NCBI GenBank assembly: GCA_947491945.1
Contig: CANLLN010000019.1
Location: 1-64,000 of the forward strand
Direction of reading: 5' to 3'
DNA: 64,000 nucleotides
From: an uncultured Carboxylicivirga sp.
GTDB lineage: Bacteria; Bacteroidota; Bacteroidia; Bacteroidales; Marinilabiliaceae
The notes beneath the pieces were generated by a model. The model saw nothing but the letters and a program-made list of their open reading frames with translations, did not search any database and was not told where the DNA came from. Positions 1-64,000 of this stretch are shown one piece after another (position 1 is the first letter of the stretch; each line of letters opens with the position of its first letter). Both the position numbers and the translations under genes were made by a program.

Positions 1-32
1 GGGGTTTTGTTATACTTTTAAGATAGTAATAA

Positions 33-218
33 TTATCTAGATATCAAAGATATAAGTCAACTTATGAATATCCCTATACCAACTGTTATTTTGCTTTGGG
101 CATTATGAAGCAGGTGCTTTACATTGATCCAGATAAGAATTTGATAATGGTCCGCTTGGGAGCAACCGGCGACAATGAATATTTTAATCTGATGTATCAG
201 GTGGGTAAGTGTCTATAG
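33..218 (+). pseudogene. C-terminal remnant of a serine hydrolase (beta-lactamase family)
   Basis: An open frame from 33 to the TAG at 216-218 encodes a tail containing YFALGIMKQVLYIDPDKNL followed by IMVRLG. This resembles the last strand-helix of beta-lactamase/DD-peptidase-type serine hydrolases, where a 'G..QVIYVDP...ivVRLG' block precedes the C-terminal helix. An in-frame TAA at 30-32 closes the frame upstream, and no SxxK or YxN motif is present. It is therefore either a decayed gene or the end of a frameshifted gene that starts left of the window. The family call rests on this short tail only. Confidence 0.45.
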
Positions 219-441
219 GTGCGATGGCTTTGATTAGACTGGGATATCTATATTTTTAATGAAAATGTCGTTATAATAATATCATCCCTCCTGAATTTTT
301 AAAATATTAGCATTATCGGTTCTTACCCTAACATTGAGCCACTGGCTCTAAGATAACATTGTGCCGTTGGCAAAAATTAGCAGGAGAAAGATCTTCCCAT
401 TCGAGGCAAGATTTATAGAGAATTGCAGTAAAGAGGAATTT

Positions 442-798
442 TTACCCTTCCCAACAAATTAATAAGTATAGCTCATCGCTTAAAGGTAAATAACCCTGGT
501 TGTAACACAGATGATAAGTGGCGCCTTTTTGTGTGGTGTAGGTGCTTGTAAAGTAGTTAAAGTCAAAGCCCTCCTGTAATAGTTTTGAGCGCTTCACCTT
601 GGTCTTACCCGATGGGTTGAGCTCCTGCAGAATGGAGAAGTTCTTTTTTAGTGTGCGATTAATCTTTTGCACCAAAGTATTCTCGCTGCTGTATCTTCGG
701 TTATTATAGGTATTGCGACATTGGTCGGAGCAGAATTTCTTATCGATACGGCCAATAATGGGGTCGTTGCATACCGGGCATAAACGCTTTTCAGGCAT
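442..798 (-). CDS. Small Zn-ribbon protein (DUF2116-like)
   Basis: The protein is 118 aa with an N-terminal zinc ribbon C7-x2-C10...C23-x3-C27 (CPVC ... FCSDQC), followed by a basic stretch (RRY, KINRTLKKN) and a conserved-looking C-terminal half ending in YLPLSDELYLLI. Such proteins are widespread in Bacteroidota and are assumed to bind nucleic acid or to be chaperone-like; no reaction is known. I chose the ATG at 798 because the metal-binding domain starts right after it. The frame stays open to a TTG at 858, and the extra 20 residues resemble the protein's own C-terminal half (see findings). It is a single-gene unit convergent with nothing on its left. Confidence 0.75.
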   Translation of the reverse strand: MPEKRLCPVCNDPIIGRIDKKFCSDQCRNTYNNRRYSSENTLVQKINRTLKKNFSILQELNPSGKTKVKRSKLLQEGFDFNYFTSTYTTQKGATYHLCYNQGYLPLSDELYLLICWEG

Positions 799-968
799 AA
801 GGTATTGTTTTGTAAGTGTCAGATAGGTAAAGTTATAACCGTTTTTAAGCAATTGCAAACGGTTTTAAGCGAAAGCTAAACAACTCTAAATACTTATGAA
901 CCGACTTAGGTCTTATTATAGCCACACCTTTGTTCCATCAATTTATTATTCATTTAAAAATAAGTGTC

Positions 969-1310
969 ATGGTAAGTTTAAGGAACAGAGTTCAGTTAGT
1001 AGGAAATTTAGGAATGGATCCTGAAGTTAAAGTTTTTGATAATGGTCGTAAACTGGCCAAATTCACCTTGGCCACCAACGAAAATTTTAATGGTGTAAAC
1101 GGGCAGGAGCGCACAGAGACGAAATGGCACAATATTGTTGCCTGGGGGAAACAGGCAGATATAGCACAACAATACCTTCAGAAAGGCAACGAAGTGGCCA
1201 TCGAGGGCCGATTAACCCACCATCAGTACGAAGATAAAAACAAGCAAACGCGCTATGTTACCGAAGTGGTTTTGAGTAGTTATGTGTTGTTTCCTGGTTC
1301 TAAAAAATAA
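969..1310 (+). CDS. ssb: Single-stranded DNA-binding protein, short form
   Basis: A 113-aa OB-fold SSB. It opens MVSLRNRVQLVGNLGMDPEV, followed by the typical KFTLATNE, W-H-N-IVAWGKQAD, Y-L-QKGNEVAIEGRL and RYVTEVV blocks. It binds ssDNA during replication, repair or recombination. The protein stops at VLFPGSKK just after the OB fold: there is no Gly/Gln-rich linker and no acidic DDDIPF-like tip that normally recruits partner proteins. It is therefore likely a secondary SSB rather than the replicative one. The ATG at 969 is preferred over an upstream ATG at 930, which would add 13 residues not typical of the family. Confidence 0.9.
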   Translation: MVSLRNRVQLVGNLGMDPEVKVFDNGRKLAKFTLATNENFNGVNGQERTETKWHNIVAWGKQADIAQQYLQKGNEVAIEGRLTHHQYEDKNKQTRYVTEVVLSSYVLFPGSKK

Positions 1311-1359
1311 GTAGAGGCAAAAATTCGATACAACAATGGTTTCTCATTCTAAAACCTGA

Positions 1360-1482
1360 CAGCACGTAGTGAACGTCAACTATGGCGAGCAGATAGTTTA
1401 TGTCTGTAGTGCCAACTGTCTAAAGGGTAGAGAGATGTTTGAGGGCATCGGGCCAAAAGGTGAACGCTTGACTATGGTTTAA
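1360..1482 (+). other. Short coding-looking ORF, possible gene remnant
   Basis: Between ssb and the DUF4412 gene one frame is open for 40 codons after a TGA at 1357-1359. It reads like protein (NYGEQIVYVCSANCLKGREM, then FEGIGPKGERLTMV) and ends with TAA at 1480-1482. A GTG at 1369 could start it. I do not recognise the family; the two cysteines spaced C-x3-C hint at a metal or redox site. It may be the 3' end of a degraded gene or a very small gene. Confidence 0.25.
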
Positions 1483-1524
1483 ATCAATTGTAATTTGAGC
1501 ATAATCAAATTTAAAATTAAAGTT

Positions 1525-2490
1525 ATGCGAAGAATAGGATTTCTAGTGTTCGTTCTCTTTTTGGCCTTTAGCTTTCAAGAAGCTACTTGCCAGTCGTTTA
1601 TAGAGAGAATGGCCAAGAAAGCGGCTAAAAAAGCCGAAAAGAAAGCGGAGCAAAAGGTAGACAAAGAGACTGATAAGCAACTGGATAGCCTAATGAAAGG
1701 GCTGGAGCCGGGTGATGAAGCCGAAGAATCGGGCGATTATCAATATAACATGACGGCCTGGGCCGAGCGGATGGCAGCCATGGGCTATTCAGGCGAACCG
1801 GTGACTATTGAGGATGCTTACGCTTTTACTTCGTCCATGACGATGAAAATAAATACGTACGACCAGAATGGCAAGATGGAGAGCGATGGGGTGGTTAAGA
1901 TTTATTCCAACCCGGGCGCTAAGACCTTTGCTTATGCCTTTGTTTCAGGTAACCTACAGGGGCATAACGAGCAGGGGAAAGGGATGATGATTATGGATGC
2001 GGAGAATAAAGCTACCATCATTATTAACGATGAAGAAGGTGAAAAAACAGGATTGGTGTATGGAGGCGAAGGAATGGCAACTGGTAGCTGGTATGCCGAT
2101 GAAATAAGTGATAATATTGAAGTTGAGCGCGAAGATGTGGCAGCCAAAATAACAAAAACCGGCCGCACCAAAACCATTCTGGGCTACCGCTGCGAAGAGT
2201 ATCAATTCAAGGATGAGAATAGCGAAGGCTGGGCATGGATAACCCGCGAGCTGGACTGGGCAAGTGATGATTTTATGAGCTCCATTTTCAAATCCTCAGA
2301 GGGTAGTCATGGCATACTCGGTGGCTTTTTAATGGCCAGCGAGCAAGTTGATTTGCACGATGGTGAGAAATCAACCTTCACGGTAACCGAAATTAATAAA
2401 AAGGAACAAGCGTCTTTCACGATGGCTGATTATCAGCTCACCAATCTGGGAGCGATAAAAATGCCCACCAACGAGGCGACTGATAAATAA
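1525..2490 (+). CDS. DUF4412 domain secreted protein
   Basis: A 321-aa exported protein of unknown function. A signal peptide (MRRIGFLVFVLFLAFSFQ..., cleavage near ATC/QSF) is followed by a Lys/Ala-rich segment of about 30 residues (MAKKAAKKAEKKAEQK), probably a helical coiled segment, and then a DUF4412-like beta-rich domain (about residues 90-300) with 'TGRTKTILGYRCEEYQF' and 'GWAWITRELDW', hallmarks of that Bacteroidota family. The ATG at 1525 was chosen because the signal peptide begins there; an in-frame TTG at 1495 would only lengthen the N-terminus. It stands alone, converging on the DUF748 gene. Confidence 0.75.
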   Translation: MRRIGFLVFVLFLAFSFQEATCQSFIERMAKKAAKKAEKKAEQKVDKETDKQLDSLMKGLEPGDEAEESGDYQYNMTAWAERMAAMGYSGEPVTIEDAYAFTSSMTMKINTYDQNGKMESDGVVKIYSNPGAKTFAYAFVSGNLQGHNEQGKGMMIMDAENKATIIINDEEGEKTGLVYGGEGMATGSWYADEISDNIEVEREDVAAKITKTGRTKTILGYRCEEYQFKDENSEGWAWITRELDWASDDFMSSIFKSSEGSHGILGGFLMASEQVDLHDGEKSTFTVTEINKKEQASFTMADYQLTNLGAIKMPTNEATDK

Positions 2491-2544
2491 GCTGATACCG
2501 ACCTAATATCAAAACGTTCTCAGCTTACTATGGCTTTTTATTGT

Positions 2545-4758
2545 TTATTTAATCGATACCTCTACCTTATAATTACAGCTTTTTAATTGTTCGGGTAAGT
2601 TACGTAAATCGGCTGTGCCTACTGCAATACTGGTGGAATCTACCCCTTTTCCTTGCAGCAGGTAGTAGCTTAATTGCTCGTTACGATTCAGCAGCAGCTT
2701 GGTGAAAGCATCCTGCAGCTCATCTTCACCAATTAGTTGGCGGCAGGCAGCCATAAGGCTCTTTCCCTCTGAGTTGGGTACTGACTGGCTGATGTAGTTC
2801 AGGAACTCCGGATCATCGTCGGCCATAGCAGCCAGGCGCTCGTTATACCGGGCAATTTGGTTTTCATTATTGGTTGGCATTGTGTTTTGTAGCATTCGCT
2901 TTTTTGCCAGATTAATCGCCAGGACGCTTTTTTCTGTTTCAGGGTCGGTTTGTTGTCGGAAGCTGAAAGTGAGCTGTGGCTTCTTCTCCAATATATGGGC
3001 TATTTTATCAAGGATGTCACGCTGTTTTACCGAGAGTGAATCCTGTGCGTAGGGCATCGGAATATTTTCCAGCTCCTCCGGGCGCGTGCCAACCAGATTG
3101 GCTAAGGCATTAAACGGTGAAGCAGCGGCTTTTATCAGAAGGTTTGAAAATGCTTTCCAGATGATTTTGCTGATGCTGAAGCTTGGATCGGACGGATTGC
3201 CTTCAACAGGCAGCTGAATTTTAATTTGATCATTGGGATCTTTCATTAAGTACAAGCCTAACTTAACCGGTACTTTTATTTGAGGTTCGTTTTGTGTTTT
3301 ATCGCCTATTTCCAATTCATTAATGGCAATGTCATTGTTATTGAGCATGTGGGTTGGTGTCATGCGAATGCTCAGGTCGTAGTTAACAAGGCCTTGAGTG
3401 ATTGGTCGGGCAATATGAAATTCAGAGTAGGGGGAGAAACTCAGTAGTCCCAGTTTTTGCAGTTTAGCATTGAGGCTAAATTTCGTGGGTTGAACCATAT
3501 TAAGGGTCGATTGTCCGGTTAGTTGTCCCTGGTCGTTCATGTTAACCGCAAAAGTAACCGGTACCTGTTCGGCTGCGTTGGTCACATCTTTCAACTGGAT
3601 GTTAATATCTTTTAGGTCGTAATAAAACGGGCGGTAGAGTGTATGGTCCGAAAACAGTATTTCGCCCTGCTCAATAGTTAGTTTATCAATTCGATAGGCC
3701 AAGGCAGAAGCGGCTATGGTATCTTTAGCAGCCTCATTTTCCTGCACAGTGCTATCGCCAGGCATAATTGGCAGCAGCATGCGCTCAATATTGGTCATGT
3801 CCTCATACAAACTGGCGGTTACCCGCGGATGATTTACTGTAAGGTGCGAAAGGTGATAATCTGTCTCTCCAATATTCAGTTTTTCTAAACCAACACTGAA
3901 CTCTTTAAAGCTTAGCACATCTTTATTCTCCAAGTCCCAAATGCGAAACGAATCGATGCTGGCTTCTCCACTCACGGTAACCTGGCTGGTCTCAATCATG
4001 TGGCCAACAATATGCAGCCGGGTATTAACAAAGCCCTCAATACCCCCGGCATCAATGGCATCTACCACGTAATTCGATATGTTATCTAAACTCAATTGGC
4101 CCATTTCAAAGTCAACAGTGTATTCGTTTTTTACCTGGTCCACATGCGCATCCACAAACACTTTACCGGTCTGGCCAAATTCAAAGTCGATGCCAACATC
4201 AGACGATTCACTATCCCAGGCAATTAACGGTAGGTCGAGTGAGATGTCCTCCAAATCAATTTCGTTATTAACGGTTTCATCTAAAAAGTTGAAATTTCCT
4301 TTGTTGAATTTAAGGTTGTGAATGGCAAAACGAAAAGGCTTGGATGGCACCGTATCTGCTACTTCCTGGTTCACTGAATCCGTTGCCGGAATTAAGTCAT
4401 CGAAATTAAACCCGTTTTGATTGCGAATAACATGAAGGTATAAGCTATCGAGTAATATGGAAGAAAATGAGTATTCATTACTCAATAGCCGTGTAGGGTC
4501 GAAGTTAACCGATAGCTCTCTGAAACCCGCAAATGTGTCTTTTTCATTGGCCTCATAAACAGCGAGTTCTGATGCAGTGATGGCCACCCTGAAATAGTTG
4601 ATGCTTAAGTCGTTTAATTCAACTTTTCGGCCAATTAGCTCTTTACTATTCTTGTTGATGTAATTTTTAACGAGGGTGGAGAGAAAGAAAAGAAAGATGA
4701 AGAGTAGCAGTGCCAGAGAAATTAGCACATAATACCTTTTTTTTATTGCTTTCATCAT
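2545..4758 (-). CDS. DUF748/AsmA-like envelope protein
   Basis: A 737-aa protein with one N-terminal membrane anchor (about residues 8-29: YYVLISLALLLFIFLFFLST) and a long beta-rich body. Repeated segments such as 'LSINYFRVAITASELAVYEA', 'LDSLYLHVIRNQNGFNFDDL' and 'YRIDKLTIEQGEILFSDHTL' are typical of DUF748, a relative of the AsmA/YhdP group. The C-terminal 150 residues are helical. Members sit in the inner membrane and project into the periplasm; AsmA-like proteins are linked to lipid transport and outer-membrane homeostasis, but the role of this one is not known. It is monocistronic, with a pirin gene upstream on the same strand. Confidence 0.8.
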   Translation of the reverse strand: MMKAIKKRYYVLISLALLLFIFLFFLSTLVKNYINKNSKELIGRKVELNDLSINYFRVAITASELAVYEANEKDTFAGFRELSVNFDPTRLLSNEYSFSSILLDSLYLHVIRNQNGFNFDDLIPATDSVNQEVADTVPSKPFRFAIHNLKFNKGNFNFLDETVNNEIDLEDISLDLPLIAWDSESSDVGIDFEFGQTGKVFVDAHVDQVKNEYTVDFEMGQLSLDNISNYVVDAIDAGGIEGFVNTRLHIVGHMIETSQVTVSGEASIDSFRIWDLENKDVLSFKEFSVGLEKLNIGETDYHLSHLTVNHPRVTASLYEDMTNIERMLLPIMPGDSTVQENEAAKDTIAASALAYRIDKLTIEQGEILFSDHTLYRPFYYDLKDINIQLKDVTNAAEQVPVTFAVNMNDQGQLTGQSTLNMVQPTKFSLNAKLQKLGLLSFSPYSEFHIARPITQGLVNYDLSIRMTPTHMLNNNDIAINELEIGDKTQNEPQIKVPVKLGLYLMKDPNDQIKIQLPVEGNPSDPSFSISKIIWKAFSNLLIKAAASPFNALANLVGTRPEELENIPMPYAQDSLSVKQRDILDKIAHILEKKPQLTFSFRQQTDPETEKSVLAINLAKKRMLQNTMPTNNENQIARYNERLAAMADDDPEFLNYISQSVPNSEGKSLMAACRQLIGEDELQDAFTKLLLNRNEQLSYYLLQGKGVDSTSIAVGTADLRNLPEQLKSCNYKVEVSIK

Positions 4759-4862
4759 GGTGGGTGGGTTTGTTAAATGTTTTTACGGGTTCATAAGCCT
4801 GTGATTTAAAGATATATAAAATATTTATGACATCGACCTATCAGGGTTTGTTTTTATGTGAG

Positions 4863-4934
4863 TTAGATTATCAGCACTTCAGCAATGCCTACTTTGGGTA
4901 CGTTTTCAATGTCAGTATTCGTTTTTAACTGTGG
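4863..4934 (-). pseudogene. Orphan 3' end of an OmpR-type response regulator
   Basis: Directly after the pirin stop codon, in the same frame, the minus strand encodes PQLKTNTDIENVPKVGIAEV and then LII before a stop. The core 'IENVPKVG' equals the C-terminal beta-hairpin of the response regulator encoded 1 kb away ('SIENVPKVGF'). The DNA is identical over 21 bp (4887-4907 versus 5868-5888). I read it as a leftover of a partial duplication or deletion. It is too short to be a gene. Confidence 0.5.
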
Positions 4935-5651
4935 TTATTTTTCATTCAAAGGAATGTCCATGATCAGGATGTTGGCATTTGATAACGCTTCTATTTCAAC
5001 TTGATCAACATCGGTAATAGCCATGGCATCGCGCTTATTCAGGGTATGATTCTTAACTTGAATTTGGCCGTCAATAACCATGAGATAAGTCCCATTACCT
5101 TCTTTTTTCAACAGATAATTGCCTCTCCATCCCTTATCCACGTTTCCCATATGAAACCAGGCATCCTGATATATCCACACACCTTCATCATTTTTGTTAG
5201 GGCTTAAAACCTGGTAGAGTTGATTCTTCTTCTCCAGCGATTGAAGCGATGTCTGTTGGTAGCGTGGTTCAACATTCTTCTTGTTTGGGAATAGCCATAT
5301 TTGAAACAGGTTTAAGGGCTCTTTATCACTTCCGTTAAATTCGCTGTGAAAGATGCCTTTGCCAGCACTCATTACCTGAATCTCACCGCTATCGATGTAG
5401 GAGGTATGTCCCATGCTATCCTTGTGCGCCAGCCGCCCTGACAGCGGGATGGTAATGATTTCCATATTGTCGTGCGGGTGAGTATCAAATCCGCACGATG
5501 GTGCAATCACATCATCATTTAAAACCCGTAATACACCAAAATGTACTCGTTCCGGGTTGTAATAGTTGGCAAAGCTAAAGGAGTAATTAGCTTTCAGCCA
5601 TCCATAATCCGCTGTTCCCCTGCTGTTGGCTTTAAAAATTTGTGTTTTCAT
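4935..5651 (-). CDS. Pirin family protein (YhhW-type bicupin)
   Basis: A 238-aa bicupin. The N-terminal cupin carries the metal set H58, H60 (DTHPHDNME), H102 and E104 (GIFHSEFN), as in E. coli YhhW and human pirin, so a bound Fe or similar metal is expected. YhhW has quercetin 2,3-dioxygenase activity in vitro; physiological substrates of bacterial pirins are mostly unknown, so no pathway is assigned. The length is normal and the start begins the usual 'R..aDyGWL' region. It is cytosolic and is flanked by intergenic DNA, with the response regulator gene upstream on the same strand. Confidence 0.9.
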   Translation of the reverse strand: MKTQIFKANSRGTADYGWLKANYSFSFANYYNPERVHFGVLRVLNDDVIAPSCGFDTHPHDNMEIITIPLSGRLAHKDSMGHTSYIDSGEIQVMSAGKGIFHSEFNGSDKEPLNLFQIWLFPNKKNVEPRYQQTSLQSLEKKNQLYQVLSPNKNDEGVWIYQDAWFHMGNVDKGWRGNYLLKKEGNGTYLMVIDGQIQVKNHTLNKRDAMAITDVDQVEIEALSNANILIMDIPLNEK

Positions 5652-5849
5652 CGTCCTGAAATTTTGTTAAGAGCAGATGTACATTGTTTGATGTGAAATA
5701 AGTTACAAAAATCAGTGCATCAACTTATATCGTTTATTGTATCTGTTTTGTTTTTATAAATCGATTCAGATAATTATCGGAAGGCAAAAGTTCTTTGGAA
5801 TAGAACTGAACTTTATGTTACTTCTGAAAATGTTGTTCGATTGGCTCGT

Positions 5850-6536
5850 TCAGTCGTTGAGTACAAAGCCTACTTTGGGTACGTTTTCTATGCTAACTGT
5901 TTCATCGTCTTTGAGGTATTTGCGCAGCTTGGCGATGAATACATCGAGGCTACGTCCGTGAAAATAATCGTTTTCGCCCCAGATACTGATGAGTAAGTCT
6001 TCGCGTTTCACAATCTCATTTTTTGACATACAGAGCATGCGCAAGACATCGCATTCCTTCTGGGTTAGGCGCTTTGAGAAGTCGGGCCCCTGGAGGTGTT
6101 GATTGGCTGAATCAAAATAAAAATGTCCGATGGTGAACTCTTTTATCTGCTGCTCTTGCTGTTCGGTCTGCATCTCAAGGCGGTTAAGAATAGCTTGTAT
6201 GCGGCATAGTAACTCATCTTCGTCAAAGGGTTTGGTCACATAATCATCCACGCCCAGCTCAAAACCTTTGATTTTATCTTGCTTCATGGCGCGGGCTGTC
6301 AGAAAGATAATGGGCACTTTTTTGTCCTCCTGCCTGATGTTTTCAGCAATGGTGAAGCCATCCATCCCGGGTAGCATCACATCCAGTATGCAAAAGTCAT
6401 ACTTGCCTTTTTTAAAGGCGTCGAGACCTTTTTTTCCATCCTTGTACAATTTTACATCGAAGCCGTTCGATTCAAGAAAATCAACCAGTAGAAAGCCCAT
6501 GCTGATGTCGTCTTCAACAAGTAATATTTTAGCCAT
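5850..6536 (-). CDS. Response regulator, OmpR family (RprY-like)
   Basis: A 228-aa response regulator. The receiver domain (residues 2-120) has the acidic pair D9/D10, phospho-acceptor D52 (ILDVMLPGMDG), T80 and K102 (VTKPFDEDEL). The winged-helix output domain (about 130-228) contains 'RLTQKECDVLRMLC' and 'GRSLDVFIAKLRKYLKDD'. The ATG at 6536 follows the family start (MAKILLVEDD); it overlaps the end of the sensor kinase gene by 8 nt, which suggests translational coupling. The pair resembles RprX/RprY of Bacteroides. Target genes are unknown; the divergent Cys-rich peptide gene is an obvious candidate. Confidence 0.93.
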   Translation of the reverse strand: MAKILLVEDDISMGFLLVDFLESNGFDVKLYKDGKKGLDAFKKGKYDFCILDVMLPGMDGFTIAENIRQEDKKVPIIFLTARAMKQDKIKGFELGVDDYVTKPFDEDELLCRIQAILNRLEMQTEQQEQQIKEFTIGHFYFDSANQHLQGPDFSKRLTQKECDVLRMLCMSKNEIVKREDLLISIWGENDYFHGRSLDVFIAKLRKYLKDDETVSIENVPKVGFVLND

Positions 6537-7755
6537 TGCTGAGGGGTAATAAAATAGTGAAACACGTTCCTTTTCCTTCTTCACTTGTAACAGTTATGCT
6601 GCCTTTGTGTTCGTCAATTACTTTTTTAACAAAGGTTAAACCCAGACCAAAGCCTTTTACATCGTGTACATCACCCGTTGAAACCCGGTAGTATTGATCA
6701 AAGATATAGGGCAGTTCCTTTTTGGCAATACCAATGCCCTTATCACATATTCTAATACGTAGTTTATTTTTAATTTTATCGGTAGTAATGCTGATGCTGG
6801 GCGATGCTTTGCTGTATTTGATGGCGTTGTCCAGTAGGTTAGAAAACGCCATGGTAAGACGTCCTTTATGGGCAGGCAGTTGATGTCGGGTAGCTTTGTA
6901 GTTAGCTTCGACCTTTCCTTGCCGTTCGTTAATACGGTATGCAAAGGATTGTACGAGTTCCTCCAAAAGCTTCTTCAAGTCTATTGGCTCAAGGCTTGCC
7001 TCTCTTCCCGCATCGCAAGAGAGATTCAGTATTTCTTCCACATGTCCTTGCATGCGCTCATATTCATTGAGCACCACCTGCGCATAGTCACCTGTTTTAT
7101 TGCTGTCGGTTTTCTTTTTGACAATAAGATTAGCAGCTAAGCGTATGTTGGCAAGCGGGGTTTGAAATTCGTGCAGCATATTATTCACAAATTCTCGCAT
7201 TTGCTGCATTAGCATTTGCTCGCGCCGCATTAGTCGCAGCATAATGGTGAATGAAGCCAGCAGAAAGAGGATAATAATAATAGACATACTGAACAGTCCG
7301 CGCATTTCTGCCATTAGAAAGCGGTTGCGATCAGGAAATTGAAGGCGCAGGCGTATGCCCTCCCGCTCCAGCAGTCCGTTGAGAGTTTGCTGATAGCATT
7401 TAGGTCCCCACAGGAATGAGCCATTGTTGGCAAACACCGTATCTGTTACCGCAAAGGAGTAGGTGAGGGGAAGGTTGTAGATTTCCAGCTGTGCGTGTAT
7501 GATGCTATCTACTTCCTCACTTTTTTCGCGCGCATTGAGGCAGTTGCTGCCACAAAGGAAGCGATCCATGTCCGGGCAGAGGCGCTTGCCAATTTCATCG
7601 CGGGCATCTTTAAGGGCCATCACCACCCGATGATTAAAGTTTTTTTCTTCGAGGCGAGCCGACCGTACTATGTAATCGATTTGAATAAATAGCAGCAAGG
7701 CCAGGGCCACAAAAGTGCCGACCGATAGGATATGATGTTGCTTATTTTTTCCCAT
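6529..7755 (-). CDS. Sensor histidine kinase (RprX-like) with periplasmic cysteines
   Basis: A 408-aa membrane kinase: TM1 about residues 10-30, periplasmic domain about 31-153, TM2 about 154-174, then HisKA with H195 (NNMLHEFQTPLANIRLA) and an HATPase_c domain with 'NLLDNAIKYS', 'ICDKGIGIA' and 'GFGLGLTFVKKVID'. The periplasmic part holds four cysteines (C60, C68, C72 and C120 in this numbering), so sensing of redox state or metal is possible. I prefer the ATG at 7755 because a promoter-like TAATTTTG lies at 7788-7795; ATGs at 7773 and 7830 would sit at or before the predicted transcript start. It is the first gene of the operon. Confidence 0.92.
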   Translation of the reverse strand: MGKNKQHHILSVGTFVALALLLFIQIDYIVRSARLEEKNFNHRVVMALKDARDEIGKRLCPDMDRFLCGSNCLNAREKSEEVDSIIHAQLEIYNLPLTYSFAVTDTVFANNGSFLWGPKCYQQTLNGLLEREGIRLRLQFPDRNRFLMAEMRGLFSMSIIIILFLLASFTIMLRLMRREQMLMQQMREFVNNMLHEFQTPLANIRLAANLIVKKKTDSNKTGDYAQVVLNEYERMQGHVEEILNLSCDAGREASLEPIDLKKLLEELVQSFAYRINERQGKVEANYKATRHQLPAHKGRLTMAFSNLLDNAIKYSKASPSISITTDKIKNKLRIRICDKGIGIAKKELPYIFDQYYRVSTGDVHDVKGFGLGLTFVKKVIDEHKGSITVTSEEGKGTCFTILLPLSNG

Positions 7756-7787
7756 TAAGTTAAAAATAGTCATTCTTATTAATGCGC

Positions 7788-7816
7788 CAAAATTACCAAA
7801 ATAAAAGACCTCCAAA
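7788..7816 (-). promoter_or_regulatory. Bacteroidota-type promoter of the sensor kinase operon
   Basis: On the minus strand TTTG (7813-7816) and TAATTTTG (7788-7795) are separated by 17 bp. They match the -33 and -7 boxes of the Bacteroidota primary sigma, although the usual spacing is 19-21. Confidence 0.4.
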
Positions 7817-7882
7817 TCTGTTTTTAACATCCGCTTAACAGGAAATAACAGGTGGATAACGTAATTTTACTCATCACAAACT

Positions 7883-7890
7883 TAGTTTTG
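7883..7890 (+). promoter_or_regulatory. -7 box of the Cys/Lys-repeat peptide gene
   Basis: TAGTTTTG fits TAnnTTTG and lies 42 bp before the ATG at 7933. No clear -33 box is visible, as would suit an activated promoter. With the opposing box at 7788-7795 it defines a shared divergent control region of about 90 bp. Confidence 0.4.
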
Positions 7891-7932
7891 CTAATAACAA
7901 ACAATAGACAATCATCATTAAAACAGAAAATT

Positions 7933-8175
7933 ATGAAAAAGACATTAGCTCTATCGGTACTTTTTGTGTTCACTATGGCTATTACAGCGCCTGCCATGGC
8001 TGCTACGCTGGATCAGGAACCTGTAAAAACTGAGAAGAAGGCCGACGATAAGAAGAAAAAAGGCGAAAAGTGCTGCGCTGAAAAGAAGGCCTGTGCAGAA
8101 AAAAAAGCATGCACAGAGAAAAAGGCCTGTAATGAGAAAAAAGCCTGCTCTGAAAAGAAAGAGAAAAAGAGCTAA
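7933..8175 (+). CDS. Small exported Cys/Lys hexapeptide-repeat protein
   Basis: An 80-aa protein. A clear signal peptide (MKKTLALSVLFVFTMAITAP, cleavage near AMA/ATL) is followed by a Lys/Asp-rich linker and about five tandem copies of C-x-E-K-K-A (residues 48-77). It has six cysteines (47, 48, 54, 60, 66, 72). I do not recognise a named family. The regular CxxxxxC spacing and periplasmic export suggest metal binding, thiol buffering or surface attachment, but this is inference. An in-frame ATG further upstream is ignored because the signal peptide starts at 7933. The gene is divergent from the two-component system and ends in a strong terminator. Confidence 0.8.
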   Translation: MKKTLALSVLFVFTMAITAPAMAATLDQEPVKTEKKADDKKKKGEKCCAEKKACAEKKACTEKKACNEKKACSEKKEKKS

Positions 8176-8202
8176 GGGAATAACTGCTCTTCAGATTAAC
8201 GC

Positions 8203-8229
8203 AAAAGCTGCTTCATGGAGGCGGCTTTT
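8203..8229 (+). terminator. Rho-independent terminator
   Basis: AAAAGCTGC (8203-8211) pairs with GCGGCTTTT (8221-8229), allowing one G-U pair. It lies 27 bp after the stop of the Cys/Lys-repeat gene. Confidence 0.75.
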
Positions 8230-8299
8230 GTTGTGTTTGGCCTAAAAATACTTGTTTGTAATTGTGTATTGTTATTTTTACGCGATAAATTAAGTTAGC

Positions 8300-9025
8300 G
8301 TGACCAACAAGCAGCGAATAGACATACCCGATATTGGGCCCGTGACCATACGGTTTAGCGGGCGTGCCCGATATATTAACATCCGCTTAAAACCATCGGA
8401 GGGAATTATTCTTACGCTGCCTTACGACAGTAGTGTGGAGGATGGCATCTCTTTCTTAAAAGAAAAGAAAGCGTGGGTAAAGTCGAGCCTTGCAAGGCTC
8501 GCAGAAAAGGAGCAGCAATGCACTTTGTTTGATGAGCAAACAAATTTTAAGACGCGTTCTTTTGCTTTGCGGATCAGTAGTCATGCACAGGCGAATATAA
8601 GAATAGCACTACAGAATGGTGTGTTGCGGGTTTATTATCCTGCCAATCGCAAGGTGACCGAGCTGGAGATACAGGAAACGATACGCTATGGTATAGAGGA
8701 GGCTCTGCGTCTGGAGGCCAAGCGCTATTTGCCCATGCGTCTTGACCATTTGGCACGACGGCATGGCATCCCTTACGCTAAGGTGACTATTAAAAACCTG
8801 AAAACACGGTGGGGTTCCTGCTCTGCGGTAAATAATATTAATCTGAATCTGCATTTGATGCGCTTGCCCGATGCGCTGATTGATTATGTGTTACTGCATG
8901 AGTTGTGCCATGTGCATGAGAAAAATCACGGCCCCCATTTTTGGAGGCGTTTGGATAGGATGTGTAATGGGCGGGCACGTGAATTGGATACTGCAATGAA
9001 AGACTATCGTACCAAAATATATTAA
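8300..9025 (+). CDS. YgjP-like zinc metallopeptidase (M48/SprT-like)
   Basis: A 241-aa cytosolic protein of the YgjP/DUF45 family. The C-terminal half has the fold signature 'TRWGSCSAVNNINLNLHLMR' and the zinc site HELCH (200-204) with a downstream H210 or H213 (VHEKNHGPHFW). A peptidase reaction is expected from the site; substrates are unknown. The only good start is a GTG at 8300. The stop is 1 nt before the dGTPase ATG, so the two genes are co-transcribed. Pairing with hsdR-like systems, seen for some relatives, is not the case here. Confidence 0.88.
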   Translation: MTNKQRIDIPDIGPVTIRFSGRARYINIRLKPSEGIILTLPYDSSVEDGISFLKEKKAWVKSSLARLAEKEQQCTLFDEQTNFKTRSFALRISSHAQANIRIALQNGVLRVYYPANRKVTELEIQETIRYGIEEALRLEAKRYLPMRLDHLARRHGIPYAKVTIKNLKTRWGSCSAVNNINLNLHLMRLPDALIDYVLLHELCHVHEKNHGPHFWRRLDRMCNGRARELDTAMKDYRTKIY

Positions 9026-9026
9026 C

Positions 9027-10349
9027 ATGAGGTGGGAACAATTATTATCGACGGTCCGCACGGGACAGGAAAATCAAAATCAGGATAAACATGATCGTAC
9101 GCAGTTTCAGCGCGATTACGACCGCCTCATTTTTTCATCGCCCTTTCGGCGCTTACAGGATAAAACGCAGGTGTTTCCCCTGCCGGGTAGTGTATTTGTA
9201 CATAATCGACTTACACACAGCCTGGAAGTAGCAAGTGTGGGACGATCGTTGGCCAATAATATTGCCGCCAAACTGTTGGAAAGTGGCATGGGTAAAGCGG
9301 AGCTGGTCGCTGAAATAGGATCGGTGGTAGCAGCGGCTTGTCTGGCGCACGACCTGGGTAACCCTCCCTTTGGCCATTCCGGTGAAGCGGCCATCAGTCA
9401 TTACTTTAGCGATGGGGCCGGCACCCGCTTTAGAGAGCGTTTGAGCCCGGAGCAGTGGACCGATATAACTCGTTTCGAGGGAAACGCCAATGCCTTGCGT
9501 ATGTTAACGCATGCTTTTAAAGGACGACGAAAGGGAGGATTTGCCATGACCTATACTACCGTAGCGGCCATATTAAAATATCCTTATGCCTCCAGTGCTA
9601 ATCGTAAGAAATTCGGCTATTTTCAGTCGGAGAAAGGAACTTTTGAGCACATTACAAAAACCCTGGGCTTGCGTTTGATGGATGAGGAGAAGGGTATTTA
9701 CGCGCGTCATCCCCTGGTTTATCTGGTGGAAGCAGCTGATGATATTTGTTATCAGATTATGGATATTGAAGACGCCCATAAACTGAAAATTCTTTCTTAT
9801 GAAGAGACCTATGACTTGTTAACCGGATTTTTTGATAAAGAAACGGAAGCCCATGAGTTCGCGCATATAGTCAGTATTTTTGAGGAAGTGACCGATAAAA
9901 ATGAGCAGATGGCCTTTTTACGCGCCAAGGTAATTGGTAAGCTGGTGAAGCGTTGCACCGATATTTTCTGGCATCATCACGATGAAATATTGGCAGGTAC
10001 TTTTTCAGGCGGATTGATTGATCATCTTGAAGGACGCGAACAGCATGCCATGGAGCAGTGTAAAACAACAGCTATCAGCAGGATATACAAGCACCCCTCG
10101 GTAGTGGAGATTGAGATTGCCGGCTACCGCATTCTGGGTACGTTACTCGATCAGTTTCTCAAGGCCGTAACGCACCCCGATGATTTTTACTCCAAGATGT
10201 TGCTGCCTTTTATTCCGGAGCAGTTTAAATGTGAACGCGAAGAGCCGCTTTACGACAAAATTCAGTCGGTGCTGGACTTTATATCGGGCATGACGGATGT
10301 GTATGCGCTGGATTTATATAAGAAGATTAGTGGTACTGGCTTGAAGTAG
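9027..10349 (+). CDS. dgt: Deoxyguanosinetriphosphate triphosphohydrolase
   Basis: A 440-aa HD-domain dNTP triphosphohydrolase (dGTP to deoxyguanosine plus tripolyphosphate). Metal ligands are visible as H64 (NRLTHSLEVA) and the HD pair H108-D109 (CLAHDLGNPPFGHSGE). 'YLVEAADDICYQIMDIEDAH' supplies the distal Asp. The N-terminal 'RTQFQRDYDRLIFSSPFRRL' is diagnostic of the family. The length is typical for the long Bacteroidota form. It adjusts dNTP pools or limits phage DNA synthesis. It starts 1 nt after the metallopeptidase gene. Confidence 0.95.
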   Translation: MRWEQLLSTVRTGQENQNQDKHDRTQFQRDYDRLIFSSPFRRLQDKTQVFPLPGSVFVHNRLTHSLEVASVGRSLANNIAAKLLESGMGKAELVAEIGSVVAAACLAHDLGNPPFGHSGEAAISHYFSDGAGTRFRERLSPEQWTDITRFEGNANALRMLTHAFKGRRKGGFAMTYTTVAAILKYPYASSANRKKFGYFQSEKGTFEHITKTLGLRLMDEEKGIYARHPLVYLVEAADDICYQIMDIEDAHKLKILSYEETYDLLTGFFDKETEAHEFAHIVSIFEEVTDKNEQMAFLRAKVIGKLVKRCTDIFWHHHDEILAGTFSGGLIDHLEGREQHAMEQCKTTAISRIYKHPSVVEIEIAGYRILGTLLDQFLKAVTHPDDFYSKMLLPFIPEQFKCEREEPLYDKIQSVLDFISGMTDVYALDLYKKISGTGLK

Positions 10350-10425
10350 CCCATGATGAAGAATGGTGCTTCTGGTGATTATTGATATTAGCCGATTAAA
10401 GTGGGACGGTGAGGATGCCCAATGT

Positions 10426-11529
10426 TTACGATCTTATCTTAAGAACATCTTTCGGTGATAGACCTTTTACTTTTTTAAACATGGCTGAAAATTTAGAGAG
10501 GTTTTGGTAGCCCAAATCATACCCCACTTCCATCACAGAATAATCACCTGTTTTCAGCCTGCGATAGGCTTCGTCCATTTTGGCATGGGTGTAGAACTGA
10601 TAGATGGAACAGTCATACAGGGTTTTGAAGTCGCGCTTTAGTTTCGACGTGCTAACCCCAAAATTGGCCGCTATCTCTTCGATTGTAATCCTTTGGCTGA
10701 AGTCTTGTGTAAGGCGATCTTTGATTTTTAACAGACGCTTATAATCATCGATATGCAGGCCTTGCAGCTCTTCGGCCTCCACATTGTTTTTCGCCATAAA
10801 CCATATTGCAGTTAGGGCTTCAATGCCGCGGGCGATTACCAATGAGCGCTTCCCAAATTCAATTTCTCTGAAGTAGAAAATATCGTCCGTGATGCGCTCA
10901 ATCTCCTTGGATAAGATGGTGCGGTAGGCAATGGGATCTCCGCTGCCAAAGGCCACATCGTAGGTGGGTTTCGATTCGGGAAGTAAAGCCATCAGTGCCT
11001 CTTTCCTAAACTTGAGTCCGATGGATCGGAACTTGCAGTCAGCCGGAAACTCAGCCACTAGCGGAAACAGCCCATTGTGTGCAAAAAGGCCTTTGGAAGT
11101 GCCCACTTCCACATGCTCCTGCCGCTCTGAATAGCGTTGCGTTAATTGTCCTTCCTTAAATATATTAATGTGAATATAGTCGGGGTCATTATCTACAATT
11201 CGGTTCACAACTAATACCTTATTGCTCTTTGCTTCAACTACAATTAGTTCTATGTCCTTGTATAGCTGATGCACGGTAAGATAAATTTCCAATGCGGCAT
11301 TTTTTATGGTGTAGACCCCGGGTGTTCGTTGCCCGCCAAATGTGTTGTACAAGGCATCAATATAGTTTTGAGCCGGTCCTTCTTTTATGTCAAGTATTAT
11401 TCGTTCCACTTGTTTCAGCTGTAGCTTTAAGCATAAAATTAGTGCAAATGAATTAATAATCAAAAAGATGAAAAGAGCCGATTGGGATATTGTCTGACAC
11501 TTTTGGGGTAAAAACCGTGGCTTTATCAT
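10426..11529 (-). CDS. AraC family transcriptional regulator
   Basis: A DNA-binding regulator. The C-terminal AraC double helix-turn-helix (about residues 265-365) includes 'ITIEEIAANFGVSTSKLKRD' and 'VGYDLGYQNLSKFSAMFKKV' with the typical P-x-D ending (LSPKDVLKIRS). The middle region is a ligand-binding or dimerisation domain without recognised motifs. The only ATG is at 11529, which would add a hydrophobic N-terminus (residues 17-36). A GTG at 11409, giving 327 aa starting at ERIILDIKEG, may be the true start, since related regulators begin near such a motif. No target is evident; a small lipoprotein gene is divergent. Confidence 0.85.
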   Translation of the reverse strand: MIKPRFLPQKCQTISQSALFIFLIINSFALILCLKLQLKQVERIILDIKEGPAQNYIDALYNTFGGQRTPGVYTIKNAALEIYLTVHQLYKDIELIVVEAKSNKVLVVNRIVDNDPDYIHINIFKEGQLTQRYSERQEHVEVGTSKGLFAHNGLFPLVAEFPADCKFRSIGLKFRKEALMALLPESKPTYDVAFGSGDPIAYRTILSKEIERITDDIFYFREIEFGKRSLVIARGIEALTAIWFMAKNNVEAEELQGLHIDDYKRLLKIKDRLTQDFSQRITIEEIAANFGVSTSKLKRDFKTLYDCSIYQFYTHAKMDEAYRRLKTGDYSVMEVGYDLGYQNLSKFSAMFKKVKGLSPKDVLKIRS

Positions 11530-11581
11530 TGCATCTTTGTAATGTAAAATTTAATTATTAATTCATTTAAATGTTTGAGTC

Positions 11582-11773
11582 ATGAAAACTTTAAAATCAA
11601 TTTTCGCCGTGAGTATTTTTGTAATGGGTTTAAGTTTAACTTCTTGTGGTAGCGATAATAAATATATTGCCCCAGAAGGCTCACCCGAGCATCCTATTTA
11701 CACAGAAAAGCCGGTTCATTTGCCCGGGGGAGAGGCCGTTCAGCCTTTGCCGCCTGAGATAGGCCCCAAGTAA
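11582..11773 (+). CDS. Small lipoprotein
   Basis: A 63-aa protein with a lipoprotein signal (MKTLKSIFAVSIFVMGLSLT, lipobox LTSC, lipidated C22), then only about 40 residues, rich in Pro, Glu and Gly (SPEHPIYTEKPVHLPGGEAV). No family is recognised. The mature chain looks unstructured. It is divergent from the AraC gene and may be its target, but this is only positional. Confidence 0.7.
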   Translation: MKTLKSIFAVSIFVMGLSLTSCGSDNKYIAPEGSPEHPIYTEKPVHLPGGEAVQPLPPEIGPK

Positions 11774-11814
11774 TTTTTTATCCTGAGTCGATACTCGTGA
11801 CTCTGTATATACTT

Positions 11815-11848
11815 AAAGGTTGCCTGTTATTTTACTGGGCGACCTTTT
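11815..11848 (+). terminator. Rho-independent terminator
   Basis: AAAGGTTGCC (11815-11824) pairs with GGGCGACCTTTT (from 11837) after the small lipoprotein gene, with a T-rich end. Confidence 0.7.
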
Positions 11849-11920
11849 AGTGGTTGGCGGAGAAGGGGATTTGTTATTCAACTAATATTTTAGTTAATTT
11901 GAATAACTAAATCTTTGCCC

Positions 11921-13204
11921 ATGAGCCCAAAATCTATTTTCGCCATAATCAGTATCTTATATCTGAGTTCGTTTTCGTTATTTGCACAGTCCACACTTCA
12001 ATTGGCATTAACCGAGGGAGACTATCAATCGGTGATAGCACAGTTGAAAACACGCTCTGCTTCCCTCACAGCCACTGAGCGTTATTATCTTGCATTGGCG
12101 TATCAGCAGAGTGGTTATCCGCAAAAAGCCATTGAGCAGCTCTTGCCCGATACAATAAGTCTGGGGCGTCAGCAGCACGATTTGCTTTGCAAGTGTTACT
12201 TGGTAACCGGTAATTATCCAAAGGCATTGCCCCTTTGCGAGCAGCGCTATGCCGAAGAGCCGCAGGAGGTGGCTAATCTGTTGCGCTATGCCGAGATTAA
12301 TGCCTTCTATAAGGATTATGCACATAGTATCCGCATTTTGGAGCCTTTTGTGCAGCACGACTCCTTGAATTATTCTGTTAATATGATGCTGGCCGAGGCC
12401 TACGAGCGGTCTAACTATATTGAGAAGGCCATTGCTATGCATAAAATGATATTGCAACAACAGCCCGATAACCAGAAGATTGCGCTGCGCCTGGCTCGTC
12501 TTTATTACGGGCATAAGGATTATGTGGCTTGTCATGATTTATGTGTGCCGTATATAGAGCGGCTGGATAACAACAAGAACTTCTTGTTGATAGCCGGCCT
12601 GGCCAATTTCAAAAATGGTTCCAATCATAATGTCTTGGTCATGTTCCGACGACTCGAGTCGCAGGGCGACAGTTCTTTGATAACAAAGAAGCACTTGGGT
12701 ATTGCATCCTATCGTCTTGAGAATTATGAGGCTGCTTCACGTTACCTTAAGGCAGCTTTCGAACTAAAAAAGGATGATCCGGAAGTGGCATTTTTTTTGG
12801 GTGCCTCACTGGGACAGTCCAACACACCGTTGAAGGGTCGACCCTTTTTGTGGTTGGCTAAAAGCTTAATACAACCCTCTCCTTCGCTCATGGAAAAGAT
12901 AAGTGTTAAGCTGGCCATGATTCATTATGATATCGGTGATTATCAGTATGCCATACGCAGTTATCATGAGGCATTTAAGTACGATAATAAACCACAGTAC
13001 ATCTATCATCAGGCCAGTATATACGATCATAAGCTGCACGATGTGCAGAAGGCCATGGAAAACTATCAGCTTTTTCTCGATTTATTACCTGATGATTTAG
13101 ATTCTAAAAAAGGAAGTGAACGCTATGCCATAAAGCTTAAGCAGGTTGTGGAGCAAAGGCTTACTGCGCTGCGCGAAGATGATTTTTTCAAGAATGGGAT
13201 ATAG
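11921..13204 (+). CDS. TPR-repeat exported protein
   Basis: A 427-aa protein with a signal peptide (SPKSIFAIISILYLSSFSLF, cleavage near FA/QS) and tetratricopeptide repeats throughout, for example 'RYYLALAYQQSGYPQKAIEQ', 'YSVNMMLAEAYERSNYIEKA' and 'LAMIHYDIGDYQYAIRSYHE'. TPR superhelices act as protein-protein scaffolds, here in the periplasm. The partner is unknown. The ATG at 11921 is preferred to a TTG two codons upstream. It is monocistronic. Confidence 0.85.
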   Translation: MSPKSIFAIISILYLSSFSLFAQSTLQLALTEGDYQSVIAQLKTRSASLTATERYYLALAYQQSGYPQKAIEQLLPDTISLGRQQHDLLCKCYLVTGNYPKALPLCEQRYAEEPQEVANLLRYAEINAFYKDYAHSIRILEPFVQHDSLNYSVNMMLAEAYERSNYIEKAIAMHKMILQQQPDNQKIALRLARLYYGHKDYVACHDLCVPYIERLDNNKNFLLIAGLANFKNGSNHNVLVMFRRLESQGDSSLITKKHLGIASYRLENYEAASRYLKAAFELKKDDPEVAFFLGASLGQSNTPLKGRPFLWLAKSLIQPSPSLMEKISVKLAMIHYDIGDYQYAIRSYHEAFKYDNKPQYIYHQASIYDHKLHDVQKAMENYQLFLDLLPDDLDSKKGSERYAIKLKQVVEQRLTALREDDFFKNGI

Positions 13205-13290
13205 GCATCGGCTTTACGGCAGGATGGTCTGGTGTGGTTATTTGTCGCCAGAAAAAATTTATGAATTATAATGAGTTTGTTCAGTGTTTC

Positions 13291-14274
13291 TTATCCCCGG
13301 GGTTTTGTGGCAGTCATCTGTGACAATCCGCGATCCAAAGCATGCTTTGTGATATGCGTAAAGCCGGCATCTTTCATCCATTGGCTCACTTCATTCGTCG
13401 AGTAGCAGTCTCCTCCCTTGACACCCACTAACATATTGATAGAAAAAATGGCGCCTTGCAAGGGCTCTGTCTTATCAGTATTCATAATCCAGTCTTGAAT
13501 AACGATGCGTCCACCGGGGTTTAAGGACTTATAGCATTTCAGGAGAAGGGCTTTGTTTGTATCTGCGGTATTGCTGTGAATAATTGCAGATAAAAATGTC
13601 AGGTCGAAGCCGGTGGGTAGTTCGTTCTGGGTGTAGTCGCCCTCGTGCAATCTTATCTTACCGGTAAATCCTTCGTTTTCTATAATATCTTTCGCAATGG
13701 GAGCTACACTGGGGAGATCAAATACGGTGGCTCGCAGACTTGGTTTTTGTTTGATAAGTGCCATGCTATAAACGCCAGAACCACCCCCTACATCCAATAC
13801 CGAATCTGTATTTTCAAGATCAATGTTTGCAACCTGAGAAGGTGCCTGCTTCATGCCCCGGAAGTGCATGGCCCTGATAAATGCCTTTAGCCACTCTTCA
13901 CCCCGTTCATTGATGGTTGGGGTGTGTGCCGCCTGTCCTGATCTGATCACATCAGTCAGTTCGCTCCATGTATGCCATAGGTGACCCGTATGCATCAGGC
14001 CACTCATGTATGCATCGCTTTCTTTGGCCAGATAGCGCCAGCTGTCTGTTGTATTGCCAAAACCTGTCTCGTTTTTAATGAGCAGCTCCATAGCTACCAG
14101 CGCATTAAGTAATCGTTCAGTGGCCTGCTCGTTGAGGTTTAGTTGCTCAGCCAACGATGCAGCACTGTAATATTCTTTGCCCAGTGCCGAGAAGATATTC
14201 AGTTCATAGGCCGTTAATAGTATGCGGCTTTTTTGAAACGATACCGCTGTTTCTTGTATTTCCTCAGGTTTCAT
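13291..14274 (-). CDS. SAM-dependent O-methyltransferase (COMT-like)
   Basis: A 327-aa class I methyltransferase of the plant-COMT/hydroxyneurosporene-type family. An N-terminal winged-helix dimerisation domain (residues 5-90, LTAYELNIFSALGKEYYSAA) is followed by a Rossmann domain with SAM motif DVGGGSG (161-167), the acidic 'VFDLPSV' strand and 'NPGGRIVIQDWIMN'. Relatives methylate hydroxyls of small aromatic or polyketide molecules; the substrate here cannot be told. Last gene of a four-gene operon, 23 bp after the DUF3124 gene. Confidence 0.88.
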   Translation of the reverse strand: MKPEEIQETAVSFQKSRILLTAYELNIFSALGKEYYSAASLAEQLNLNEQATERLLNALVAMELLIKNETGFGNTTDSWRYLAKESDAYMSGLMHTGHLWHTWSELTDVIRSGQAAHTPTINERGEEWLKAFIRAMHFRGMKQAPSQVANIDLENTDSVLDVGGGSGVYSMALIKQKPSLRATVFDLPSVAPIAKDIIENEGFTGKIRLHEGDYTQNELPTGFDLTFLSAIIHSNTADTNKALLLKCYKSLNPGGRIVIQDWIMNTDKTEPLQGAIFSINMLVGVKGGDCYSTNEVSQWMKDAGFTHITKHALDRGLSQMTATKPRG

Positions 14275-14297
14275 AGTTTGGTAATAGGTTTATTGCT

Positions 14298-14825
14298 TCA
14301 TTGAATAATTTGCACGCCTCGCGTTATGAATGATAAGCCTTGTTGACCGTGGGTCGATATCATTACTGCCTCAAACAGAGGAGGGTTTTTCGTGTCGGCC
14401 GCGGCCCAGTCAAAAACAAAATTGGCACCTGAACCACCATCGATATCTTGTTCCTCAATGACGATTTCAATGGTCTCCAGCGGTTTTATGTAAATGGGTT
14501 TATCGATATATTGTCGTATGTTCTCACCCAGGGTATTATAATAATCGGCGTGCAGAATATATACCGTGTCGCTAGGCGATACATTGCGCATACTTACCGT
14601 TATAGTGAGGTCAAAAGTGCGGTGCTCGTGTATGTGATAGATATGCGAGTATAGGGGCAGGTAGGTTTGACCCTTGGTGCAGTGGTCGAAGGAGTCAAGG
14701 CTTGTTTGCTTGCTTTCCCAATCGGCCTGCTGAATTGGATATTTATCGGTTTCCTTGCCGGTGCACGCATTAACGATGAGTGCAAGCAGTAGCAGGAAAT
14801 AAGTACTTTGGATAGCTTGTTTCAT
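14298..14825 (-). CDS. DUF3124 lipoprotein
   Basis: A 175-aa lipoprotein (lipobox VNAC, lipidated C21). The body matches DUF3124: 'GQTYLPLYSHIYHIHEHRTF', 'TVSMRNVSPSDTVYI', 'YIKPLETIEIVIEEQDIDGG' and 'GANFVFDWAA'. Function is unknown; it looks like a beta-sandwich displayed on a membrane. It is third in the operon between the GH89 enzyme and the methyltransferase, with about 20-bp spacers on both sides. Confidence 0.85.
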   Translation of the reverse strand: MKQAIQSTYFLLLLALIVNACTGKETDKYPIQQADWESKQTSLDSFDHCTKGQTYLPLYSHIYHIHEHRTFDLTITVSMRNVSPSDTVYILHADYYNTLGENIRQYIDKPIYIKPLETIEIVIEEQDIDGGSGANFVFDWAAADTKNPPLFEAVMISTHGQQGLSFITRGVQIIQ

Positions 14826-14846
14826 ATCGAATGAATTATCACGTTT

Positions 14847-17054
14847 TTAGTTTTTTACTATAGGGGAGATGGCATTATATTTTTGCCACATTTTTTTGGC
14901 AAGCGTAATGGGGTCGCCTTTGGGACTTGCCGGATACGGATTTTGCTGTTGGGTCCACTGTTCTTCCCAGGCGTAAAAATCAATTTCTTCGAGCGGAATT
15001 TCTTTCAAATCCTTTCTTAAGAAATCGAAATACATTTTCCATCGTGGATAATAGAAATCTTTGAGCAGACCCGACCATTCTTTGTGGGCATACTCGTGCA
15101 ACTGTCCGCCATCAGCTGCTTCACGTGGCCCCCAGGTGGTGATTTGCGTACGGGCATTCCATTCATACAAGCCTTTTTCTGCGTCAGTATTCCCTTTGGC
15201 TCTGGCATGGCTTATCCAAGCACCCAGTAAAAATTCTTTTCGTGAGCCAACCAAAGTATCCTGATCGAGCACCAGCTGAAGGAATTCCTCGCTCTTTTGA
15301 TCGAAAAGATTAAGATCCTTGATGTTATAAGCCGCTATCACCTCCTTGTGTAATTCATTCGCTCTATCGGCTAATACCTGGCGCATCACATCTACTACAT
15401 CATATTGGTAGGTATCCACATTTTTTAGCCTGTCTGCCTGAGACAGTAAGAGGGATGCGGCCTTATGCAGCAGGCTGGGGTCGTAGTTAAGTACGGCATT
15501 TCCCCATCCCGAAACATGGGTGATTTCGCGAGCGGGGCGTGCGCATAATATCGATTCGGTGGTGCCTTGCTGCCTGCGATTGCAAGCGTATACGGTGTGA
15601 TGAAGCAGTGACCAGGCGGTTTTTAGCTCCTCATTAAGCAGTCCGTACCTCGATTTAATATAGGTATCCAGCCATTTGTCAACCTCTATTTCGTCTTTGT
15701 GCCAGGGTAATTCAAACAGTAACTCGTATACTACCGGATTGTTATCAATGCCCTCGGGGGTAGTTCCAATTCCCACCATGCCTGGCTGATCCGATTTATT
15801 TCGCATCTTATAAACACGATTGGCCAATTCATCCATTTTACCGTACATGCCAGTATTGCCTCCGTAGTTATGTACCATACTGAAGATGTAATCATGTTTT
15901 CCAAATCGCTTATTCACACTCATTCGGTGGTCCGGATGGTCAATAACAGAGAGGTCTTCGGCATGTAAATCCAGTATTACTACTTCACCCTGATCCAGGT
16001 GGTCTATCATTTTGCGTTTGGGGTTGCCTTGCCACGATTGCATTACCCATTTGGCTTTGGGGTTGATCTGCTTCATGGCCCGGTAAATGGCATCGCCCGA
16101 TGCTTTCAGGTCAACGCCTTGTGTGTTGCCTCCTTCATGAAAGGGATCGCCCGCATAATAGCAACTTGTGCCAAAAAGCTTTTGCTGCTCCTCGTAATAG
16201 ATGCTTGCCATTGTATTAAACAGCGAGTCGGTGGGTAAAAGAAAGGCCGGTCTTTTAAAGCCACACCACAGGCCCGGATTATGTATATCGGCATCGGGAA
16301 ATTTTTCATTTAGATTGCTTGGCACCATGCCATAGAAGCCTTGAAAGACTGGTGTCATACCATATTCTTTCATCCGCTGCTGTATTTTTTTTCTTAGTTT
16401 GATCTGGCTTGTTATCCAGCTATCGGGTAGCGGACCACCCCAGCCTTCTAGGTTATTCATATAAAACCAGGCAAAGTAAGCGGGGCCCGATAAGAATGTT
16501 TTGATCTCCTTATTGCTATAATTCAGCCGTTTCAGCGTGTTTTGCCAAACAGCTTCTTCGCCAACAATCATCAAGGGCATGTTAACACCATGCAAGGCCA
16601 TCCAGTCAATTTCCTGTTCCCAACGCGCCCAGTCCCACCAGGCCATGGAATATGAGTAGGTGCAGTAGTTGAAATAAAATCGCTTATTCAGCTCTGTAGA
16701 TTTTCGTATTTTGGGCATTACCTTAGGTAGGGTAGCAGGCCAGTCGGTATTGTTTCCGCACCATGATATTTGGTTGTGGCAATAATACTTTATGTACCAG
16801 TTTAATCCACTGCTAATGGATAGCAGATTGTTGCCGCGAATGATCAACTTGCCGTTAACGGTTTCCAACTCAAAAACATCGTCGTCTGCATCGGTTTTGA
16901 TTAACTCAAAATCGAAATTATGCATCTGCTGGGGCCAAATGCGCGACAGTAAGTCCCGGATACTCTTAAACGTTTCTTTATCGCTTGTGCAACCTGCAAG
17001 CGAAAGTGTTATTATGCAAAAAAACAGGATTCCTGTTATGTATATTTTTTTCAT
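14847..17054 (-). CDS. Alpha-N-acetylglucosaminidase lipoprotein (GH89)
   Basis: A 735-aa enzyme homologous to human NAGLU. It removes terminal alpha-linked GlcNAc, as in heparan sulfate or mucin glycans. A lipobox LAGC (C22) anchors it. The three family domains follow: N-terminal alpha/beta (to about 110), (beta/alpha)8 barrel (about 115-460) and helical C-terminal domain. Likely catalytic residues are E307 (DPFHEGGNTQG) and E434 (TTPEGIDNNPVVYELLFEL), with the same spacing as E316/E446 in NAGLU. 'MAWWDWARWEQEIDWMALHG' is a family signature. It is second in the operon. A GH92 mannosidase lies elsewhere in the window; no SusCD pair is nearby. Confidence 0.93.
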   Translation of the reverse strand: MKKIYITGILFFCIITLSLAGCTSDKETFKSIRDLLSRIWPQQMHNFDFELIKTDADDDVFELETVNGKLIIRGNNLLSISSGLNWYIKYYCHNQISWCGNNTDWPATLPKVMPKIRKSTELNKRFYFNYCTYSYSMAWWDWARWEQEIDWMALHGVNMPLMIVGEEAVWQNTLKRLNYSNKEIKTFLSGPAYFAWFYMNNLEGWGGPLPDSWITSQIKLRKKIQQRMKEYGMTPVFQGFYGMVPSNLNEKFPDADIHNPGLWCGFKRPAFLLPTDSLFNTMASIYYEEQQKLFGTSCYYAGDPFHEGGNTQGVDLKASGDAIYRAMKQINPKAKWVMQSWQGNPKRKMIDHLDQGEVVILDLHAEDLSVIDHPDHRMSVNKRFGKHDYIFSMVHNYGGNTGMYGKMDELANRVYKMRNKSDQPGMVGIGTTPEGIDNNPVVYELLFELPWHKDEIEVDKWLDTYIKSRYGLLNEELKTAWSLLHHTVYACNRRQQGTTESILCARPAREITHVSGWGNAVLNYDPSLLHKAASLLLSQADRLKNVDTYQYDVVDVMRQVLADRANELHKEVIAAYNIKDLNLFDQKSEEFLQLVLDQDTLVGSRKEFLLGAWISHARAKGNTDAEKGLYEWNARTQITTWGPREAADGGQLHEYAHKEWSGLLKDFYYPRWKMYFDFLRKDLKEIPLEEIDFYAWEEQWTQQQNPYPASPKGDPITLAKKMWQKYNAISPIVKN

Positions 17055-17079
17055 ATCGATGGCTTATTTCTTTCTCTTA

Positions 17080-17865
17080 TTAAACGAAAAACTCAGGTTC
17101 TTTCCGTTCAGAACAATGGGTGTAGAGTCGCTCTCTAATTTCATCAATCCTGGCATTATCCAATATCCTGGCTTGTTCTGGACAGTAGCGGGTGCAGGCA
17201 CAGCAAACAGTGCATAGTTCGCCATTAGTATCAACAGTCTCGCCAATGGTAATTGCATCTGTCGGGCATGCATCAAGGCAAATGCCACATTGGGTGCATC
17301 GGCTGTGATCTGTATAAGGATGCACAGTGGCCGGCATCTGTTTATAAGGTTTATAAGGATAGTTGCCTTGAATGGCCGGCTCCTTCCATACTGCTGTTTC
17401 CTTTAGCTTTTTCTTAATAAGATTTGCAAAATCCTTACACTTCTTCAAGTCCGCTTCATCGGGACGATTGGGGGCGATGGGCATCTCATTGGTAGAGTAG
17501 GAGTGCTCGCCAATAAAGGCCGCTCCGGCGATTACCTTAAAACCTGCATTATGCACAATGTCATTTAACTCCAGCAGGGCATCCTCATAATCGCGGTTGC
17601 CATATACCACTACAATTACCACCGGCGACTGATGACCCTTCAGCAGTTTTAGATTTTCGAGAGCCGGCCGGGGCAGGCGTCCGGCATATACCGGTAAGCC
17701 AATTATGGTAAGCCTATCGCCTGGCAAATCCTGTAGCGCTTCCTGTTTACCACGGATGAGGTTCATTTCATGGATGTGGGGTAGGCCTATATTACCGGCT
17801 ATTTCGTTTACAATGGTTTTGGTGGTTTGGGTTGGTGAGTAGTAAATGCTTGTTATGCTTTTCAT
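17080..17865 (-). CDS. EFR1-type flavodoxin-ferredoxin fusion protein
   Basis: A 261-aa cytosolic electron-transfer protein. The N-terminal flavodoxin-like domain (1-160) starts 'SIYYSPTQTTKTIVNEIAG', with the S/T-rich FMN phosphate loop, and contains 'IGLPVYAGRLPRPALENL'. The C-terminal domain carries two 4Fe-4S motifs: C190-x2-C193-x2-C196-x3-C200 and C218-x2-C221-x2-C224-x3-C228, with an extra C222. This architecture is called EFR1 family; the electron donor and acceptor are unknown. It is the first gene of the operon with GH89, DUF3124 and the methyltransferase. A -7-like box on the minus strand lies at 17933-17940. Confidence 0.9.
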   Translation of the reverse strand: MKSITSIYYSPTQTTKTIVNEIAGNIGLPHIHEMNLIRGKQEALQDLPGDRLTIIGLPVYAGRLPRPALENLKLLKGHQSPVVIVVVYGNRDYEDALLELNDIVHNAGFKVIAGAAFIGEHSYSTNEMPIAPNRPDEADLKKCKDFANLIKKKLKETAVWKEPAIQGNYPYKPYKQMPATVHPYTDHSRCTQCGICLDACPTDAITIGETVDTNGELCTVCCACTRYCPEQARILDNARIDEIRERLYTHCSERKEPEFFV

Positions 17866-17932
17866 TTTGCTTGTTGTTATATTTTCACCTCATACGCCAT
17901 TATAGTTAATCAGGCGCTATTTGCCGAAATTA

Positions 17933-17940
17933 CAAACCTA
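17933..17940 (-). promoter_or_regulatory. Candidate -7 box of the EFR1-GH89 operon
   Basis: On the minus strand TAGGTTTG fits TAnnTTTG, 67 bp before the start codon. No clear -33 box is seen. Confidence 0.3.
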
Positions 17941-17993
17941 CCAAAATACCTTATACTCTTGATGCTTTATTTTTTTTGTGTTGTTGTATTTTT

Positions 17994-20132
17994 TCAGAAT
18001 TTAGGATCTAATTTCTCAAATTCATATTTTAAGTATTCTTTGTATAATTTTGAAATGGATTTTATTTCGCCAAGTATGGTTAGTATATCATTGGCCATTA
18101 AAATGGTGGAGCCATTAGGGGCAAAGGTTTTATTGTTTCTTTCAACTAAGGCAACTAAAACATCTTTGGGAAGTTGGATATCTTTTAGTTGACGTCCAAT
18201 CATTTGGCCCTGAGGAGTGCCCTCCAATAGTTTGATGCTCACAAAACGTTCGTTTTGCAATAGGTACTCCTTTATTTCCCGGTGACTATCCATATTGATA
18301 AGCGCCTTCACTACGTGTTCTCTGTCTAAAATATCAAGTATGCGCGACAACATACGTAATTGTTGTTTCGGATTATCTTCTGAATTAATCAGGAATACGC
18401 AGATTTGTACCGGCATTTTCAATTCGTAATTCTTAAAAGGCAGTGACCCTCCAATGATATGTTTAGATATTAATATTTGTATCGAAGGCTCAAGCACATC
18501 TTTGTGCTTCGCATGAAACACCAAAACATTAGGCAGGGCAATAAACGATTCGTCAGGAGTAGAATGGATAAACTTATGAATAACCTCATCCTGGCAAAGA
18601 TTGAATTTGGCACAAAAATTATGCGATACTTTATTCAATATTTCCTCAAAGGTAGTTGGGACTTTAAGGACAGATATTTTAGATTTTATTACAGTTTCAT
18701 CAAATGGATCGCCCTCGCGGAGACCCTTTTCTTTTAATATGGTCATTAACTCATTTTCCAGCTCGTCGTACTGGTTTTTGCCCAATAGCGCAAACCAATG
18801 ATAGACGGCTCCTTCGCGCTTAACTTTCCCCCGCGAATGAAAATGATACCATAACAGTCCCATCACCACAATACCACTTGTGAAAAGAACAGGCATCCAC
18901 CCTAAATAGATAATGAGAATAAATGAAATAATGATGCCAACAATTTGCATAAAGGGATAGAGGGGAGATAGGTATCCCGGGTCATATGACTCTATTTTAC
19001 TATTGCGAAAAACAATGACCGAGAAATTGATGAAAATAAAAATGAGTAGCTGGAAGGTGCTGGCCAATTTTACAATGCCTTCTTCTGACAACAGCAGAAT
19101 GAATAAGATAATTAAGGCCGTAGTAAGTAATATGGCTACTACCGGGCTTCCTTTCCTGCCAATTTTTGACAAAACTACAGGAAATAATTTGTCCCGTCCC
19201 ATTGCAAACGGATAGCGTGATGCTGATAAAAGACCTGCATTGCCTGTTGATGCAAAGGCGGCAAGGGCTGCAATGGACATTAACCATACTCCCCCATTAT
19301 CAGGCAACCATTTAAAAATCTGTTTAGCAGCTGTGGCTGCCGGTGCCATTTCGTTTGCCAGGGCGCTGGGCTCAATCACAGCCACCATAATAAAAACTCC
19401 CAAACCATAAATCAGCCCAGTCACCACTAAAGACAGGATCATGCCCAGGGGAATATTTCTTTCAGGTTTTTTAATCTCCTCAGCAACACTTGCAATTTGT
19501 GTTAATCCCAAATATGAAACAAAAACAAAGCCTACTGTGGTAGCCAGGCCCCCAATGCCATTGGAAAAGAAAGGAGTAAACTGGGAAGTAATGGATTCGT
19601 TTTTTATGGATTCTGTTGTGAATATGGATAAAAGGCCGTCTACAATAAATGTGATTAAAATGACTATCAGAAATACGACAAAGACTTTTTGAAAGGCCGA
19701 TGTTTTTTTTGCTCCCACAAGGTTTAAGGCCATGAAGAAAATTGTTGCAATGATGGCAACTATTTTGGTGGGAACATCCCAAATGATAGCCGCATAAGCA
19801 CCAATTCCTATGATGGCAAATGCTGTTTTTAGCATAAGCGCAAAGTAAGTACCCAGTCCACCTATGGTACCCATCACTGGCCCCAGGCTTCTGTCCAGAA
19901 AAAAATAGGCTCCTCCCGATCGAGGTAAGGCAGTTGATATCTCAGCAATGCTAAACATTGCTGGTAATATTAATACGCCCGCAAGTAAATATGCCAAAAA
20001 TACAGATGGTCCGGTGTAATGCGAGGCAATTCCGGGCAGCAAAAAGAATCCTGAGCTAAACATTGCCCCGGTACTTATGGCAAAAACATCGAATAATCCC
20101 AGGTCTTTTTGTAATTTACTTTTATTAGCCAT
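17994..20132 (-). CDS. APC-family amino acid permease with EIIA-like and RCK_C domains
   Basis: A 712-aa inner-membrane transporter. The N-terminal APC permease has about 12 TM segments (residues 10-430; 'ISTGAMFSSGFFLLPGI' is the unwound TM1 substrate site). A cytosolic tail follows. Residues about 485-640 resemble a PTS EIIA type-2 domain ('VQICVFLINSEDNPKQQLRM', 'LSRILDILD'), but the usual phospho-His block ALPH reads ALPN. The last 70 residues ('RQLKDIQLPKDVLVALVERN', 'ILMANDILTILG') form a TrkA-C/RCK_C domain that binds ligands or nucleotides. Transport is therefore probably gated by a cytosolic signal. The transported compound is unknown. It is monocistronic. Confidence 0.88.
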   Translation of the reverse strand: MANKSKLQKDLGLFDVFAISTGAMFSSGFFLLPGIASHYTGPSVFLAYLLAGVLILPAMFSIAEISTALPRSGGAYFFLDRSLGPVMGTIGGLGTYFALMLKTAFAIIGIGAYAAIIWDVPTKIVAIIATIFFMALNLVGAKKTSAFQKVFVVFLIVILITFIVDGLLSIFTTESIKNESITSQFTPFFSNGIGGLATTVGFVFVSYLGLTQIASVAEEIKKPERNIPLGMILSLVVTGLIYGLGVFIMVAVIEPSALANEMAPAATAAKQIFKWLPDNGGVWLMSIAALAAFASTGNAGLLSASRYPFAMGRDKLFPVVLSKIGRKGSPVVAILLTTALIILFILLLSEEGIVKLASTFQLLIFIFINFSVIVFRNSKIESYDPGYLSPLYPFMQIVGIIISFILIIYLGWMPVLFTSGIVVMGLLWYHFHSRGKVKREGAVYHWFALLGKNQYDELENELMTILKEKGLREGDPFDETVIKSKISVLKVPTTFEEILNKVSHNFCAKFNLCQDEVIHKFIHSTPDESFIALPNVLVFHAKHKDVLEPSIQILISKHIIGGSLPFKNYELKMPVQICVFLINSEDNPKQQLRMLSRILDILDREHVVKALINMDSHREIKEYLLQNERFVSIKLLEGTPQGQMIGRQLKDIQLPKDVLVALVERNNKTFAPNGSTILMANDILTILGEIKSISKLYKEYLKYEFEKLDPKF

Positions 20133-20296
20133 ACATCTGAGTCTTTATTTCAACAATATGATGCATAGCAAGATAAGAATAAATCCTTATTAGTTCTGAA
20201 ATTATTTGGCTGGTTTCATCAGATCTTAATGTGATTTTTTTATCACTTGAGCTTAACAAATTTATAATAACGTGTTGTGTTTTTCTCGGGAAAATA

Positions 20297-20328
20297 AAAA
20301 GGCCGCCCGGCAAAGCGGACAGCCTTTT
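20297..20328 (-). terminator. Terminator of tpx
   Basis: AAAAGGC (20297-20303) pairs with GCCTTTT (20322-20328), with an inner CCGC/GCGG helix. It lies 40 bp past the tpx stop on the minus strand. Confidence 0.7.
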
Positions 20329-20367
20329 AACTTATTTTTCGAGAATAAGACTAAACAACTAATTATA

Positions 20368-20865
20368 TTATAATGCTTTTAGCGCCGCATCGTAATTGGG
20401 CTCATTCACAATGTCATCCACCTGTTCGCTGTGCGTTACTTTTCCCTTTTCGTCGAGTACTACTACGGCCCGCGATAGCAGTCCGGCCAATGGCCCATCA
20501 AGCATCTTTACACCATAGTTCTGACTGAACACCTCGTCTTTGTACTCCGATAATGATATCACATCATTGAGGCCTTCGGCACCACAAAAGCGGGCATGGG
20601 CAAAGGGTAGGTCGCGCGATATACATAGCACCACGGTGTTATCCTGCTTAGCGGCTTCGGCATTGAAGCGGCGCACTGAAGCAGCGCAAACACCGGTGTC
20701 CACACTCGGGAAAATATTTAAAACAACTTTCTTACCCTTGAAATCGGCCAGAGAAACTTCGCTCAGATCCGTTTTTACCAGGGAAAAATCAGGTGCTTCT
20801 GCACCCACGCGGGGAAGGTCGCCTGCTGTATTTACCGGCGTGCCTTTAAATGTTATCTGTGTCAT
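20368..20865 (-). CDS. tpx: Thiol peroxidase, 2-Cys peroxiredoxin
   Basis: A 165-aa Tpx, which reduces H2O2 and organic peroxides with thioredoxin as donor. Peroxidatic C60 ([17 protein letters not shown]) and resolving C94 (ARFCGAEGL) are at the positions normal for the family. '[11 protein letters not shown]' and 'VVLNIFPS' mark the thioredoxin fold. An additional C81 is present. Cytosolic or periplasmic by family, but no signal peptide is visible. It is monocistronic with its own terminator. Confidence 0.96.
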
Positions 20866-20981
20866 TTTGTTGCAATATTTTATTATATCCTTTAAACAAT
20901 GGCTGTGTGCTTTTGTTTCAAGCCTTTAGTACGATAGTGGCCGGAAGGAGAAATCTTTCCGGCCATTGATTTGATAATGTA

Positions 20982-23900
20982 TTACTTATCTCTCTGTGAT
21001 TTTTCTGTTTGCTGCTCATTGGACAGTGCCTTTTGTACTTTACGTTCGTTATAAAAGGCAAAGAAGGATACTACGGCCACCACCACTATGGAATAATACA
21101 CAAAGGATGGAATGGGCAAGGGATCGCCTTTGGCATAGGAGTGCATGCCCGCCAGATAGTAGTTAACACCCACGTAGGTCATTATTACCGAGGCAAAGCC
21201 TATTACCGACCAAAAGTTAAAGGTGGTACGACCCCGCATGCCCGGTATAAAGCGCATGTGAAGAATAAAGGCGTATACCAGTATAGTAACGGCCGTCCAT
21301 GTTTCCTTGGGATCCCATCCCCAGTAGCGTCCCCAGGATTCGTTAGCCCATACACCGCCCAGGAAGCAGCCGATGGTCAGCAGGTAAAGTCCCACGGTCA
21401 TGGTCATCTCACTGATGGCCGACAGCTCCTCAATGGTGAGTGAGAAAGTTTTGTTTGAGCGGGGCGATTTAATGCCAAATAACACCAGGTTAAGGAAGCC
21501 CAGGAGGGCACCTAGCGCCAGGAAGCCATAGCTGGCCACGATAATGGCCACGTGTATGGTTAGCCAATAGGATTTTAATACGGGTACCAGGTTGGTAATT
21601 TCAGGATTCATCCAGCTAAGGTGGGCCACCATCAGGATGATGCCGGTGAAGAAGGCTGTAACCGAAAGGGCGATTGGGCTTTGTCTGCTGAATAATAAGC
21701 CAGCCAGTGAGGTGCTCCACCCTATGTACAGCATCGATTCATAGCCGTTGCTCCAGGGCGCGTGCCCCGAAATGTACCAGCGGATGATCAAACCGGCCGT
21801 GTAAACCACGAAGGCCAGGACAATGAGTATGAGTCCGCCTTTGATTATCCATTTAAACTGCCATTGGGGTTTTACCAGTGTGATGAGTTGGAAGAACAAG
21901 AGGATAAGTCCCAATACTAGGAAGTAGGGCATCAGGCTCATAAACAGCGAGCTGTTGTTATAGAATATTTCAATTTTCTTTTTTGTTTCAGATGGAAGAA
22001 TGCTGTGTCCGTATTTAGCCTGGTAGTTGGCAATGGCCTTCACATAAGTGGCTTCTTCGGTCTGCTTTCCAGCCGCCAGTGCTTCCATATACATGCCAAA
22101 CAGGTTGCGCACGAGCAGACTATCTTCCTGACTTGCACTCTCGGCCTTAGCGCCGGGCGTTAGCCATGGAGCCTGTTCATCACCGGGTTGTGGGAATAAC
22201 TTAAGAAGGCTCCCCATTTGGGTCATATAAAATACGTTGATCTGTTCATCTACCTTCACGGCTTCCTGCTCCAGCTTATTGCGGTAGGCAGGTCTTTTAC
22301 GGTAGGAGTCTTCTACCAGCTGGCGTATTTTGTATTCCCCCTTGTCAGTAAAGAAATCTTTGAACGATGCCTTCTTACCACTGATTTGCAGCTGTGACTT
22401 TAATTCGTCGTGCTTAACGGTTATCATGGGTACTGTTTGCCAATAGGCGGCATCTATCATCATGCTTAGTATTACCCGATCGGCCGACCAACCTTTAAAG
22501 GTATGATGTTTGGCCAGCTTGCGTACCACCTCGCTGTTAAGTGTGTTAAGGGGCTTGATGCGGCCTCCGTTGTCCTGCACCCACAGCTGTCCAAAGGCAT
22601 TGGCCGAGGCCTGACTAATGGAGTGGGGCGGGTTTAGTTCGTTGGCGAAGGAGCTAGTGCCGGCCAGCAGCGCCAGAAGGACCATTAATTTCTGTTTCTG
22701 TTTATACAGCTCGCGGGTACGACCAATCAGTTGGCGGAAACGTGTATTGGGCGCTATTAGGGCGGCCAACATACCCAGTGCCATCAGAAAGTAACCGGCA
22801 TAGGTGAGTAAGGTACCCCACCAGTCGCGGTTAACCGACAGTACAGTGCCTTTTTCATCGCGGTCGTAGGACGATTGGAAGAAACGGTAGCCATGGTAGT
22901 TCAGTATGTTGTTCATAAATATGCGTCGATCTTCTTTCAGGCCCGTGCGCTCATCAATCAGGGTTACTTCGCTGGCAAAAGAGCTGGGGCTCTCACTGCC
23001 GGGATAACGTTCCAGTTCAAATTTATTAAGGTGAAGGTCAAAGGGGATATGGATCTTTTTGGCACCGTAGCGAACAGTAAAAGTTACCCCATCGATCTCA
23101 GCCGTATAAGATTCACCCAGCACGTCTTTTTGTCCGAATACAAAGAAGTCTTTGCGTTGATCGCCCAGTTCGGCCACGAACTTAATGGCATCGGGCAGGC
23201 CACGTCCCTGATCGCCTTCCACTGAAACGGGTTCGATGGTGGCACTGGGCAGGTAACTGGTAAGTACCATACGTAAGTCGCCCACACGATATAATACCCC
23301 ACTGTATAACTGATGAATGGAGTCGGCAGCAAAGGTTTGTGTGTTGCCTGTTTGCATTTGCATCATGCTAACTTCTGCTGTCGATTGATAATGAGGAGCA
23401 CCATCTTTTACGTTTAGTACAAGGCTGTACCCATCTTGCTTTACAGGATTAAAAGCAATGTGGTGGGATCCTACCTGTACTTCATCGCCTTCAAACAAGG
23501 ATACTTCCTGTCGTCCGGTGTTACCCGACAGCACCAGGTTAATGGCAGGTTTTCCTCCGGGGCGCTCCACCGAACGAGCAACTGCCTGAGGTATAAAGAG
23601 CTCGCTATGTAGCCTCAGTCGCCCCTGTGGTGTGGCAAAACTGGCGGCATATTCATGAGGACTCACAACGGAGTAAAGCACATGCGCTTCGTCTTCATCC
23701 TCGTAATTATCAGCTGTTACCCGCACATTAATATATTGGTCGCTGGATAGGATGGTGCTTGATGATTCGCCTTCGCGGATGTGCATCATGCCCTCGTAAC
23801 CCACATAGCGGGTGACCGCTGCCCCCACAATAATCAGCAGAAACGACAAGTGAAAGGCTAGCGCGGGCAGTTTTTTTACATTAAAGCTCTTGAATTTAAT

Positions 23901-24095
23901 TAAGTTGCCAAGCATATTAATGGCCAGCAACGCAAAGACCACTTCTAACCACCAGGCGTTATACACCAATGCTTTAGAGGCATTGGTGCCAAAGTCATTT
24001 TCGATAAATGTGGCAACACCCAGTACGGCGGCCAGAAATAGTAACAGGCTGCCCATGAGCCAATAGGCAGTTAGGAATTCGAATAATTTCTTCAT
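20982..24095 (-). CDS. ccsBA: Fused ResB-CcsA cytochrome c biogenesis protein (System II)
   Basis: A 1037-aa membrane protein carrying both System II parts. The N-terminal ResB/CcsB half has TM segments near 12-30, 47-63, 80-98 and 430-450, with a large periplasmic domain between (100-425). The C-terminal CcsA half has about eight TM segments and the haem-handling WWD motif WGRYWGWDPKETW at 921-933. A second periplasmic loop (about 490-720) separates the halves. It exports haem and ligates it to CxxCH of apocytochromes c. The length suits Bacteroidota fusions. It implies that this organism makes c-type cytochromes. Confidence 0.93.
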   Translation of the reverse strand: MKKLFEFLTAYWLMGSLLLFLAAVLGVATFIENDFGTNASKALVYNAWWLEVVFALLAINMLGNLIKFKSFNVKKLPALAFHLSFLLIIVGAAVTRYVGYEGMMHIREGESSSTILSSDQYINVRVTADNYEDEDEAHVLYSVVSPHEYAASFATPQGRLRLHSELFIPQAVARSVERPGGKPAINLVLSGNTGRQEVSLFEGDEVQVGSHHIAFNPVKQDGYSLVLNVKDGAPHYQSTAEVSMMQMQTGNTQTFAADSIHQLYSGVLYRVGDLRMVLTSYLPSATIEPVSVEGDQGRGLPDAIKFVAELGDQRKDFFVFGQKDVLGESYTAEIDGVTFTVRYGAKKIHIPFDLHLNKFELERYPGSESPSSFASEVTLIDERTGLKEDRRIFMNNILNYHGYRFFQSSYDRDEKGTVLSVNRDWWGTLLTYAGYFLMALGMLAALIAPNTRFRQLIGRTRELYKQKQKLMVLLALLAGTSSFANELNPPHSISQASANAFGQLWVQDNGGRIKPLNTLNSEVVRKLAKHHTFKGWSADRVILSMMIDAAYWQTVPMITVKHDELKSQLQISGKKASFKDFFTDKGEYKIRQLVEDSYRKRPAYRNKLEQEAVKVDEQINVFYMTQMGSLLKLFPQPGDEQAPWLTPGAKAESASQEDSLLVRNLFGMYMEALAAGKQTEEATYVKAIANYQAKYGHSILPSETKKKIEIFYNNSSLFMSLMPYFLVLGLILLFFQLITLVKPQWQFKWIIKGGLILIVLAFVVYTAGLIIRWYISGHAPWSNGYESMLYIGWSTSLAGLLFSRQSPIALSVTAFFTGIILMVAHLSWMNPEITNLVPVLKSYWLTIHVAIIVASYGFLALGALLGFLNLVLFGIKSPRSNKTFSLTIEELSAISEMTMTVGLYLLTIGCFLGGVWANESWGRYWGWDPKETWTAVTILVYAFILHMRFIPGMRGRTTFNFWSVIGFASVIMTYVGVNYYLAGMHSYAKGDPLPIPSFVYYSIVVVAVVSFFAFYNERKVQKALSNEQQTEKSQRDK

Positions 24096-24351
24096 ATTTC
24101 ATCAATTGAATGTGCAAGATAAAAATTTCCTGGAGACCAATTTTATTTGGCCTTCTGCAATTGGGAGATTAAAATAGTAAATAAGACCAATAAATCTGAA
24201 ATTTACAGGATTAATTTTTATTTAACCTTATTTATGACATCATATCTTAATTGCTAACAAAAGTTATTGAGAAGCTATATTATTATCCTCATCAGTAAAC
24301 TATTTCCTGTTTTTGTCGTAATGGTGCCAATTACTAATCTATTAAAATCAA

Positions 24352-25908
24352 ATGATGCGAATAACGACAAAGATTATCGTTTTCTCGCTGGGTATGTTGT
24401 TGATATTGGCGGTTGCAATTACTCTTCCGACCAGTTATGTGAATTACAAAACCCGGCAAAAGGAGCTTAAGGAATTGGAAGTTATGCTGCGAAATAATTT
24501 CGACGCAGTTATAAAGCACGAAGTACAAACGGTAATAAGCCTTTTAGAAAGTGTTCATGAAGAAATAAAGCAGGGAAGGATGAGCGATGACGAAGGCTTA
24601 CAGCTCGCCGCGAAACTGGTACGCGAACTTCGTTATGGCAGCGATGGCTATTTTTGGATAGATACCAAGGAGGGAATTAATGTGGTGTTACTGGGCAATG
24701 AAGATGTAGAAGGTAAGAGCCGCTGGGATAATAAGGACTCCAATGGTAAGTATCTGATACGGGACATAATAAACGCAGCCACACAAGGCGATGGCTTTAG
24801 CGAATATTGGTTTCCTCGGGCCGGCGAAACAGTGCCTGCACCCAAGCGTAGTTACTCTGCCTACTTCGCGCCTTTTAATTGGGTGGTGGGTACCGGTAAT
24901 TATATTGATGATATTGACCGGGTGATTGAGGATAATAGAGCCGTTAGTTTGGCCAATCTGAAGAAGAGTATCCGTATGAGTGCTGCCATTACAATTTGTA
25001 TTCTGGTGATATTATCTGTTATCATCATTTATGTGGGTCGTAAGTTTGCCGCCATCATCATTGGTTTGTCTGAATCTACCGAGGAGATAGCACAGGGTAA
25101 TCTCCTGATTGATATACCCACAACTCAGAATGATGAGATTGGAACGCTTCAGCGATCTTTGCAGCATACCATACAGAAGCTGAAAGATATTATGCAGGAC
25201 ATCGTGGAGGGCTCGGAAAATGTAAGGGCGGCCAGCGAACAGATGGCGCAATCGGCCGAAAACATCTCCAACGGTGCCACCTCGCAAGCTGCCTCTACCG
25301 AAGAAATATCGTCTTCCATTGAAGAAATGGTTTCCAACATTCAATCCAATGCCAACAATGCTGCGCGTACCGAGCAGACAGCAGAAAAGGCTGAGAAAAG
25401 TATTAATGACTTGCAGACCACTGTGAAGGAAAACCTGAATGCCATGGAAAGTATATCGTCCAAAGTGGCCGTGATTAAGGATATTGCTGTTCAAACTAAC
25501 TTACTGGCCTTGAATGCCTCGGTAGAAGCAGCGCGCGCCGGTGAGGCCGGACGTGGTTTTTCTGTGGTGGCCGGCGAAGTGCGTAAGTTGTCGGAGGTGA
25601 CACAAGCCGCTGCCGGTGAGATCGATGAGCTGTCGGCCAATAGTTTGACCATTGCTCAGCAGTCGTGGGAGGCCATGGAAGCCTTGCTACCCGATATTGC
25701 CTCTATTATGCAGATGATACGCGAGATACTGGCCGCTGGAAAGGAACAGGAAGCAGGCGCCAATCATATTAACAGCGCCATACAGTCGCTGGTGAATATT
25801 ACCTCTGAGTATTCAGCCTCGTCGGAGGAGATGGCGTCCGGATCAGAAGAGCTGTCTCGCCAGTCGGAGATGTTGAATGAGAGCGTTGCCTATTTTAAAA
25901 TTAAATAG
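24352..25908 (+). CDS. Methyl-accepting chemotaxis protein, sCache_2 type
   Basis: A 518-aa chemoreceptor: TM1 about 8-28, a periplasmic single-Cache domain (30-190, with '[14 protein letters not shown]', '[20 protein letters not shown]' and '[15 protein letters not shown]'), TM2 about 205-225, HAMP (225-280) and the cytoplasmic coiled coil with hairpin tip '[24 protein letters not shown]' shortened here to its core [17 protein letters not shown] block. sCache_2 domains typically bind small organic acids. It has no C-terminal CheR-binding pentapeptide. No che gene is in the window. It is monocistronic. Confidence 0.93.
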
Positions 25909-26027
25909 GGGCGAATGACAATGAATAGCTGCGATGGACACTTAAGTAACTTGCACAGATAGTGGCTTTTTTGTTGCTTTGCATCGTTTTTTTCTGAATT
26001 ATAACATTTGAGTCAAGAAACTATAAA

Positions 26028-27269
26028 ATGAGAAGAATTATAAGCTCGCTGGTGGCTATGGTATTAGCCACAATGGTATTTGCACAAGAAGAGAAAACTT
26101 TTAAAGTTGAAGTGCATGGTTTTGTTGGTGTTAATGCTTTTATGGATACGCGCCAGAGTGCCACAGCACGCAATGGTAATATTTATTTATTTCCTAAGCC
26201 GGCCAATTTCGATAATGAACATAACGACTTGTCAGACCATGCGTCGCTCGATATCGATGCTGCCTTTAGCCGTTTTAATGTGGGTGTTACAGGACCTGAT
26301 GTACTGGGAGCTAAAAGCTTTGCCTTTATCGAGGCCGATTTCTTAGGCGATAAAAATACATCTCATCAGGACCTTAACTTTCGGCTGCGCCATGCTTTTG
26401 TACGTTTGAACTGGGAAAAGACAAGCTTATTACTGGGGCAGTCGTGGCATCCTTTGTTTGTTACCGAAAACGTGCCGAATACTGTGAATGTAGGCTGTGG
26501 CGTGCCATATCATCCGCTGAACCGTCAACCGATGATTCGTGTTGGGCATCAGCTGGGCAATCGCATCGAAGCCATTGCCTTTTTGATGTATCAGAATGAC
26601 TTTTTGGATAAGGGCATGCACGATGCATCAGAGAATTCGATGATTCCTGAATCGGCACTGCAATTAAAATACAAGAGCGAGCGTTTTTTTGCCGCGCTAA
26701 CAGGCGGCTATAAAGTGTTGAAGCCGGCGCTGAGCGATCCGTATACGGGTATTAAAACCGATGAGCTGGCGAAAGGGGGCTACGTGGCTGCCTCGCTGAA
26801 GAAGGACTTTGGAGTACTTACTTTTAAAACCGAGGGTTTGTTTACTGCGGGTATGACCAATGTGGTGATGTTGGGTGGTTTCGCTGAAAAGACTAATGAC
26901 AGCCCCGAACGTGCGTATAGTGCCATTAAGAATTTTAGTTTTTGGGCCGATGTGGAATCCAATGCCAAAAAGGTGAAGCCGGGCATTTTGTTGGGTTATA
27001 CCAAAAATTTAGGTACGTTTGACAAAGCAACACCGTTGGCCGGATTTAATATTGGTGGTAATATTGCCAATATGTATTCCATTGTGCCTCGCGTTAAGTT
27101 TATGGCATCGCCCAGGTTAATGTTCGGTCTGGAGTGGATGTATGTGGTGGCGGCTTATGGTGGTACTGATGCCAACGGAGATTTCATGTATGATGCCTAT
27201 GCCAAACCCATTAATACCGAGAATTTCAGTAATCACCGATTAACCGCTGGTATGCGTTATTCGTTTTAA
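26028..27269 (+). CDS. Outer-membrane beta-barrel porin-like protein
   Basis: A 413-aa exported protein. The signal peptide is MRRIISSLVAMVLATMVFA (cleavage before QEE). The body consists of alternating amphipathic strands ('FKVEVHGFVGVNAFMDTRQS', 'HAFVRLNWEKTSLLLGQSWH', 'LMFGLEWMYVVAAYG') and ends in a C-terminal strand finishing in Phe (HRLTAGMRYSF), the classic BAM signal. It resembles DcaP-like porins, but I cannot name a substrate. A small membrane protein gene follows 11 bp downstream. Confidence 0.8.
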   Translation: MRRIISSLVAMVLATMVFAQEEKTFKVEVHGFVGVNAFMDTRQSATARNGNIYLFPKPANFDNEHNDLSDHASLDIDAAFSRFNVGVTGPDVLGAKSFAFIEADFLGDKNTSHQDLNFRLRHAFVRLNWEKTSLLLGQSWHPLFVTENVPNTVNVGCGVPYHPLNRQPMIRVGHQLGNRIEAIAFLMYQNDFLDKGMHDASENSMIPESALQLKYKSERFFAALTGGYKVLKPALSDPYTGIKTDELAKGGYVAASLKKDFGVLTFKTEGLFTAGMTNVVMLGGFAEKTNDSPERAYSAIKNFSFWADVESNAKKVKPGILLGYTKNLGTFDKATPLAGFNIGGNIANMYSIVPRVKFMASPRLMFGLEWMYVVAAYGGTDANGDFMYDAYAKPINTENFSNHRLTAGMRYSF

Positions 27270-27280
27270 GGGAAGTAAGT

Positions 27281-27445
27281 ATGAAGCAGACATTAGCAGT
27301 CGTATCCGTTTTGATGATTATAACCGGTTTTGGCATGATTCATAGTACCAAAGGGCTGATGGAAATAATCAGCATGCTTTTAATTGGTATAGGTTGTGCA
27401 TATCTGCTATTTTTGTTGCTCACACAAAATAACAAAAGCAAATAG
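27281..27445 (+). CDS. Small two-TM membrane protein
   Basis: A 54-aa ORF with ATG at 27281 and TAG at 27443-27445, preceded by a purine-rich GGAAG. It begins MKQTLAVVSVLMIITGFGMI and ends in TQNNKSK. Two hydrophobic helices (about 5-20 and 28-47) are joined by a short polar turn (HSTKGLME), with a basic C-terminus. It starts 11 bp after the porin stop, so it is probably co-transcribed. No family is recognised. Confidence 0.55.
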   Translation: MKQTLAVVSVLMIITGFGMIHSTKGLMEIISMLLIGIGCAYLLFLLLTQNNKSK

Positions 27446-27476
27446 TCCAAAGGCTATGCGCATATAGGTAAAGCTT

Positions 27477-27947
27477 ATGTTTTCAAAAGAGGAAGCGAAA
27501 GAAATACGGCAGTTGTTCTGGCACAAGCTCGAAAGTCGCACGCGGCGTTTGCCCGGTCAGAAGGGGAAGAAGATCAACTGGATTTTTGATCAGACAGGTG
27601 TTAAAGGCCTCGATTTGCGTTTCGATATTAATCGCGAGCGTGCCATTGTGGCGCTGGAAATTAATCACCGTAGCGAGGAGCGTCGTTTACAGTTGTTTGA
27701 AAAATTGGAAGCGTGTAAAACAATTTTTGAAAACGAATACAGAGGGTCTCTGGTATGGGATTATTTCTATAACAAAGAGGAGGGACGTGATGTGTGTCGC
27801 GTGTATGAGGCGCTTTCGCCCGCCGACCTGTATCAGCAGGAGCAATGGCCCGAGGTAATGCGTTTTATGATTGATCGTATGATACGCCTCGAGAAGGCCT
27901 TCCTGGAAGTCAAGGACTTTTTGCAGCACGATGAATTAGGACAGTAA
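27477..27947 (+). CDS. DUF4268 domain protein
   Basis: A 156-aa soluble protein that is all DUF4268: 'FSKEEAKEIRQLFWHKLESR', 'KINWIFDQTGVKGLDLRFDI', 'AIVALEINHRSEERRLQLFE' and 'WDYFYNKEEGRDVCRVYEAL'. Function is unknown; in other bacteria the domain occurs at the C-terminus of restriction-like or nuclease-associated proteins. It lies 31 bp after the small membrane protein gene. The terminator sits inside the 3' end of the convergent gene. Confidence 0.85.
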   Translation: MFSKEEAKEIRQLFWHKLESRTRRLPGQKGKKINWIFDQTGVKGLDLRFDINRERAIVALEINHRSEERRLQLFEKLEACKTIFENEYRGSLVWDYFYNKEEGRDVCRVYEALSPADLYQQEQWPEVMRFMIDRMIRLEKAFLEVKDFLQHDELGQ

Positions 27948-27956
27948 TAGCGATGA

Positions 27957-28829
27957 CTATTGAAATAAGGGGCTTATCCATTTGGGTAAGCCTTTTTTGT
28001 ATCGTCGGCACAAGTGCCGGTTCCGGGTGAAATACTGTCCAACGGCACGCGTGTAACAGGGGAACTCGAGGGTCAGGTTGTTACCTGCACTGCGCTTTAT
28101 TACATGGTAAACAATGGCTTTTAGTCCACGTTTATTTTCGTCATTGTCGAAGCCATGGATAAGTGATAAGCGATCGTGTGATCGCAGTATAAAAGCCCCT
28201 GCCATAAGCTGGTTATAACGATCATAAGCGGCATACACAGCACTGGTTTTATAGCGTTGTGAAAAACTGATCAGGCGCAACAAAGTAGCAAAGTAGGTCG
28301 CTTTACGTGCCGGTTTAGATTGAATAGCCGCAAGGTAGCTAGTGGGTGTTAAATCGCGGATGACAACAATGTTTTTGGCTTCATAATCTTCTATCGCCTT
28401 TTTTAGCTCAGGGGCAAAGCTTTTTTTAAGCTGCTTGGCATCTCGGATAAGATCCAGCAGCCCATAACTGAAAGTACGGCTTGCGTTGCCGGGTAGTTTA
28501 TTATAGGGACTTAATATTATCGACAGGTGTTGATAAGGAATAGCTTGAAGCACTTGCATGGCCTCCATAGGACTGATGGGCTTACGATTGATAATGCCTA
28601 GGTAAGGCACCAGATGCGGGCAATACACCTGCCGCATAAAAATGCGCTGCTTAATGGGTAGAGGAAGTAGTATGTTGTAGTCTTCACTTACCAGCGCCTC
28701 CCAGTTATCGCATACAATATCGAGGTACCATGTAGTGGCAAAAACAGCTCCGTTGAGGGCTTCTTTCACACAGCCATCCCATTCCCGGTCGTTAATGTCA
28801 TCGCGTGTTATGTGTTTCATTGTTACCAT
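27957..28829 (-). CDS. FemAB/GNAT-like acyltransferase-related protein
   Basis: A 290-aa protein of a Bacteroidota family often annotated as hypothetical. The opening 'WDGCVKEALNGAVFATTWYL' and 'NWEALVSEDYNILLPLPIKQ' and the late 'VYAAYDRYNQLMAGAFILRS', 'RLSLIHGFDNDENKRGLKAI' match the GNAT-type fold of FemAB and DUF482-like transferases. The reaction is unknown; relatives transfer amino acids or acyl groups onto peptidoglycan or surface polymers. Start at 28829 or at ATG 28820. It follows radC by 6 bp, so both are co-transcribed. Confidence 0.6.
   Translation of the reverse strand: MVTMKHITRDDINDREWDGCVKEALNGAVFATTWYLDIVCDNWEALVSEDYNILLPLPIKQRIFMRQVYCPHLVPYLGIINRKPISPMEAMQVLQAIPYQHLSIILSPYNKLPGNASRTFSYGLLDLIRDAKQLKKSFAPELKKAIEDYEAKNIVVIRDLTPTSYLAAIQSKPARKATYFATLLRLISFSQRYKTSAVYAAYDRYNQLMAGAFILRSHDRLSLIHGFDNDENKRGLKAIVYHVIKRSAGNNLTLEFPCYTRAVGQYFTRNRHLCRRYKKGLPKWISPLFQ
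27971..27998 (+). terminator. Terminator overlapping the convergent gene
   Basis: GGCTTATCC (27971-27979) and GGGTAAGCC (27984-27992) form a stem with one mismatch, followed by six T (27993-27998). It ends the DUF4268 unit and lies within the last codons of the opposite FemAB-like gene. Confidence 0.65.
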
Positions 28830-28835
28830 GAAAAA

Positions 28836-29534
28836 CTACATAAGGCCTTCGTCGGCAAAACTGCAGAAACCATTGTCGGTTACAATAATATGATCCAGAA
28901 CGGGTATGTCCATGATATGACCGGCCTCGCTCATTTTTTTGGTGATTTTGGTATCCGCCTCACTGGGTTGCAAGTTGCCACTGGGATGGTTATGACACAA
29001 TATAATGGCGGCCGCCAGATGATCGATAGCTGACTTAAGGATGAGCCGAACATCTATGACGGTGCCGGCAATACCACCCTGGCTGATCTTATTTTTGGCG
29101 ATCACTTTGTTGGAACGGTTCAGCATCAGCACCCAGAACTCTTCGTGGGGCAGGTCACCCAAAAGGGGCTGAAAGATGTTGTACACATCGCGGCTGCAGG
29201 TTATTTTGGGTCGGTCTTCACTCTCTTGCAGCTTGCGTCGTCGCCCCAGCTCCAGCGAGGCAACAATACTAATGGCTTTGGCTTCACCAATACCATGATA
29301 TTTACTTTTTAGGTCAGTCACACTTTTCTTTCCCAAAGTATTCAGGTTATTACGGCAGTCGCTAAGTATTTTTTTTGAAAGTTCAACGGCACTCTCGCGT
29401 GCACTGCCCGAGCCAATTAAAATGGCCAGCAGCTCGGCATCGGACAAGGAAGCCAGGCCTTTGTGAAGGAGTTTTTCGCGCGGACGGTCTTCCAGCGCCC
29501 ATTGTTTTATACTCAGGTGTTGGTAGCTTGCCAT
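28836..29534 (-). CDS. radC: RadC family JAB-domain protein
   Basis: A 232-aa RadC. The N-terminal helix-hairpin-helix part ('ASLSDAELLAILIGSGSARE', 'KYHGIGEAKAISIVASLELG') is followed by a JAMM metalloprotein domain with 'LCHNHPSGNLQPSEADTKIT'. Despite the name, a role in recombination repair is not supported for RadC in general; some mobile-element versions counter host defence. Here it is chromosomal, next to rpsT and the tRNA-Glu genes, and 6 bp before the FemAB-like gene. Confidence 0.95.
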   Translation of the reverse strand: MASYQHLSIKQWALEDRPREKLLHKGLASLSDAELLAILIGSGSARESAVELSKKILSDCRNNLNTLGKKSVTDLKSKYHGIGEAKAISIVASLELGRRRKLQESEDRPKITCSRDVYNIFQPLLGDLPHEEFWVLMLNRSNKVIAKNKISQGGIAGTVIDVRLILKSAIDHLAAAIILCHNHPSGNLQPSEADTKITKKMSEAGHIMDIPVLDHIIVTDNGFCSFADEGLM

Positions 29535-29594
29535 CTTTTTATTTTAATGAAAAGATAAAGAGGCTGCATGAGAAAGTAAATATCAGATACAAAA

Positions 29595-29623
29595 AAAGCT
29601 CTTCAAAAATTATGAAGAGCTTT
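29595..29623 (-). terminator. Terminator of the tRNA-Glu/rpsT transcript
   Basis: AAAGCTCTTCA (29595-29605) and TGAAGAGCTTT (29613-29623) form a perfect 11-bp stem, followed on the minus strand by a run of T. Confidence 0.85.
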
Positions 29624-29628
29624 CTGCG

Positions 29629-29700
29629 CAGTCCCTAGGAGAATCGAACTCCTGTTTCAAGGATGAAAACCTTGCGTCCTAACCACTAGACGAAGGGACC
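29629..29700 (-). tRNA. tRNA-Glu (UUC), copy 3 of the array
   Basis: The minus strand begins GGTCCCTTCGTCTAGTGGTT. The anticodon loop reads TTTTCAT between AAGG and CCTT, giving anticodon TTC. The T arm has GTTCGATTC. The 3' CCA is not encoded. The sequence is the same as at 29734 and 30109. It is followed by a strong terminator. Confidence 0.97.
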
Positions 29701-29733
29701 TTAGTGCCTTGTAAGGCAATAAAGTTGTATGTG

Positions 29734-29805
29734 CAGTCCCTAGGAGAATCGAACTCCTGTTTCAAGGATGAAAACCTTGCGTCCTAACCACTAGACGAAG
29801 GGACC
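29734..29805 (-). tRNA. tRNA-Glu (UUC), copy 2 of the array
   Basis: Same 72-nt sequence as its neighbours, anticodon TTC. It begins only 13 nt after the rpsT stop codon, so it must be cut out of a transcript shared with the mRNA. Confidence 0.97.
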
Positions 29806-29818
29806 TTAGTGCTGCCTA

Positions 29819-30070
29819 TTAAAGCGTGTTAACCTTTTTGGTTAATTTAGACTTTAAGTTAGCGGCTTTATTCTTGTGAATAATATTATTCTTAGCCAGC
29901 TTGTCAAGCATCGAAGTTACTTTTGGAAGTAATTCCATCGCTGCTTCTTTTTCAGATGTTTCTCTCAATGCTTTCACAGCATTACGCGCAGTTTTTGCAT
30001 AGTAACGGTTGTGAAGTCTTCTCTTCTGTATCTGACGAATTCGCTTTTTTGCTGATTGATGATTTGCCAT
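29819..30070 (-). CDS. rpsT: 30S ribosomal protein S20
   Basis: An 83-aa, Lys/Arg-rich, all-helical S20 ([20 protein letters not shown], later [20 protein letters not shown]). It binds the 5' and 3' minor domains of 16S rRNA and stabilises early 30S assembly. Length and sequence are normal. It lies between tRNA-Glu copies 1 and 2, with 38 and 13 nt spacers, in one transcription unit. Confidence 0.97.
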
Positions 30071-30108
30071 CGTTCTACAATTAAAAATTGTTAATCTTCT
30101 TATCTTTG

Positions 30109-30180
30109 CAGTCCCTAGGAGAATCGAACTCCTGTTTCAAGGATGAAAACCTTGCGTCCTAACCACTAGACGAAGGGACC
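30109..30180 (-). tRNA. tRNA-Glu (UUC), copy 1 of the array
   Basis: The first gene behind the promoter at 30223-30253. It has the same 72 nt as the other two copies and anticodon TTC. Confidence 0.97.
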
Positions 30181-30222
30181 TTATTTGCTATTGGACTTGT
30201 GTATTTGTCTCAAATGCGGATG

Positions 30223-30253
30223 CAAAGATATAGCAAATTCATACCCTTCCAAA
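30223..30253 (-). promoter_or_regulatory. Promoter of the tRNA-Glu/rpsT unit
   Basis: On the minus strand TTTG (30250-30253) is followed 19 bp later by TATCTTTG (30223-30230). This is a full match to the Bacteroidota -33/-7 consensus and lies 43 bp before the first tRNA. Confidence 0.75.
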
Positions 30254-30375
30254 TTTTTTCACAAAAAAACATTCAAAAAAAATGCGCATTTTCGCCGTAT
30301 CTGGCTTCTAGTATTTGTATGATAGTGATTTAAGCGATTCAAAAAAATTAAACAAGACATTTAGCTCTTATTTAA

Positions 30376-30408
30376 TTTGCACAGCTTTCTATAAATGTTT
30401 TATATTTG
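30376..30408 (+). promoter_or_regulatory. Promoter of metK
   Basis: TTTG (30376-30379), a 21-bp spacer, then TATATTTG (30401-30408). It matches the Bacteroidota consensus and predicts a transcript start near 30414, exactly at the first base of the structured leader. Confidence 0.75.
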
Positions 30409-30413
30409 CAGCA

Positions 30414-30497
30414 GTGAAAAGTGGAAGGATTTGGCTGATTGCAACCACGTAAAAAAAGTGCTAAAACGCGTATTTCGTTCGTACCTCCTCTTTTCAC
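30414..30497 (+). promoter_or_regulatory. Structured metK leader, SAM-II-like riboswitch candidate
   Basis: The 150-nt leader holds elements in the order known for SAM-II: a P1 strand GTGG (30421-30424), GATTT (30428-30432), ATTGCA (30438-30443), the other P1 strand CCAC (30445-30448), an A-rich stretch, and GTGCTAAAA (30458-30466). An outer helix GTGAAAAG (30414-30421) with CTTTTCAC (30490-30497) extends to pair 30423-30428 with 30484-30488, which would take away the P1 strand. The P2 pseudoknot pairing of SAM-II is not obvious, so the class is uncertain. It is expected to control metK by SAM. Confidence 0.5.
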
Positions 30498-30560
30498 ATA
30501 TCATTATAGTATTAACACGGGCCTGTAAAATGAGCTTTACAGACTTTTATTTTTAAGGAT

Positions 30561-31814
30561 ATGGGATATTTATTTACATCAGAATCAGTTTCTGAAGGAC
30601 ACCCCGATAAGGTGGCCGACCAAATCTCCGACGCTTTACTGGATAACTTCTTGGCCTTCGATCCGGATTCAAAGGTGGCATGTGAGACTTTAGTTACCAC
30701 AGGTCAGGTGGTGCTGGCCGGCGAGGTGCACTCCAAACACTATGTGGATGTGCAGGAGGTAGCACGCCGTGTTATTAATCGTATTGGTTACACCAAGAGT
30801 GAGTATCGTTTCGATGGCGATTCATGTGGTGTTTTCTCAGCCATTCATGAGCAGTCGTCTGATATTAATCAGGGCGTTGATCGTGCTGATAAGATGGATC
30901 AGGGAGCCGGCGACCAGGGCATGATGTTTGGTTATGCTTCTAAGGAAACTGATGATTACATGCCTATCTCACTCGAGTTGTCGCATCGTTTGCTCATCGA
31001 AATGGCCAATATTCGTCGTGAGGGCAAGGTGATGACCTATCTGCGACCTGATTCCAAGAGTCAGGTGACCATTGAGTATGGCGAAGATAAGCAACCCAAG
31101 CGAGTGCATACCATTGTGGTATCAACACAGCACGATGAGTTTGATGCCGATGAGCCTATGCTTGCCAAAATTAAGGAAGATGTGCGAAAGGTATTGATTC
31201 CTCGTACTATTGCGCAGTTGCCACAACGTGTTCAGGATTTATTTGATGACGACTATATATTACATGTTAACCCAACGGGTAAGTTTGTGATTGGTGGTCC
31301 GCATGGTGATACGGGCTTAACGGGTCGTAAAATTATTGTGGATACCTATGGTGGTAAGGGAGCCCATGGTGGCGGTGCTTTTTCGGGTAAAGACCCCAGT
31401 AAAGTGGATCGATCGGCTGCTTATGCTGCCCGACATATTGCGAAGAATATGGTGGCCGCCGGACTGGCCGATGAGGTGCTTGTGCAGTTATCGTATGCCA
31501 TAGGGGTGGCAAAACCCGTGGGTGTGTTTGTGGATACTTATGGTACTGCCAAGGTAAAGTTAAGTGATGGTGAAATTGCTGCTAAAATTGCCGAAGTTTT
31601 CGATCTGCGACCCGCAGCCATTGAGGCGCGCCTGAAGCTGCGTTACCCCATGTATGAAGAAACAGCGGCATACGGACACATGGGACGCACGCCGCGTACG
31701 GTTACTAAAACATTCGAATCGCCATATTTTGGTGCTAAAGAATTGGAAGTTGAGCTTTTTACGTGGGAAAAACTGGATTATGTAGACGTAATTAAAGAAG
31801 CCTTTGGACTATAA
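30561..31814 (+). CDS. metK: S-adenosylmethionine synthase
   Basis: A 417-aa MetK: ATP plus methionine to SAM, phosphate and pyrophosphate. '[20 protein letters not shown]' holds the ATP-site His. '[12 protein letters not shown]' and '[20 protein letters not shown]' are the family signatures. The length is at the longer end seen in Bacteroidota. The start is fixed by the first conserved residues. It is preceded by a strong promoter and a structured leader and followed by a terminator, so it is a single-gene unit probably under SAM feedback. Confidence 0.97.
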
Positions 31815-31831
31815 TCGTCGTACACAATATT

Positions 31832-31880
31832 AAAAAAGCCTTAGCGTATGAGTTTTTATAACTTATCGCTAAGGTTTTTT
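31832..31880 (+). terminator. Terminator of metK
   Basis: AAAAAAGCCTTAGCG and CGCTAAGGTTTTTT form a stem with an A/T shoulder and a 19-nt loop between metK and the convergent chemoreceptor gene. Confidence 0.8.
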
Positions 31881-31932
31881 CTTTACATGCTAACTTGTCT
31901 CTTTACCTTAATGGTCTCTGTTTTATAGATGA

Positions 31933-33837
31933 CTACTGTTTGAAATAGGCAATAGTAGATTTTAGTCGCTCTGCTAACTGCATAAGATGTTCGGAGTTGT
32001 TGGTGAAGATGGAGGCAGAGCCTGAGTTCTGTTGCGTCACCTCGTTCAGCTCCTGAATCGCACGGTTAACCTGCTCGGCTCCGCTTTGCTGCTCCAGGCT
32101 CGAAGCGGTTATCTCTTGCACCAGGCGGGCTGTTTTTTCTATTTCCGGTAAGGTATTGGCCAGTTGCTGACCTGCCTTTTCTGCAGTGCTTACGCCTTGC
32201 TGTGTCAAACCGATAATTTCGTTAGCGGCCAGTTGCGATCGCTCAGCTAATTTTTTCACCTCGGCAGCAACCACCGCAAAACCCCGTCCTTGCTCACCGG
32301 CCCGCGCTGCCTCTACCGCTGCGTTGAGCGCCAGTATGTTAGTTTGCTTTGCTATCTCTTCTATAATGTTAATTTTTGCCGATATCTCCTGTATTGAAGT
32401 AGTGGTGTCCTTCGAGCTCTCAAAGTTATCGCGTATGTCCTTGGCTGACGAAAGGGCAATCTCCTCTGTTAGCCTTGCGTTCTGACTGTTTTGCTGGATA
32501 GTGGCCACCATTTCTTCCATTGAGGAGGAGATTTCTTCTGATGAGGCAGCCTGGTTGGCCGCTCCGCTTGATAACTGATTGGATGAAGCGGCCAGTTCGC
32601 GACTGGCTCCATCAATGGCTTCAGCCCCTTGTCTTATATCATGTATAATCTGCTTTAGTTTGTTGCTCATATCCTTCAGGGCGCGCCCCAGGTCACCCGT
32701 TTCGTCTTGCTGATCTGTATCGGTATTAATTAATGTGTTTAGGTTTCCGTCGGCTATGTCACGGGCTATTTCAGCACTACGCACAATGGGATGAACAATT
32801 TTGCCGGCTGTTATATATACTATGACATAGAGTATGGTAAGGCCGATAATGCCAATGATCAGACTCTGATAAAATATAGTGTTCGCCTTTTTCAGAATGA
32901 CTTGTTTGGGCACTTCAATACCCAGCGTCCATTTTTTTTCAATGCCTGTAAACTGAACAGGTGCATAGGAGGCATAGTAATTTGTGTTATTGGACGTGTT
33001 ATAATATTCGAAGCCATGGTTGTTGCCAGTGAAACTAGATCGCAGGGCAGCTTTGAACTTACCCTTCTCTCCATTAATTACTTCTCCAAGTTTCTTCGAA
33101 ACCAGGTTGCCGTTACTATGGGCCACGATGCTTGTGTCGCGCGATAGTAAATAGGATACTGCGCCTTTGTAAGGATGGATGTTAGCAATGATTTTAGACA
33201 TGTTGCTAAGGCTTATATCGACACCCACTACGCCCAGAAATTGTCCTTTTTCACCTTGTAAAGGAGCGGTGATGGAGGTCATCAGTATGCCCTTGAGTTC
33301 TTTCGTTACCTCATCATAGTAGGGGTTCCATATATCCGCTTTGTTATAAGCACGTGCCTGATAATATAAACCGGTCAGATTTTCGTTGTTCATCTCCACC
33401 TTCTCCGAGCTTTGTTTTAGCTGTCCGTTTAGGCGAAACACAACATTGCGTTGTCGTCCGTTGCGGAAGCCATAATTGGCATCAAGGGCCTTTAACTCCC
33501 ATATTTGCCAGGTTGAGAGTAGCTCCGGGCTATTGTTGCACCATTGGTAAAGCAGTTCGTTGTATACATCATCGCGGTAGGCGGCATCCATCGACAAATA
33601 GCTATTATAATTATCACGCATGGTGTTGGTAGCCGTAATTACCTGGTTGATTTCATCCTGAATTAAATTGCAGGATGCCCGCAGGTTGGCATCAATGATG
33701 TTTTTGGAGTCTTGGAGGGCACTTGTCTTAAGCTGAAAACTTATAAAAGTGAGCGTGATGCCATAGATAAGGGTAAAAGATGCTAGTGTATAAAGTAGTA
33801 GTTTACTTTTAAGGCGTAGGTTGAATGATTTTTTCAC
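31933..33837 (-). CDS. Methyl-accepting chemotaxis protein, dCache type
   Basis: A 634-aa chemoreceptor: TM1 about 13-33, a periplasmic double-Cache domain (35-310, with '[20 protein letters not shown]', '[20 protein letters not shown]' and '[15 protein letters not shown]'), TM2 about 320-342, HAMP (345-400) and a signalling coiled coil with the tip '[20 protein letters not shown]'. dCache domains often bind amino acids or other small ligands. Like the other receptor in this window it ends without a CheR pentapeptide (TIAYFKQ). It stands alone. Confidence 0.94.
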
Positions 33838-33936
33838 AGTGCATTAGTTTAGGTCCTTGTATCTTAATACAATCTTACGCATAATGCTGTGAAAAGTTTA
33901 ATAAATCCCAATCTATTTTAACATATGTAAACAAAA

Positions 33937-33963
33937 AAATGCCCGATTGAAGGTCGGACATTT
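33937..33963 (-). terminator. Terminator after the YceI-family gene
   Basis: AAATGCCCGA (33937-33946) pairs with TCGGACATTT (33954-33963). It is preceded by an A run, which gives T on the minus strand. Confidence 0.65.
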
Positions 33964-33985
33964 ATCTGATCGTAAAGTGTTGTAG

Positions 33986-34552
33986 TTATTTTGTAACGTG
34001 CACTTTAAAGTTTAGTTCAAAGTCATCGTATATCATTTTATCTCCCAGGTTTTCAAAAAACTTACCCGAGCCGTAGCGAACATCATATTTGGTACGATCC
34101 ACTACCAGTTTTCCGGTAAAGCTGTGGCCTTCTTTTATTACATCAAACGCAATGGGGTGAGTTTTCCCTTTGATGCTTAATTCACCCTTAACATTGTATT
34201 TCGAGTCTTTGCCGCTTACTTTCGTAATTTTAAGATGGCTTGTGGGGTGTTTATCAACACCAAAAAAATCATCGGACTTTAGGTGACCCACTAATTTCGC
34301 ATTGTAGTCTTTGTTTTCAATATCAGTGCAAGTAATACTAGTCATATCGACTGTAAATTCACCTCCTACCAGTTGGTTGTTTTTCATTTTGAGGGAGCCC
34401 GACTTAAAGGAGATGTAACCTGTATGCTCGCCGGTTACTTTTTTGCCCAGCCAGGTAATTGTACTCGATTTTGTATCTAACTGTTTAACCTGAGCCTTTG
34501 AAAAGGGCACAATCAAAAAGAAGGTGGCGATAAGTAATGATACTTTTCTCAT
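33986..34552 (-). CDS. YceI-family periplasmic lipid-binding protein
   Basis: A 188-aa protein with a signal peptide (MRKVSLLIATFFLIVPFSKA, before QVK) and a lipocalin-like YceI beta-barrel: 'STITWLGKKVTGEHTGYISF', 'FTVDMTSITCTDIENKDYNA', 'LVGHLKSDDFFGVDKHPTSH' and 'RTKYDVRYGSGKFFENLGDK'. YceI proteins bind isoprenoid quinones or similar amphiphiles in the periplasm. The ligand is unknown here. It is monocistronic. Confidence 0.92.
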   Translation of the reverse strand: MRKVSLLIATFFLIVPFSKAQVKQLDTKSSTITWLGKKVTGEHTGYISFKSGSLKMKNNQLVGGEFTVDMTSITCTDIENKDYNAKLVGHLKSDDFFGVDKHPTSHLKITKVSGKDSKYNVKGELSIKGKTHPIAFDVIKEGHSFTGKLVVDRTKYDVRYGSGKFFENLGDKMIYDDFELNFKVHVTK

Positions 34553-34740
34553 GGTGATTGTTTTTATACGTTATAATTCTGTTTGAAAGAAAACGTTAGG
34601 TGTTCAACAAAGGTTCATTGGGCCTTGTTAAAACTTTGTTAACAGGCAGTCAAAAGTGTAATACAGATGTTCAGGTAAGCCATAAAAGTGATGCGTATTA
34701 CTTATTTTTAGCCTTTGTAAAGCAAAATAAAATCAATACA

Positions 34741-36978
34741 ATGAACAAGTTTCGAACGATTATCTACGGCGTACTGGCAAGTGTATTTTTTAGTTGTGCG
34801 GCCGACGGAGATAAGGCTGATCCGCTGCTCGATTATGTCGATCCTTTTATCGGTACCGGTTTTCACGGGCACACTTTTCCGGGCGCCACGCTGCCTTTCG
34901 GTATGGTGCAGCTCAGCCCCGATACGCACCTCTATGGGTGGGATGCCAGCAGTGGTTATCACTACGAGGACTCACTGATCTATGCCTTTAGCCATACGCA
35001 CTTGAGTGGAACTGGCATTGGCGACCTGGGTGATGTGGCATTGATGCCTTATTCAGGTGACTTGGGGCAGACCCCTGTTGCCACTTTTGATAAGGCCAGC
35101 GAGGAGGCTTCACCGGGATATTATACCGTTCATCTGCGTAACTACGATGTGGCGGTGGAGTTAACCACCACCTTACGGGTGGGCATGCACCGTTATCAGT
35201 TTGGTAAGAGTGATGAACGCAATGTGATGTTGAACCTAAGTCATGTGCTGCAATCCAACTGGGGCAATGCTATTACCGCCAATCGCTGCACAATTATTGA
35301 TGCACAAACCATTGAGGGCGTGCAGCGTTCAACGGGTTGGGCGCATGATCATCTGGTGGCCTATCGCATTGAGTTTTCTGAGCCTGTTGTGAAGCGCAAA
35401 GTGCTGGTTGATGGTAAAGAAACTGAGCAGTCCATAATTGACTCTAAAGACGCACAACTACACTTCTCATTCGCACAGAGTGATGAGCCGCTGGTGGTGA
35501 AAGTGGCTATTTCGGCGGTTGATCCTGAAGGAGCTGAGAAGAATATGAAGCAGGAACTGCCGGGCTGGGATTTCGATGGAACGCTAAGTTCAGCACAGAA
35601 TGAGTGGCGCAATCAGCTTCGTCAGATGACCATTGAGACGAATGATGAAACGATAAAAACGAATTTTTATACGGCACTTTACCATTCTATGATGGCGCCC
35701 TTTATCTGGCAAGATGTGGATGGTCGATACCGTGGCATGGATAAGCAAATTCATCAGGCGGCCGAAGGAGAGGTTAACTACACTGTATTCTCCTTGTGGG
35801 ATACTTTCCGTGCTTTTCACCCCCTCATGACCATTATTAATCCTGAGAAAGCTAGTATCTGGAGTGAGGCGCTAGTGCAAAAATACCGCGAGGGAGGCGT
35901 ATTGCCCAAATGGCCTTTAGTAAGTAACTACACCGGTACCATGGTAGGGTATCCCGCTGTGTCGGTGCTGGCTGATGCTGTAGCCAAGGGGCTTGCCCCA
36001 AACGACCTTGATGCATGGCTGGAAGCAGCTGTTCAGTCGGCCACCTGGCGGCCTGATATTGTGGAGCGTTTCAAAGGTACGCGTGAGGCTGCTGTAATGC
36101 CCCGCCATATTTATTTTAAGGAAACCCTGGGTTGGGTGCCCAGCGATTCGGTAGCTGAAGCTGTTTCCTATGGTTTGGAGATGGCCTACTACGACTGGTG
36201 TGTGGCACAAATCGCTACGGCGGCTGGTAATACGGCAGTGGCCAATGAGTTCAAGAACAAGGCGGCTTACTTCAAGCACTATTTCGATGCCAAATCGGGA
36301 TTAATGCGGGGTAAGAATTACGATGGCAGCTGGGTAACACCTTTCCGCCCTCGCTATTCGAGTCATGAGAAGAGTGATTACGTGGAGGGGAATGCCTGGC
36401 AGTGGAGCTTCTTCACACCCCATGCCAATGATGAGCTGATTGAGTTGTATGGCTCAGCCGATCGCTTCGAGGCCATGCTCGATACCCTCTTTACTACCGA
36501 CTCTACCATCGAAGGTGAAGATGCCTCGGGCGATATTACTGGTCTCATTGGTCAGTATGCCCATGGAAACGAGCCAAGCCACCACATGGCCTATCTGTAT
36601 AATTGGACAGGAGCGCCGCATAAAGTCAATGAGCGCCTGGATCAGATCATGCGTCAGTTTTATCTGCCTGAGCCTGCCGGTATCATCGGTAACGAGGATT
36701 GTGGACAGATGTCGGCCTGGTATGTGATGAGTGCATTGGGCTTCTATCAGGTGTGTCCGGGGGATCCTACTTATACTACCGGGCGCCCAATGGTTGATAA
36801 GGCTACCATACGCGTTGGGGAGGGGCAGTTGCAAATTATCGCCCATAATAACAGCGCTGAAAATATGTATGTTGAAAAGATATTACTGAATGGCAGGCAG
36901 CTTGAAAAACCCTTCTTTACCCACGAGCAGTTGATGGACGGAGGTACGCTGGAGTTTTTTATGAGCAATAAAAAATAG
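34741..36978 (+). CDS. Alpha-mannosidase lipoprotein (GH92)
   Basis: A 745-aa lipoprotein (lipobox FFSC). GH92 enzymes are Ca-dependent inverting exo-alpha-mannosidases that trim N-glycans or yeast mannan. Family marks: 'VDPFIGTGFHGHTFPGATLP' at the N-terminal sandwich domain, 'FYTALYHSMMAPFIWQDVDG', 'HGNEPSHHMAYLYNWTG' and 'GNEDCGQMSAWYVMSALGFY' in the (alpha/alpha)6 catalytic domain. Linkage preference (1,2, 1,3 or 1,4) cannot be read off. The ATG at 34741 begins the signal peptide; the frame is open further upstream. Single gene, no SusCD nearby. Confidence 0.95.
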   Translation: MNKFRTIIYGVLASVFFSCAADGDKADPLLDYVDPFIGTGFHGHTFPGATLPFGMVQLSPDTHLYGWDASSGYHYEDSLIYAFSHTHLSGTGIGDLGDVALMPYSGDLGQTPVATFDKASEEASPGYYTVHLRNYDVAVELTTTLRVGMHRYQFGKSDERNVMLNLSHVLQSNWGNAITANRCTIIDAQTIEGVQRSTGWAHDHLVAYRIEFSEPVVKRKVLVDGKETEQSIIDSKDAQLHFSFAQSDEPLVVKVAISAVDPEGAEKNMKQELPGWDFDGTLSSAQNEWRNQLRQMTIETNDETIKTNFYTALYHSMMAPFIWQDVDGRYRGMDKQIHQAAEGEVNYTVFSLWDTFRAFHPLMTIINPEKASIWSEALVQKYREGGVLPKWPLVSNYTGTMVGYPAVSVLADAVAKGLAPNDLDAWLEAAVQSATWRPDIVERFKGTREAAVMPRHIYFKETLGWVPSDSVAEAVSYGLEMAYYDWCVAQIATAAGNTAVANEFKNKAAYFKHYFDAKSGLMRGKNYDGSWVTPFRPRYSSHEKSDYVEGNAWQWSFFTPHANDELIELYGSADRFEAMLDTLFTTDSTIEGEDASGDITGLIGQYAHGNEPSHHMAYLYNWTGAPHKVNERLDQIMRQFYLPEPAGIIGNEDCGQMSAWYVMSALGFYQVCPGDPTYTTGRPMVDKATIRVGEGQLQIIAHNNSAENMYVEKILLNGRQLEKPFFTHEQLMDGGTLEFFMSNKK

Positions 36979-37020
36979 GTAAAATAAGATTTCGTGCATC
37001 TTTGTGCGATAAAAAATACG

Positions 37021-37069
37021 GATGAGCCGGTGCTACCGCAGTATGACAACTGTGCAGCTTCGGCTCATC
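37021..37069 (+). terminator. Likely terminator of the GH92 gene
   Basis: GATGAGCCG (37021-37029) and CGGCTCATC (37061-37069) pair perfectly. The 31-nt loop can partly pair inside. A T-rich end follows. Confidence 0.55.
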
Positions 37070-37232
37070 TTTGTTTATGCCTTCGGTATATTTTTTTGAG
37101 TAATGCCGAATGGGAGTATGTAAGTTATCCTAATTGCCTGATTATATTGTTGTTTTTAAGGATTATAGGAAGAGGTGTAATTTGATTACGTGGGTGCTAT
37201 TAACTATTTTCGGTGCAGTCAAACCTAAGTCT

Positions 37233-38873
37233 ATGAAACACCTGTTCACTCTTTTCGTACTGTTAATTTGTTTTTTCACAACCCTACAGGCACAGGAGGT
37301 GCCCCATCACATTAGTAATGGCGCTATCTACGAATTTATTGATGAGCTGGCCAATAAAGGCCTGGTTACGCTTAATACAACCATCAAGCCCTACTCGCGC
37401 CGCACCATTGCTCTTGCTCTAAAGCAGGCCGATGGTCACCCGGAGTTAAGCAAACGGCAGCAGCAGGAAGTGACTTTTTACCGGAAGGATTTTAATAAGG
37501 AACTTTTGGTGGGGAAGGACTTTGATAAGCGTTTTGATGTTTTCTATCACAGCGATTCCTTATTTAAGATCACCATTAATCCCATTCTTGGGGGGCAGTT
37601 TTTTAATAATGGCGATAAAACGGTGTATCATCGATGGGGTGGTGCTGAGTTTTATGGTTCGGTGGGTAAGCATCTGGCTATTTATGGTAGCCTGCGCGAT
37701 AATCATGAGTCGCGTTATCTAGGTGGGCCTGAATACATCAGCAAACGTCCCGGTGCCGTTTATAAGGGCGATGACCTTAACAAAGACTATTCCGAGGCGA
37801 GGGGCGGCATTGTCTATTCGTGGAAATGGGGCAGTCTTGGCCTGCATAAGGATAATCCGGTATGGGGGAGTGGTTACAGCGATGCGGTAATACTTAGCGG
37901 GCGGGCACCGTCTTACGGCTACCTGTCATTTAAAATGCAACCGGTGGAGTGGTTTGAGTTTAACTATATGCATGGATGGCTGGTGAGTGAGGTGGTAGAC
38001 TCATCGCGTACCTACAGGGTATATAATGGCGATCGTGAGGTGTATGCCAATAAGTTTATTGCGGCCAATATGTTTACGGTAAAGCCCTGGAAGAAGCTGA
38101 ATATCTCTTTTGGCAACTCTATTATCTATGGCGATACAGACTTTAACCCAGCTTATCTGGTGCCTTTCCTGTTCTTTAAGTCGGTAGATCATACCTATAA
38201 CTCATGGGATAACTGGGTGGGGCACAATGCGCAAATGTTTATCGACATTAGCAGCCGGCAAATTAAGGGATTGCATCTCTACACTTCTTTTTTTATAGAT
38301 GAAATAGCCATTTCCGATATGTTTAATCCGGCTACTCACTCCAACGATTTTGCTTTTAAGGTAGGAGCCAAGTCCAATGATTTGCTGCCCAATCTAATGC
38401 TTAATGCCGAATATACCTTAGTACGTCCGCTCACCTACGAGCATTTCATTCCCACGGTGGATTTCGAGAGTAACTTGTACGGATTGGGGACTTACATGGG
38501 CGGTAATGCTGCCGAGCTGTTTTTGTCCTGTGCTTATGCGCCCATTCGCGGCTTGCGCCTTCAACTCGATTATACACATTTGAAAAAAGGGAAGGATTAT
38601 CAGCAAATATTCGATGACGGAGAGGTGGCCTTACATCCTGAAATTAATCCGGATCAGGAGGAGATTCGTCGCGGTCTTCCCTTTATGAATGAAGTGCGCT
38701 ATAAGAATGCAAGCATTACTTTTAAGGCGGCTTATCAAATTATTAATGACGGATTTATCTTTGTGGAGGCTACCCGTAATAGCTTTGATGGGCCCGACAA
38801 AGAGATTTATTCCAATCCTTACTACCTGAGCGGCGATAATATATTATCCTTCGGTATGAACTTTGGATTCTGA
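37233..38873 (+). CDS. Wzi-like capsule assembly outer-membrane protein
   Basis: A 546-aa exported beta-barrel protein. The signal peptide is MKHLFTLFVLLICFFTTLQA (before QEV). An N-terminal helical part ('AIYEFIDELANKGLVTLNTT', 'YSRRTIALALKQAD') leads to a barrel with many aromatic strands ('KLNISFGNSIIYGDTDFNPA', 'LRLQLDYTHLKKGKDYQQIF') and a C-terminal Phe strand (ILSFGMNFGF). It matches the Wzi family, which in E. coli binds capsule at the outer membrane. The start at 37233 is set by the signal peptide. The aminotransferase gene begins 36 bp downstream, so it may be in the wbp operon. Confidence 0.82.
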   Translation: MKHLFTLFVLLICFFTTLQAQEVPHHISNGAIYEFIDELANKGLVTLNTTIKPYSRRTIALALKQADGHPELSKRQQQEVTFYRKDFNKELLVGKDFDKRFDVFYHSDSLFKITINPILGGQFFNNGDKTVYHRWGGAEFYGSVGKHLAIYGSLRDNHESRYLGGPEYISKRPGAVYKGDDLNKDYSEARGGIVYSWKWGSLGLHKDNPVWGSGYSDAVILSGRAPSYGYLSFKMQPVEWFEFNYMHGWLVSEVVDSSRTYRVYNGDREVYANKFIAANMFTVKPWKKLNISFGNSIIYGDTDFNPAYLVPFLFFKSVDHTYNSWDNWVGHNAQMFIDISSRQIKGLHLYTSFFIDEIAISDMFNPATHSNDFAFKVGAKSNDLLPNLMLNAEYTLVRPLTYEHFIPTVDFESNLYGLGTYMGGNAAELFLSCAYAPIRGLRLQLDYTHLKKGKDYQQIFDDGEVALHPEINPDQEEIRRGLPFMNEVRYKNASITFKAAYQIINDGFIFVEATRNSFDGPDKEIYSNPYYLSGDNILSFGMNFGF

Positions 38874-38881
38874 TATTTTTG
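38874..38881 (+). promoter_or_regulatory. Candidate -7 box before wbpE
   Basis: TATTTTTG fits TAnnTTTG, right after the Wzi-like stop codon and 28 bp before the wbpE start. It would allow the wbp genes their own promoter; no -33 box is clear. Confidence 0.3.
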
Positions 38882-38909
38882 TTAATTTAACAGGCTTGAA
38901 AATGGTAAT

Positions 38910-40034
38910 ATGGAACAAATAAGAATGGTGGATCTTAAGGCTCAGTATAATCGACTTAAGCCTGCGATCGATACGGCCATGGAGGAGGTGCTGGAGCAAA
39001 CTGCATTTATTAACGGGCCTGCGGTAAAAACATTTCAGTCTAACCTGGAAAGTTATCTGGGTGTAAGGCATGTAATACCCTGCGGAAATGGTACCGATGC
39101 TTTGCAGGTGGCGCTGATGGCCATGGATTTGCAGGAAGGAGATGAGGTGATCACCTCCACCTTTACCTTTATTGCCACGGTAGAAGTAATTGCCCTTCTC
39201 AAGCTAAAGCCTGTACTGGTAGATGTTGACCCAAATACTTTTACGCTGCTGCCCGAGGCTGTGGAGGCTGCTATTACTAAGCGGACAAAAGTAATTTTAC
39301 CGGTGCATTTGTTTGGTCAGGGGGCCGATATGAACCGCTTGATGGATATTGCGCAACAGCATGGAATTAAGGTAGTGGAAGACACCGCGCAGGCCATAGG
39401 AAGTAACTATCGCCTTGGTGACAAATCACTGCGCCTGGGTACGATAGGCGATGTGGGATGCACTTCTTTTTTTCCCTCTAAAAATCTGGGTTGTTTTGGC
39501 GATGGCGGTGCCTGTTTTACCAATAATGATGCCTTGGCAGCTCGTATGCGCATGATTGTGAATCATGGATCAGAAAAAAAATACTATCATAAAGTAATCG
39601 GAGTCAATTCGCGTCTTGACACTCTGCAGGCCGCCGTCCTGAACGAGAAACTCAAACATTTGGATGATTTTAATGCCCGTCGATGCAAGGCTGCTGACTT
39701 CTATGATGGTATCCTTCGTGGACACGCTGAGTTGCAAGTGCCCTGTCGTATTGCCGAATCCGAGCATACCTTTCATCAGTACACGCTGCGGATAAAGGAT
39801 GGCCGACGCGATGCTTTGCAGGCCTACCTTAAGGATAAAGGAATTCCTTCAATGATTTATTATCCTGTGCCTTTGCATCGTCAGGAAGCCTTTATACCGT
39901 ATATGGAAAATACAACTATGCTGCCCAATGCTGATTTATTAAGTACAGAGGTGTTATCTTTGCCCATGCACACAGAGCTGAGCCACGAACAATTAAGTTA
40001 TATAACCGATGCCATCCTGGCATTTTTTGAATAG
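38910..40034 (+). CDS. wbpE: UDP-3-oxo-GlcNAcA aminotransferase (WbpE/PorR-like)
   Basis: A 374-aa PLP aminotransferase of the DegT/DnrJ/EryC1 family. PLP Lys is K191 (SFFPSKNLGCFGDGG). 'GNGTDALQVALMAMDLQEGD' and 'VEDTAQAIGSNYRLG' are family blocks. In this operon it should transfer an amino group from Glu to C3 of UDP-3-oxo-GlcNAc-uronic acid. The start 'MVDLKAQY' is near the N-terminus as in WbpE. The gene is followed 3 bp later by wbpD. In P. gingivalis the homologue PorR is needed for A-LPS and thus for T9SS cargo anchoring. Confidence 0.9.
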   Translation: MEQIRMVDLKAQYNRLKPAIDTAMEEVLEQTAFINGPAVKTFQSNLESYLGVRHVIPCGNGTDALQVALMAMDLQEGDEVITSTFTFIATVEVIALLKLKPVLVDVDPNTFTLLPEAVEAAITKRTKVILPVHLFGQGADMNRLMDIAQQHGIKVVEDTAQAIGSNYRLGDKSLRLGTIGDVGCTSFFPSKNLGCFGDGGACFTNNDALAARMRMIVNHGSEKKYYHKVIGVNSRLDTLQAAVLNEKLKHLDDFNARRCKAADFYDGILRGHAELQVPCRIAESEHTFHQYTLRIKDGRRDALQAYLKDKGIPSMIYYPVPLHRQEAFIPYMENTTMLPNADLLSTEVLSLPMHTELSHEQLSYITDAILAFFE

Positions 40035-40037
40035 ATT

Positions 40038-40622
40038 ATGAGTGAAATCGATTATTATGCTCACGAAACAGCGGTGATAGATGATGATTGTGTCATCCAT
40101 AAAGGGGTGAAGATCTGGCATTTTTCACATATTATGACAGGTTCTGTTATTGGCGAAAACTGCAATCTCGGACAAAACGTGGTGGTGTCGCCAGGGGTTA
40201 CCTTGGGTAAAAATGTAAAGGTGCAAAACAATGTTTCTATTTATACAGGTGTTATCTGTGAAGACGATGTGTTTCTTGGGCCATCCATGGTTTTTACTAA
40301 CGTGGTGAACCCGCGAAGCGCCGTTAACCGCCGCAATGAGTACCTGAAAACGATAGTGGAAAAAGGTGCTACCATTGGAGCCAATGCTACAATTGTTTGT
40401 GGACACAATATTGGTAGATATGCTTTTATTGGTGCCGGAGCGGTCGTTACAAAAACCGTTGTGCCTTATGCGCTGGTGGTGGGTAATCCCTCACGTCAGA
40501 TAGGTTGGATTAGCGAGTTGGGTCATCGTTTGGAATTTGATTCAGCCGGTATTGCGGTGTGCCCTGAAGGAAACGACAAATATAGATTAGAGAACAACAA
40601 GGTAGAGAAGATAAGGGATTAA
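40038..40622 (+). CDS. wbpD: UDP-3-amino-GlcNAcA N-acetyltransferase (WbpD-like)
   Basis: A 194-aa left-handed beta-helix acyltransferase with hexapeptide repeats ('VIGENCNLGQNVVVSPGVTL', 'VKVQNNVSIYTGVICEDDVF', 'GATIGANATIVCGHNIG'). The active-site His region is 'KIWHFSHIMTG'. It should add an acetyl group from acetyl-CoA to the new 3-amino group, giving UDP-2,3-diacetamido-uronic acid. The stop codon overlaps the ATG of wbpB (TAATG at 40620-40624). Confidence 0.9.
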   Translation: MSEIDYYAHETAVIDDDCVIHKGVKIWHFSHIMTGSVIGENCNLGQNVVVSPGVTLGKNVKVQNNVSIYTGVICEDDVFLGPSMVFTNVVNPRSAVNRRNEYLKTIVEKGATIGANATIVCGHNIGRYAFIGAGAVVTKTVVPYALVVGNPSRQIGWISELGHRLEFDSAGIAVCPEGNDKYRLENNKVEKIRD

Positions 40623-41647
40623 TGATTTCAAAAGCAACAATACAATTTGCCATAATTGGTATGGGGCACATTGGTAAGCGCCATGCCGAGATGATAAAGC
40701 GAAATGAAGCGGCCGAACTGGTGGCCGTATGCGATATATTAACGGCTGATGAGGTGGGCTGGCAGGGAACGGTTCCTTTTTACAAGGATATGGAGACCCT
40801 GCTTGAGCAGCATCCCGAGGTGGATGTGATTAATATTTGCACGCCCAATGGTTTGCACGCCCAACAGGCTATTCAGGCGCTGGAGGCGCGTAAGCACATT
40901 GTGGTGGAAAAGCCCATGGCACTTAATAAGGCTGATGCCGAAAAGGTGATCTTCAAAGCGCTTCAGGTATCGCGACAGGTATTTGCTGTGATGCAAAACC
41001 GTTATTCGCCACCTAGTGTATGGTTGAAGCAGATTGTGGATGAAAAACGTTTGGGTGACATATTTATGGTGCAGCTAAACTGTTACTGGAACCGCGATGA
41101 CCGCTACTACAAAAAAGGGAATTGGCATGGCGATAAAGAGCTGGATGGCGGTACTTTATTTACCCAGTTTTCGCATTTTGTGGATATTATGTATTGGCTT
41201 TTTGGCGATATTGCCAATATTAAAGGACAGTTCAAGGATTTTAGTCACCAGCATTCCACCGATTTTGAAGACAGTGGCTTTGTTTCCTTTGACTTTGTTA
41301 ACGGTGGCATGGGTAGTCTTAATTATAGTACTTCTGTTTGGAATCAGAACCTGGAAAGCAGCATCACCATTATTGGTAGTAAGGGCACTGTTAAGGTGTC
41401 GGGTCAGTATATGAACGAGGTGGTGGAGTGCCATATCGAAAATTATGAAATGCCAACACTCGAAGCTTCCAATCCGCCCAACGATTATGGACCCTACAAG
41501 GGATCGGCAGCTAATCATCACTATGTAATTGACAATGTGGTAAGCGTGCTCAAAGGCGATGGAAGTATTACCACCAATGCCCTGGAAGGGCTGAAGGTGG
41601 TTGAGATGATTGAACGTATATACAAACACAAACCCTCCGGATTATAA
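40622..41647 (+). CDS. wbpB: UDP-GlcNAcA 3-dehydrogenase (WbpB-like, Gfo/Idh/MocA)
   Basis: A 341-aa NAD-dependent oxidoreductase. Rossmann motif 'FAIIGMGHIGKRHAEMIKRN' is at the N-terminus, 'VEKPMAL' holds the conserved Lys, and 'NCYWNRDDRYYKKGNWHGDK' with 'ELDGGTLFTQFSHFVDIMYW' form the substrate side. It oxidises C3 of UDP-GlcNAcA to the 3-oxo form used by WbpE. It overlaps wbpD by 1 nt, and the next gene starts 13 bp downstream (41661). Confidence 0.9.
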   Translation: MISKATIQFAIIGMGHIGKRHAEMIKRNEAAELVAVCDILTADEVGWQGTVPFYKDMETLLEQHPEVDVINICTPNGLHAQQAIQALEARKHIVVEKPMALNKADAEKVIFKALQVSRQVFAVMQNRYSPPSVWLKQIVDEKRLGDIFMVQLNCYWNRDDRYYKKGNWHGDKELDGGTLFTQFSHFVDIMYWLFGDIANIKGQFKDFSHQHSTDFEDSGFVSFDFVNGGMGSLNYSTSVWNQNLESSITIIGSKGTVKVSGQYMNEVVECHIENYEMPTLEASNPPNDYGPYKGSAANHHYVIDNVVSVLKGDGSITTNALEGLKVVEMIERIYKHKPSGL

Positions 41648-41660
41648 ATTCACACCAACT

Positions 41661-42950
41661 ATGTTAGAACAGTTATTAGCAAAAGAAAAGAAGCTTTCTG
41701 TGATTGGCCTGGGCTATGTGGGCCTGCCTATTGCATTGGAGTTTGCACGTAAGATGTCAGTCATTGGCTTTGATATTAAAGATGAGCGCGTTGAGCAGAT
41801 GCGCAATGGTATTGATCCAAGTAAAGAGTTGGATGCTTCGGCCTTCGAGGGCTGCGATATTACCTTCACCAGCAAGGCTGAAGATTTAAAAGCGGCCAAC
41901 TTTCATGTGGTGGCGGTTCCTACGCCCATCAATGAGCATAATCTGCCTGACTTGCGTCCGCTGTTGAGTGCGACACGGGCTGTGGGTAAGATTCTGAAGA
42001 AGGGCGATTATGTGGTGTTTGAATCAACTGTTTATCCGGGTTGCACCGAAGACGACTGTGTGCCCATCTTGGAAGCCGAATCGGGTTTGAAGTTCAATAT
42101 TGATTTTAAAGTGGGTTTTAGCCCCGAGCGCATCAACCCCGGCGATAAAGAACACACACTGACCAAGATATTGAAGATCGTATCCGGTAGCGATGCGGAA
42201 TCCGCGCAAGTGATTGAAGCAGTGTATGCAAGTATCATAACGGCAGGAATCCACAAGGCGAGCTCCATTAAAGTGGCCGAAGCGGCTAAGATTATTGAGA
42301 ATACGCAGCGTGACGTGAACATCGCTCTGATGAATGAGTTATCGCTTATTTTCGATCGTATGGACATCAATACTTTTGAAGTGCTTGAGGCGGCCGGTAC
42401 CAAGTGGAACTTTCTGCGTTTCTTCCCCGGCCTGGTAGGAGGACATTGTATTGGTGTTGATCCTTATTACCTCACTTATAAGGCCAATGAGTTGGGTTAT
42501 CATTCTAAGATTATTACGGGCGGGCGTTTTATCAATGACTCCATGGGTGGTTACATTGCGAAAACGACCGTAAAGAAAATGATTTCCAATGGTAATAAAA
42601 TAAACGGAGCCCGGGTGCTTATTATGGGTGCCACCTTTAAAGAAAATGTGAGTGATATTCGCAACTCCAAAGTGGCTGATGTGGTTAAGGAATTAAAGTC
42701 CTTTAGTGTGGATGTGGATGTGATTGATCCGCATGCTTCATCGGAAGAGGTGATGCATGAATATGGTTACGGTTTAATTGATACCGTAAATGATAAATAT
42801 AATGCCGTAATTGTTGCGGTTAATCACGATGAGTATGTGAAGCTTGATGAGGCCTACTTTAAATCCATTATGGTTGATGAGGGAGTTTTTGTTGATGTGA
42901 AAGGCATCTATCGTAATAAGATAAAGGATCTTACTTATTGGAGTCTCTAG
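41661..42950 (+). CDS. UDP-HexNAc 6-dehydrogenase (WbpA/WbpO/TviB-type)
   Basis: A 429-aa nucleotide-sugar dehydrogenase that makes UDP-GlcNAc-uronic acid (or the GalNAc form) with two NAD+. Parts seen: Rossmann 'SVIGLGYVGLPIALEFARKM', the NAD2 half 'FESTVYPGCTEDDCVPIL' and 'GFSPERINPGDKEH', and the catalytic Cys in 'GLVGGHCIGVDPYYLTYKAN'. By sequence it is nearer the TviB/WbpO group than Pseudomonas WbpA, but in this operon GlcNAc use is likely. The ATG at 41661 is the family start; a frame open to 41610 overlaps wbpB. It is followed by a strong terminator. Confidence 0.9.
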   Translation: MLEQLLAKEKKLSVIGLGYVGLPIALEFARKMSVIGFDIKDERVEQMRNGIDPSKELDASAFEGCDITFTSKAEDLKAANFHVVAVPTPINEHNLPDLRPLLSATRAVGKILKKGDYVVFESTVYPGCTEDDCVPILEAESGLKFNIDFKVGFSPERINPGDKEHTLTKILKIVSGSDAESAQVIEAVYASIITAGIHKASSIKVAEAAKIIENTQRDVNIALMNELSLIFDRMDINTFEVLEAAGTKWNFLRFFPGLVGGHCIGVDPYYLTYKANELGYHSKIITGGRFINDSMGGYIAKTTVKKMISNGNKINGARVLIMGATFKENVSDIRNSKVADVVKELKSFSVDVDVIDPHASSEEVMHEYGYGLIDTVNDKYNAVIVAVNHDEYVKLDEAYFKSIMVDEGVFVDVKGIYRNKIKDLTYWSL

Positions 42951-42972
42951 TGATTTTGTAAGTATAAGGCAT

Positions 42973-43011
42973 AAAAAACGGTGTATCGAAAATTTTTGAT
43001 ACACCGTTTTT
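42973..43011 (+). terminator. Terminator of the wbp operon
   Basis: CGGTGTATC (42979-42987) and GATACACCG (42998-43006) flanked by A5 and T5. It can act on both strands, which suits the convergent genes. Confidence 0.88.
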
Positions 43012-43054
43012 GGGTTTTGTAGCCAGCATTCCAACGGTAGGCTGTGCGTTTTGT

Positions 43055-43663
43055 TTAGCGGTTAATTTCATAATAGTATTCTTTAGTTCCGGAAACCAAT
43101 GATACAAAATAATTACCTCTGGGTAGGTCTTTTAGGTCGAACATACCTGAGTAAGTAGTTTCTGATGATAAATTCGCATTGTATAGTTCAGCTCCTATTT
43201 TATCAGTGATGCTAATGGATAAGTCTTTGTTGTCAAAGTTATTGTGGCTTACGTAAAGCTTATCTTCTGCAACCCTGAAAAAGATCAGATCTGATTGCTC
43301 CATCACTTTCGTATTGGCCGATTGGATTAGTTCTTTGTTGGCAATGGTGAAAACATCGGAAGAGGTCCCGTTTTTGCCCGTCAGTTCAATGGTGTAATCG
43401 CCATCGTCCAAAGAGGTGAGGTCAAAAACTTTCTGAAATGGGGTGGCTGCTTTAATCTGCGAACTTGAATATAGGAGTTGGCCTTCTTCATCGAAAATTT
43501 TCACACGATAGGCTTCTGATAAGTCGTAGCGTGCTGTAATAATTGCATAGTTGGTTTTTAAATAAGAATCGATAACAATGGTACCTTTTCCAAATACTCC
43601 GGTACTCAATAGGGTCAATGCTGCAATTGGCAAAATCCTCCTTAATACATTTGCTTTTGTCAT
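43055..43663 (-). CDS. Secreted protein with two CTD-like beta domains
   Basis: A 202-aa exported protein (signal peptide ending near LLSTGVFG/KG). It holds two similar beta-sandwich halves, each ending in a 'F-D-L-x-x-L-x-x-G-x-Y' block: 'VFDLTSLDDGDYTIELTGKN' and 'MFDLKDLPRGNYFVSLVSGT' followed by KEYYYEINR. The second half resembles a T9SS type A C-terminal domain. I do not recognise a named family. It could be a surface or periplasmic adhesin-like protein. It is monocistronic. Confidence 0.65.
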   Translation of the reverse strand: MTKANVLRRILPIAALTLLSTGVFGKGTIVIDSYLKTNYAIITARYDLSEAYRVKIFDEEGQLLYSSSQIKAATPFQKVFDLTSLDDGDYTIELTGKNGTSSDVFTIANKELIQSANTKVMEQSDLIFFRVAEDKLYVSHNNFDNKDLSISITDKIGAELYNANLSSETTYSGMFDLKDLPRGNYFVSLVSGTKEYYYEINR

Positions 43664-44230
43664 AGTAAAATTTGTTTAATTGTTAATAATTTTATGCTGC
43701 ACCCTTTTGTTTGTGGGGTACGCTACAAAAATAGCTTGTTTTACTACAACTATATGTTAATATAAGGAGGTTGTATTGTTAATTATTCGAAATGTAATTT
43801 TTTACTTACCAGCAGGAGAGGTGTTGTCGCTTTTGTTACTAAAAAATTGATTTTTTAGTTTGGATTAGAAGGAGGGTCTTGGTTCAAGACCTTGATTCTT
43901 AAGGGGTGAAAAGCGTGTCTTTCGATATGTTTCATACCTGAAAGTCGTTTTTAGTTAGGAGGAAGATAACGGAAAAGAGAGGGGGAGAAGCCTAAATTGG
44001 GCAGTGTTCAGTAAAACTGTGTTAAAAAGGTGTAATTAATCCATTAGGAAATTTCAGATTGTTACCTTGTGGTTAATTTCAATAACAGATTATAATTTGC
44101 ATTTCGGAGGAATCGCAACCCTGTACTTGCATTCGTCAATCAATTTTGTTCAAATATTTATCGGATGACTGAATTATTGAGCTTTTATTCAGTCACCCGA
44201 TAAGTTACACTTTTACAAGGATCCGCCTGG
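43664..44230 (+). other. 567-bp intergenic region
   Basis: No convincing ORF on either strand. It contains a -7-like box for the gene at 43663 (TATTTTTG on the minus strand, 43726-43733), a short perfect hairpin (43875-43891, GGTCTTG/CAAGACC), and the long hairpin at 44158-44203. The rest is A/T-rich with nothing recognised. Confidence 0.5.
44158..44203 (-). terminator. Long hairpin after the YbaK gene
   Basis: TTATCGGATGACTGAAT (44158-44174) and ATTCAGTCACCCGATAA (44187-44203) pair over 16 of 17 bp. The position fits a terminator for the minus-strand YbaK gene; the T tract after it is short. Confidence 0.6.
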
Positions 44231-44710
44231 TTAGGCTTCTGCTATAGTCGTACGTGATAATTTAAGCACGGTTGGGTGCACAAGGCGCTGATAGTCCTTA
44301 TAGGTCATTTGAATTAACTCGGCATGGTTACAGGCATTGAAAGCGATGGTGGTGTCCTTGCTTAGTTTTTCGGCAACAAATACATCCATGTTGTACAAAT
44401 TACCAAAGGGTGGTTGGGCACCTACCTCGCAGTCCACAAAGGCGTTTTTAAATTCTGATTCAGTGGCCAGTCGCACTTGGTCAGTGCCTGTGGCCCGCTT
44501 CAGTTCATTCAGGTCAACCTGGTACGAGGCCGGTAGAACTACCATGCACAAGCGGCCGTTTACTTTTACCATTACGGTTTTAGCAATTTCTTTGCCCGAA
44601 ATGTGTGCATAAGCTGCTGTTTTCTGGGCAGTGTAGGCTCTGGAGTGAACAATGCGTTTATAATTGATATGCTCCAGATCTAAAAATTTCTCTAATCGTG
44701 TCAGTGGCAT
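44231..44710 (-). CDS. YbaK/EbsC-type aminoacyl-tRNA deacylase
   Basis: A 159-aa editing-domain protein. 'YTAQKTAAYAHISGKEIAKT' and 'GAQPPFGNLYNMDVFVAEKL' are the conserved blocks of YbaK/ProX/INS-like trans-editing domains, which hydrolyse mischarged tRNA (for example Cys- or Ala-tRNA-Pro). The Lys in 'AKTVMVKVNG' is the usual catalytic Lys. Substrate specificity is unknown. It is monocistronic. Confidence 0.87.
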   Translation of the reverse strand: MPLTRLEKFLDLEHINYKRIVHSRAYTAQKTAAYAHISGKEIAKTVMVKVNGRLCMVVLPASYQVDLNELKRATGTDQVRLATESEFKNAFVDCEVGAQPPFGNLYNMDVFVAEKLSKDTTIAFNACNHAELIQMTYKDYQRLVHPTVLKLSRTTIAEA

Positions 44711-44856
44711 AATTTTCCCTCCAATTTATCGGTTTATAAGTATTGCCTTTACAAAATAGCGCTTACATAAGTTACTACAAAAGGACTGTGCTGTAAAGGG
44801 GATTGGCGTATTAAAATTTCGCTTACAGTAAGCTGCCTGGTTTTTAATGAGGCATC

Positions 44857-44887
44857 TTTGTTTTCAACTTATTTTATGCCAATTTTG
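44857..44887 (+). promoter_or_regulatory. Promoter before the gene at 44908
   Basis: TTTG (44857-44860), a 19-bp spacer and CAATTTTG (44880-44887, one base off TAnnTTTG). It places the transcript start near 44893 and so rules out a GTG start at 44887. Confidence 0.45.
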
Positions 44888-44907
44888 TGGCACAAAACAC
44901 TGTACGA

Positions 44908-45291
44908 ATGGGAAAAGGAAAAGAGCTAAGCACCGAGGAACTGCATTTTTTAGGCATCAAGGTGGTTTATAAGGATATGGTTGATAAAGGCTATAAGGTA
45001 TTGAATGTGCGTAAGGAGTTGGACGTAAATCCACAGATACTTGCTACGAAGGATGGCAAGCGTTACTTTGTTGTTGTGCGTACCGACCGCTTCCCCGAAA
45101 TGGGACTGATGCTGCCTCACATTGCCGCCGAGGTGATGAAACATGGGCATAAGCATCAGGCAATATGTTATTTTGCCAGTGTGGGTATTGCCAATGCTAA
45201 TGGGCAAACCGATGAGGAAATGGCAAAGCCCGAGAAAGATGGCGAATATTATATTAACTACAAGGGGCTTGAGTTATTTCCTGGATATTAA
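44908..45291 (+). CDS. Conserved hypothetical soluble protein
   Basis: A 127-aa protein with an alpha/beta pattern: 'LGIKVVYKDMVDKGYKVLNV', 'KRYFVVVRTDRFPEMGLMLP' and 'KHQAICYFASVGIANANG'. The clear strand-helix order and dense hydrophobic core look like a small PD-(D/E)xK- or Trx-like fold, but I cannot name a family. The ATG at 44908 was chosen because the predicted promoter overlaps the earlier GTG. The gene downstream starts 6 bp after the stop, so both form an operon. Confidence 0.7.
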   Translation: MGKGKELSTEELHFLGIKVVYKDMVDKGYKVLNVRKELDVNPQILATKDGKRYFVVVRTDRFPEMGLMLPHIAAEVMKHGHKHQAICYFASVGIANANGQTDEEMAKPEKDGEYYINYKGLELFPGY

Positions 45292-45297
45292 TGGTTT

Positions 45298-45954
45298 ATG
45301 CTTAATAAGATAAAAGGCTTTTACCAAAAGAATCGGTCAATGATATTAATGGGGCTGTTCTTTTTGGTGCTTATGCAGATATGCAGTCGGGGAGGACAAG
45401 TGGAACGAAGCCTTCCGGTGCACGATAATAACCAGTCTGATGTGGTAGCTGAGGATACTTTGCTGCGTCCTTTGGATGAGTTGTATTATGAAGAGTTGGC
45501 CAAAGAAGGAAAAAAACGTAATCCGGAAACGATCAACCTGCTGATATTAATTATGCTGGTTCTGCTGGTTTTTGTTGCTACCAAGCGAGGATGGCTCAAT
45601 AAGCTAAGCCCATCTTTTGTATGGTTAGGCTTAAGTGTTAAACGCAACAAAACAAGCAAGGCGCGCATAGCCACCATTTTAATTCGCAACCACACCAAGG
45701 AGAGTCTTACCTTTTTGCCACCCGTTATGGTTTTTAGTGCTCCTTTCAAAAAGGTTCGTAAATTTCGGATAAAGGGCGGTGATGGCTCTCATGTCTTTCC
45801 ACTAACACTGATGCCGGGAACCGAGCATCGTTTGCGTATCGACATAGATGGTTTACGGCAGAAGGCTAACATTCATAAATCATGTCGATGGATGCGTGTA
45901 GAGGTAAACGCTGGCTTAAAAGATTATGCTTCCCTATGGCGTTATTTGTTTTAA
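45298..45954 (+). CDS. Membrane protein of unknown function
   Basis: A 218-aa protein with two TM helices (about 15-30 and 78-94) and a loop of about 45 residues rich in Asp/Glu between them ('DDNNQSDVVAEDTLLRPLDE' in part). The C-terminal domain (about 100-218, basic, 'RIATILIRNHTKESLTFLPP', 'VFPLTLMPGTEHRLRIDIDG') looks like a beta-sandwich. No family is recognised. It is co-transcribed with the gene at 44908. Confidence 0.7.
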   Translation: MLNKIKGFYQKNRSMILMGLFFLVLMQICSRGGQVERSLPVHDNNQSDVVAEDTLLRPLDELYYEELAKEGKKRNPETINLLILIMLVLLVFVATKRGWLNKLSPSFVWLGLSVKRNKTSKARIATILIRNHTKESLTFLPPVMVFSAPFKKVRKFRIKGGDGSHVFPLTLMPGTEHRLRIDIDGLRQKANIHKSCRWMRVEVNAGLKDYASLWRYLF

Positions 45955-46026
45955 AGCAGTGTTAATTGTGGTAAAACTGTACTGTTTGAATAGCGGGATA
46001 TAAGAAATGAGATTAAATTAGCATTC

Positions 46027-47169
46027 ATGAAATATTTACTATTGATTATTTTGCCCTTGGCTATACTGAGCTGTTCAAAGCCGCAAAAAGCTGCCTATCT
46101 CACGCTAAAGCCGGATGGCCCTGTTTCCGGGGTGCTCCATTTATACAGGCTAAATAATCACTACGACTTGTTCGACAGTGCTGTGGCTGTATCCAATGCC
46201 GGTCATTATCAATTTGTGAAAGACTCAGTGCCTTTTGGTATTTACGAGTTACGACTTGATAATAAGGCCTTGGCTACCTTAATTATCGAAGATGGTATGC
46301 CCTTTAGTATCAGCGGTCGTTTCGTGGGGGAGAATCCTGATTTGACGGTAAGTGGCAATGCTCATACGAATGCTTTATGGCAATGTGAACAGGTGGCCGA
46401 TGAACTGGGGTACGCAATAAGTAGTATTGTCAAAGATGTGCCGGATTCTGTCAAAATAGCTGATTTCTACAGTGTGCGCGATTCAGTTTACACGAGCATT
46501 AATGCAGCTGTGTCTCAGCATGCCAAAGAAATAAAGCAAATTCATAAAAATCACCAGAATAGTTTAATGTCGCTGGCTCTTGTTCAGCTAAAAGCTGGCA
46601 ATCATTATGTGTTTAACCCCGATGCAGAGATGGAATTCATTGATGAAGTGCGTAATCAATTGATGGCTGCTTATGGGGCTTATGCTCCCGTGCGCGCCTT
46701 CAGTCAAAGGGTGGATTCACTGATGAACCGGCAGCTGTTTAACGCCATCAGTAAAGAGGGGCGTACCTTACCAACCATGGTGGTACCCGATGCCTGGCAG
46801 AAAAATGTACAGCTTGATAGCTTAATTGATAAACCAACTCTATTGGTATTATGGGATTCAGGGCAGGCAGCCTCAAGGGCTATCACAAGTCGACTGATGC
46901 GTTGGAGCTGGCGCTATCGCCAACAGGGGCTTCAGATCATAATGATTTCTTTTGATACAGATCGGGCAGCCTGGCTGAAGGCCATTAAGGAAGATCAGTT
47001 AGCACTTTTGCACCTTTCAGACCTACAAGGGGTCGGGTCGTCGGTGCTGAAACAGCTGGGACTTACTTCAGTGCCCACCTTGCTGCTGCTTGATGAAAAT
47101 AAGGTGGTTGTTAAGCGCTGTGGCGACCTGGAGGAGTTAACTGTCGGAATGCAAAAGTTATTGAAGTAA
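46027..47169 (+). CDS. DUF4369/thioredoxin-fold lipoprotein lacking CxxC (1)
   Basis: A 380-aa lipoprotein (lipobox ILSC, C16). A DUF4369-like N-terminal domain (20-120) is followed by a helical middle and a C-terminal TlpA/AhpC-TSA-type thioredoxin fold (240-380). Where redox-active members read W-C-x-x-C, this one reads W276-DSGQAAS with no cysteine, while the cis-Pro loop is kept (TSVPTLLLL). Disulfide exchange is therefore not possible; it may be a structural or binding protein. A paralogue with the same loss follows at 47380. Confidence 0.85.
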   Translation: MKYLLLIILPLAILSCSKPQKAAYLTLKPDGPVSGVLHLYRLNNHYDLFDSAVAVSNAGHYQFVKDSVPFGIYELRLDNKALATLIIEDGMPFSISGRFVGENPDLTVSGNAHTNALWQCEQVADELGYAISSIVKDVPDSVKIADFYSVRDSVYTSINAAVSQHAKEIKQIHKNHQNSLMSLALVQLKAGNHYVFNPDAEMEFIDEVRNQLMAAYGAYAPVRAFSQRVDSLMNRQLFNAISKEGRTLPTMVVPDAWQKNVQLDSLIDKPTLLVLWDSGQAASRAITSRLMRWSWRYRQQGLQIIMISFDTDRAAWLKAIKEDQLALLHLSDLQGVGSSVLKQLGLTSVPTLLLLDENKVVVKRCGDLEELTVGMQKLLK

Positions 47170-47231
47170 AGCTCGTGCGGGCTGTGTTGTATGGCATTTT
47201 TTGCAAGTAAGCGGCATAAAAAAATTAATCC

Positions 47232-47239
47232 TATATTTG
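47232..47239 (+). promoter_or_regulatory. -7 box before the gene at 47380
   Basis: TATATTTG fits TAnnTTTG. It predicts a 5' UTR of about 135 nt for the second thioredoxin-like gene; no -33 box at normal spacing is seen. Confidence 0.35.
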
Positions 47240-47379
47240 AACTCTCTGGAAGGGTATGGTGCGAAAAGTCAAAGAACGGGCGAGTCGCATTTGACTCCAT
47301 AAACTTGTAGCTTTTTTGGCAGTCGTAGGCCAGATGGGATGCAGCGGATAAGAACTAACTAATCAATTGATACGAAAAT

Positions 47380-48537
47380 ATGAAACAGGGATTGTTTTTA
47401 ATACTTATTATCCTATTGACCACCGCGTGCAACAACACGGATAAATACAAAATATCAGGACATATCGAAGGCGGCAAAGGTAAGACGCTTTATCTTCAAC
47501 AGCGGGGGCTAAGTAGTACAGTAACCATAGATTCAGTAAAACTTAAGAGTGGTGATTTTGAATTTAAGCAAGAAAGATTGAGCGAACCCGGCTTTCTGGT
47601 GCTTGCGCTGAGTGAGAACAATTTTATAACCTTACTGGCCGATACTACCGAGCATATTATTGTAGAGGCAGATGCGAAAAACCTTGAAACAAGTTATCAG
47701 ATCAGAAATTCAATTGGCTCGGTTTATATTCAAATGTTTAATAAGCGTGTGAGGGCTTTGAATAAAGAACTTAATGCGCTGGTGGCACAGTATAAGGCTA
47801 CTGAAGATAAGGCCGAAAGGATCGCCCTGGAGAGGGAATATCAGGAGCGCTTGAACGAACACAAAGATTTTGTGGGGGAATTTATTATGAAGAATCCGCG
47901 TTCTTTCGCCGGATATTATGCCTTGTTTCAAACACTGGATGATAATTCGGCTGTAATGGATGTGTATGATAAAAAAGACCAGGTTTATTTCTCTACTTTG
48001 GCGACCAGTCTTAATCTTTATTATCCAGAATCGGATAGGGCCAGCCATCTTTATAACTATGTACTGGGAGCTAAAGCCCGGCAGCAGCGGCAGAAGTTCA
48101 CCGAAGAGTTACTGGCATCGCATACCGCCGAAAGTGGCTATGTTGATATCATGGCCCCTAACCTGGAGGGTGACACCATAAAGCTATCTTCGCTGGAGGG
48201 TAAAACGATTATTCTAAATTTCTGGGCCTCGTGGGATGAAAAATCCATTGCAGCAAACCGTCACCTGAAAAAGATGTATGCCAAGTATAAAAACCAGGGA
48301 TTGGCCGTTTATGCCGTTTCACTCGATAAGAGCAAGGTGCTTTGGGAGAATGCCATTGAAAAAGAGGGTTATGAGTGGGTGAATGTAAGCGATTTGCAAT
48401 ATACCAATTCTTATCCTGCGCGAATGTATAATATTCGTCAGGTGCCCGCCAATTATATCATTAGCCCCAAAGGCGAAATTATTGGGAAAGATTTATTTGG
48501 CAATCGTTTGAGCGATAAGTTAAAAGAGCTGTTTTAA
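47380..48537 (+). CDS. DUF4369/thioredoxin-fold lipoprotein lacking CxxC (2)
   Basis: A 385-aa lipoprotein (lipobox TTAC, C17). The DUF4369 domain (22-120, 'YKISGHIEGGKGKTLYLQQR') is followed by a helical region and a TlpA-like thioredoxin domain (250-385). The active-site loop is NFWASW-DEKS (D286-S289) in place of CxxC; 'RQVPANYIISPKGEIIGKDL' keeps the cis-Pro. It cannot act as a thiol-disulfide oxidoreductase. It has its own promoter-like box and a strong terminator. Confidence 0.88.
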   Translation: MKQGLFLILIILLTTACNNTDKYKISGHIEGGKGKTLYLQQRGLSSTVTIDSVKLKSGDFEFKQERLSEPGFLVLALSENNFITLLADTTEHIIVEADAKNLETSYQIRNSIGSVYIQMFNKRVRALNKELNALVAQYKATEDKAERIALEREYQERLNEHKDFVGEFIMKNPRSFAGYYALFQTLDDNSAVMDVYDKKDQVYFSTLATSLNLYYPESDRASHLYNYVLGAKARQQRQKFTEELLASHTAESGYVDIMAPNLEGDTIKLSSLEGKTIILNFWASWDEKSIAANRHLKKMYAKYKNQGLAVYAVSLDKSKVLWENAIEKEGYEWVNVSDLQYTNSYPARMYNIRQVPANYIISPKGEIIGKDLFGNRLSDKLKELF

Positions 48538-48558
48538 TGTTATAAAATTGTAGCAGAG

Positions 48559-48589
48559 ACCGCAATCATTGCCTTGATTGCGGTTTTTT
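48559..48589 (+). terminator. Terminator
   Basis: ACCGCAATCA (48559-48568) and TGATTGCGGT (48575-48584) form a perfect 10-bp stem, followed by T6. Confidence 0.9.
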
Positions 48590-48715
48590 GTTGTTCATAT
48601 ATTGCGATAACTATCAAGGTGATAATAGGTGGCTCGAAGGTTTCGACTGTTCTATTTGATTGTTCAACAGTGATTTGCTGTATATGAATTGTTAGGAGTT
48701 ACTTCATTTTTCTAA

Positions 48716-48723
48716 TATATTTG
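48716..48723 (+). promoter_or_regulatory. -7 box of lpxH
   Basis: TATATTTG matches the consensus and puts the transcript start at about 48729, so the lpxH mRNA would have an extremely short leader or none. Confidence 0.35.
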
Positions 48724-48727
48724 TCCG

Positions 48728-49510
48728 TTGATTAAAAAAAACTCGTACTTGGAAACGACCAAAAAAATTTATTTCGCATCCGATGTTCACTTGGGAGCAC
48801 CGGGCATTAAAGATCATCGCGTTCATGAAAAACGCTTTGTTCAGTGGCTGGATTCGATACGCCACGATGCTGCCGAAATTTATCTAATGGGAGATATCTT
48901 TGATTTTTGGTTTGAGTACAAGCGTGCTGTTCCCAGGGGTTTTACAAGGTTTCTGGGTATGCTATCATCCATTACCGATAGTGGTATACCCGTGCATTTT
49001 TTTACCGGCAATCACGATATTTGGGTCTTTGATTACCTCGAACGCGAGTGTGGCGTTTTGGTTTATCGTAAGCCCTGTGTTAAAATGCTTAATGGGAAAA
49101 AAGTGTTTTTGGCGCATGGTGATGGTCTGGGATCTTACGATCGTCGCTATAACTTGTTAAAGAAGGTTTTTACCAATCCTTTGGCGCAGTGGCTATTTGG
49201 CTGGGTGCACCCCAATCTTGGTATCGGATTGGCTGACTTTTGGTCGGGTAAAAGTAGGGCTAAGAACAATAAGGTATATGGCAACCGCTACCTTGGCGAT
49301 GACAAGGAGTATGCGGTACTATATGCCAAGGAGTATTTAAAGAAAGAAAATATCGATTACTTTATTTTCGGACATCGCCATCTGGCGCGAACGGTCAGTG
49401 TGGGGCCGCAGTGTCAGCTTGTTTTCCTGGGTGACTGGATTCATCAGTTTACCTACGGGGTGTTTGATGGTGATGCCCTGGAGCTGAAGTACTTCGAAAC
49501 GGATCAATAG
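48728..49510 (+). CDS. lpxH: UDP-2,3-diacylglucosamine diphosphatase
   Basis: A 260-aa calcineurin-like phosphoesterase that forms lipid X in lipid A synthesis. All metal blocks are present: 'FASDVHLG', 'YLMGDIFDFWFEYK', 'FFTGNHDIWVFDYL', 'VFLAHGDGLG' and 'YFIFGHRHLAR'. There is no ATG near the start; TTG at 48728 or TTG at 48749 (253 aa) must be used. A -7 box at 48716-48723 makes the later TTG more plausible. The KAS III gene follows 24 bp downstream, so the two are probably co-transcribed. Confidence 0.92.
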   Translation: MIKKNSYLETTKKIYFASDVHLGAPGIKDHRVHEKRFVQWLDSIRHDAAEIYLMGDIFDFWFEYKRAVPRGFTRFLGMLSSITDSGIPVHFFTGNHDIWVFDYLERECGVLVYRKPCVKMLNGKKVFLAHGDGLGSYDRRYNLLKKVFTNPLAQWLFGWVHPNLGIGLADFWSGKSRAKNNKVYGNRYLGDDKEYAVLYAKEYLKKENIDYFIFGHRHLARTVSVGPQCQLVFLGDWIHQFTYGVFDGDALELKYFETDQ

Positions 49511-49534
49511 TTTGATATTAGAAAAACCATTACA

Positions 49535-50623
49535 ATGAATTCAAAGGCTGAGATTTATGCGGTGGCTACCGGCACGGGAAGCTACGTGCCTCCTGTGGTT
49601 AAAGCCAATGCTGATTTTATCAAGAATACCTTTTATAATGAGGATGGTACGGTGATAGCGGCAGAAGGGCAGGATATTGTTGAAAAATTTGAACAGATAA
49701 CCGACATCGCCGAACGGCGTTGTGCCGATAAAAATCATGTAACCTCCGATCTGGCTACCTTCGCAGCCCGTGAAGCACTCGATGATGCCGGCTTCGATAA
49801 GGAAAAGCTTGATTATATTATCGTAGCACATAATCTTGGCGATATGCGCCATGGTTCTATCTATCCGGATATATTGCCAACGCTGGCATCGAGGGTGAAG
49901 AAAAAGCTGGATATTAAAAATCCAAAATGTATAGCTTACGACATTACCTTTGGTTGCCCCGGATGGACGCAGGCCATGATACAGGCAAATTACTACATCA
50001 AATCGGGTGATGCCAAGAGTGCACTGGTGATCGGTGCCGACACTTTAAGTCGTGCCATGGAGCCTCACGATCGTGATTCTATGATTTTTGCCGATGGAGC
50101 TGGTGCGGCCTTGCTAGAAGCCCGCGAGAGTGAAGTGCCGGTAGGTATACTTAAGCACGCCGTGCAGACCGATACCGATGAGCACATTGATTTACTGCGC
50201 ATGGATGATCCATATAATGCTGCTGTTAAAGGTGAAAATCTATTTCTGAAGATGTATGGGCGCCGCTTGTATAATTATGCTTTAACCAATGTGCCTCAGG
50301 TGGCCAAAGAGTGTCTTGATAGAAACAGGATGGTGCTTGGCGATGTGAAAAAGGTGCTGATTCACCAGGCTAATGCCAAAATGGATGAGGCCATTCTAAA
50401 ACGAATCTTTCGCTTATATGGCGAAAAAAAGGTGGATTTGAGTGTGATGCCTATGACCATACGTGAATTGGGTAATAGTAGTGTGGCAACTGTACCTACA
50501 TTGTTCGATCTTATTCGCAAGGGTAAATTATCCGATCATGTACTTGAAAGTAGAGATAATGTGATGATGACTTCCGTGGGTGCCGGCATGAATATCAATG
50601 CCTTTATGTACAAGATGCCTTAA
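49535..50623 (+). CDS. 3-oxoacyl-ACP synthase III family protein
   Basis: A 362-aa KAS III-like thiolase-fold enzyme. The triad is visible: Cys in 'FGCPGWTQAMIQA', His in 'LIHQANAKMDEAIL' and Asn in 'GNSSVATVPTLFDL'. FabH condenses acetyl-CoA with malonyl-ACP to start fatty acid synthesis. This version has about 40 extra residues near the N-terminus compared with a standard FabH, so it may start a special lipid. Context with lpxH suggests lipid metabolism; the exact substrate is open. Confidence 0.9.
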   Translation: MNSKAEIYAVATGTGSYVPPVVKANADFIKNTFYNEDGTVIAAEGQDIVEKFEQITDIAERRCADKNHVTSDLATFAAREALDDAGFDKEKLDYIIVAHNLGDMRHGSIYPDILPTLASRVKKKLDIKNPKCIAYDITFGCPGWTQAMIQANYYIKSGDAKSALVIGADTLSRAMEPHDRDSMIFADGAGAALLEARESEVPVGILKHAVQTDTDEHIDLLRMDDPYNAAVKGENLFLKMYGRRLYNYALTNVPQVAKECLDRNRMVLGDVKKVLIHQANAKMDEAILKRIFRLYGEKKVDLSVMPMTIRELGNSSVATVPTLFDLIRKGKLSDHVLESRDNVMMTSVGAGMNINAFMYKMP

Positions 50624-50651
50624 TTAGATATAGAATAAGTACTTGAAAATA

Positions 50652-50682
50652 AAACGGGCAGTCCACAGTGGACTGCCCGTTT
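50652..50682. terminator. Bidirectional terminator
   Basis: AAACGGGCAGTCCAC and GTGGACTGCCCGTTT form a 15-bp perfect palindrome around A50667, between the convergent KAS III and PBP1A genes. Confidence 0.92.
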
Positions 50683-50705
50683 CTATTATTATTAATCTTC
50701 TTGAA

Positions 50706-53066
50706 TTAGAAGAATTCCTCCGTTATTGGCATTTCTTCTTCTTCGGTCTCAATTTCGCCTTCGCCAGGATTAGTGGTCGACTCGCCACAGTCGATATTAA
50801 TATTGAAGTTAAGTGGCTCTTCAAATTCATCCTCAAGGGTGATGTCGAGCTCCTCATCGGCATAAACATCTTGCATATAGAGGGCAAAGATTGGCAATGC
50901 CATGTTGGCACCCTGTCCAAGGCCAATTCCATCAAAGTGGATATCGCGGTCTTCGCCACCAACCCATACTCCGGTAACCAGTTGTGGTGTAACGCCCATA
51001 AACCAGCCGTCGGAGTGATTCTGTGTGGTGCCTGTTTTACCACCAATCTGGCCAAATAATTGATACCTGAAGCGCAGTCGGCGTCCAGTTCCCTGGTTTA
51101 CAACTCCCTGCAGCAGGTTGAGCATCAGAAAGGCGGTTGTCTCGCTGATGGCCTCTCTTTTTTGTGGGTGAAAATCGCTGATTACATTGCCGTAACGATC
51201 CTCAATGCGGGTTACAATCATGGGGTCGATGTGTACCCCTTTGTTGGCGAAGGTACAATAGCTGCTGGTCATCTCCATCAGTCCAAAATCTGGCGTGCCC
51301 AAACACAAAGCCGGTACGGCATCCATGGGGCTTTTGATCCCCAGCTCGTGAATGGTGTTGGCCACGGCTTGCGGGTTAAACTGTTTCATCACCCAGGCAG
51401 TAATATTATTGTTGGAGTTGGCAAGTCCCCACTTCAGCGTTACCATCTCGCCTGCCCGTTTGCTGCCGCTGTTGCGCGGTGTCCATGTTTTTCCGCTACC
51501 CAAATAGAAGGTTTGTGCGATGTTGGGTACTAAGTCGCAAGGTGTAAAACCCTCCTGCATGGCCAGGGTGTATACAAAGGGCTTGATGGTGGAGCCCACC
51601 TGTCGCTTGCCTTTTCCTGCCATGTCGTACATAAAATGCTTGAAATTAGGGCCGCCCACGTAGGCTTTCACATGTCCCGACAGGGGATCAATAGAGATCA
51701 TGCCGGCACGCAGGAAAAATTTATAGTGGTGAATGGAGTCCAGTGGGGTCATCATAGTGTCGCGTTCGCCCTTCCAGGTAAAAACCTTCATGTCGTAGGG
51801 TGTATTAAAAACACGCATAATGCTGTCCATGTCGGCACCATTGCGTCGCAAGTCGCGGTATCGATCCGTGTTTTTAATGGAGCGTTCAATAATGCTTTCG
51901 TAGTCTTCCTGCGACAAATCCTTGGTAAACGGAGCCCGCGGGCGTCCCTTCTTCTCGGTGAAGAATTTGGGCTGTAGGTCTTCCTTTAAGTGCGTTTTAA
52001 CAGCTTTTTCAGCATATTGCTGCAGGCGGGCATCCAGGGTTGTGTATATCTTCAGGCCGTCTTTGTAGATGTCGTAGCGGCTTCCATCAGGGCGATAGTT
52101 TTTATGAATCCATCCGTACAGGGGATCATCTTCCCAGCGGGCACTGTCTTCCAGAAATCGTTGCTCCATCCACGAGGGGTAGTTTGAGCGCTGGGGCTCA
52201 TCAGCGGTGAGTGTTAAGCGCAGGTATTCTCGGAAGTATGGCGCTGGACCTTCTTTGTGGTCAGCACGATTAAATTCCAACTGAAGGGGAATGCTGGAAA
52301 TGGAGTCGTACTCAGCTTTTGTGAGATATTGTGCCTTGTACATCTGTTTGAGAACCACATTGCGCCGCTCTTGTGTTAACTCGGGCCGACGCACCGGATT
52401 GTACAGCGCCGGATTTTTCAGCATACCAATAATAACAGCTGCTTGTTCCACTTTAATGGAGTCGGTTCCGGTATTGAAAAAGGTTTGAGCAGCACTTTTA
52501 ATACCATAGGCATCATAAATAAATTCAGCCTTGTTAAGGTACATGGTTAATATCTCTTCCTTGGTGTAGCTGCGTTCAAGCTTAACCGCAATAACCCACT
52601 CTTTCAGTTTCTGAAATGCACGTTCCAGGGTGCTTGAGGCACGGCCGTGGAAAAGTAACTTGGCCAGCTGCTGGGTAATGGTACTACCACCGCCCGAACT
52701 CTGATCCTGCATAATGATGGTGCGGAAGATAACGCGTGCCAAGCCCCGGGCATCGATGCCCGAGTGATCGTGAAAACGAACATCCTCGGTAGCAATCAGG
52801 GCGTTAATGATGTTGGGTGATAACTCTTCGTAAAGGCTGTAGCTGCGGTTTTCGCGAAAGTAGTTGCCCAGCAGCTGATGGTCGCTGGATAGTACTTCGG
52901 TAGCCAGATTGCTTTTGGGATTTTCAAGCTCTTCAAAAGAGGGCATAAAGCCCAACATGCCACTGGAGATGAGCGCAAACAGTGTAAATACCGCGGCGAT
53001 GCCCCCAATCACAAGCATCCAAAACACACGGATTCTTTTTTTGTATTTCGATTTTGTATCGTTCAT
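50706..53066 (-). CDS. Penicillin-binding protein 1A (class A)
   Basis: A 786-aa bifunctional peptidoglycan synthase: TM about 13-35, glycosyltransferase 51 domain (55-240; 'ATEDVRFHDHSGIDARGLAR', 'GGSTITQQLAKLLF'), and transpeptidase domain (420-730) with S-x-x-K 'GSTIKPFVYTLAM', S-x-N 'SNNNITAW' and K-T-G 'GGKTGTTQNHSDGWF'. It polymerises and cross-links glycan at the inner membrane. The C-terminus is acidic ('EIETEEEEMPITEEFF'), an unusual tail. It is divergent from topA. Confidence 0.96.
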   Translation of the reverse strand: MNDTKSKYKKRIRVFWMLVIGGIAAVFTLFALISSGMLGFMPSFEELENPKSNLATEVLSSDHQLLGNYFRENRSYSLYEELSPNIINALIATEDVRFHDHSGIDARGLARVIFRTIIMQDQSSGGGSTITQQLAKLLFHGRASSTLERAFQKLKEWVIAVKLERSYTKEEILTMYLNKAEFIYDAYGIKSAAQTFFNTGTDSIKVEQAAVIIGMLKNPALYNPVRRPELTQERRNVVLKQMYKAQYLTKAEYDSISSIPLQLEFNRADHKEGPAPYFREYLRLTLTADEPQRSNYPSWMEQRFLEDSARWEDDPLYGWIHKNYRPDGSRYDIYKDGLKIYTTLDARLQQYAEKAVKTHLKEDLQPKFFTEKKGRPRAPFTKDLSQEDYESIIERSIKNTDRYRDLRRNGADMDSIMRVFNTPYDMKVFTWKGERDTMMTPLDSIHHYKFFLRAGMISIDPLSGHVKAYVGGPNFKHFMYDMAGKGKRQVGSTIKPFVYTLAMQEGFTPCDLVPNIAQTFYLGSGKTWTPRNSGSKRAGEMVTLKWGLANSNNNITAWVMKQFNPQAVANTIHELGIKSPMDAVPALCLGTPDFGLMEMTSSYCTFANKGVHIDPMIVTRIEDRYGNVISDFHPQKREAISETTAFLMLNLLQGVVNQGTGRRLRFRYQLFGQIGGKTGTTQNHSDGWFMGVTPQLVTGVWVGGEDRDIHFDGIGLGQGANMALPIFALYMQDVYADEELDITLEDEFEEPLNFNINIDCGESTTNPGEGEIETEEEEMPITEEFF

Positions 53067-53194
53067 ATTATTTCCGAAGTTTAATGTTTATGAAGATGGC
53101 GCTAAATAAGTTCTTGTATTTTAATTTATTCATATTGGCGCTGCTGTGTAATAAGAATTTGCTAAGCAGTAATTAAAAAAGTATGGTTCGAATG

Positions 53195-53211
53195 CAAGGA
53201 CAGCGTCCTTG
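53195..53211. repeat. Perfect short inverted repeat
   Basis: CAAGGAC AGC GTCCTTG, 7-bp arms with a 3-nt loop, midway between two divergent genes. It may be an operator or a short transcript end; function is unknown. Confidence 0.4.
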
Positions 53212-53325
53212 GGGTTTCTTTTAACGATTAATAATTTGGCGTAAAAATAGTAAAATTTGACGGATGGAAGGTGGCTAAGGTTTGCGTAAAGCATTTTCAT
53301 TTTTTAACATTGTGCCGATTTTAAC

Positions 53326-53333
53326 TACTTTTG
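53326..53333 (+). promoter_or_regulatory. -7 box of topA
   Basis: TACTTTTG fits TAnnTTTG and lies 41 bp before the ATG; no -33 box at normal spacing. Confidence 0.4.
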
Positions 53334-53374
53334 CGAGCTCAAACATAAAGAGGCGTTTGTAAGACAATTGAGAG

Positions 53375-55837
53375 ATGGGTAAAAAAACAACGGTTACAGA
53401 AGAGAATCTGGTGATTGTGGAGTCACCGGCAAAAGCAAAAACAATTGAAAAGTTTTTGGGAAAAGACTTTTTGGTGAAGTCCAGCTATGGGCATATTCGC
53501 GACTTATCCAAAAGTGATTTTGGGGTCGATATAAATAATAACTATCAGCCGGATTATATTATCTCATCTGATAAAAAAGACGTTGTTAAGGAATTAAAGC
53601 AGCTGGCAAAGAAAGCCAAGATGGTATGGCTCGCCTCCGATGAGGACCGCGAGGGAGAGGCCATTGCCTGGCATTTGTATGAGACGCTTGAGTTGAAGGA
53701 AGAAAATACCCGAAGAATTGTCTTTCATGAGATTACAAAGGATGCCATTCAGCGCGCTGTGGAGAATCCCCGTAAGATTGATGTGAACCTTGTAAATGCC
53801 CAACAGGCCCGCCGTGTACTCGATCGCCTTGTGGGTTTTGAGCTTTCTCCTGTGCTGTGGCGTAAAGTAAAGCCTTCCTTGTCGGCCGGGCGTGTCCAGT
53901 CAGTGGCTGTGCGCTTGATTGTGGAGCGCGAGCGGGAAGTGTTCGCGTTTAAGCCGGTATCATCTTATCGTGTAACTGCGGTATTTGAGGTAACCGACGA
54001 AAAGGGACGTGTAAAAGAGCTCAAAGCCGAATTGGGACGTCGTTTTAAAACACTGGATGAGACAAAAGCTTTTGTAGAGCAGTGCGCCGACGCTCGTTTC
54101 CTGGTGTCTCAGGTTGAAAAGAAGCCAACCAAGAAAACACCGGCCGCTCCCTTTACCACTTCTACTCTGCAGCAAGAGGCATCGCGTAAGCTGGGATACT
54201 CCGTATCTCAAACCATGTCCATTGCGCAAAAGCTGTATGAGGCAGGTAAAATCACCTATATGCGTACCGACTCGGTGAACCTTTCTGACCTGGCTTTAAA
54301 TATGGCTTCGGCACAGATTACCGAAAAGATGGGTGCCGAATATGTTAAGATTAGAAAGTACAAGACCAAGGCCAAAGGTGCACAAGAGGCGCACGAGGCC
54401 ATTCGTCCAACTTATTTAGATAAAGAAACAGTGGCCGGCTCGGCGCAGGAAAAACGTCTGTATGAATTAATATGGAAGCGAACCATTGCCTCGCAAATGA
54501 GCGATGCCCAGTTGGAAAAAACCATTATACATATCGATGCCGGCGATACCGGGGAGAAGTTCAATGCCACCGGTGAAATCATCAAGTTCGATGGTTTCTT
54601 AAAAGTATACATCGAGTCGACCGATAATGATAACGAGCAGGATGATCGCGAGAGCGTTCTATTACCGCCCATCAGCAAGGGCGAGGAGTTGAGTATGCTG
54701 AATGTGGAAGCCCGGCAGCGTTGGAGTCAGAAGCCTGCCCGTTATACGGAAGCAAGCCTTGTGCGTAAGCTCGAAGAGCTGGGTATTGGTCGTCCATCTA
54801 CCTATGCACCTACCATTTCAACCATTCAGAACCGAGGCTATGTTGAGAAGGAAGATCGTGATGGTACCGAACGCGTTTATCAACATCTGTGGCTGGAAAA
54901 AGGTAAGCCACTTGTTGCGGGTGAAAAGACGGAAATAACAGGTGCCGAACGTAGTAAACTCTTCCCAACGGACATCGGTATGGTGGTTAACGATTTCCTG
55001 GTGAAGTATTTTGAAAATATTGTGTCTTACGATTTTACGGCCAAGGTAGAGAAGGAATTTGATGATGTGGCTATGGGTAACACAGAGTGGACACAATCCA
55101 TCGATGAGTTTTATAAACCTTTTCATGTAAGGGTGGAAGAGACCCTGGAGCAATCCGAGAAGAGTACCGGTGAACGTATTCTGGGTAATGATCCGACAAC
55201 AGGCAAGCCGGTATCGGTGCGCATTGGTCGTTTTGGTCCCCTGGCACAAATTGGTGTTTCCTCCGATGAAGAGGATGCTGAGAAGCCTCGTTTTGCCTCA
55301 TTACGCAAGGGACAGCATCTGGAAACAATAACCCTTGAGGAAGCCCTTGATTTATTTAAATTGCCCCGTACACTGGGTGAGTTCGAAGATAAAGTGGTGG
55401 TGATTGGCATTGGTCGTTTTGGTCCTTATATTCGCCACGATGGTAAGTTTGTGTCCTTAAAAAAAGGCGAGGATGATCCGCTGGAGATCGATTTGGAAAC
55501 TGCTATTGAACGCATTAAAACAAAGCGCGAAGAGGATCTGAAAAAGATTATTAAGTGCTTTGATGAAGAACCCGAGTTGCAAATATTAAACGGGCGTTGG
55601 GGGCCGTTTATCAAATATCAGAAAAAGAATTTCAAAATTCCGAAGGATAAAAATGCGGAAGAATTATCTTTGGATGATTGTAAGGCGCTGATTGCTGCTG
55701 ATAGCAAGTCATCAGCGAAGAAATCAACAAAAAAAGCGCCCGCAAAAAAGGCAGCGGCGAAGAAGACAACAGCAACAACAAAAACCAAAAAAACAACGGC
55801 AAGCAAAAAGACGACCACCACTAAGAAACCCAAATAA
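53375..55837 (+). CDS. topA: DNA topoisomerase I
   Basis: An 820-aa type IA topoisomerase that relaxes negative supercoils. Toprim domain: 'NLVIVESPAKAKTIEKFLGK' with the acidic 'WLASDEDREGEAIAWHLYE'. The nucleophilic Tyr is in 'KITYMRTDSVNLSD'. The C-terminus has three Topo_C_Rpt repeats ('RIGRFGPLAQIG', 'GIGRFGPYIRHDGKFVSLKK', 'NGRWGPFIKYQKKNFKIPK') instead of Cys4 zinc fingers, then a Lys/Thr/Ala-rich basic tail of about 40 residues. An arginase-like gene starts 8 bp downstream. Confidence 0.97.
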   Translation: MGKKTTVTEENLVIVESPAKAKTIEKFLGKDFLVKSSYGHIRDLSKSDFGVDINNNYQPDYIISSDKKDVVKELKQLAKKAKMVWLASDEDREGEAIAWHLYETLELKEENTRRIVFHEITKDAIQRAVENPRKIDVNLVNAQQARRVLDRLVGFELSPVLWRKVKPSLSAGRVQSVAVRLIVEREREVFAFKPVSSYRVTAVFEVTDEKGRVKELKAELGRRFKTLDETKAFVEQCADARFLVSQVEKKPTKKTPAAPFTTSTLQQEASRKLGYSVSQTMSIAQKLYEAGKITYMRTDSVNLSDLALNMASAQITEKMGAEYVKIRKYKTKAKGAQEAHEAIRPTYLDKETVAGSAQEKRLYELIWKRTIASQMSDAQLEKTIIHIDAGDTGEKFNATGEIIKFDGFLKVYIESTDNDNEQDDRESVLLPPISKGEELSMLNVEARQRWSQKPARYTEASLVRKLEELGIGRPSTYAPTISTIQNRGYVEKEDRDGTERVYQHLWLEKGKPLVAGEKTEITGAERSKLFPTDIGMVVNDFLVKYFENIVSYDFTAKVEKEFDDVAMGNTEWTQSIDEFYKPFHVRVEETLEQSEKSTGERILGNDPTTGKPVSVRIGRFGPLAQIGVSSDEEDAEKPRFASLRKGQHLETITLEEALDLFKLPRTLGEFEDKVVVIGIGRFGPYIRHDGKFVSLKKGEDDPLEIDLETAIERIKTKREEDLKKIIKCFDEEPELQILNGRWGPFIKYQKKNFKIPKDKNAEELSLDDCKALIAADSKSSAKKSTKKAPAKKAAAKKTTATTKTKKTTASKKTTTTKKPK

Positions 55838-55845
55838 TCTAACCT

Positions 55846-57006
55846 GTGACTGAAGACCTGATACACTATTTTGATCGACCTAATTATACACTTTTATCAG
55901 CATTTGAAGGACTTGATGAGGAGCGTTTAGTGCATCAGCTCATTTGCTACCAGGATCAAAAGGTGGTGGATTGGAGTAATGTGGATGTGGCCGTAATTGG
56001 TATTGCCGATGCACGTAACTCTTTGAACAAGGGGTGTGCACAAGCTCCCGATGCGGTACGGAGGCATCTCTACGGTCTTCGCGCACTTTCCAAGTTGCTT
56101 TCAATCATTGATTTGGGCAATATCCGTGGTAAAACCATCGATGATCGTTATGCAGCCCTGCAGGGCGTGGTGACTGAACTGCTTGAAAAAGATATCGCCA
56201 TCATTGTGTTGGGCGGCAGTCAGGATTATACCTTGCCCGTGGCAAAGGCTGTTCGAAAGGCTCAAAAGGCATACAATTTAGCTTTAGTTGATAGTAAAAT
56301 TGATTGGCTGGCTCCCGATGTTGATTATTCGGCGGCCAGCTTTTTGGGTTATTTGTGTACCAATCCCGAATCAGCACCGGCCGATCTATATGCCATCGGT
56401 CTTCAAAATTATTTGTGCAGTGCCAGCCAGGAATCGCACCTGCGTAAGCTGGCATATGAAACCATACGCCTTGGGCAGATACGGCAACATGGGCATCGCT
56501 ATGTTGAGCCGTTTATGCGCGATGCCGATGTAATAAGCGTGGATATGACCGTGGTGCGTCAGTGCGATCAACCGGCACGGCCTACGCCCATGCCTAACGG
56601 TCTTACCGGTGAGGAGTTGTGTCAATTGTTGTGGTATGCCGGGCAGAGTGATCGTATGAAGGTATTTGGTGTTTTTGAGTTGGATAAAGTATTGGATATC
56701 AATGATCAAGGTGTTGTTTTAGAGGCGCAGGCTATTTGGCATATACTAGAAGGAGTTGCTTTACGTTATAAAGATTACCCGGTGAAAGATTTGGAGCAGT
56801 ACAGGCAATTTATTGTCTATCTGGATGATTATGAACTGGAGATTAAGTTTTATAATAATATAGATAATGATCGATGGTGGGTAGAAATACCCCGCGGAGA
56901 GGGTGACAAAGACGTTATAGCATGCGGACGCAGCGATTTTGAAACGGCATCGGCCAATGAAATACCGGAAAAATGGTTCCGTTATTTTCAAAAAAAGCAC
57001 TTGTAA
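55846..57006 (+). CDS. Arginase-fold protein with degenerate metal site
   Basis: A 386-aa protein of the ureohydrolase (arginase/formimidoylglutamase) fold; automatic pipelines would call it formimidoylglutamase. Compared with the consensus metal motifs, GGDHS reads GGSQD (Q126), DAHxD reads DSKID (K151 in place of His), and SxDxD reads SVDMT (D233 kept, T235). Three of six ligands are missing, so catalysis is unlikely. A C-terminal extension of about 70 residues ('EIKFYNNIDNDRWWVEIPRG') is absent from true arginases. The start is a GTG at 55846, 8 bp after topA. The T9SS genes follow 128 bp downstream. Confidence 0.85.
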   Translation: MTEDLIHYFDRPNYTLLSAFEGLDEERLVHQLICYQDQKVVDWSNVDVAVIGIADARNSLNKGCAQAPDAVRRHLYGLRALSKLLSIIDLGNIRGKTIDDRYAALQGVVTELLEKDIAIIVLGGSQDYTLPVAKAVRKAQKAYNLALVDSKIDWLAPDVDYSAASFLGYLCTNPESAPADLYAIGLQNYLCSASQESHLRKLAYETIRLGQIRQHGHRYVEPFMRDADVISVDMTVVRQCDQPARPTPMPNGLTGEELCQLLWYAGQSDRMKVFGVFELDKVLDINDQGVVLEAQAIWHILEGVALRYKDYPVKDLEQYRQFIVYLDDYELEIKFYNNIDNDRWWVEIPRGEGDKDVIACGRSDFETASANEIPEKWFRYFQKKHL

Positions 57007-57134
57007 ATCAGCATAAAAACCGGCTTTTAGAATTTATAAGTTTTAAAATTGAAACCTTTATTGTGAAATAAGAGTATATATCCCCAGCATTTGGTCAGCT
57101 GGAAAAAACGAAAAAGAAAGGACTAAGGTTCATA

Positions 57135-58133
57135 ATGTTATACCAGCTTTTTAGATGCATGGCTAGGAGAATAGTATTTTTTCTGTTACTTTGCGTTGCT
57201 TCTCAGGCATGGGGGCAGCAGTATCCGCAGTTTAGTCAGAATATGTTTAATCAACTGACTGTCAATCCGGGATACGCAGGAGCCAATGAGATGGTTAATC
57301 TTACGCTTGGTAACAGACAGCAGTGGATGGGCGGTTTTAAAGCCAATGATGGTTCATCCATGGCACCAAGTACAACGGTATTTGGGGCAGATACAGAAGT
57401 TAACTTACTGGGATGGGAAAGCGGAGTTGGTTTATCCCTTATGAACGACGAGATTGGTGCATTTACCACCTTGTATATGTCGGCTATATATGCCAAACGC
57501 TGGGAGACAGATTATGGTAAGCTCGGTGTCGGACTCTCCTTCGGTCTCATTAATCAAAGTATTAATGGGGGTATTTTATCGACCATGCCCGGCGGGGGAG
57601 ATTTGATGGGTGTTGATTGGGACAAGGAAGAAGGGCCATTTCCCGATGATGCAGGTACTGCTTTTGATATGGGGCTGGGTGCCTTTCTGGAACACAAAGA
57701 TTATTATCTGGGTATTTCCGTGGCGCACCTTAACCGGCCCAAGCCGAAATTTAAGGAGACATATACCATTTATCTCGATCGAACGGTGTTTATCACAGGT
57801 GGCTATCATATCCCTTTAAAGAAACCACCAATCGTGCTGATTCCTTCTGTGTTTTTGAAAACAAATATGTCAAGTGTACAGGTTGATTTTAATATCAACG
57901 GGGTGCTAAAAGATAAATATTGGGGCGGATTAACCTACCGGTTACAGGACGCAATTGTGTTGCTCGGTGGTGTAGAACTCAACAATGGATTGCGCATCGG
58001 CTATAGTTACGATGTTAGTGTTTCCAGGTTGAACGATGCAAAAAGTGGTTCCCATGAAATAATGCTTGGCTACCGTTTCGATTTGAGTCTTGAAAAAAGA
58101 AAGAAACAGTATAAAAGCGTAAGATATTTATAA
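57135..58133 (+). CDS. porP: PorP/SprF family T9SS outer-membrane protein
   Basis: A 332-aa beta-barrel. The signal peptide region is 'MARRIVFFLLLCVASQAWG' (before QQYPQFSQN). The start 'YPQFSQNMFNQLTVNPGYAG' is the PorP/SprF hallmark, followed by repeated strands ('GVGLSLMNDEIGAFTTLYMS', 'LGVGLSFGLINQSINGG') and 'IGYSYDVSVSRL'. PorP works with the PorK-PorN ring and effectors at the outer membrane. The start at 57135 has a purine-rich upstream; ATG 57159 is an alternative. It is the first gene of the T9SS core operon. Confidence 0.9.
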   Translation: MLYQLFRCMARRIVFFLLLCVASQAWGQQYPQFSQNMFNQLTVNPGYAGANEMVNLTLGNRQQWMGGFKANDGSSMAPSTTVFGADTEVNLLGWESGVGLSLMNDEIGAFTTLYMSAIYAKRWETDYGKLGVGLSFGLINQSINGGILSTMPGGGDLMGVDWDKEEGPFPDDAGTAFDMGLGAFLEHKDYYLGISVAHLNRPKPKFKETYTIYLDRTVFITGGYHIPLKKPPIVLIPSVFLKTNMSSVQVDFNINGVLKDKYWGGLTYRLQDAIVLLGGVELNNGLRIGYSYDVSVSRLNDAKSGSHEIMLGYRFDLSLEKRKKQYKSVRYL

Positions 58134-58182
58134 GCGAATAAGAACGAATAAGTAAAAGAGTAATTCAGATATTAAGGCTATT

Positions 58183-59511
58183 ATGAAGAAAATACTTGCC
58201 ATCAGTGTCATTTTTATCACCATCTTAACTGGATGCGGACAATCCAGTGGTGGAGAATTAGTGGGCGTTCATCGCCAGGCCTCATTCTACGAACCCGATC
58301 CCTACGGTATGCTTTTTATTCCGCAGGGTAGCTTCAATATGGGCCCCAATGATATGGACATTGCCAACACAATGACCTCTCAGTCAAAGACTGTTTCGGT
58401 TCGTTCGTTCTGGATGGACGAAACGGAAATAACCAATGGCGAATATCGCCAGTTTGTATATTGGGTGAGAGACTCCATTGCGCGTCGTCTGCTGGGTGAT
58501 CAGTTTGAAGAGTTTTTGATTACCGAAGATTACCTGGGTAACGAAATAGATCCGCCATTTATCCAATGGGATGAGCCAATCGAATGGGATAATGAGGAGT
58601 TTGCCGAAATTCTGGATGAAATGTTCTTACCGGAAAACGAGCGTTTTTTCCGCCGTAAAGAGATTGATACCCGCAAGTTAACCTACGAATACGAATGGGT
58701 AGACCTTTTGCAAGCTGCCAAACGTAGCAATCGTTATAACTTCGAAACCAAGCAATACGAAGGTGTTGTGTATGATCAGAATGGTGAGGAAAGAGAAATT
58801 AAAGACCGTTCGGCTTTCATCATGAAAGATGCAGTGAATGTTTACCCTGATACCTTATGCTGGATTGCCGATTTTACCTATTCGTTTAACGAGCCTTGGA
58901 CAGAAAAATATTTTTGGCACCCTGGTTTCGACGAGTATCCGGTAGTGGGCGTTAACTGGAAGCAGGCAAGTGCTTTCTGTATCTGGCGTACACAACTGTT
59001 GAATAACTATCTGAACTCAAAAGGCGAACCCGTAGTAAACAACTATCGTCTGCCCACCGAGGCTGAATGGGAATATGCAGCGCGTGGTGGTCTGGAACAT
59101 GCAATGTACCCATGGGGTGGTATGTATACCCGCAACGATAAGGGTTGTTTCCTGGCCAACTTTAAGCCTTTACGCGGTCGTTACGGCGATGATGGTGGTA
59201 TGACAACAATGTCCGTAGGGTCATACGCGCCAAACGACTACGGTTTATTCGATATGTCGGGTAACGTGGCCGAATGGACCTCGAGCGCCTATGATGAGTC
59301 GGCTTACACTTTTACGCATGATTTTAACCCAACCTATAAATACAATGCCCTGCCGGATGATCCGCACGTAATGAAGCGAAAAGTATTACGGGGTGGTTCC
59401 TGGAAAGACGTTGGTTACTTCCTGCAAAACGGAACACGTACCTACGAATATCAGGATTCATCGAAATCGTTTATCGGATTCCGTTGTGTAAGGGATGTGA
59501 TTGGCGACTAA
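58183..59511 (+). CDS. gldK: T9SS ring lipoprotein GldK/PorK
   Basis: A 442-aa lipoprotein (lipobox LTGC, C18) with a formylglycine-generating-enzyme-like fold: 'MLFIPQGSFNMGPNDMD', 'FWMDETEITNGEYRQFVYWV', 'RLPTEAEWEYAARGGLEHAM', 'MSGNVAEWTSSAYDE' and 'KVLRGGSWKDVGYF'. GldK and GldN form the periplasmic ring below the outer membrane. The FGE fold has no catalytic role here by analogy with PorK. A gap of 49 bp follows porP. Confidence 0.96.
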   Translation: MKKILAISVIFITILTGCGQSSGGELVGVHRQASFYEPDPYGMLFIPQGSFNMGPNDMDIANTMTSQSKTVSVRSFWMDETEITNGEYRQFVYWVRDSIARRLLGDQFEEFLITEDYLGNEIDPPFIQWDEPIEWDNEEFAEILDEMFLPENERFFRRKEIDTRKLTYEYEWVDLLQAAKRSNRYNFETKQYEGVVYDQNGEEREIKDRSAFIMKDAVNVYPDTLCWIADFTYSFNEPWTEKYFWHPGFDEYPVVGVNWKQASAFCIWRTQLLNNYLNSKGEPVVNNYRLPTEAEWEYAARGGLEHAMYPWGGMYTRNDKGCFLANFKPLRGRYGDDGGMTTMSVGSYAPNDYGLFDMSGNVAEWTSSAYDESAYTFTHDFNPTYKYNALPDDPHVMKRKVLRGGSWKDVGYFLQNGTRTYEYQDSSKSFIGFRCVRDVIGD

Positions 59512-59595
59512 CAAAGAGAATTGGGAATTAGGGATGTAATTGGGGGATTGAGCCTAATCAATTTTTGGACGGTTAATTGAAAAAAAGAAGTCATT

Positions 59596-60441
59596 ATGAG
59601 TATTTCGGAATTTGTTGAAAGCCCTGCCTATAAAAACGTAATGGGCAAAGTATATGGTTTGGGTGCTGCGGTGGTTATCCTGGGTGCGCTCTGGAAAATT
59701 CTTCACCTGCCCGGTGCTTCTATTATGCTGATCGCTGGTTTGGGTACTGAGGCCATTATTTTTGCGCTTTCTGCTTTTGAAAAACCCCACGAGATGCCCG
59801 ATTGGGGGCTTGTATTTCCCGAGTTACACGGTCTTGAACCACGTGAGCAAAGCAACCATGGTGGAGGCGGTGGAGGAGGAAGCGAACTGGCAGCCCTGGT
59901 ACAGGCTGGTAGTCTCGATGCCAAAGACCTTGAGAAACTAACCGACGGTATTAAGAAATTATCGAATACGTCGTCACAGCTATCCGATCTGAGTGATGCT
60001 TCTCTGGCTACCAACGCTTATGTTGAAAGCATGAAGTCGGCCGGTAATGCCGTGGGGCAGTTTGCCAGTCAACAGGCCTCTATGGCACAAAGCAGCCAAG
60101 CCTTAGCCGATGTGTACGCCAGCTCAGGACAGAATCTGAAATCACACTTTGAAGCGCTGTCAGCTAATAATAGCAATTATAGCGATAAGTTAAGTGAGGT
60201 AACCAAAAATCTGTCTGCCATCAATTCGGCTTATGAGTTGCAGTTACAAGGGGTCAATAGTCAAGTGCAGGCCTCACAGGCACTAACACAAGGTTTATCT
60301 GAAATATCTAATCAGTTTCAGCAGTCCGCAGGCGATGCCAAGGTGTATCGCGATCAGGTGGCGCAGCTGAGTAAATCGGTATCAGAGCTAAATGCCATCT
60401 ATGGTAATATGCTTAGTGCTATGAATATGGGAAGTAAATAA
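59596..60441 (+). CDS. gldL: T9SS motor protein GldL/PorL
   Basis: A 281-aa inner-membrane protein. Two TM helices (about 19-35 and 42-59) and a long cytosolic coiled-coil tail rich in Ser/Gln/Ala. E52 in TM2 (AGLGTEAIIFALSAF) and K34 near TM1 (ALWKILHLPGAS) match the charged residues of the proton-driven GldL5-GldM2 motor. A Gly run of seven residues precedes the coil (NHGGGGGGGSEL). It drives protein export by T9SS. A leader of 84 bp separates it from gldK. Confidence 0.97.
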   Translation: MSISEFVESPAYKNVMGKVYGLGAAVVILGALWKILHLPGASIMLIAGLGTEAIIFALSAFEKPHEMPDWGLVFPELHGLEPREQSNHGGGGGGGSELAALVQAGSLDAKDLEKLTDGIKKLSNTSSQLSDLSDASLATNAYVESMKSAGNAVGQFASQQASMAQSSQALADVYASSGQNLKSHFEALSANNSNYSDKLSEVTKNLSAINSAYELQLQGVNSQVQASQALTQGLSEISNQFQQSAGDAKVYRDQVAQLSKSVSELNAIYGNMLSAMNMGSK

Positions 60442-60479
60442 TCAGGAAGATCATTAATAACTGCTAAAAGAAGAAGAAT

Positions 60480-62042
60480 ATGAGTGGCGGAAATTGTCCC
60501 GAAACCCCCAGGCAGAAAATGATTGGAATGATGTATCTGTTCCTTACGGCGATGCTTGCATTGAACGTTTCGGGAGAGTTACTTCTGGCCTTTCAACTGG
60601 TTGATGAAAGTATTCAGGAAAGTATTAAAACAACAGATATTAAGAATCAGCAGCTCTTGAATCATTTCGAGACCGCTGAATTGGCTAACGCGGCAAAGGT
60701 GAAACCTGTAAGAAAGCAGGTGAATGATATTTATGCCAATGCCGATGCCTTGTACAATCATATTGATTCGCTAAAGCGCATGATGGTGGCCATAGTAGAT
60801 CCGGAAGGATCGCTGGAAGAAGGATATAAGGGCTCTGATAACCAGGATGTAGCAGCACAGGTTATGATTGCCGAGCAGGGGGGGGCAAGAAGTACGGAAC
60901 TTAAAACAAAGATCGGCGAGTACAAAGAGGCCTTACTCCAATACGTGGATGCAGAAGATACTGTATTGGTAGATGCAATTACCGATGCGCTTTCTACTGA
61001 AGCCAAGAAACCAAGTAAAAAAGGCCAGGTGCAGCCTTCGTGGGAGAGTCAGAAATTTGAGAGTTTGCCCTTGTCGGCTTCCTTTGCACTGTTGAGCAGT
61101 ATACAAAGCAATGTGCGTAATACACAGGCTGATGTGACCAATTATCTGCTCAATAGTATTGACGAAGGATCCTTCAAGTTCAATAAAGTAGAATCTCTTG
61201 TTATACCCCGTTCCGATGTGGTGATTCAAGGGGGTGAGTATCGTGCCGAATTATTGTTGGCAGCAACGGATACTCTTCAGCTACCCGATTATGACATTCA
61301 AGGACATAAGGTTGTACGTCAGAGTAATGGACGGGGTGTGTTAACCATAGCCGCCAATTCACTGGGTCAGAAGGAGTGGAAAGGTATAATTACGATGAAA
61401 GGACCTGATGGTCAGCCACGGAGATATCCGGTAACGCATCAATACGAGGTGATACAACCTAATGTGGTAATATCGCCTACCAAGATGAATGTGTTCTATG
61501 AAGCACTAGAAAATCCGGTGGAGATATCGGTTCCCGGTATCTCCAGCAGTCAGCTTAAGGTGACATTTGGTAACTGTACTTATCGCAAGCAGGGCGACGT
61601 TTATTGGGTGAAGCCCAAGGCCGGATTTGCCGGCGGTAAAGCACTTGTAACGGTGTCTGCACAAATTAATGGTAATACACGCCGCCTGGGAAGTCAGGAG
61701 TTCCGTATTAAGCCACTACCTCTTCCTTATGCAACCTTTGCCGGTAAGCGTGATGGAAAAGTGCGAAAGAGTTTATTGATTAACCAAAGCGGTATTTTTG
61801 CCGAGATGGGACCCGACTTCGATTTTGAGTTGGAATATACCGTTACACAGTTTAGTATTGCCACTGTGAAGGGTGGATTCTTCCAAAGTGCGCTGTCGAA
61901 AAGTAATCTGCTTACAAAGGAACAGATTGAGCTGATTAAAGGAACCAGTCGTGGTTCTAAAATAAACATAGAAGAAATAAAAGCGATTGGCCCCGATGGC
62001 CGTAACCGTAAGTTATCGCCAATCGTGCTAACTGTTGACTAG
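60480..62042 (+). CDS. gldM: T9SS motor protein GldM/PorM
   Basis: A 520-aa protein with one N-terminal TM (about 13-36: 'MIGMMYLFLTAMLALNVSGE') and four periplasmic domains. The helical D1 is about 40-220; later come beta domains with 'VVISPTKMNVFYEALENPVE' and 'VSVPGISSSQLKV'-like strands. GldM dimers pass the torque from GldL to the GldK-GldN ring. Starting MSGGNCPETPRQKM, as in known GldM. It follows gldL by 38 bp and gldN by 18 bp. Confidence 0.96.
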   Translation: MSGGNCPETPRQKMIGMMYLFLTAMLALNVSGELLLAFQLVDESIQESIKTTDIKNQQLLNHFETAELANAAKVKPVRKQVNDIYANADALYNHIDSLKRMMVAIVDPEGSLEEGYKGSDNQDVAAQVMIAEQGGARSTELKTKIGEYKEALLQYVDAEDTVLVDAITDALSTEAKKPSKKGQVQPSWESQKFESLPLSASFALLSSIQSNVRNTQADVTNYLLNSIDEGSFKFNKVESLVIPRSDVVIQGGEYRAELLLAATDTLQLPDYDIQGHKVVRQSNGRGVLTIAANSLGQKEWKGIITMKGPDGQPRRYPVTHQYEVIQPNVVISPTKMNVFYEALENPVEISVPGISSSQLKVTFGNCTYRKQGDVYWVKPKAGFAGGKALVTVSAQINGNTRRLGSQEFRIKPLPLPYATFAGKRDGKVRKSLLINQSGIFAEMGPDFDFELEYTVTQFSIATVKGGFFQSALSKSNLLTKEQIELIKGTSRGSKINIEEIKAIGPDGRNRKLSPIVLTVD

Positions 62043-62060
62043 GAAAATAAATAAAAGACG

Positions 62061-62906
62061 ATGAAAAGATTATTCTTTATCCTGATTGTATTGGTAGGTT
62101 TTTGCGCAGCGGATATGCAAGCACAAGAATTAAATACCGAGCTGTACACTAAAGATCATGTGCCCAATCGACGCCCAATACCTTATGTGCACGTGAGGGA
62201 GGCCGATGTGTTGTGGGCCAAAAAGATATGGCGTGTTATCGATCTTCGCGAGAAGATGAACCTGCCAATGTATTACCCAACCACACAGATGGATGGCCGT
62301 TACTCGCTGATCGACCTATTGGTGTATGGAATTAAATACGAGGGGCTTACTGCCTATTCAGCTAAGAATCAGGACGAGTTTCAGGTGCCTTTATCAGTTG
62401 ATCAGGTGATGCGCGAGTTAGGTGCTGTATCCGATACACAGCAGGTGCGTAATGCCGAAACCGGTTTGTATGAAGATAAGGTAATCGCGGCTGAGGTGCG
62501 ATCAACGGAGATTAAGCAAATCATGTTGAAAGAAATTTGGTTCTTCGATCGTAAATACTCTCGCATGGATGTCCGCATCATTGGCATGTGCCCCATTCGC
62601 GAATATGTAGCTAGTGAAAATGGAGAAGGAGAGGTAAGAAAATCGCAAACCTTTTGGATTTACTTCCCCGAAGTGCGCAATCTGTTAGCCCGTCATGAGG
62701 TTTTCAACCCGCTTAATGACTCGCAGCGTCGTACCTTCGACGACATCTTTATAAAGCGTTATTTTGGTAGCTATATCTACAAAGAGGCCAATGTATATAA
62801 CAACCGCCGTATTGAGGATTATACCGCCGGTATGGAGGCCATGATGGAGTCAGAGCGTATCAAACAGGAAATTTTCGAGATGGAACACGATATGTGGGAA
62901 TTCTAA
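62061..62906 (+). CDS. gldN: T9SS ring protein GldN/PorN
   Basis: A 281-aa periplasmic protein with a signal peptide (MKRLFFILIVLVGFCAADMQ, cleavage near AQ/EL). Signature blocks: 'HVREADVLWAKKIWRVIDLR', 'MNLPMYYPTTQMDGRYSLID', 'KEIWFFDRKYSRMDVRIIGM', 'FWIYFPEVRNLLARHEVFNP' and 'FDDIFIKRYFGSYIYKEANV'. It completes the ring with GldK. The last gene of the operon, followed by a strong terminator. Confidence 0.97.
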   Translation: MKRLFFILIVLVGFCAADMQAQELNTELYTKDHVPNRRPIPYVHVREADVLWAKKIWRVIDLREKMNLPMYYPTTQMDGRYSLIDLLVYGIKYEGLTAYSAKNQDEFQVPLSVDQVMRELGAVSDTQQVRNAETGLYEDKVIAAEVRSTEIKQIMLKEIWFFDRKYSRMDVRIIGMCPIREYVASENGEGEVRKSQTFWIYFPEVRNLLARHEVFNPLNDSQRRTFDDIFIKRYFGSYIYKEANVYNNRRIEDYTAGMEAMMESERIKQEIFEMEHDMWEF

Positions 62907-62940
62907 TGAAAGGATAAAGTCTAGTCTAAATTTAATATAG

Positions 62941-62967
62941 AAAGGGAACCGCAAGGTTCCCTTTTTT
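62941..62967 (+). terminator. Terminator of the T9SS operon
   Basis: AAAGGGAACC (62941-62950), loop GCAA, then GGTTCCCTTTTTT (62955-62967): a 10-bp stem with a GNRA loop and a T6 tail. Confidence 0.92.
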
Positions 62968-63175
62968 GTTGCAGTTTATTTCGGATCTTAGGTATTTGCG
63001 GATCAAGCGCCAAGGCTGTTTCTAAGCAAGAATCATGCATAATCCGGGCAAGAGGACCTGACATATTTCGTAGCTTCGGATAGCCTTCCATTCTCCCTAA
63101 TCTATTGTATTAATTGGGCTGAACGTGTATAGGAACCCTAAGTTTCACCGGGGGCCGCAGATGCCTTTATTAGGT

Positions 63176-63208
63176 ATAAAAAAAGGATCGCAGCAAAGCC
63201 CGCGATCC
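63176..63208 (-). terminator. Terminator of pyrH
   Basis: GGATCGC (63185-63191) and GCGATCC (63202-63208), preceded by A8 on the plus strand, that is, T8 after the stem on the minus strand. Confidence 0.8.
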
Positions 63209-63233
63209 CCAATATGATTCGTCGGATTATTGA

Positions 63234-63941
63234 CTAGTTTTTTACCAGTGTGCCTATATTTTCACCCTTCAATACCTTTAGCAGGTTTCCTTTTGTGTCC
63301 ATATCAAAAACTACAATATCCAGGTTATTTTCTTTACACATCGTAGTGGCCGTTAAATCCATAATTTTCAAGCCTCGCTCATACACTTCGTCAAAGGTGA
63401 TCTCGTCAAATTTGGTAGCCCTTGGATCCTTCTCTGGGTCGGCAGTATAAATGCCATCCACGCGTGTGCCTTTTAGCATTACATCTGCCTCTATTTCAAT
63501 GCCACGCAGCGATGAACCCGTATCCGTGGTGAAGTAAGGGTTACCGGTGCCACCTGATAGTATTACTACTTCGCCGGCCTCAAGGGCGGCCACAGCCTTT
63601 GGTTTGTCGTAGTATTCGCCCACAGGCTCCATGCGTATGGCCGTTAATACACGCGTTTTAACCGACATGGCCTGTAATGCCGACTGAAGTGCCAAACCAT
63701 TAATTACGGTGGCCAACATGCCCATCTGGTCGCCTTTATAGCGATCAAAACCTTTAGACGCACCACTTAACCCTCTGAAGATATTACCGCCGCCAATAAC
63801 AATGCCCACTTGCACTCCCAATTCCACAGCTTCTTTAATTTGGGTAGCGTAATCATTTAGGCGCTCCGGGTCGATGCCGTAGCCTTGCTCGCCCATAAGT
63901 GACTCGCCACTGAGCTTTAATAGTATTCTTTTATATTTCAT
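63234..63941 (-). CDS. pyrH: UMP kinase
   Basis: A 235-aa hexameric amino-acid-kinase-fold enzyme: UMP plus ATP to UDP plus ADP, in pyrimidine synthesis. 'YKRILLKLSGESLMGEQGYG' and 'VGIVIGGGNIFRGLSG' bind the phosphates; 'GGTGNPYFTTDTGSSLRGIE' and 'TRVDGIYTADPEKDPRATKF' are further signatures. Length and start are normal. Its -7 box (TATCTTTG on the minus strand) is at 63966-63973. Confidence 0.97.
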   Translation of the reverse strand: MKYKRILLKLSGESLMGEQGYGIDPERLNDYATQIKEAVELGVQVGIVIGGGNIFRGLSGASKGFDRYKGDQMGMLATVINGLALQSALQAMSVKTRVLTAIRMEPVGEYYDKPKAVAALEAGEVVILSGGTGNPYFTTDTGSSLRGIEIEADVMLKGTRVDGIYTADPEKDPRATKFDEITFDEVYERGLKIMDLTATTMCKENNLDIVVFDMDTKGNLLKVLKGENIGTLVKN

Positions 63942-63965
63942 TACCTACTGATATTTTATAGCAAC

Positions 63966-63973
63966 CAAAGATA
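63966..63973 (-). promoter_or_regulatory. -7 box of pyrH
   Basis: On the minus strand TATCTTTG fits TAnnTTTG, 24 bp before the start codon. No TTTG is seen at the normal -33 distance before the window ends. Confidence 0.4.
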
Positions 63974-64000
63974 AGAAATGATTTATAGTCATGCTGAAAC

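Follow-up and report, generated by a model that had tools for sequence, protein, structure and literature searches.

A putative SAM-II riboswitch ahead of metK in Carboxylicivirga and its relatives, with a competing strand and a candidate start-codon pairing

The 64-kb window considered here (the whole 64,000-nt stretch of DNA from an uncultured Carboxylicivirga sp.) contains a metK leader in which a core resembling that of SAM-II riboswitches lies inside a potential longer helix, and this raises the questions of whether the core is an aptamer of a known kind and of which base pairs could pass its state on to the gene downstream. The gene, at 30561-31814 (+), encodes a methionine adenosyltransferase (SAM synthetase) of 417 aa, matching TIGR01034 with 509.3 bits against a cut-off of 309.4. 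The promoter consensus of Bacteroidota is TTTG / TAnnTTTG, and direct reading of the leader gives a putative promoter at 30376-30408 (+), made up of TTTG (30376-30379) and TATATTTG (30401-30408), from which the transcript would be expected to start near 30411-30413.

The aptamer, its class and its distribution

In a comparison of the window with all Rfam families, 30415-30474 (+) matched RF01726 (SAM-II 'long loops') over the full model (positions 1-60), with 67.8 bits against a gathering score of 44 and an E value of 6.2e-11; it was the sole riboswitch found. The aptamer ends 86 nt upstream of metK, which as the next gene downstream supplies the SAM-gene context of RF01726, and the genome of the window yielded one RF01726 aptamer and one metK. 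By direct reading, GTGG (30421-30424) and CCAC (30445-30448) are followed by GATTT, TTGCA and GTGCTAAAA, in the order known from SAM-II, and these are the elements, at the positions, from which the initial annotation had proposed a SAM-II-type core before metK. TGCTAAA (30459-30465, +), placed by the Rfam alignment and by comparison within the family, comprises the candidate 3' strand of P2 and the conserved SAM-II core, and we take it to participate in SAM binding as in SAM-II structures.

A permissive Rfam run on 30380-30600 listed seven matches at E <=10, none of them to a SAM-V model; a comparison with the SAM-II and SAM-V models, suggested beforehand, therefore leaves RF01726 as the one over its cut-off. 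In the same run RF00521 (SAM_alpha) fell below cut-off, with 17.8 bits of the 36 required by that model. The leader does share the element order GATTT, TTGCA, CCAC, GCTAAA with SAM-II as described in the accessible part of Corbino 2005 (PMC1273637), which mentions occurrences among the Bacteroides group, Bacteroides thetaiotaomicron being named in the legend to a figure. Judged by its sequence, the aptamer of the metK leader is an ordinary SAM-II riboswitch, an added member of the published class RF01726 and no new class, because SAM-II long loops are already listed for Bacteroidetes under that accession (table row 'SAM-II long loops', Bacteroidetes, marine, in Weinberg 2010, PMC2864571); the thought that it might be a variant class can be dropped, since the class it matches was published in 2010. 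As far as the accessible part of that paper goes, the aptamer sequence and structure are the same by the Rfam model, but most of what is described below, both the strand that competes for P1 and the pairing over the start codon, lies beyond the end of the match at 30474, and the window's family lacks the CTG:CAG part of P2.

Within the aptamer, both strands of P1 (GTGG, 30421-30424, and CCAC, 30445-30448, both +) are invariant in 30 of 30 aligned family leaders, and GTGG/CCAC recurs in all 67 parsed leaders of the family. Leaders of other families (n=29) have GAGG/CCTC in 24 cases and GTGG/CCAC in five, so that a compensatory change in P1 is seen across the RF01726 class, in one pair and perhaps as a single event. 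Covariation of P1 among related metK leaders, which had been suggested as a check, is accordingly absent from the 30 aligned, invariant family leaders and appears only when these are set against other families. For P2, the candidate pseudoknot, GCA (30441-30443, +) can pair with TGC (30459-30461), and GCA:TGC is invariant in the family (65/65), hence without covariation. The CTG:CAG extension of P2 occurs in at least 20 of the 29 leaders from other families and in none of the 65 from the window's family; the earlier doubt about P2 is thus borne out for the extension but not for GCA:TGC. Seven leaders of other families (L082, L084, L089, L090, L092, L094 and L096) have an extra insert between P1 and GCTAAA, often self-complementary, which may be the 'long loop' after which the class is named.

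RF01726 was found over its cut-off in 67 of 71 genomes of the window's family, the Marinilabiliaceae. The four genomes without an aptamer also gave no metK with a query that recovers the window genome's own metK, so incomplete assemblies are likelier than loss of the riboswitch. Across the phylum, 63 of the 395 genomes drawn had a match, over cut-off in 57, and the best 30 of the 63 matches, the window among them, were used as phylum leaders. Downstream of the aptamer, metK was present in 95 of 96 parsed leaders, the 96th stopping at a contig edge. The 97 loci (two of which, L043 and L044, come from the same genome) were reduced to 94 for the leader tests by leaving out L065, whose core reads GTGCTAACA and so falls outside the motif used, L062, where the contig ends, and L006, in which metK starts 14 nt past the core. 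When named genomes were searched for exact matches to a leader pattern, 11 records came up, seven of them titled Carboxylicivirga, one Saccharicrinis, one Marinilabiliaceae bacterium and two Bacteroidales, which makes Carboxylicivirga the probable genus of the window.

A strand competing for P1

The outer helix joins a 5' arm, GTGAAAAG (30414-30421, +), to its perfect complement, CTTTTCAC (30490-30497). The latter belongs to a longer putative anti-P1 strand, CCTCCTCTTTTCAC (30484-30497, +), delimited by folds, swap test, unbroken helix and pair counts, whose outer part pairs with 30414-30421, whose inner part pairs with 30423-30428, and which has a second register with 30421-30429. The minimum free energy fold of 30412-30500 recovers exactly the outer helix and the inner extension (30423-30428/30484-30488) of the initial annotation, with a z of -1.54 and with 12 of 200 shuffles folding as well. 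The outer helix of the window's leader is by itself not beyond chance: its duplex energy was matched by 18 of 100 mononucleotide shuffles and its best unbroken helix by 31 of 200 dinucleotide shuffles, an unremarkable outcome because a purine-rich P1 strand here meets a pyrimidine-rich leader. Single leaders beating the 5% mark of shuffles were likewise a minority, both by duplex energy (18/65 in the family, 7/29 elsewhere) and by unbroken helix (9/65 and 7/29).

Comparison between leaders was more telling. In the family (65 leaders, 19 genera), native strands paired at -18.03 kcal/mol against -15.90 kcal/mol (sd 0.57) for strands swapped across genera, a fraction of 0.0001 of 20,000 permutations being as low, and in the full set (94 leaders, 35 genera) the values were -15.6 and -13.6 kcal/mol (sd 0.43). 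No such effect (0.90) was seen for a control segment lying before the point where the transcript is expected to begin. With the unbroken helix as the measure, the swap test gave 0.0087 for the family and 0.00045 for all leaders together. In the other families the anti-P1 pairing was weak when judged by duplex energy (0.067) and suggestive when judged by the unbroken helix (0.030), and in genus g30 it was absent from most leaders. Pair counts were taken from an alignment (A1) of 30 of the 65 family leaders, cut at the predicted strand and selected visually because they pair in the same register as the window, so that the counts lean towards the helix. In it, 85% of outer-helix cells were paired against 74.4% in shuffles and 40-60% in slid versions, and 24 cells were changed on both sides against 9.4, a typical compensatory exchange being that of GTGAAAAG/CTTTTCAC for GGATAG/CTATCC. 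Three of five measures lay above all 500 shuffles; the numbers of pairs changed on both sides (4 vs 3.8) and of pair types (11 vs 10) did not. RNAalifold, applied to these 30 leaders, recovered P1 together with two small hairpins but missed the outer helix, and none of its pairs had changes in both strands, an outcome that two alternative states would explain and that lends the outer helix no support. Overall, the comparison with its compensatory changes argues for a competing strand conserved in the family, in keeping with the covariation anticipated among relatives, while in the window alone the helix is not beyond chance. A further candidate, an anti-core hairpin between GCTAAA and the downstream leader, had seemed probable on visual inspection but was rejected because it did not pass the swap test (0.44 for all leaders, 0.74 for the family, 0.22 for other families).

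Whether outer helix and P1 exclude each other, as the initial annotation had it from their shared GTGG, depends on the pairs considered. In the predicted fold, bases of P1 are used only by G30421 and the inner extension, and for these the exclusion stands; the remaining seven of the eight outer pairs persist when P1 is enforced, and for them it does not. The second register (30421-30429/30489-30497), with nine pairs, three of them G-U, forms the strongest unbroken helix here (-12.6 kcal/mol) and would fully exclude P1. Elsewhere in the family, other genera have a strand that targets P1 and the core, for example GGATGGA or GGGATTTGG, pairing that covers P1/core and would thus exclude the aptamer. 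The seven coexisting pairs fit an alternative, which we consider rather unlikely, in which the outer helix would be a mere stabilising closing helix in both states and the pseudoknot alone would repress. The relative L006 (genome G033) also speaks for it, having no space for an anti-P1 strand between GCTAAA and its metK, and it may work by direct occlusion. Against a closing helix stand the best unbroken helices, which in 45 of the family's 65 leaders overlap P1 or the core by at least 3 bases, and the position of the window's start codon, 95 nt from the core and so far for direct occlusion.

A candidate pairing over the start codon

The anti-P1 strand adjoins a second element that is new here and absent from the earlier description: CATATC (30497-30502, +), which is complementary to GATATG (30558-30563, +) and which, by prediction, can cover the metK start codon that GATATG spans, beside the outer helix. 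In an alignment of the 14 leaders of the window's genus, the conserved blocks outside the aptamer centre on TTTTCACATATCA and GATATGGGATAT and are separated by a spacer that varies; GATATG is present, and CAT(A/G)TC kept, in 14 of 14. Beyond an A-G mismatch, two more pairs (30494-30495/30565-30566) extend this helix into the anti-P1 strand.

The effect of the aptamer on the start codon is a computed prediction, derived from partition functions calculated both freely and with the aptamer enforced, in which pseudoknot, SAM and co-transcriptional folding are ignored. In the genus, whose 14 leaders share ancestry, mean predicted AUG openness fell from 0.356 to 0.155 on enforcing the aptamer, and none of 30 and none of 150 shuffle sets were as low. 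Pairing of CAUAUC with the start region gained at least 0.2 in nine of the 14 leaders, the window's rising from 0.37 to 0.64. Of the others, L015 and L017 show almost no change, L023 and L025 have very little of the start-codon helix whether or not the aptamer is enforced, and L022 drops from 0.31 to 0.08. For the window's leader, AUG openness is already low without enforcement (0.08) and stays low with it (0.05), the codon being mostly paired either way, and 47 of 150 shuffles drop as much. Over 94 leaders and 35 genera, the region from -12 to +9 changed by -0.043 against +0.006 in shuffles (0/30 as low) and the AUG alone by -0.054 (3/30 shuffle sets as low). For the family there was no net change at the AUG (-0.003; 21/30 shuffle sets as low), and in genera g18, g7, g15 and g30 the AUG opens, by +0.03 to +0.10.

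Covariation of the anti-start pairing was seen in genus g20 (13 leaders), with 0 of 20,000 permutations by unbroken helix and 0.0003 by duplex energy, and was absent within g18 (0.63-0.64) and the window's genus (0.92-0.94), in the latter as invariant strands would lead one to expect. Across genera the swap test was only suggestive (0.07 for all leaders, 0.08-0.13 for the family, 0.18-0.28 for other families). In the family, the part of the leader that precedes the start codon is more stable than when shuffled (mean z -1.52, SE 0.22, 18 genera), and weakly so in the window's genus (z -0.86) and leader (z -0.54). In one g20 leader, L068, 11 bases of pairing are possible between the strand GTCCCATTACT and the start region of metK, while CCATTACTC, which overlaps that strand, can pair with GAGTAGTGG in the 5' arm and P1; this is the clearest two-partner strand.

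A proposed switch and its rivals

The following course of events can be proposed, in which SAM binding, transcript start, the order of co-transcriptional folding and the direction of control are those that we infer. The aptamer (30415-30474) would be made first in transcription. With SAM present, P1 and the P2 pseudoknot would fold and the GTGGAAGG strand would be retained by the aptamer; the anti-P1 strand would then be denied GTGGAAGG, and the adjoining CATATC would pair with GATATG, covering the start codon. With SAM absent, the anti-P1 strand would invade P1 and the core, and the long outer helix that forms would take bases needed by the start-codon helix, leaving the start more open. An OFF switch is the likely logic of the leader, and its specific form, an RF01726-type SAM-II switch that represses metK at high SAM via translation, seems on balance modestly probable. 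More tentative, and given less credence, is the extension of this scheme to the metK leaders of the family and its relatives as a shared SAM-II platform, in which one composite strand would either dismantle the aptamer or hide the start codon; it would suit translation start without Shine-Dalgarno pairing, and would re-target between genera (5' arm, P1, SAM-binding core) with its function kept.

A translational OFF switch, here the likely mechanism, belongs to a familiar type. According to the accessible part of PMC9373788, the SAM-II riboswitches of metZ and metA in S. meliloti down-regulate in response to SAM, and that of metA controls translation, as proposed for the window's metK. There, however, metZ has a predicted terminator and metA a pseudoknot over the Shine-Dalgarno sequence with a further terminator downstream, whereas here a scan gave no terminator and the proposed target is a distant start codon. 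No description of the switching part of SAM-II in Bacteroidota was found in the open-access literature, and the accessible parts of PMC2864571, PMC12121620, PMC2258182, PMC6429828, PMC1273637, PMC9373788, PMC7366714, PMC13273304 and PMC10907184 do not describe the platform; the additional file of PMC2864571 on SAM-II expansions may hold such a description. If true, a conserved strand exchange with the start codon as its end point would account for riboswitch control of translation in the absence of a Shine-Dalgarno sequence, and the exchange proposed names concrete bases for mutation.

Control might instead be exerted on transcription, and attenuation by the SAM-II riboswitch, which is unlikely, would use as intrinsic terminator, when SAM is bound, the spacer hairpin CTGTAAA-loop-TTTACAG (30523-30542, +, from predicted folds) and the T-rich 30545-30554. 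Predicted terminators are frequent on the SAM-II platforms of Proteobacteria (PMC2258182 and PMC9373788, in their accessible parts), and in the genus four of the 14 leaders have a terminator-like hairpin, compared with 0 of 42 shuffles. The window's leader is, however, not one of the four, and such hairpins number 3/51 in the rest of the family (shuffles 11/153) and 0/29 elsewhere (shuffles 1/87), so that a terminator as general platform, having no support outside part of the genus, was rejected. A simple scan of 30200-30700 for a G+C-containing hairpin with a T run found no intrinsic terminator; at 30523-30554 there is a hairpin, but it is weak and A+T-rich and its T run is interrupted, and no coupling is evident, because the hairpin and the anti-P1 strand do not overlap. 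Quite improbable is Rho-dependent attenuation, in which SAM binding would free the pyrimidine-rich anti-P1 strand as a Rho loading site: the C/U richness of the strand in the genus, from which the rest would have to be deduced, is also explained by its pairing with the purine-rich P1 strand. Chance resemblance, with no riboswitch of any sort, is of negligible probability and already refuted at the sequence level by the E value of the window's match and by the retention of the aptamer before metK in the family.

Next to the leader and on the opposite strand, 29628-30180 (-) holds three tRNA-Glu genes (ttc) with equal Rfam scores, two and one around the gene for ribosomal protein S20 (29819-30070), and a RadC family gene (28836-29534, -) adjoins this group.
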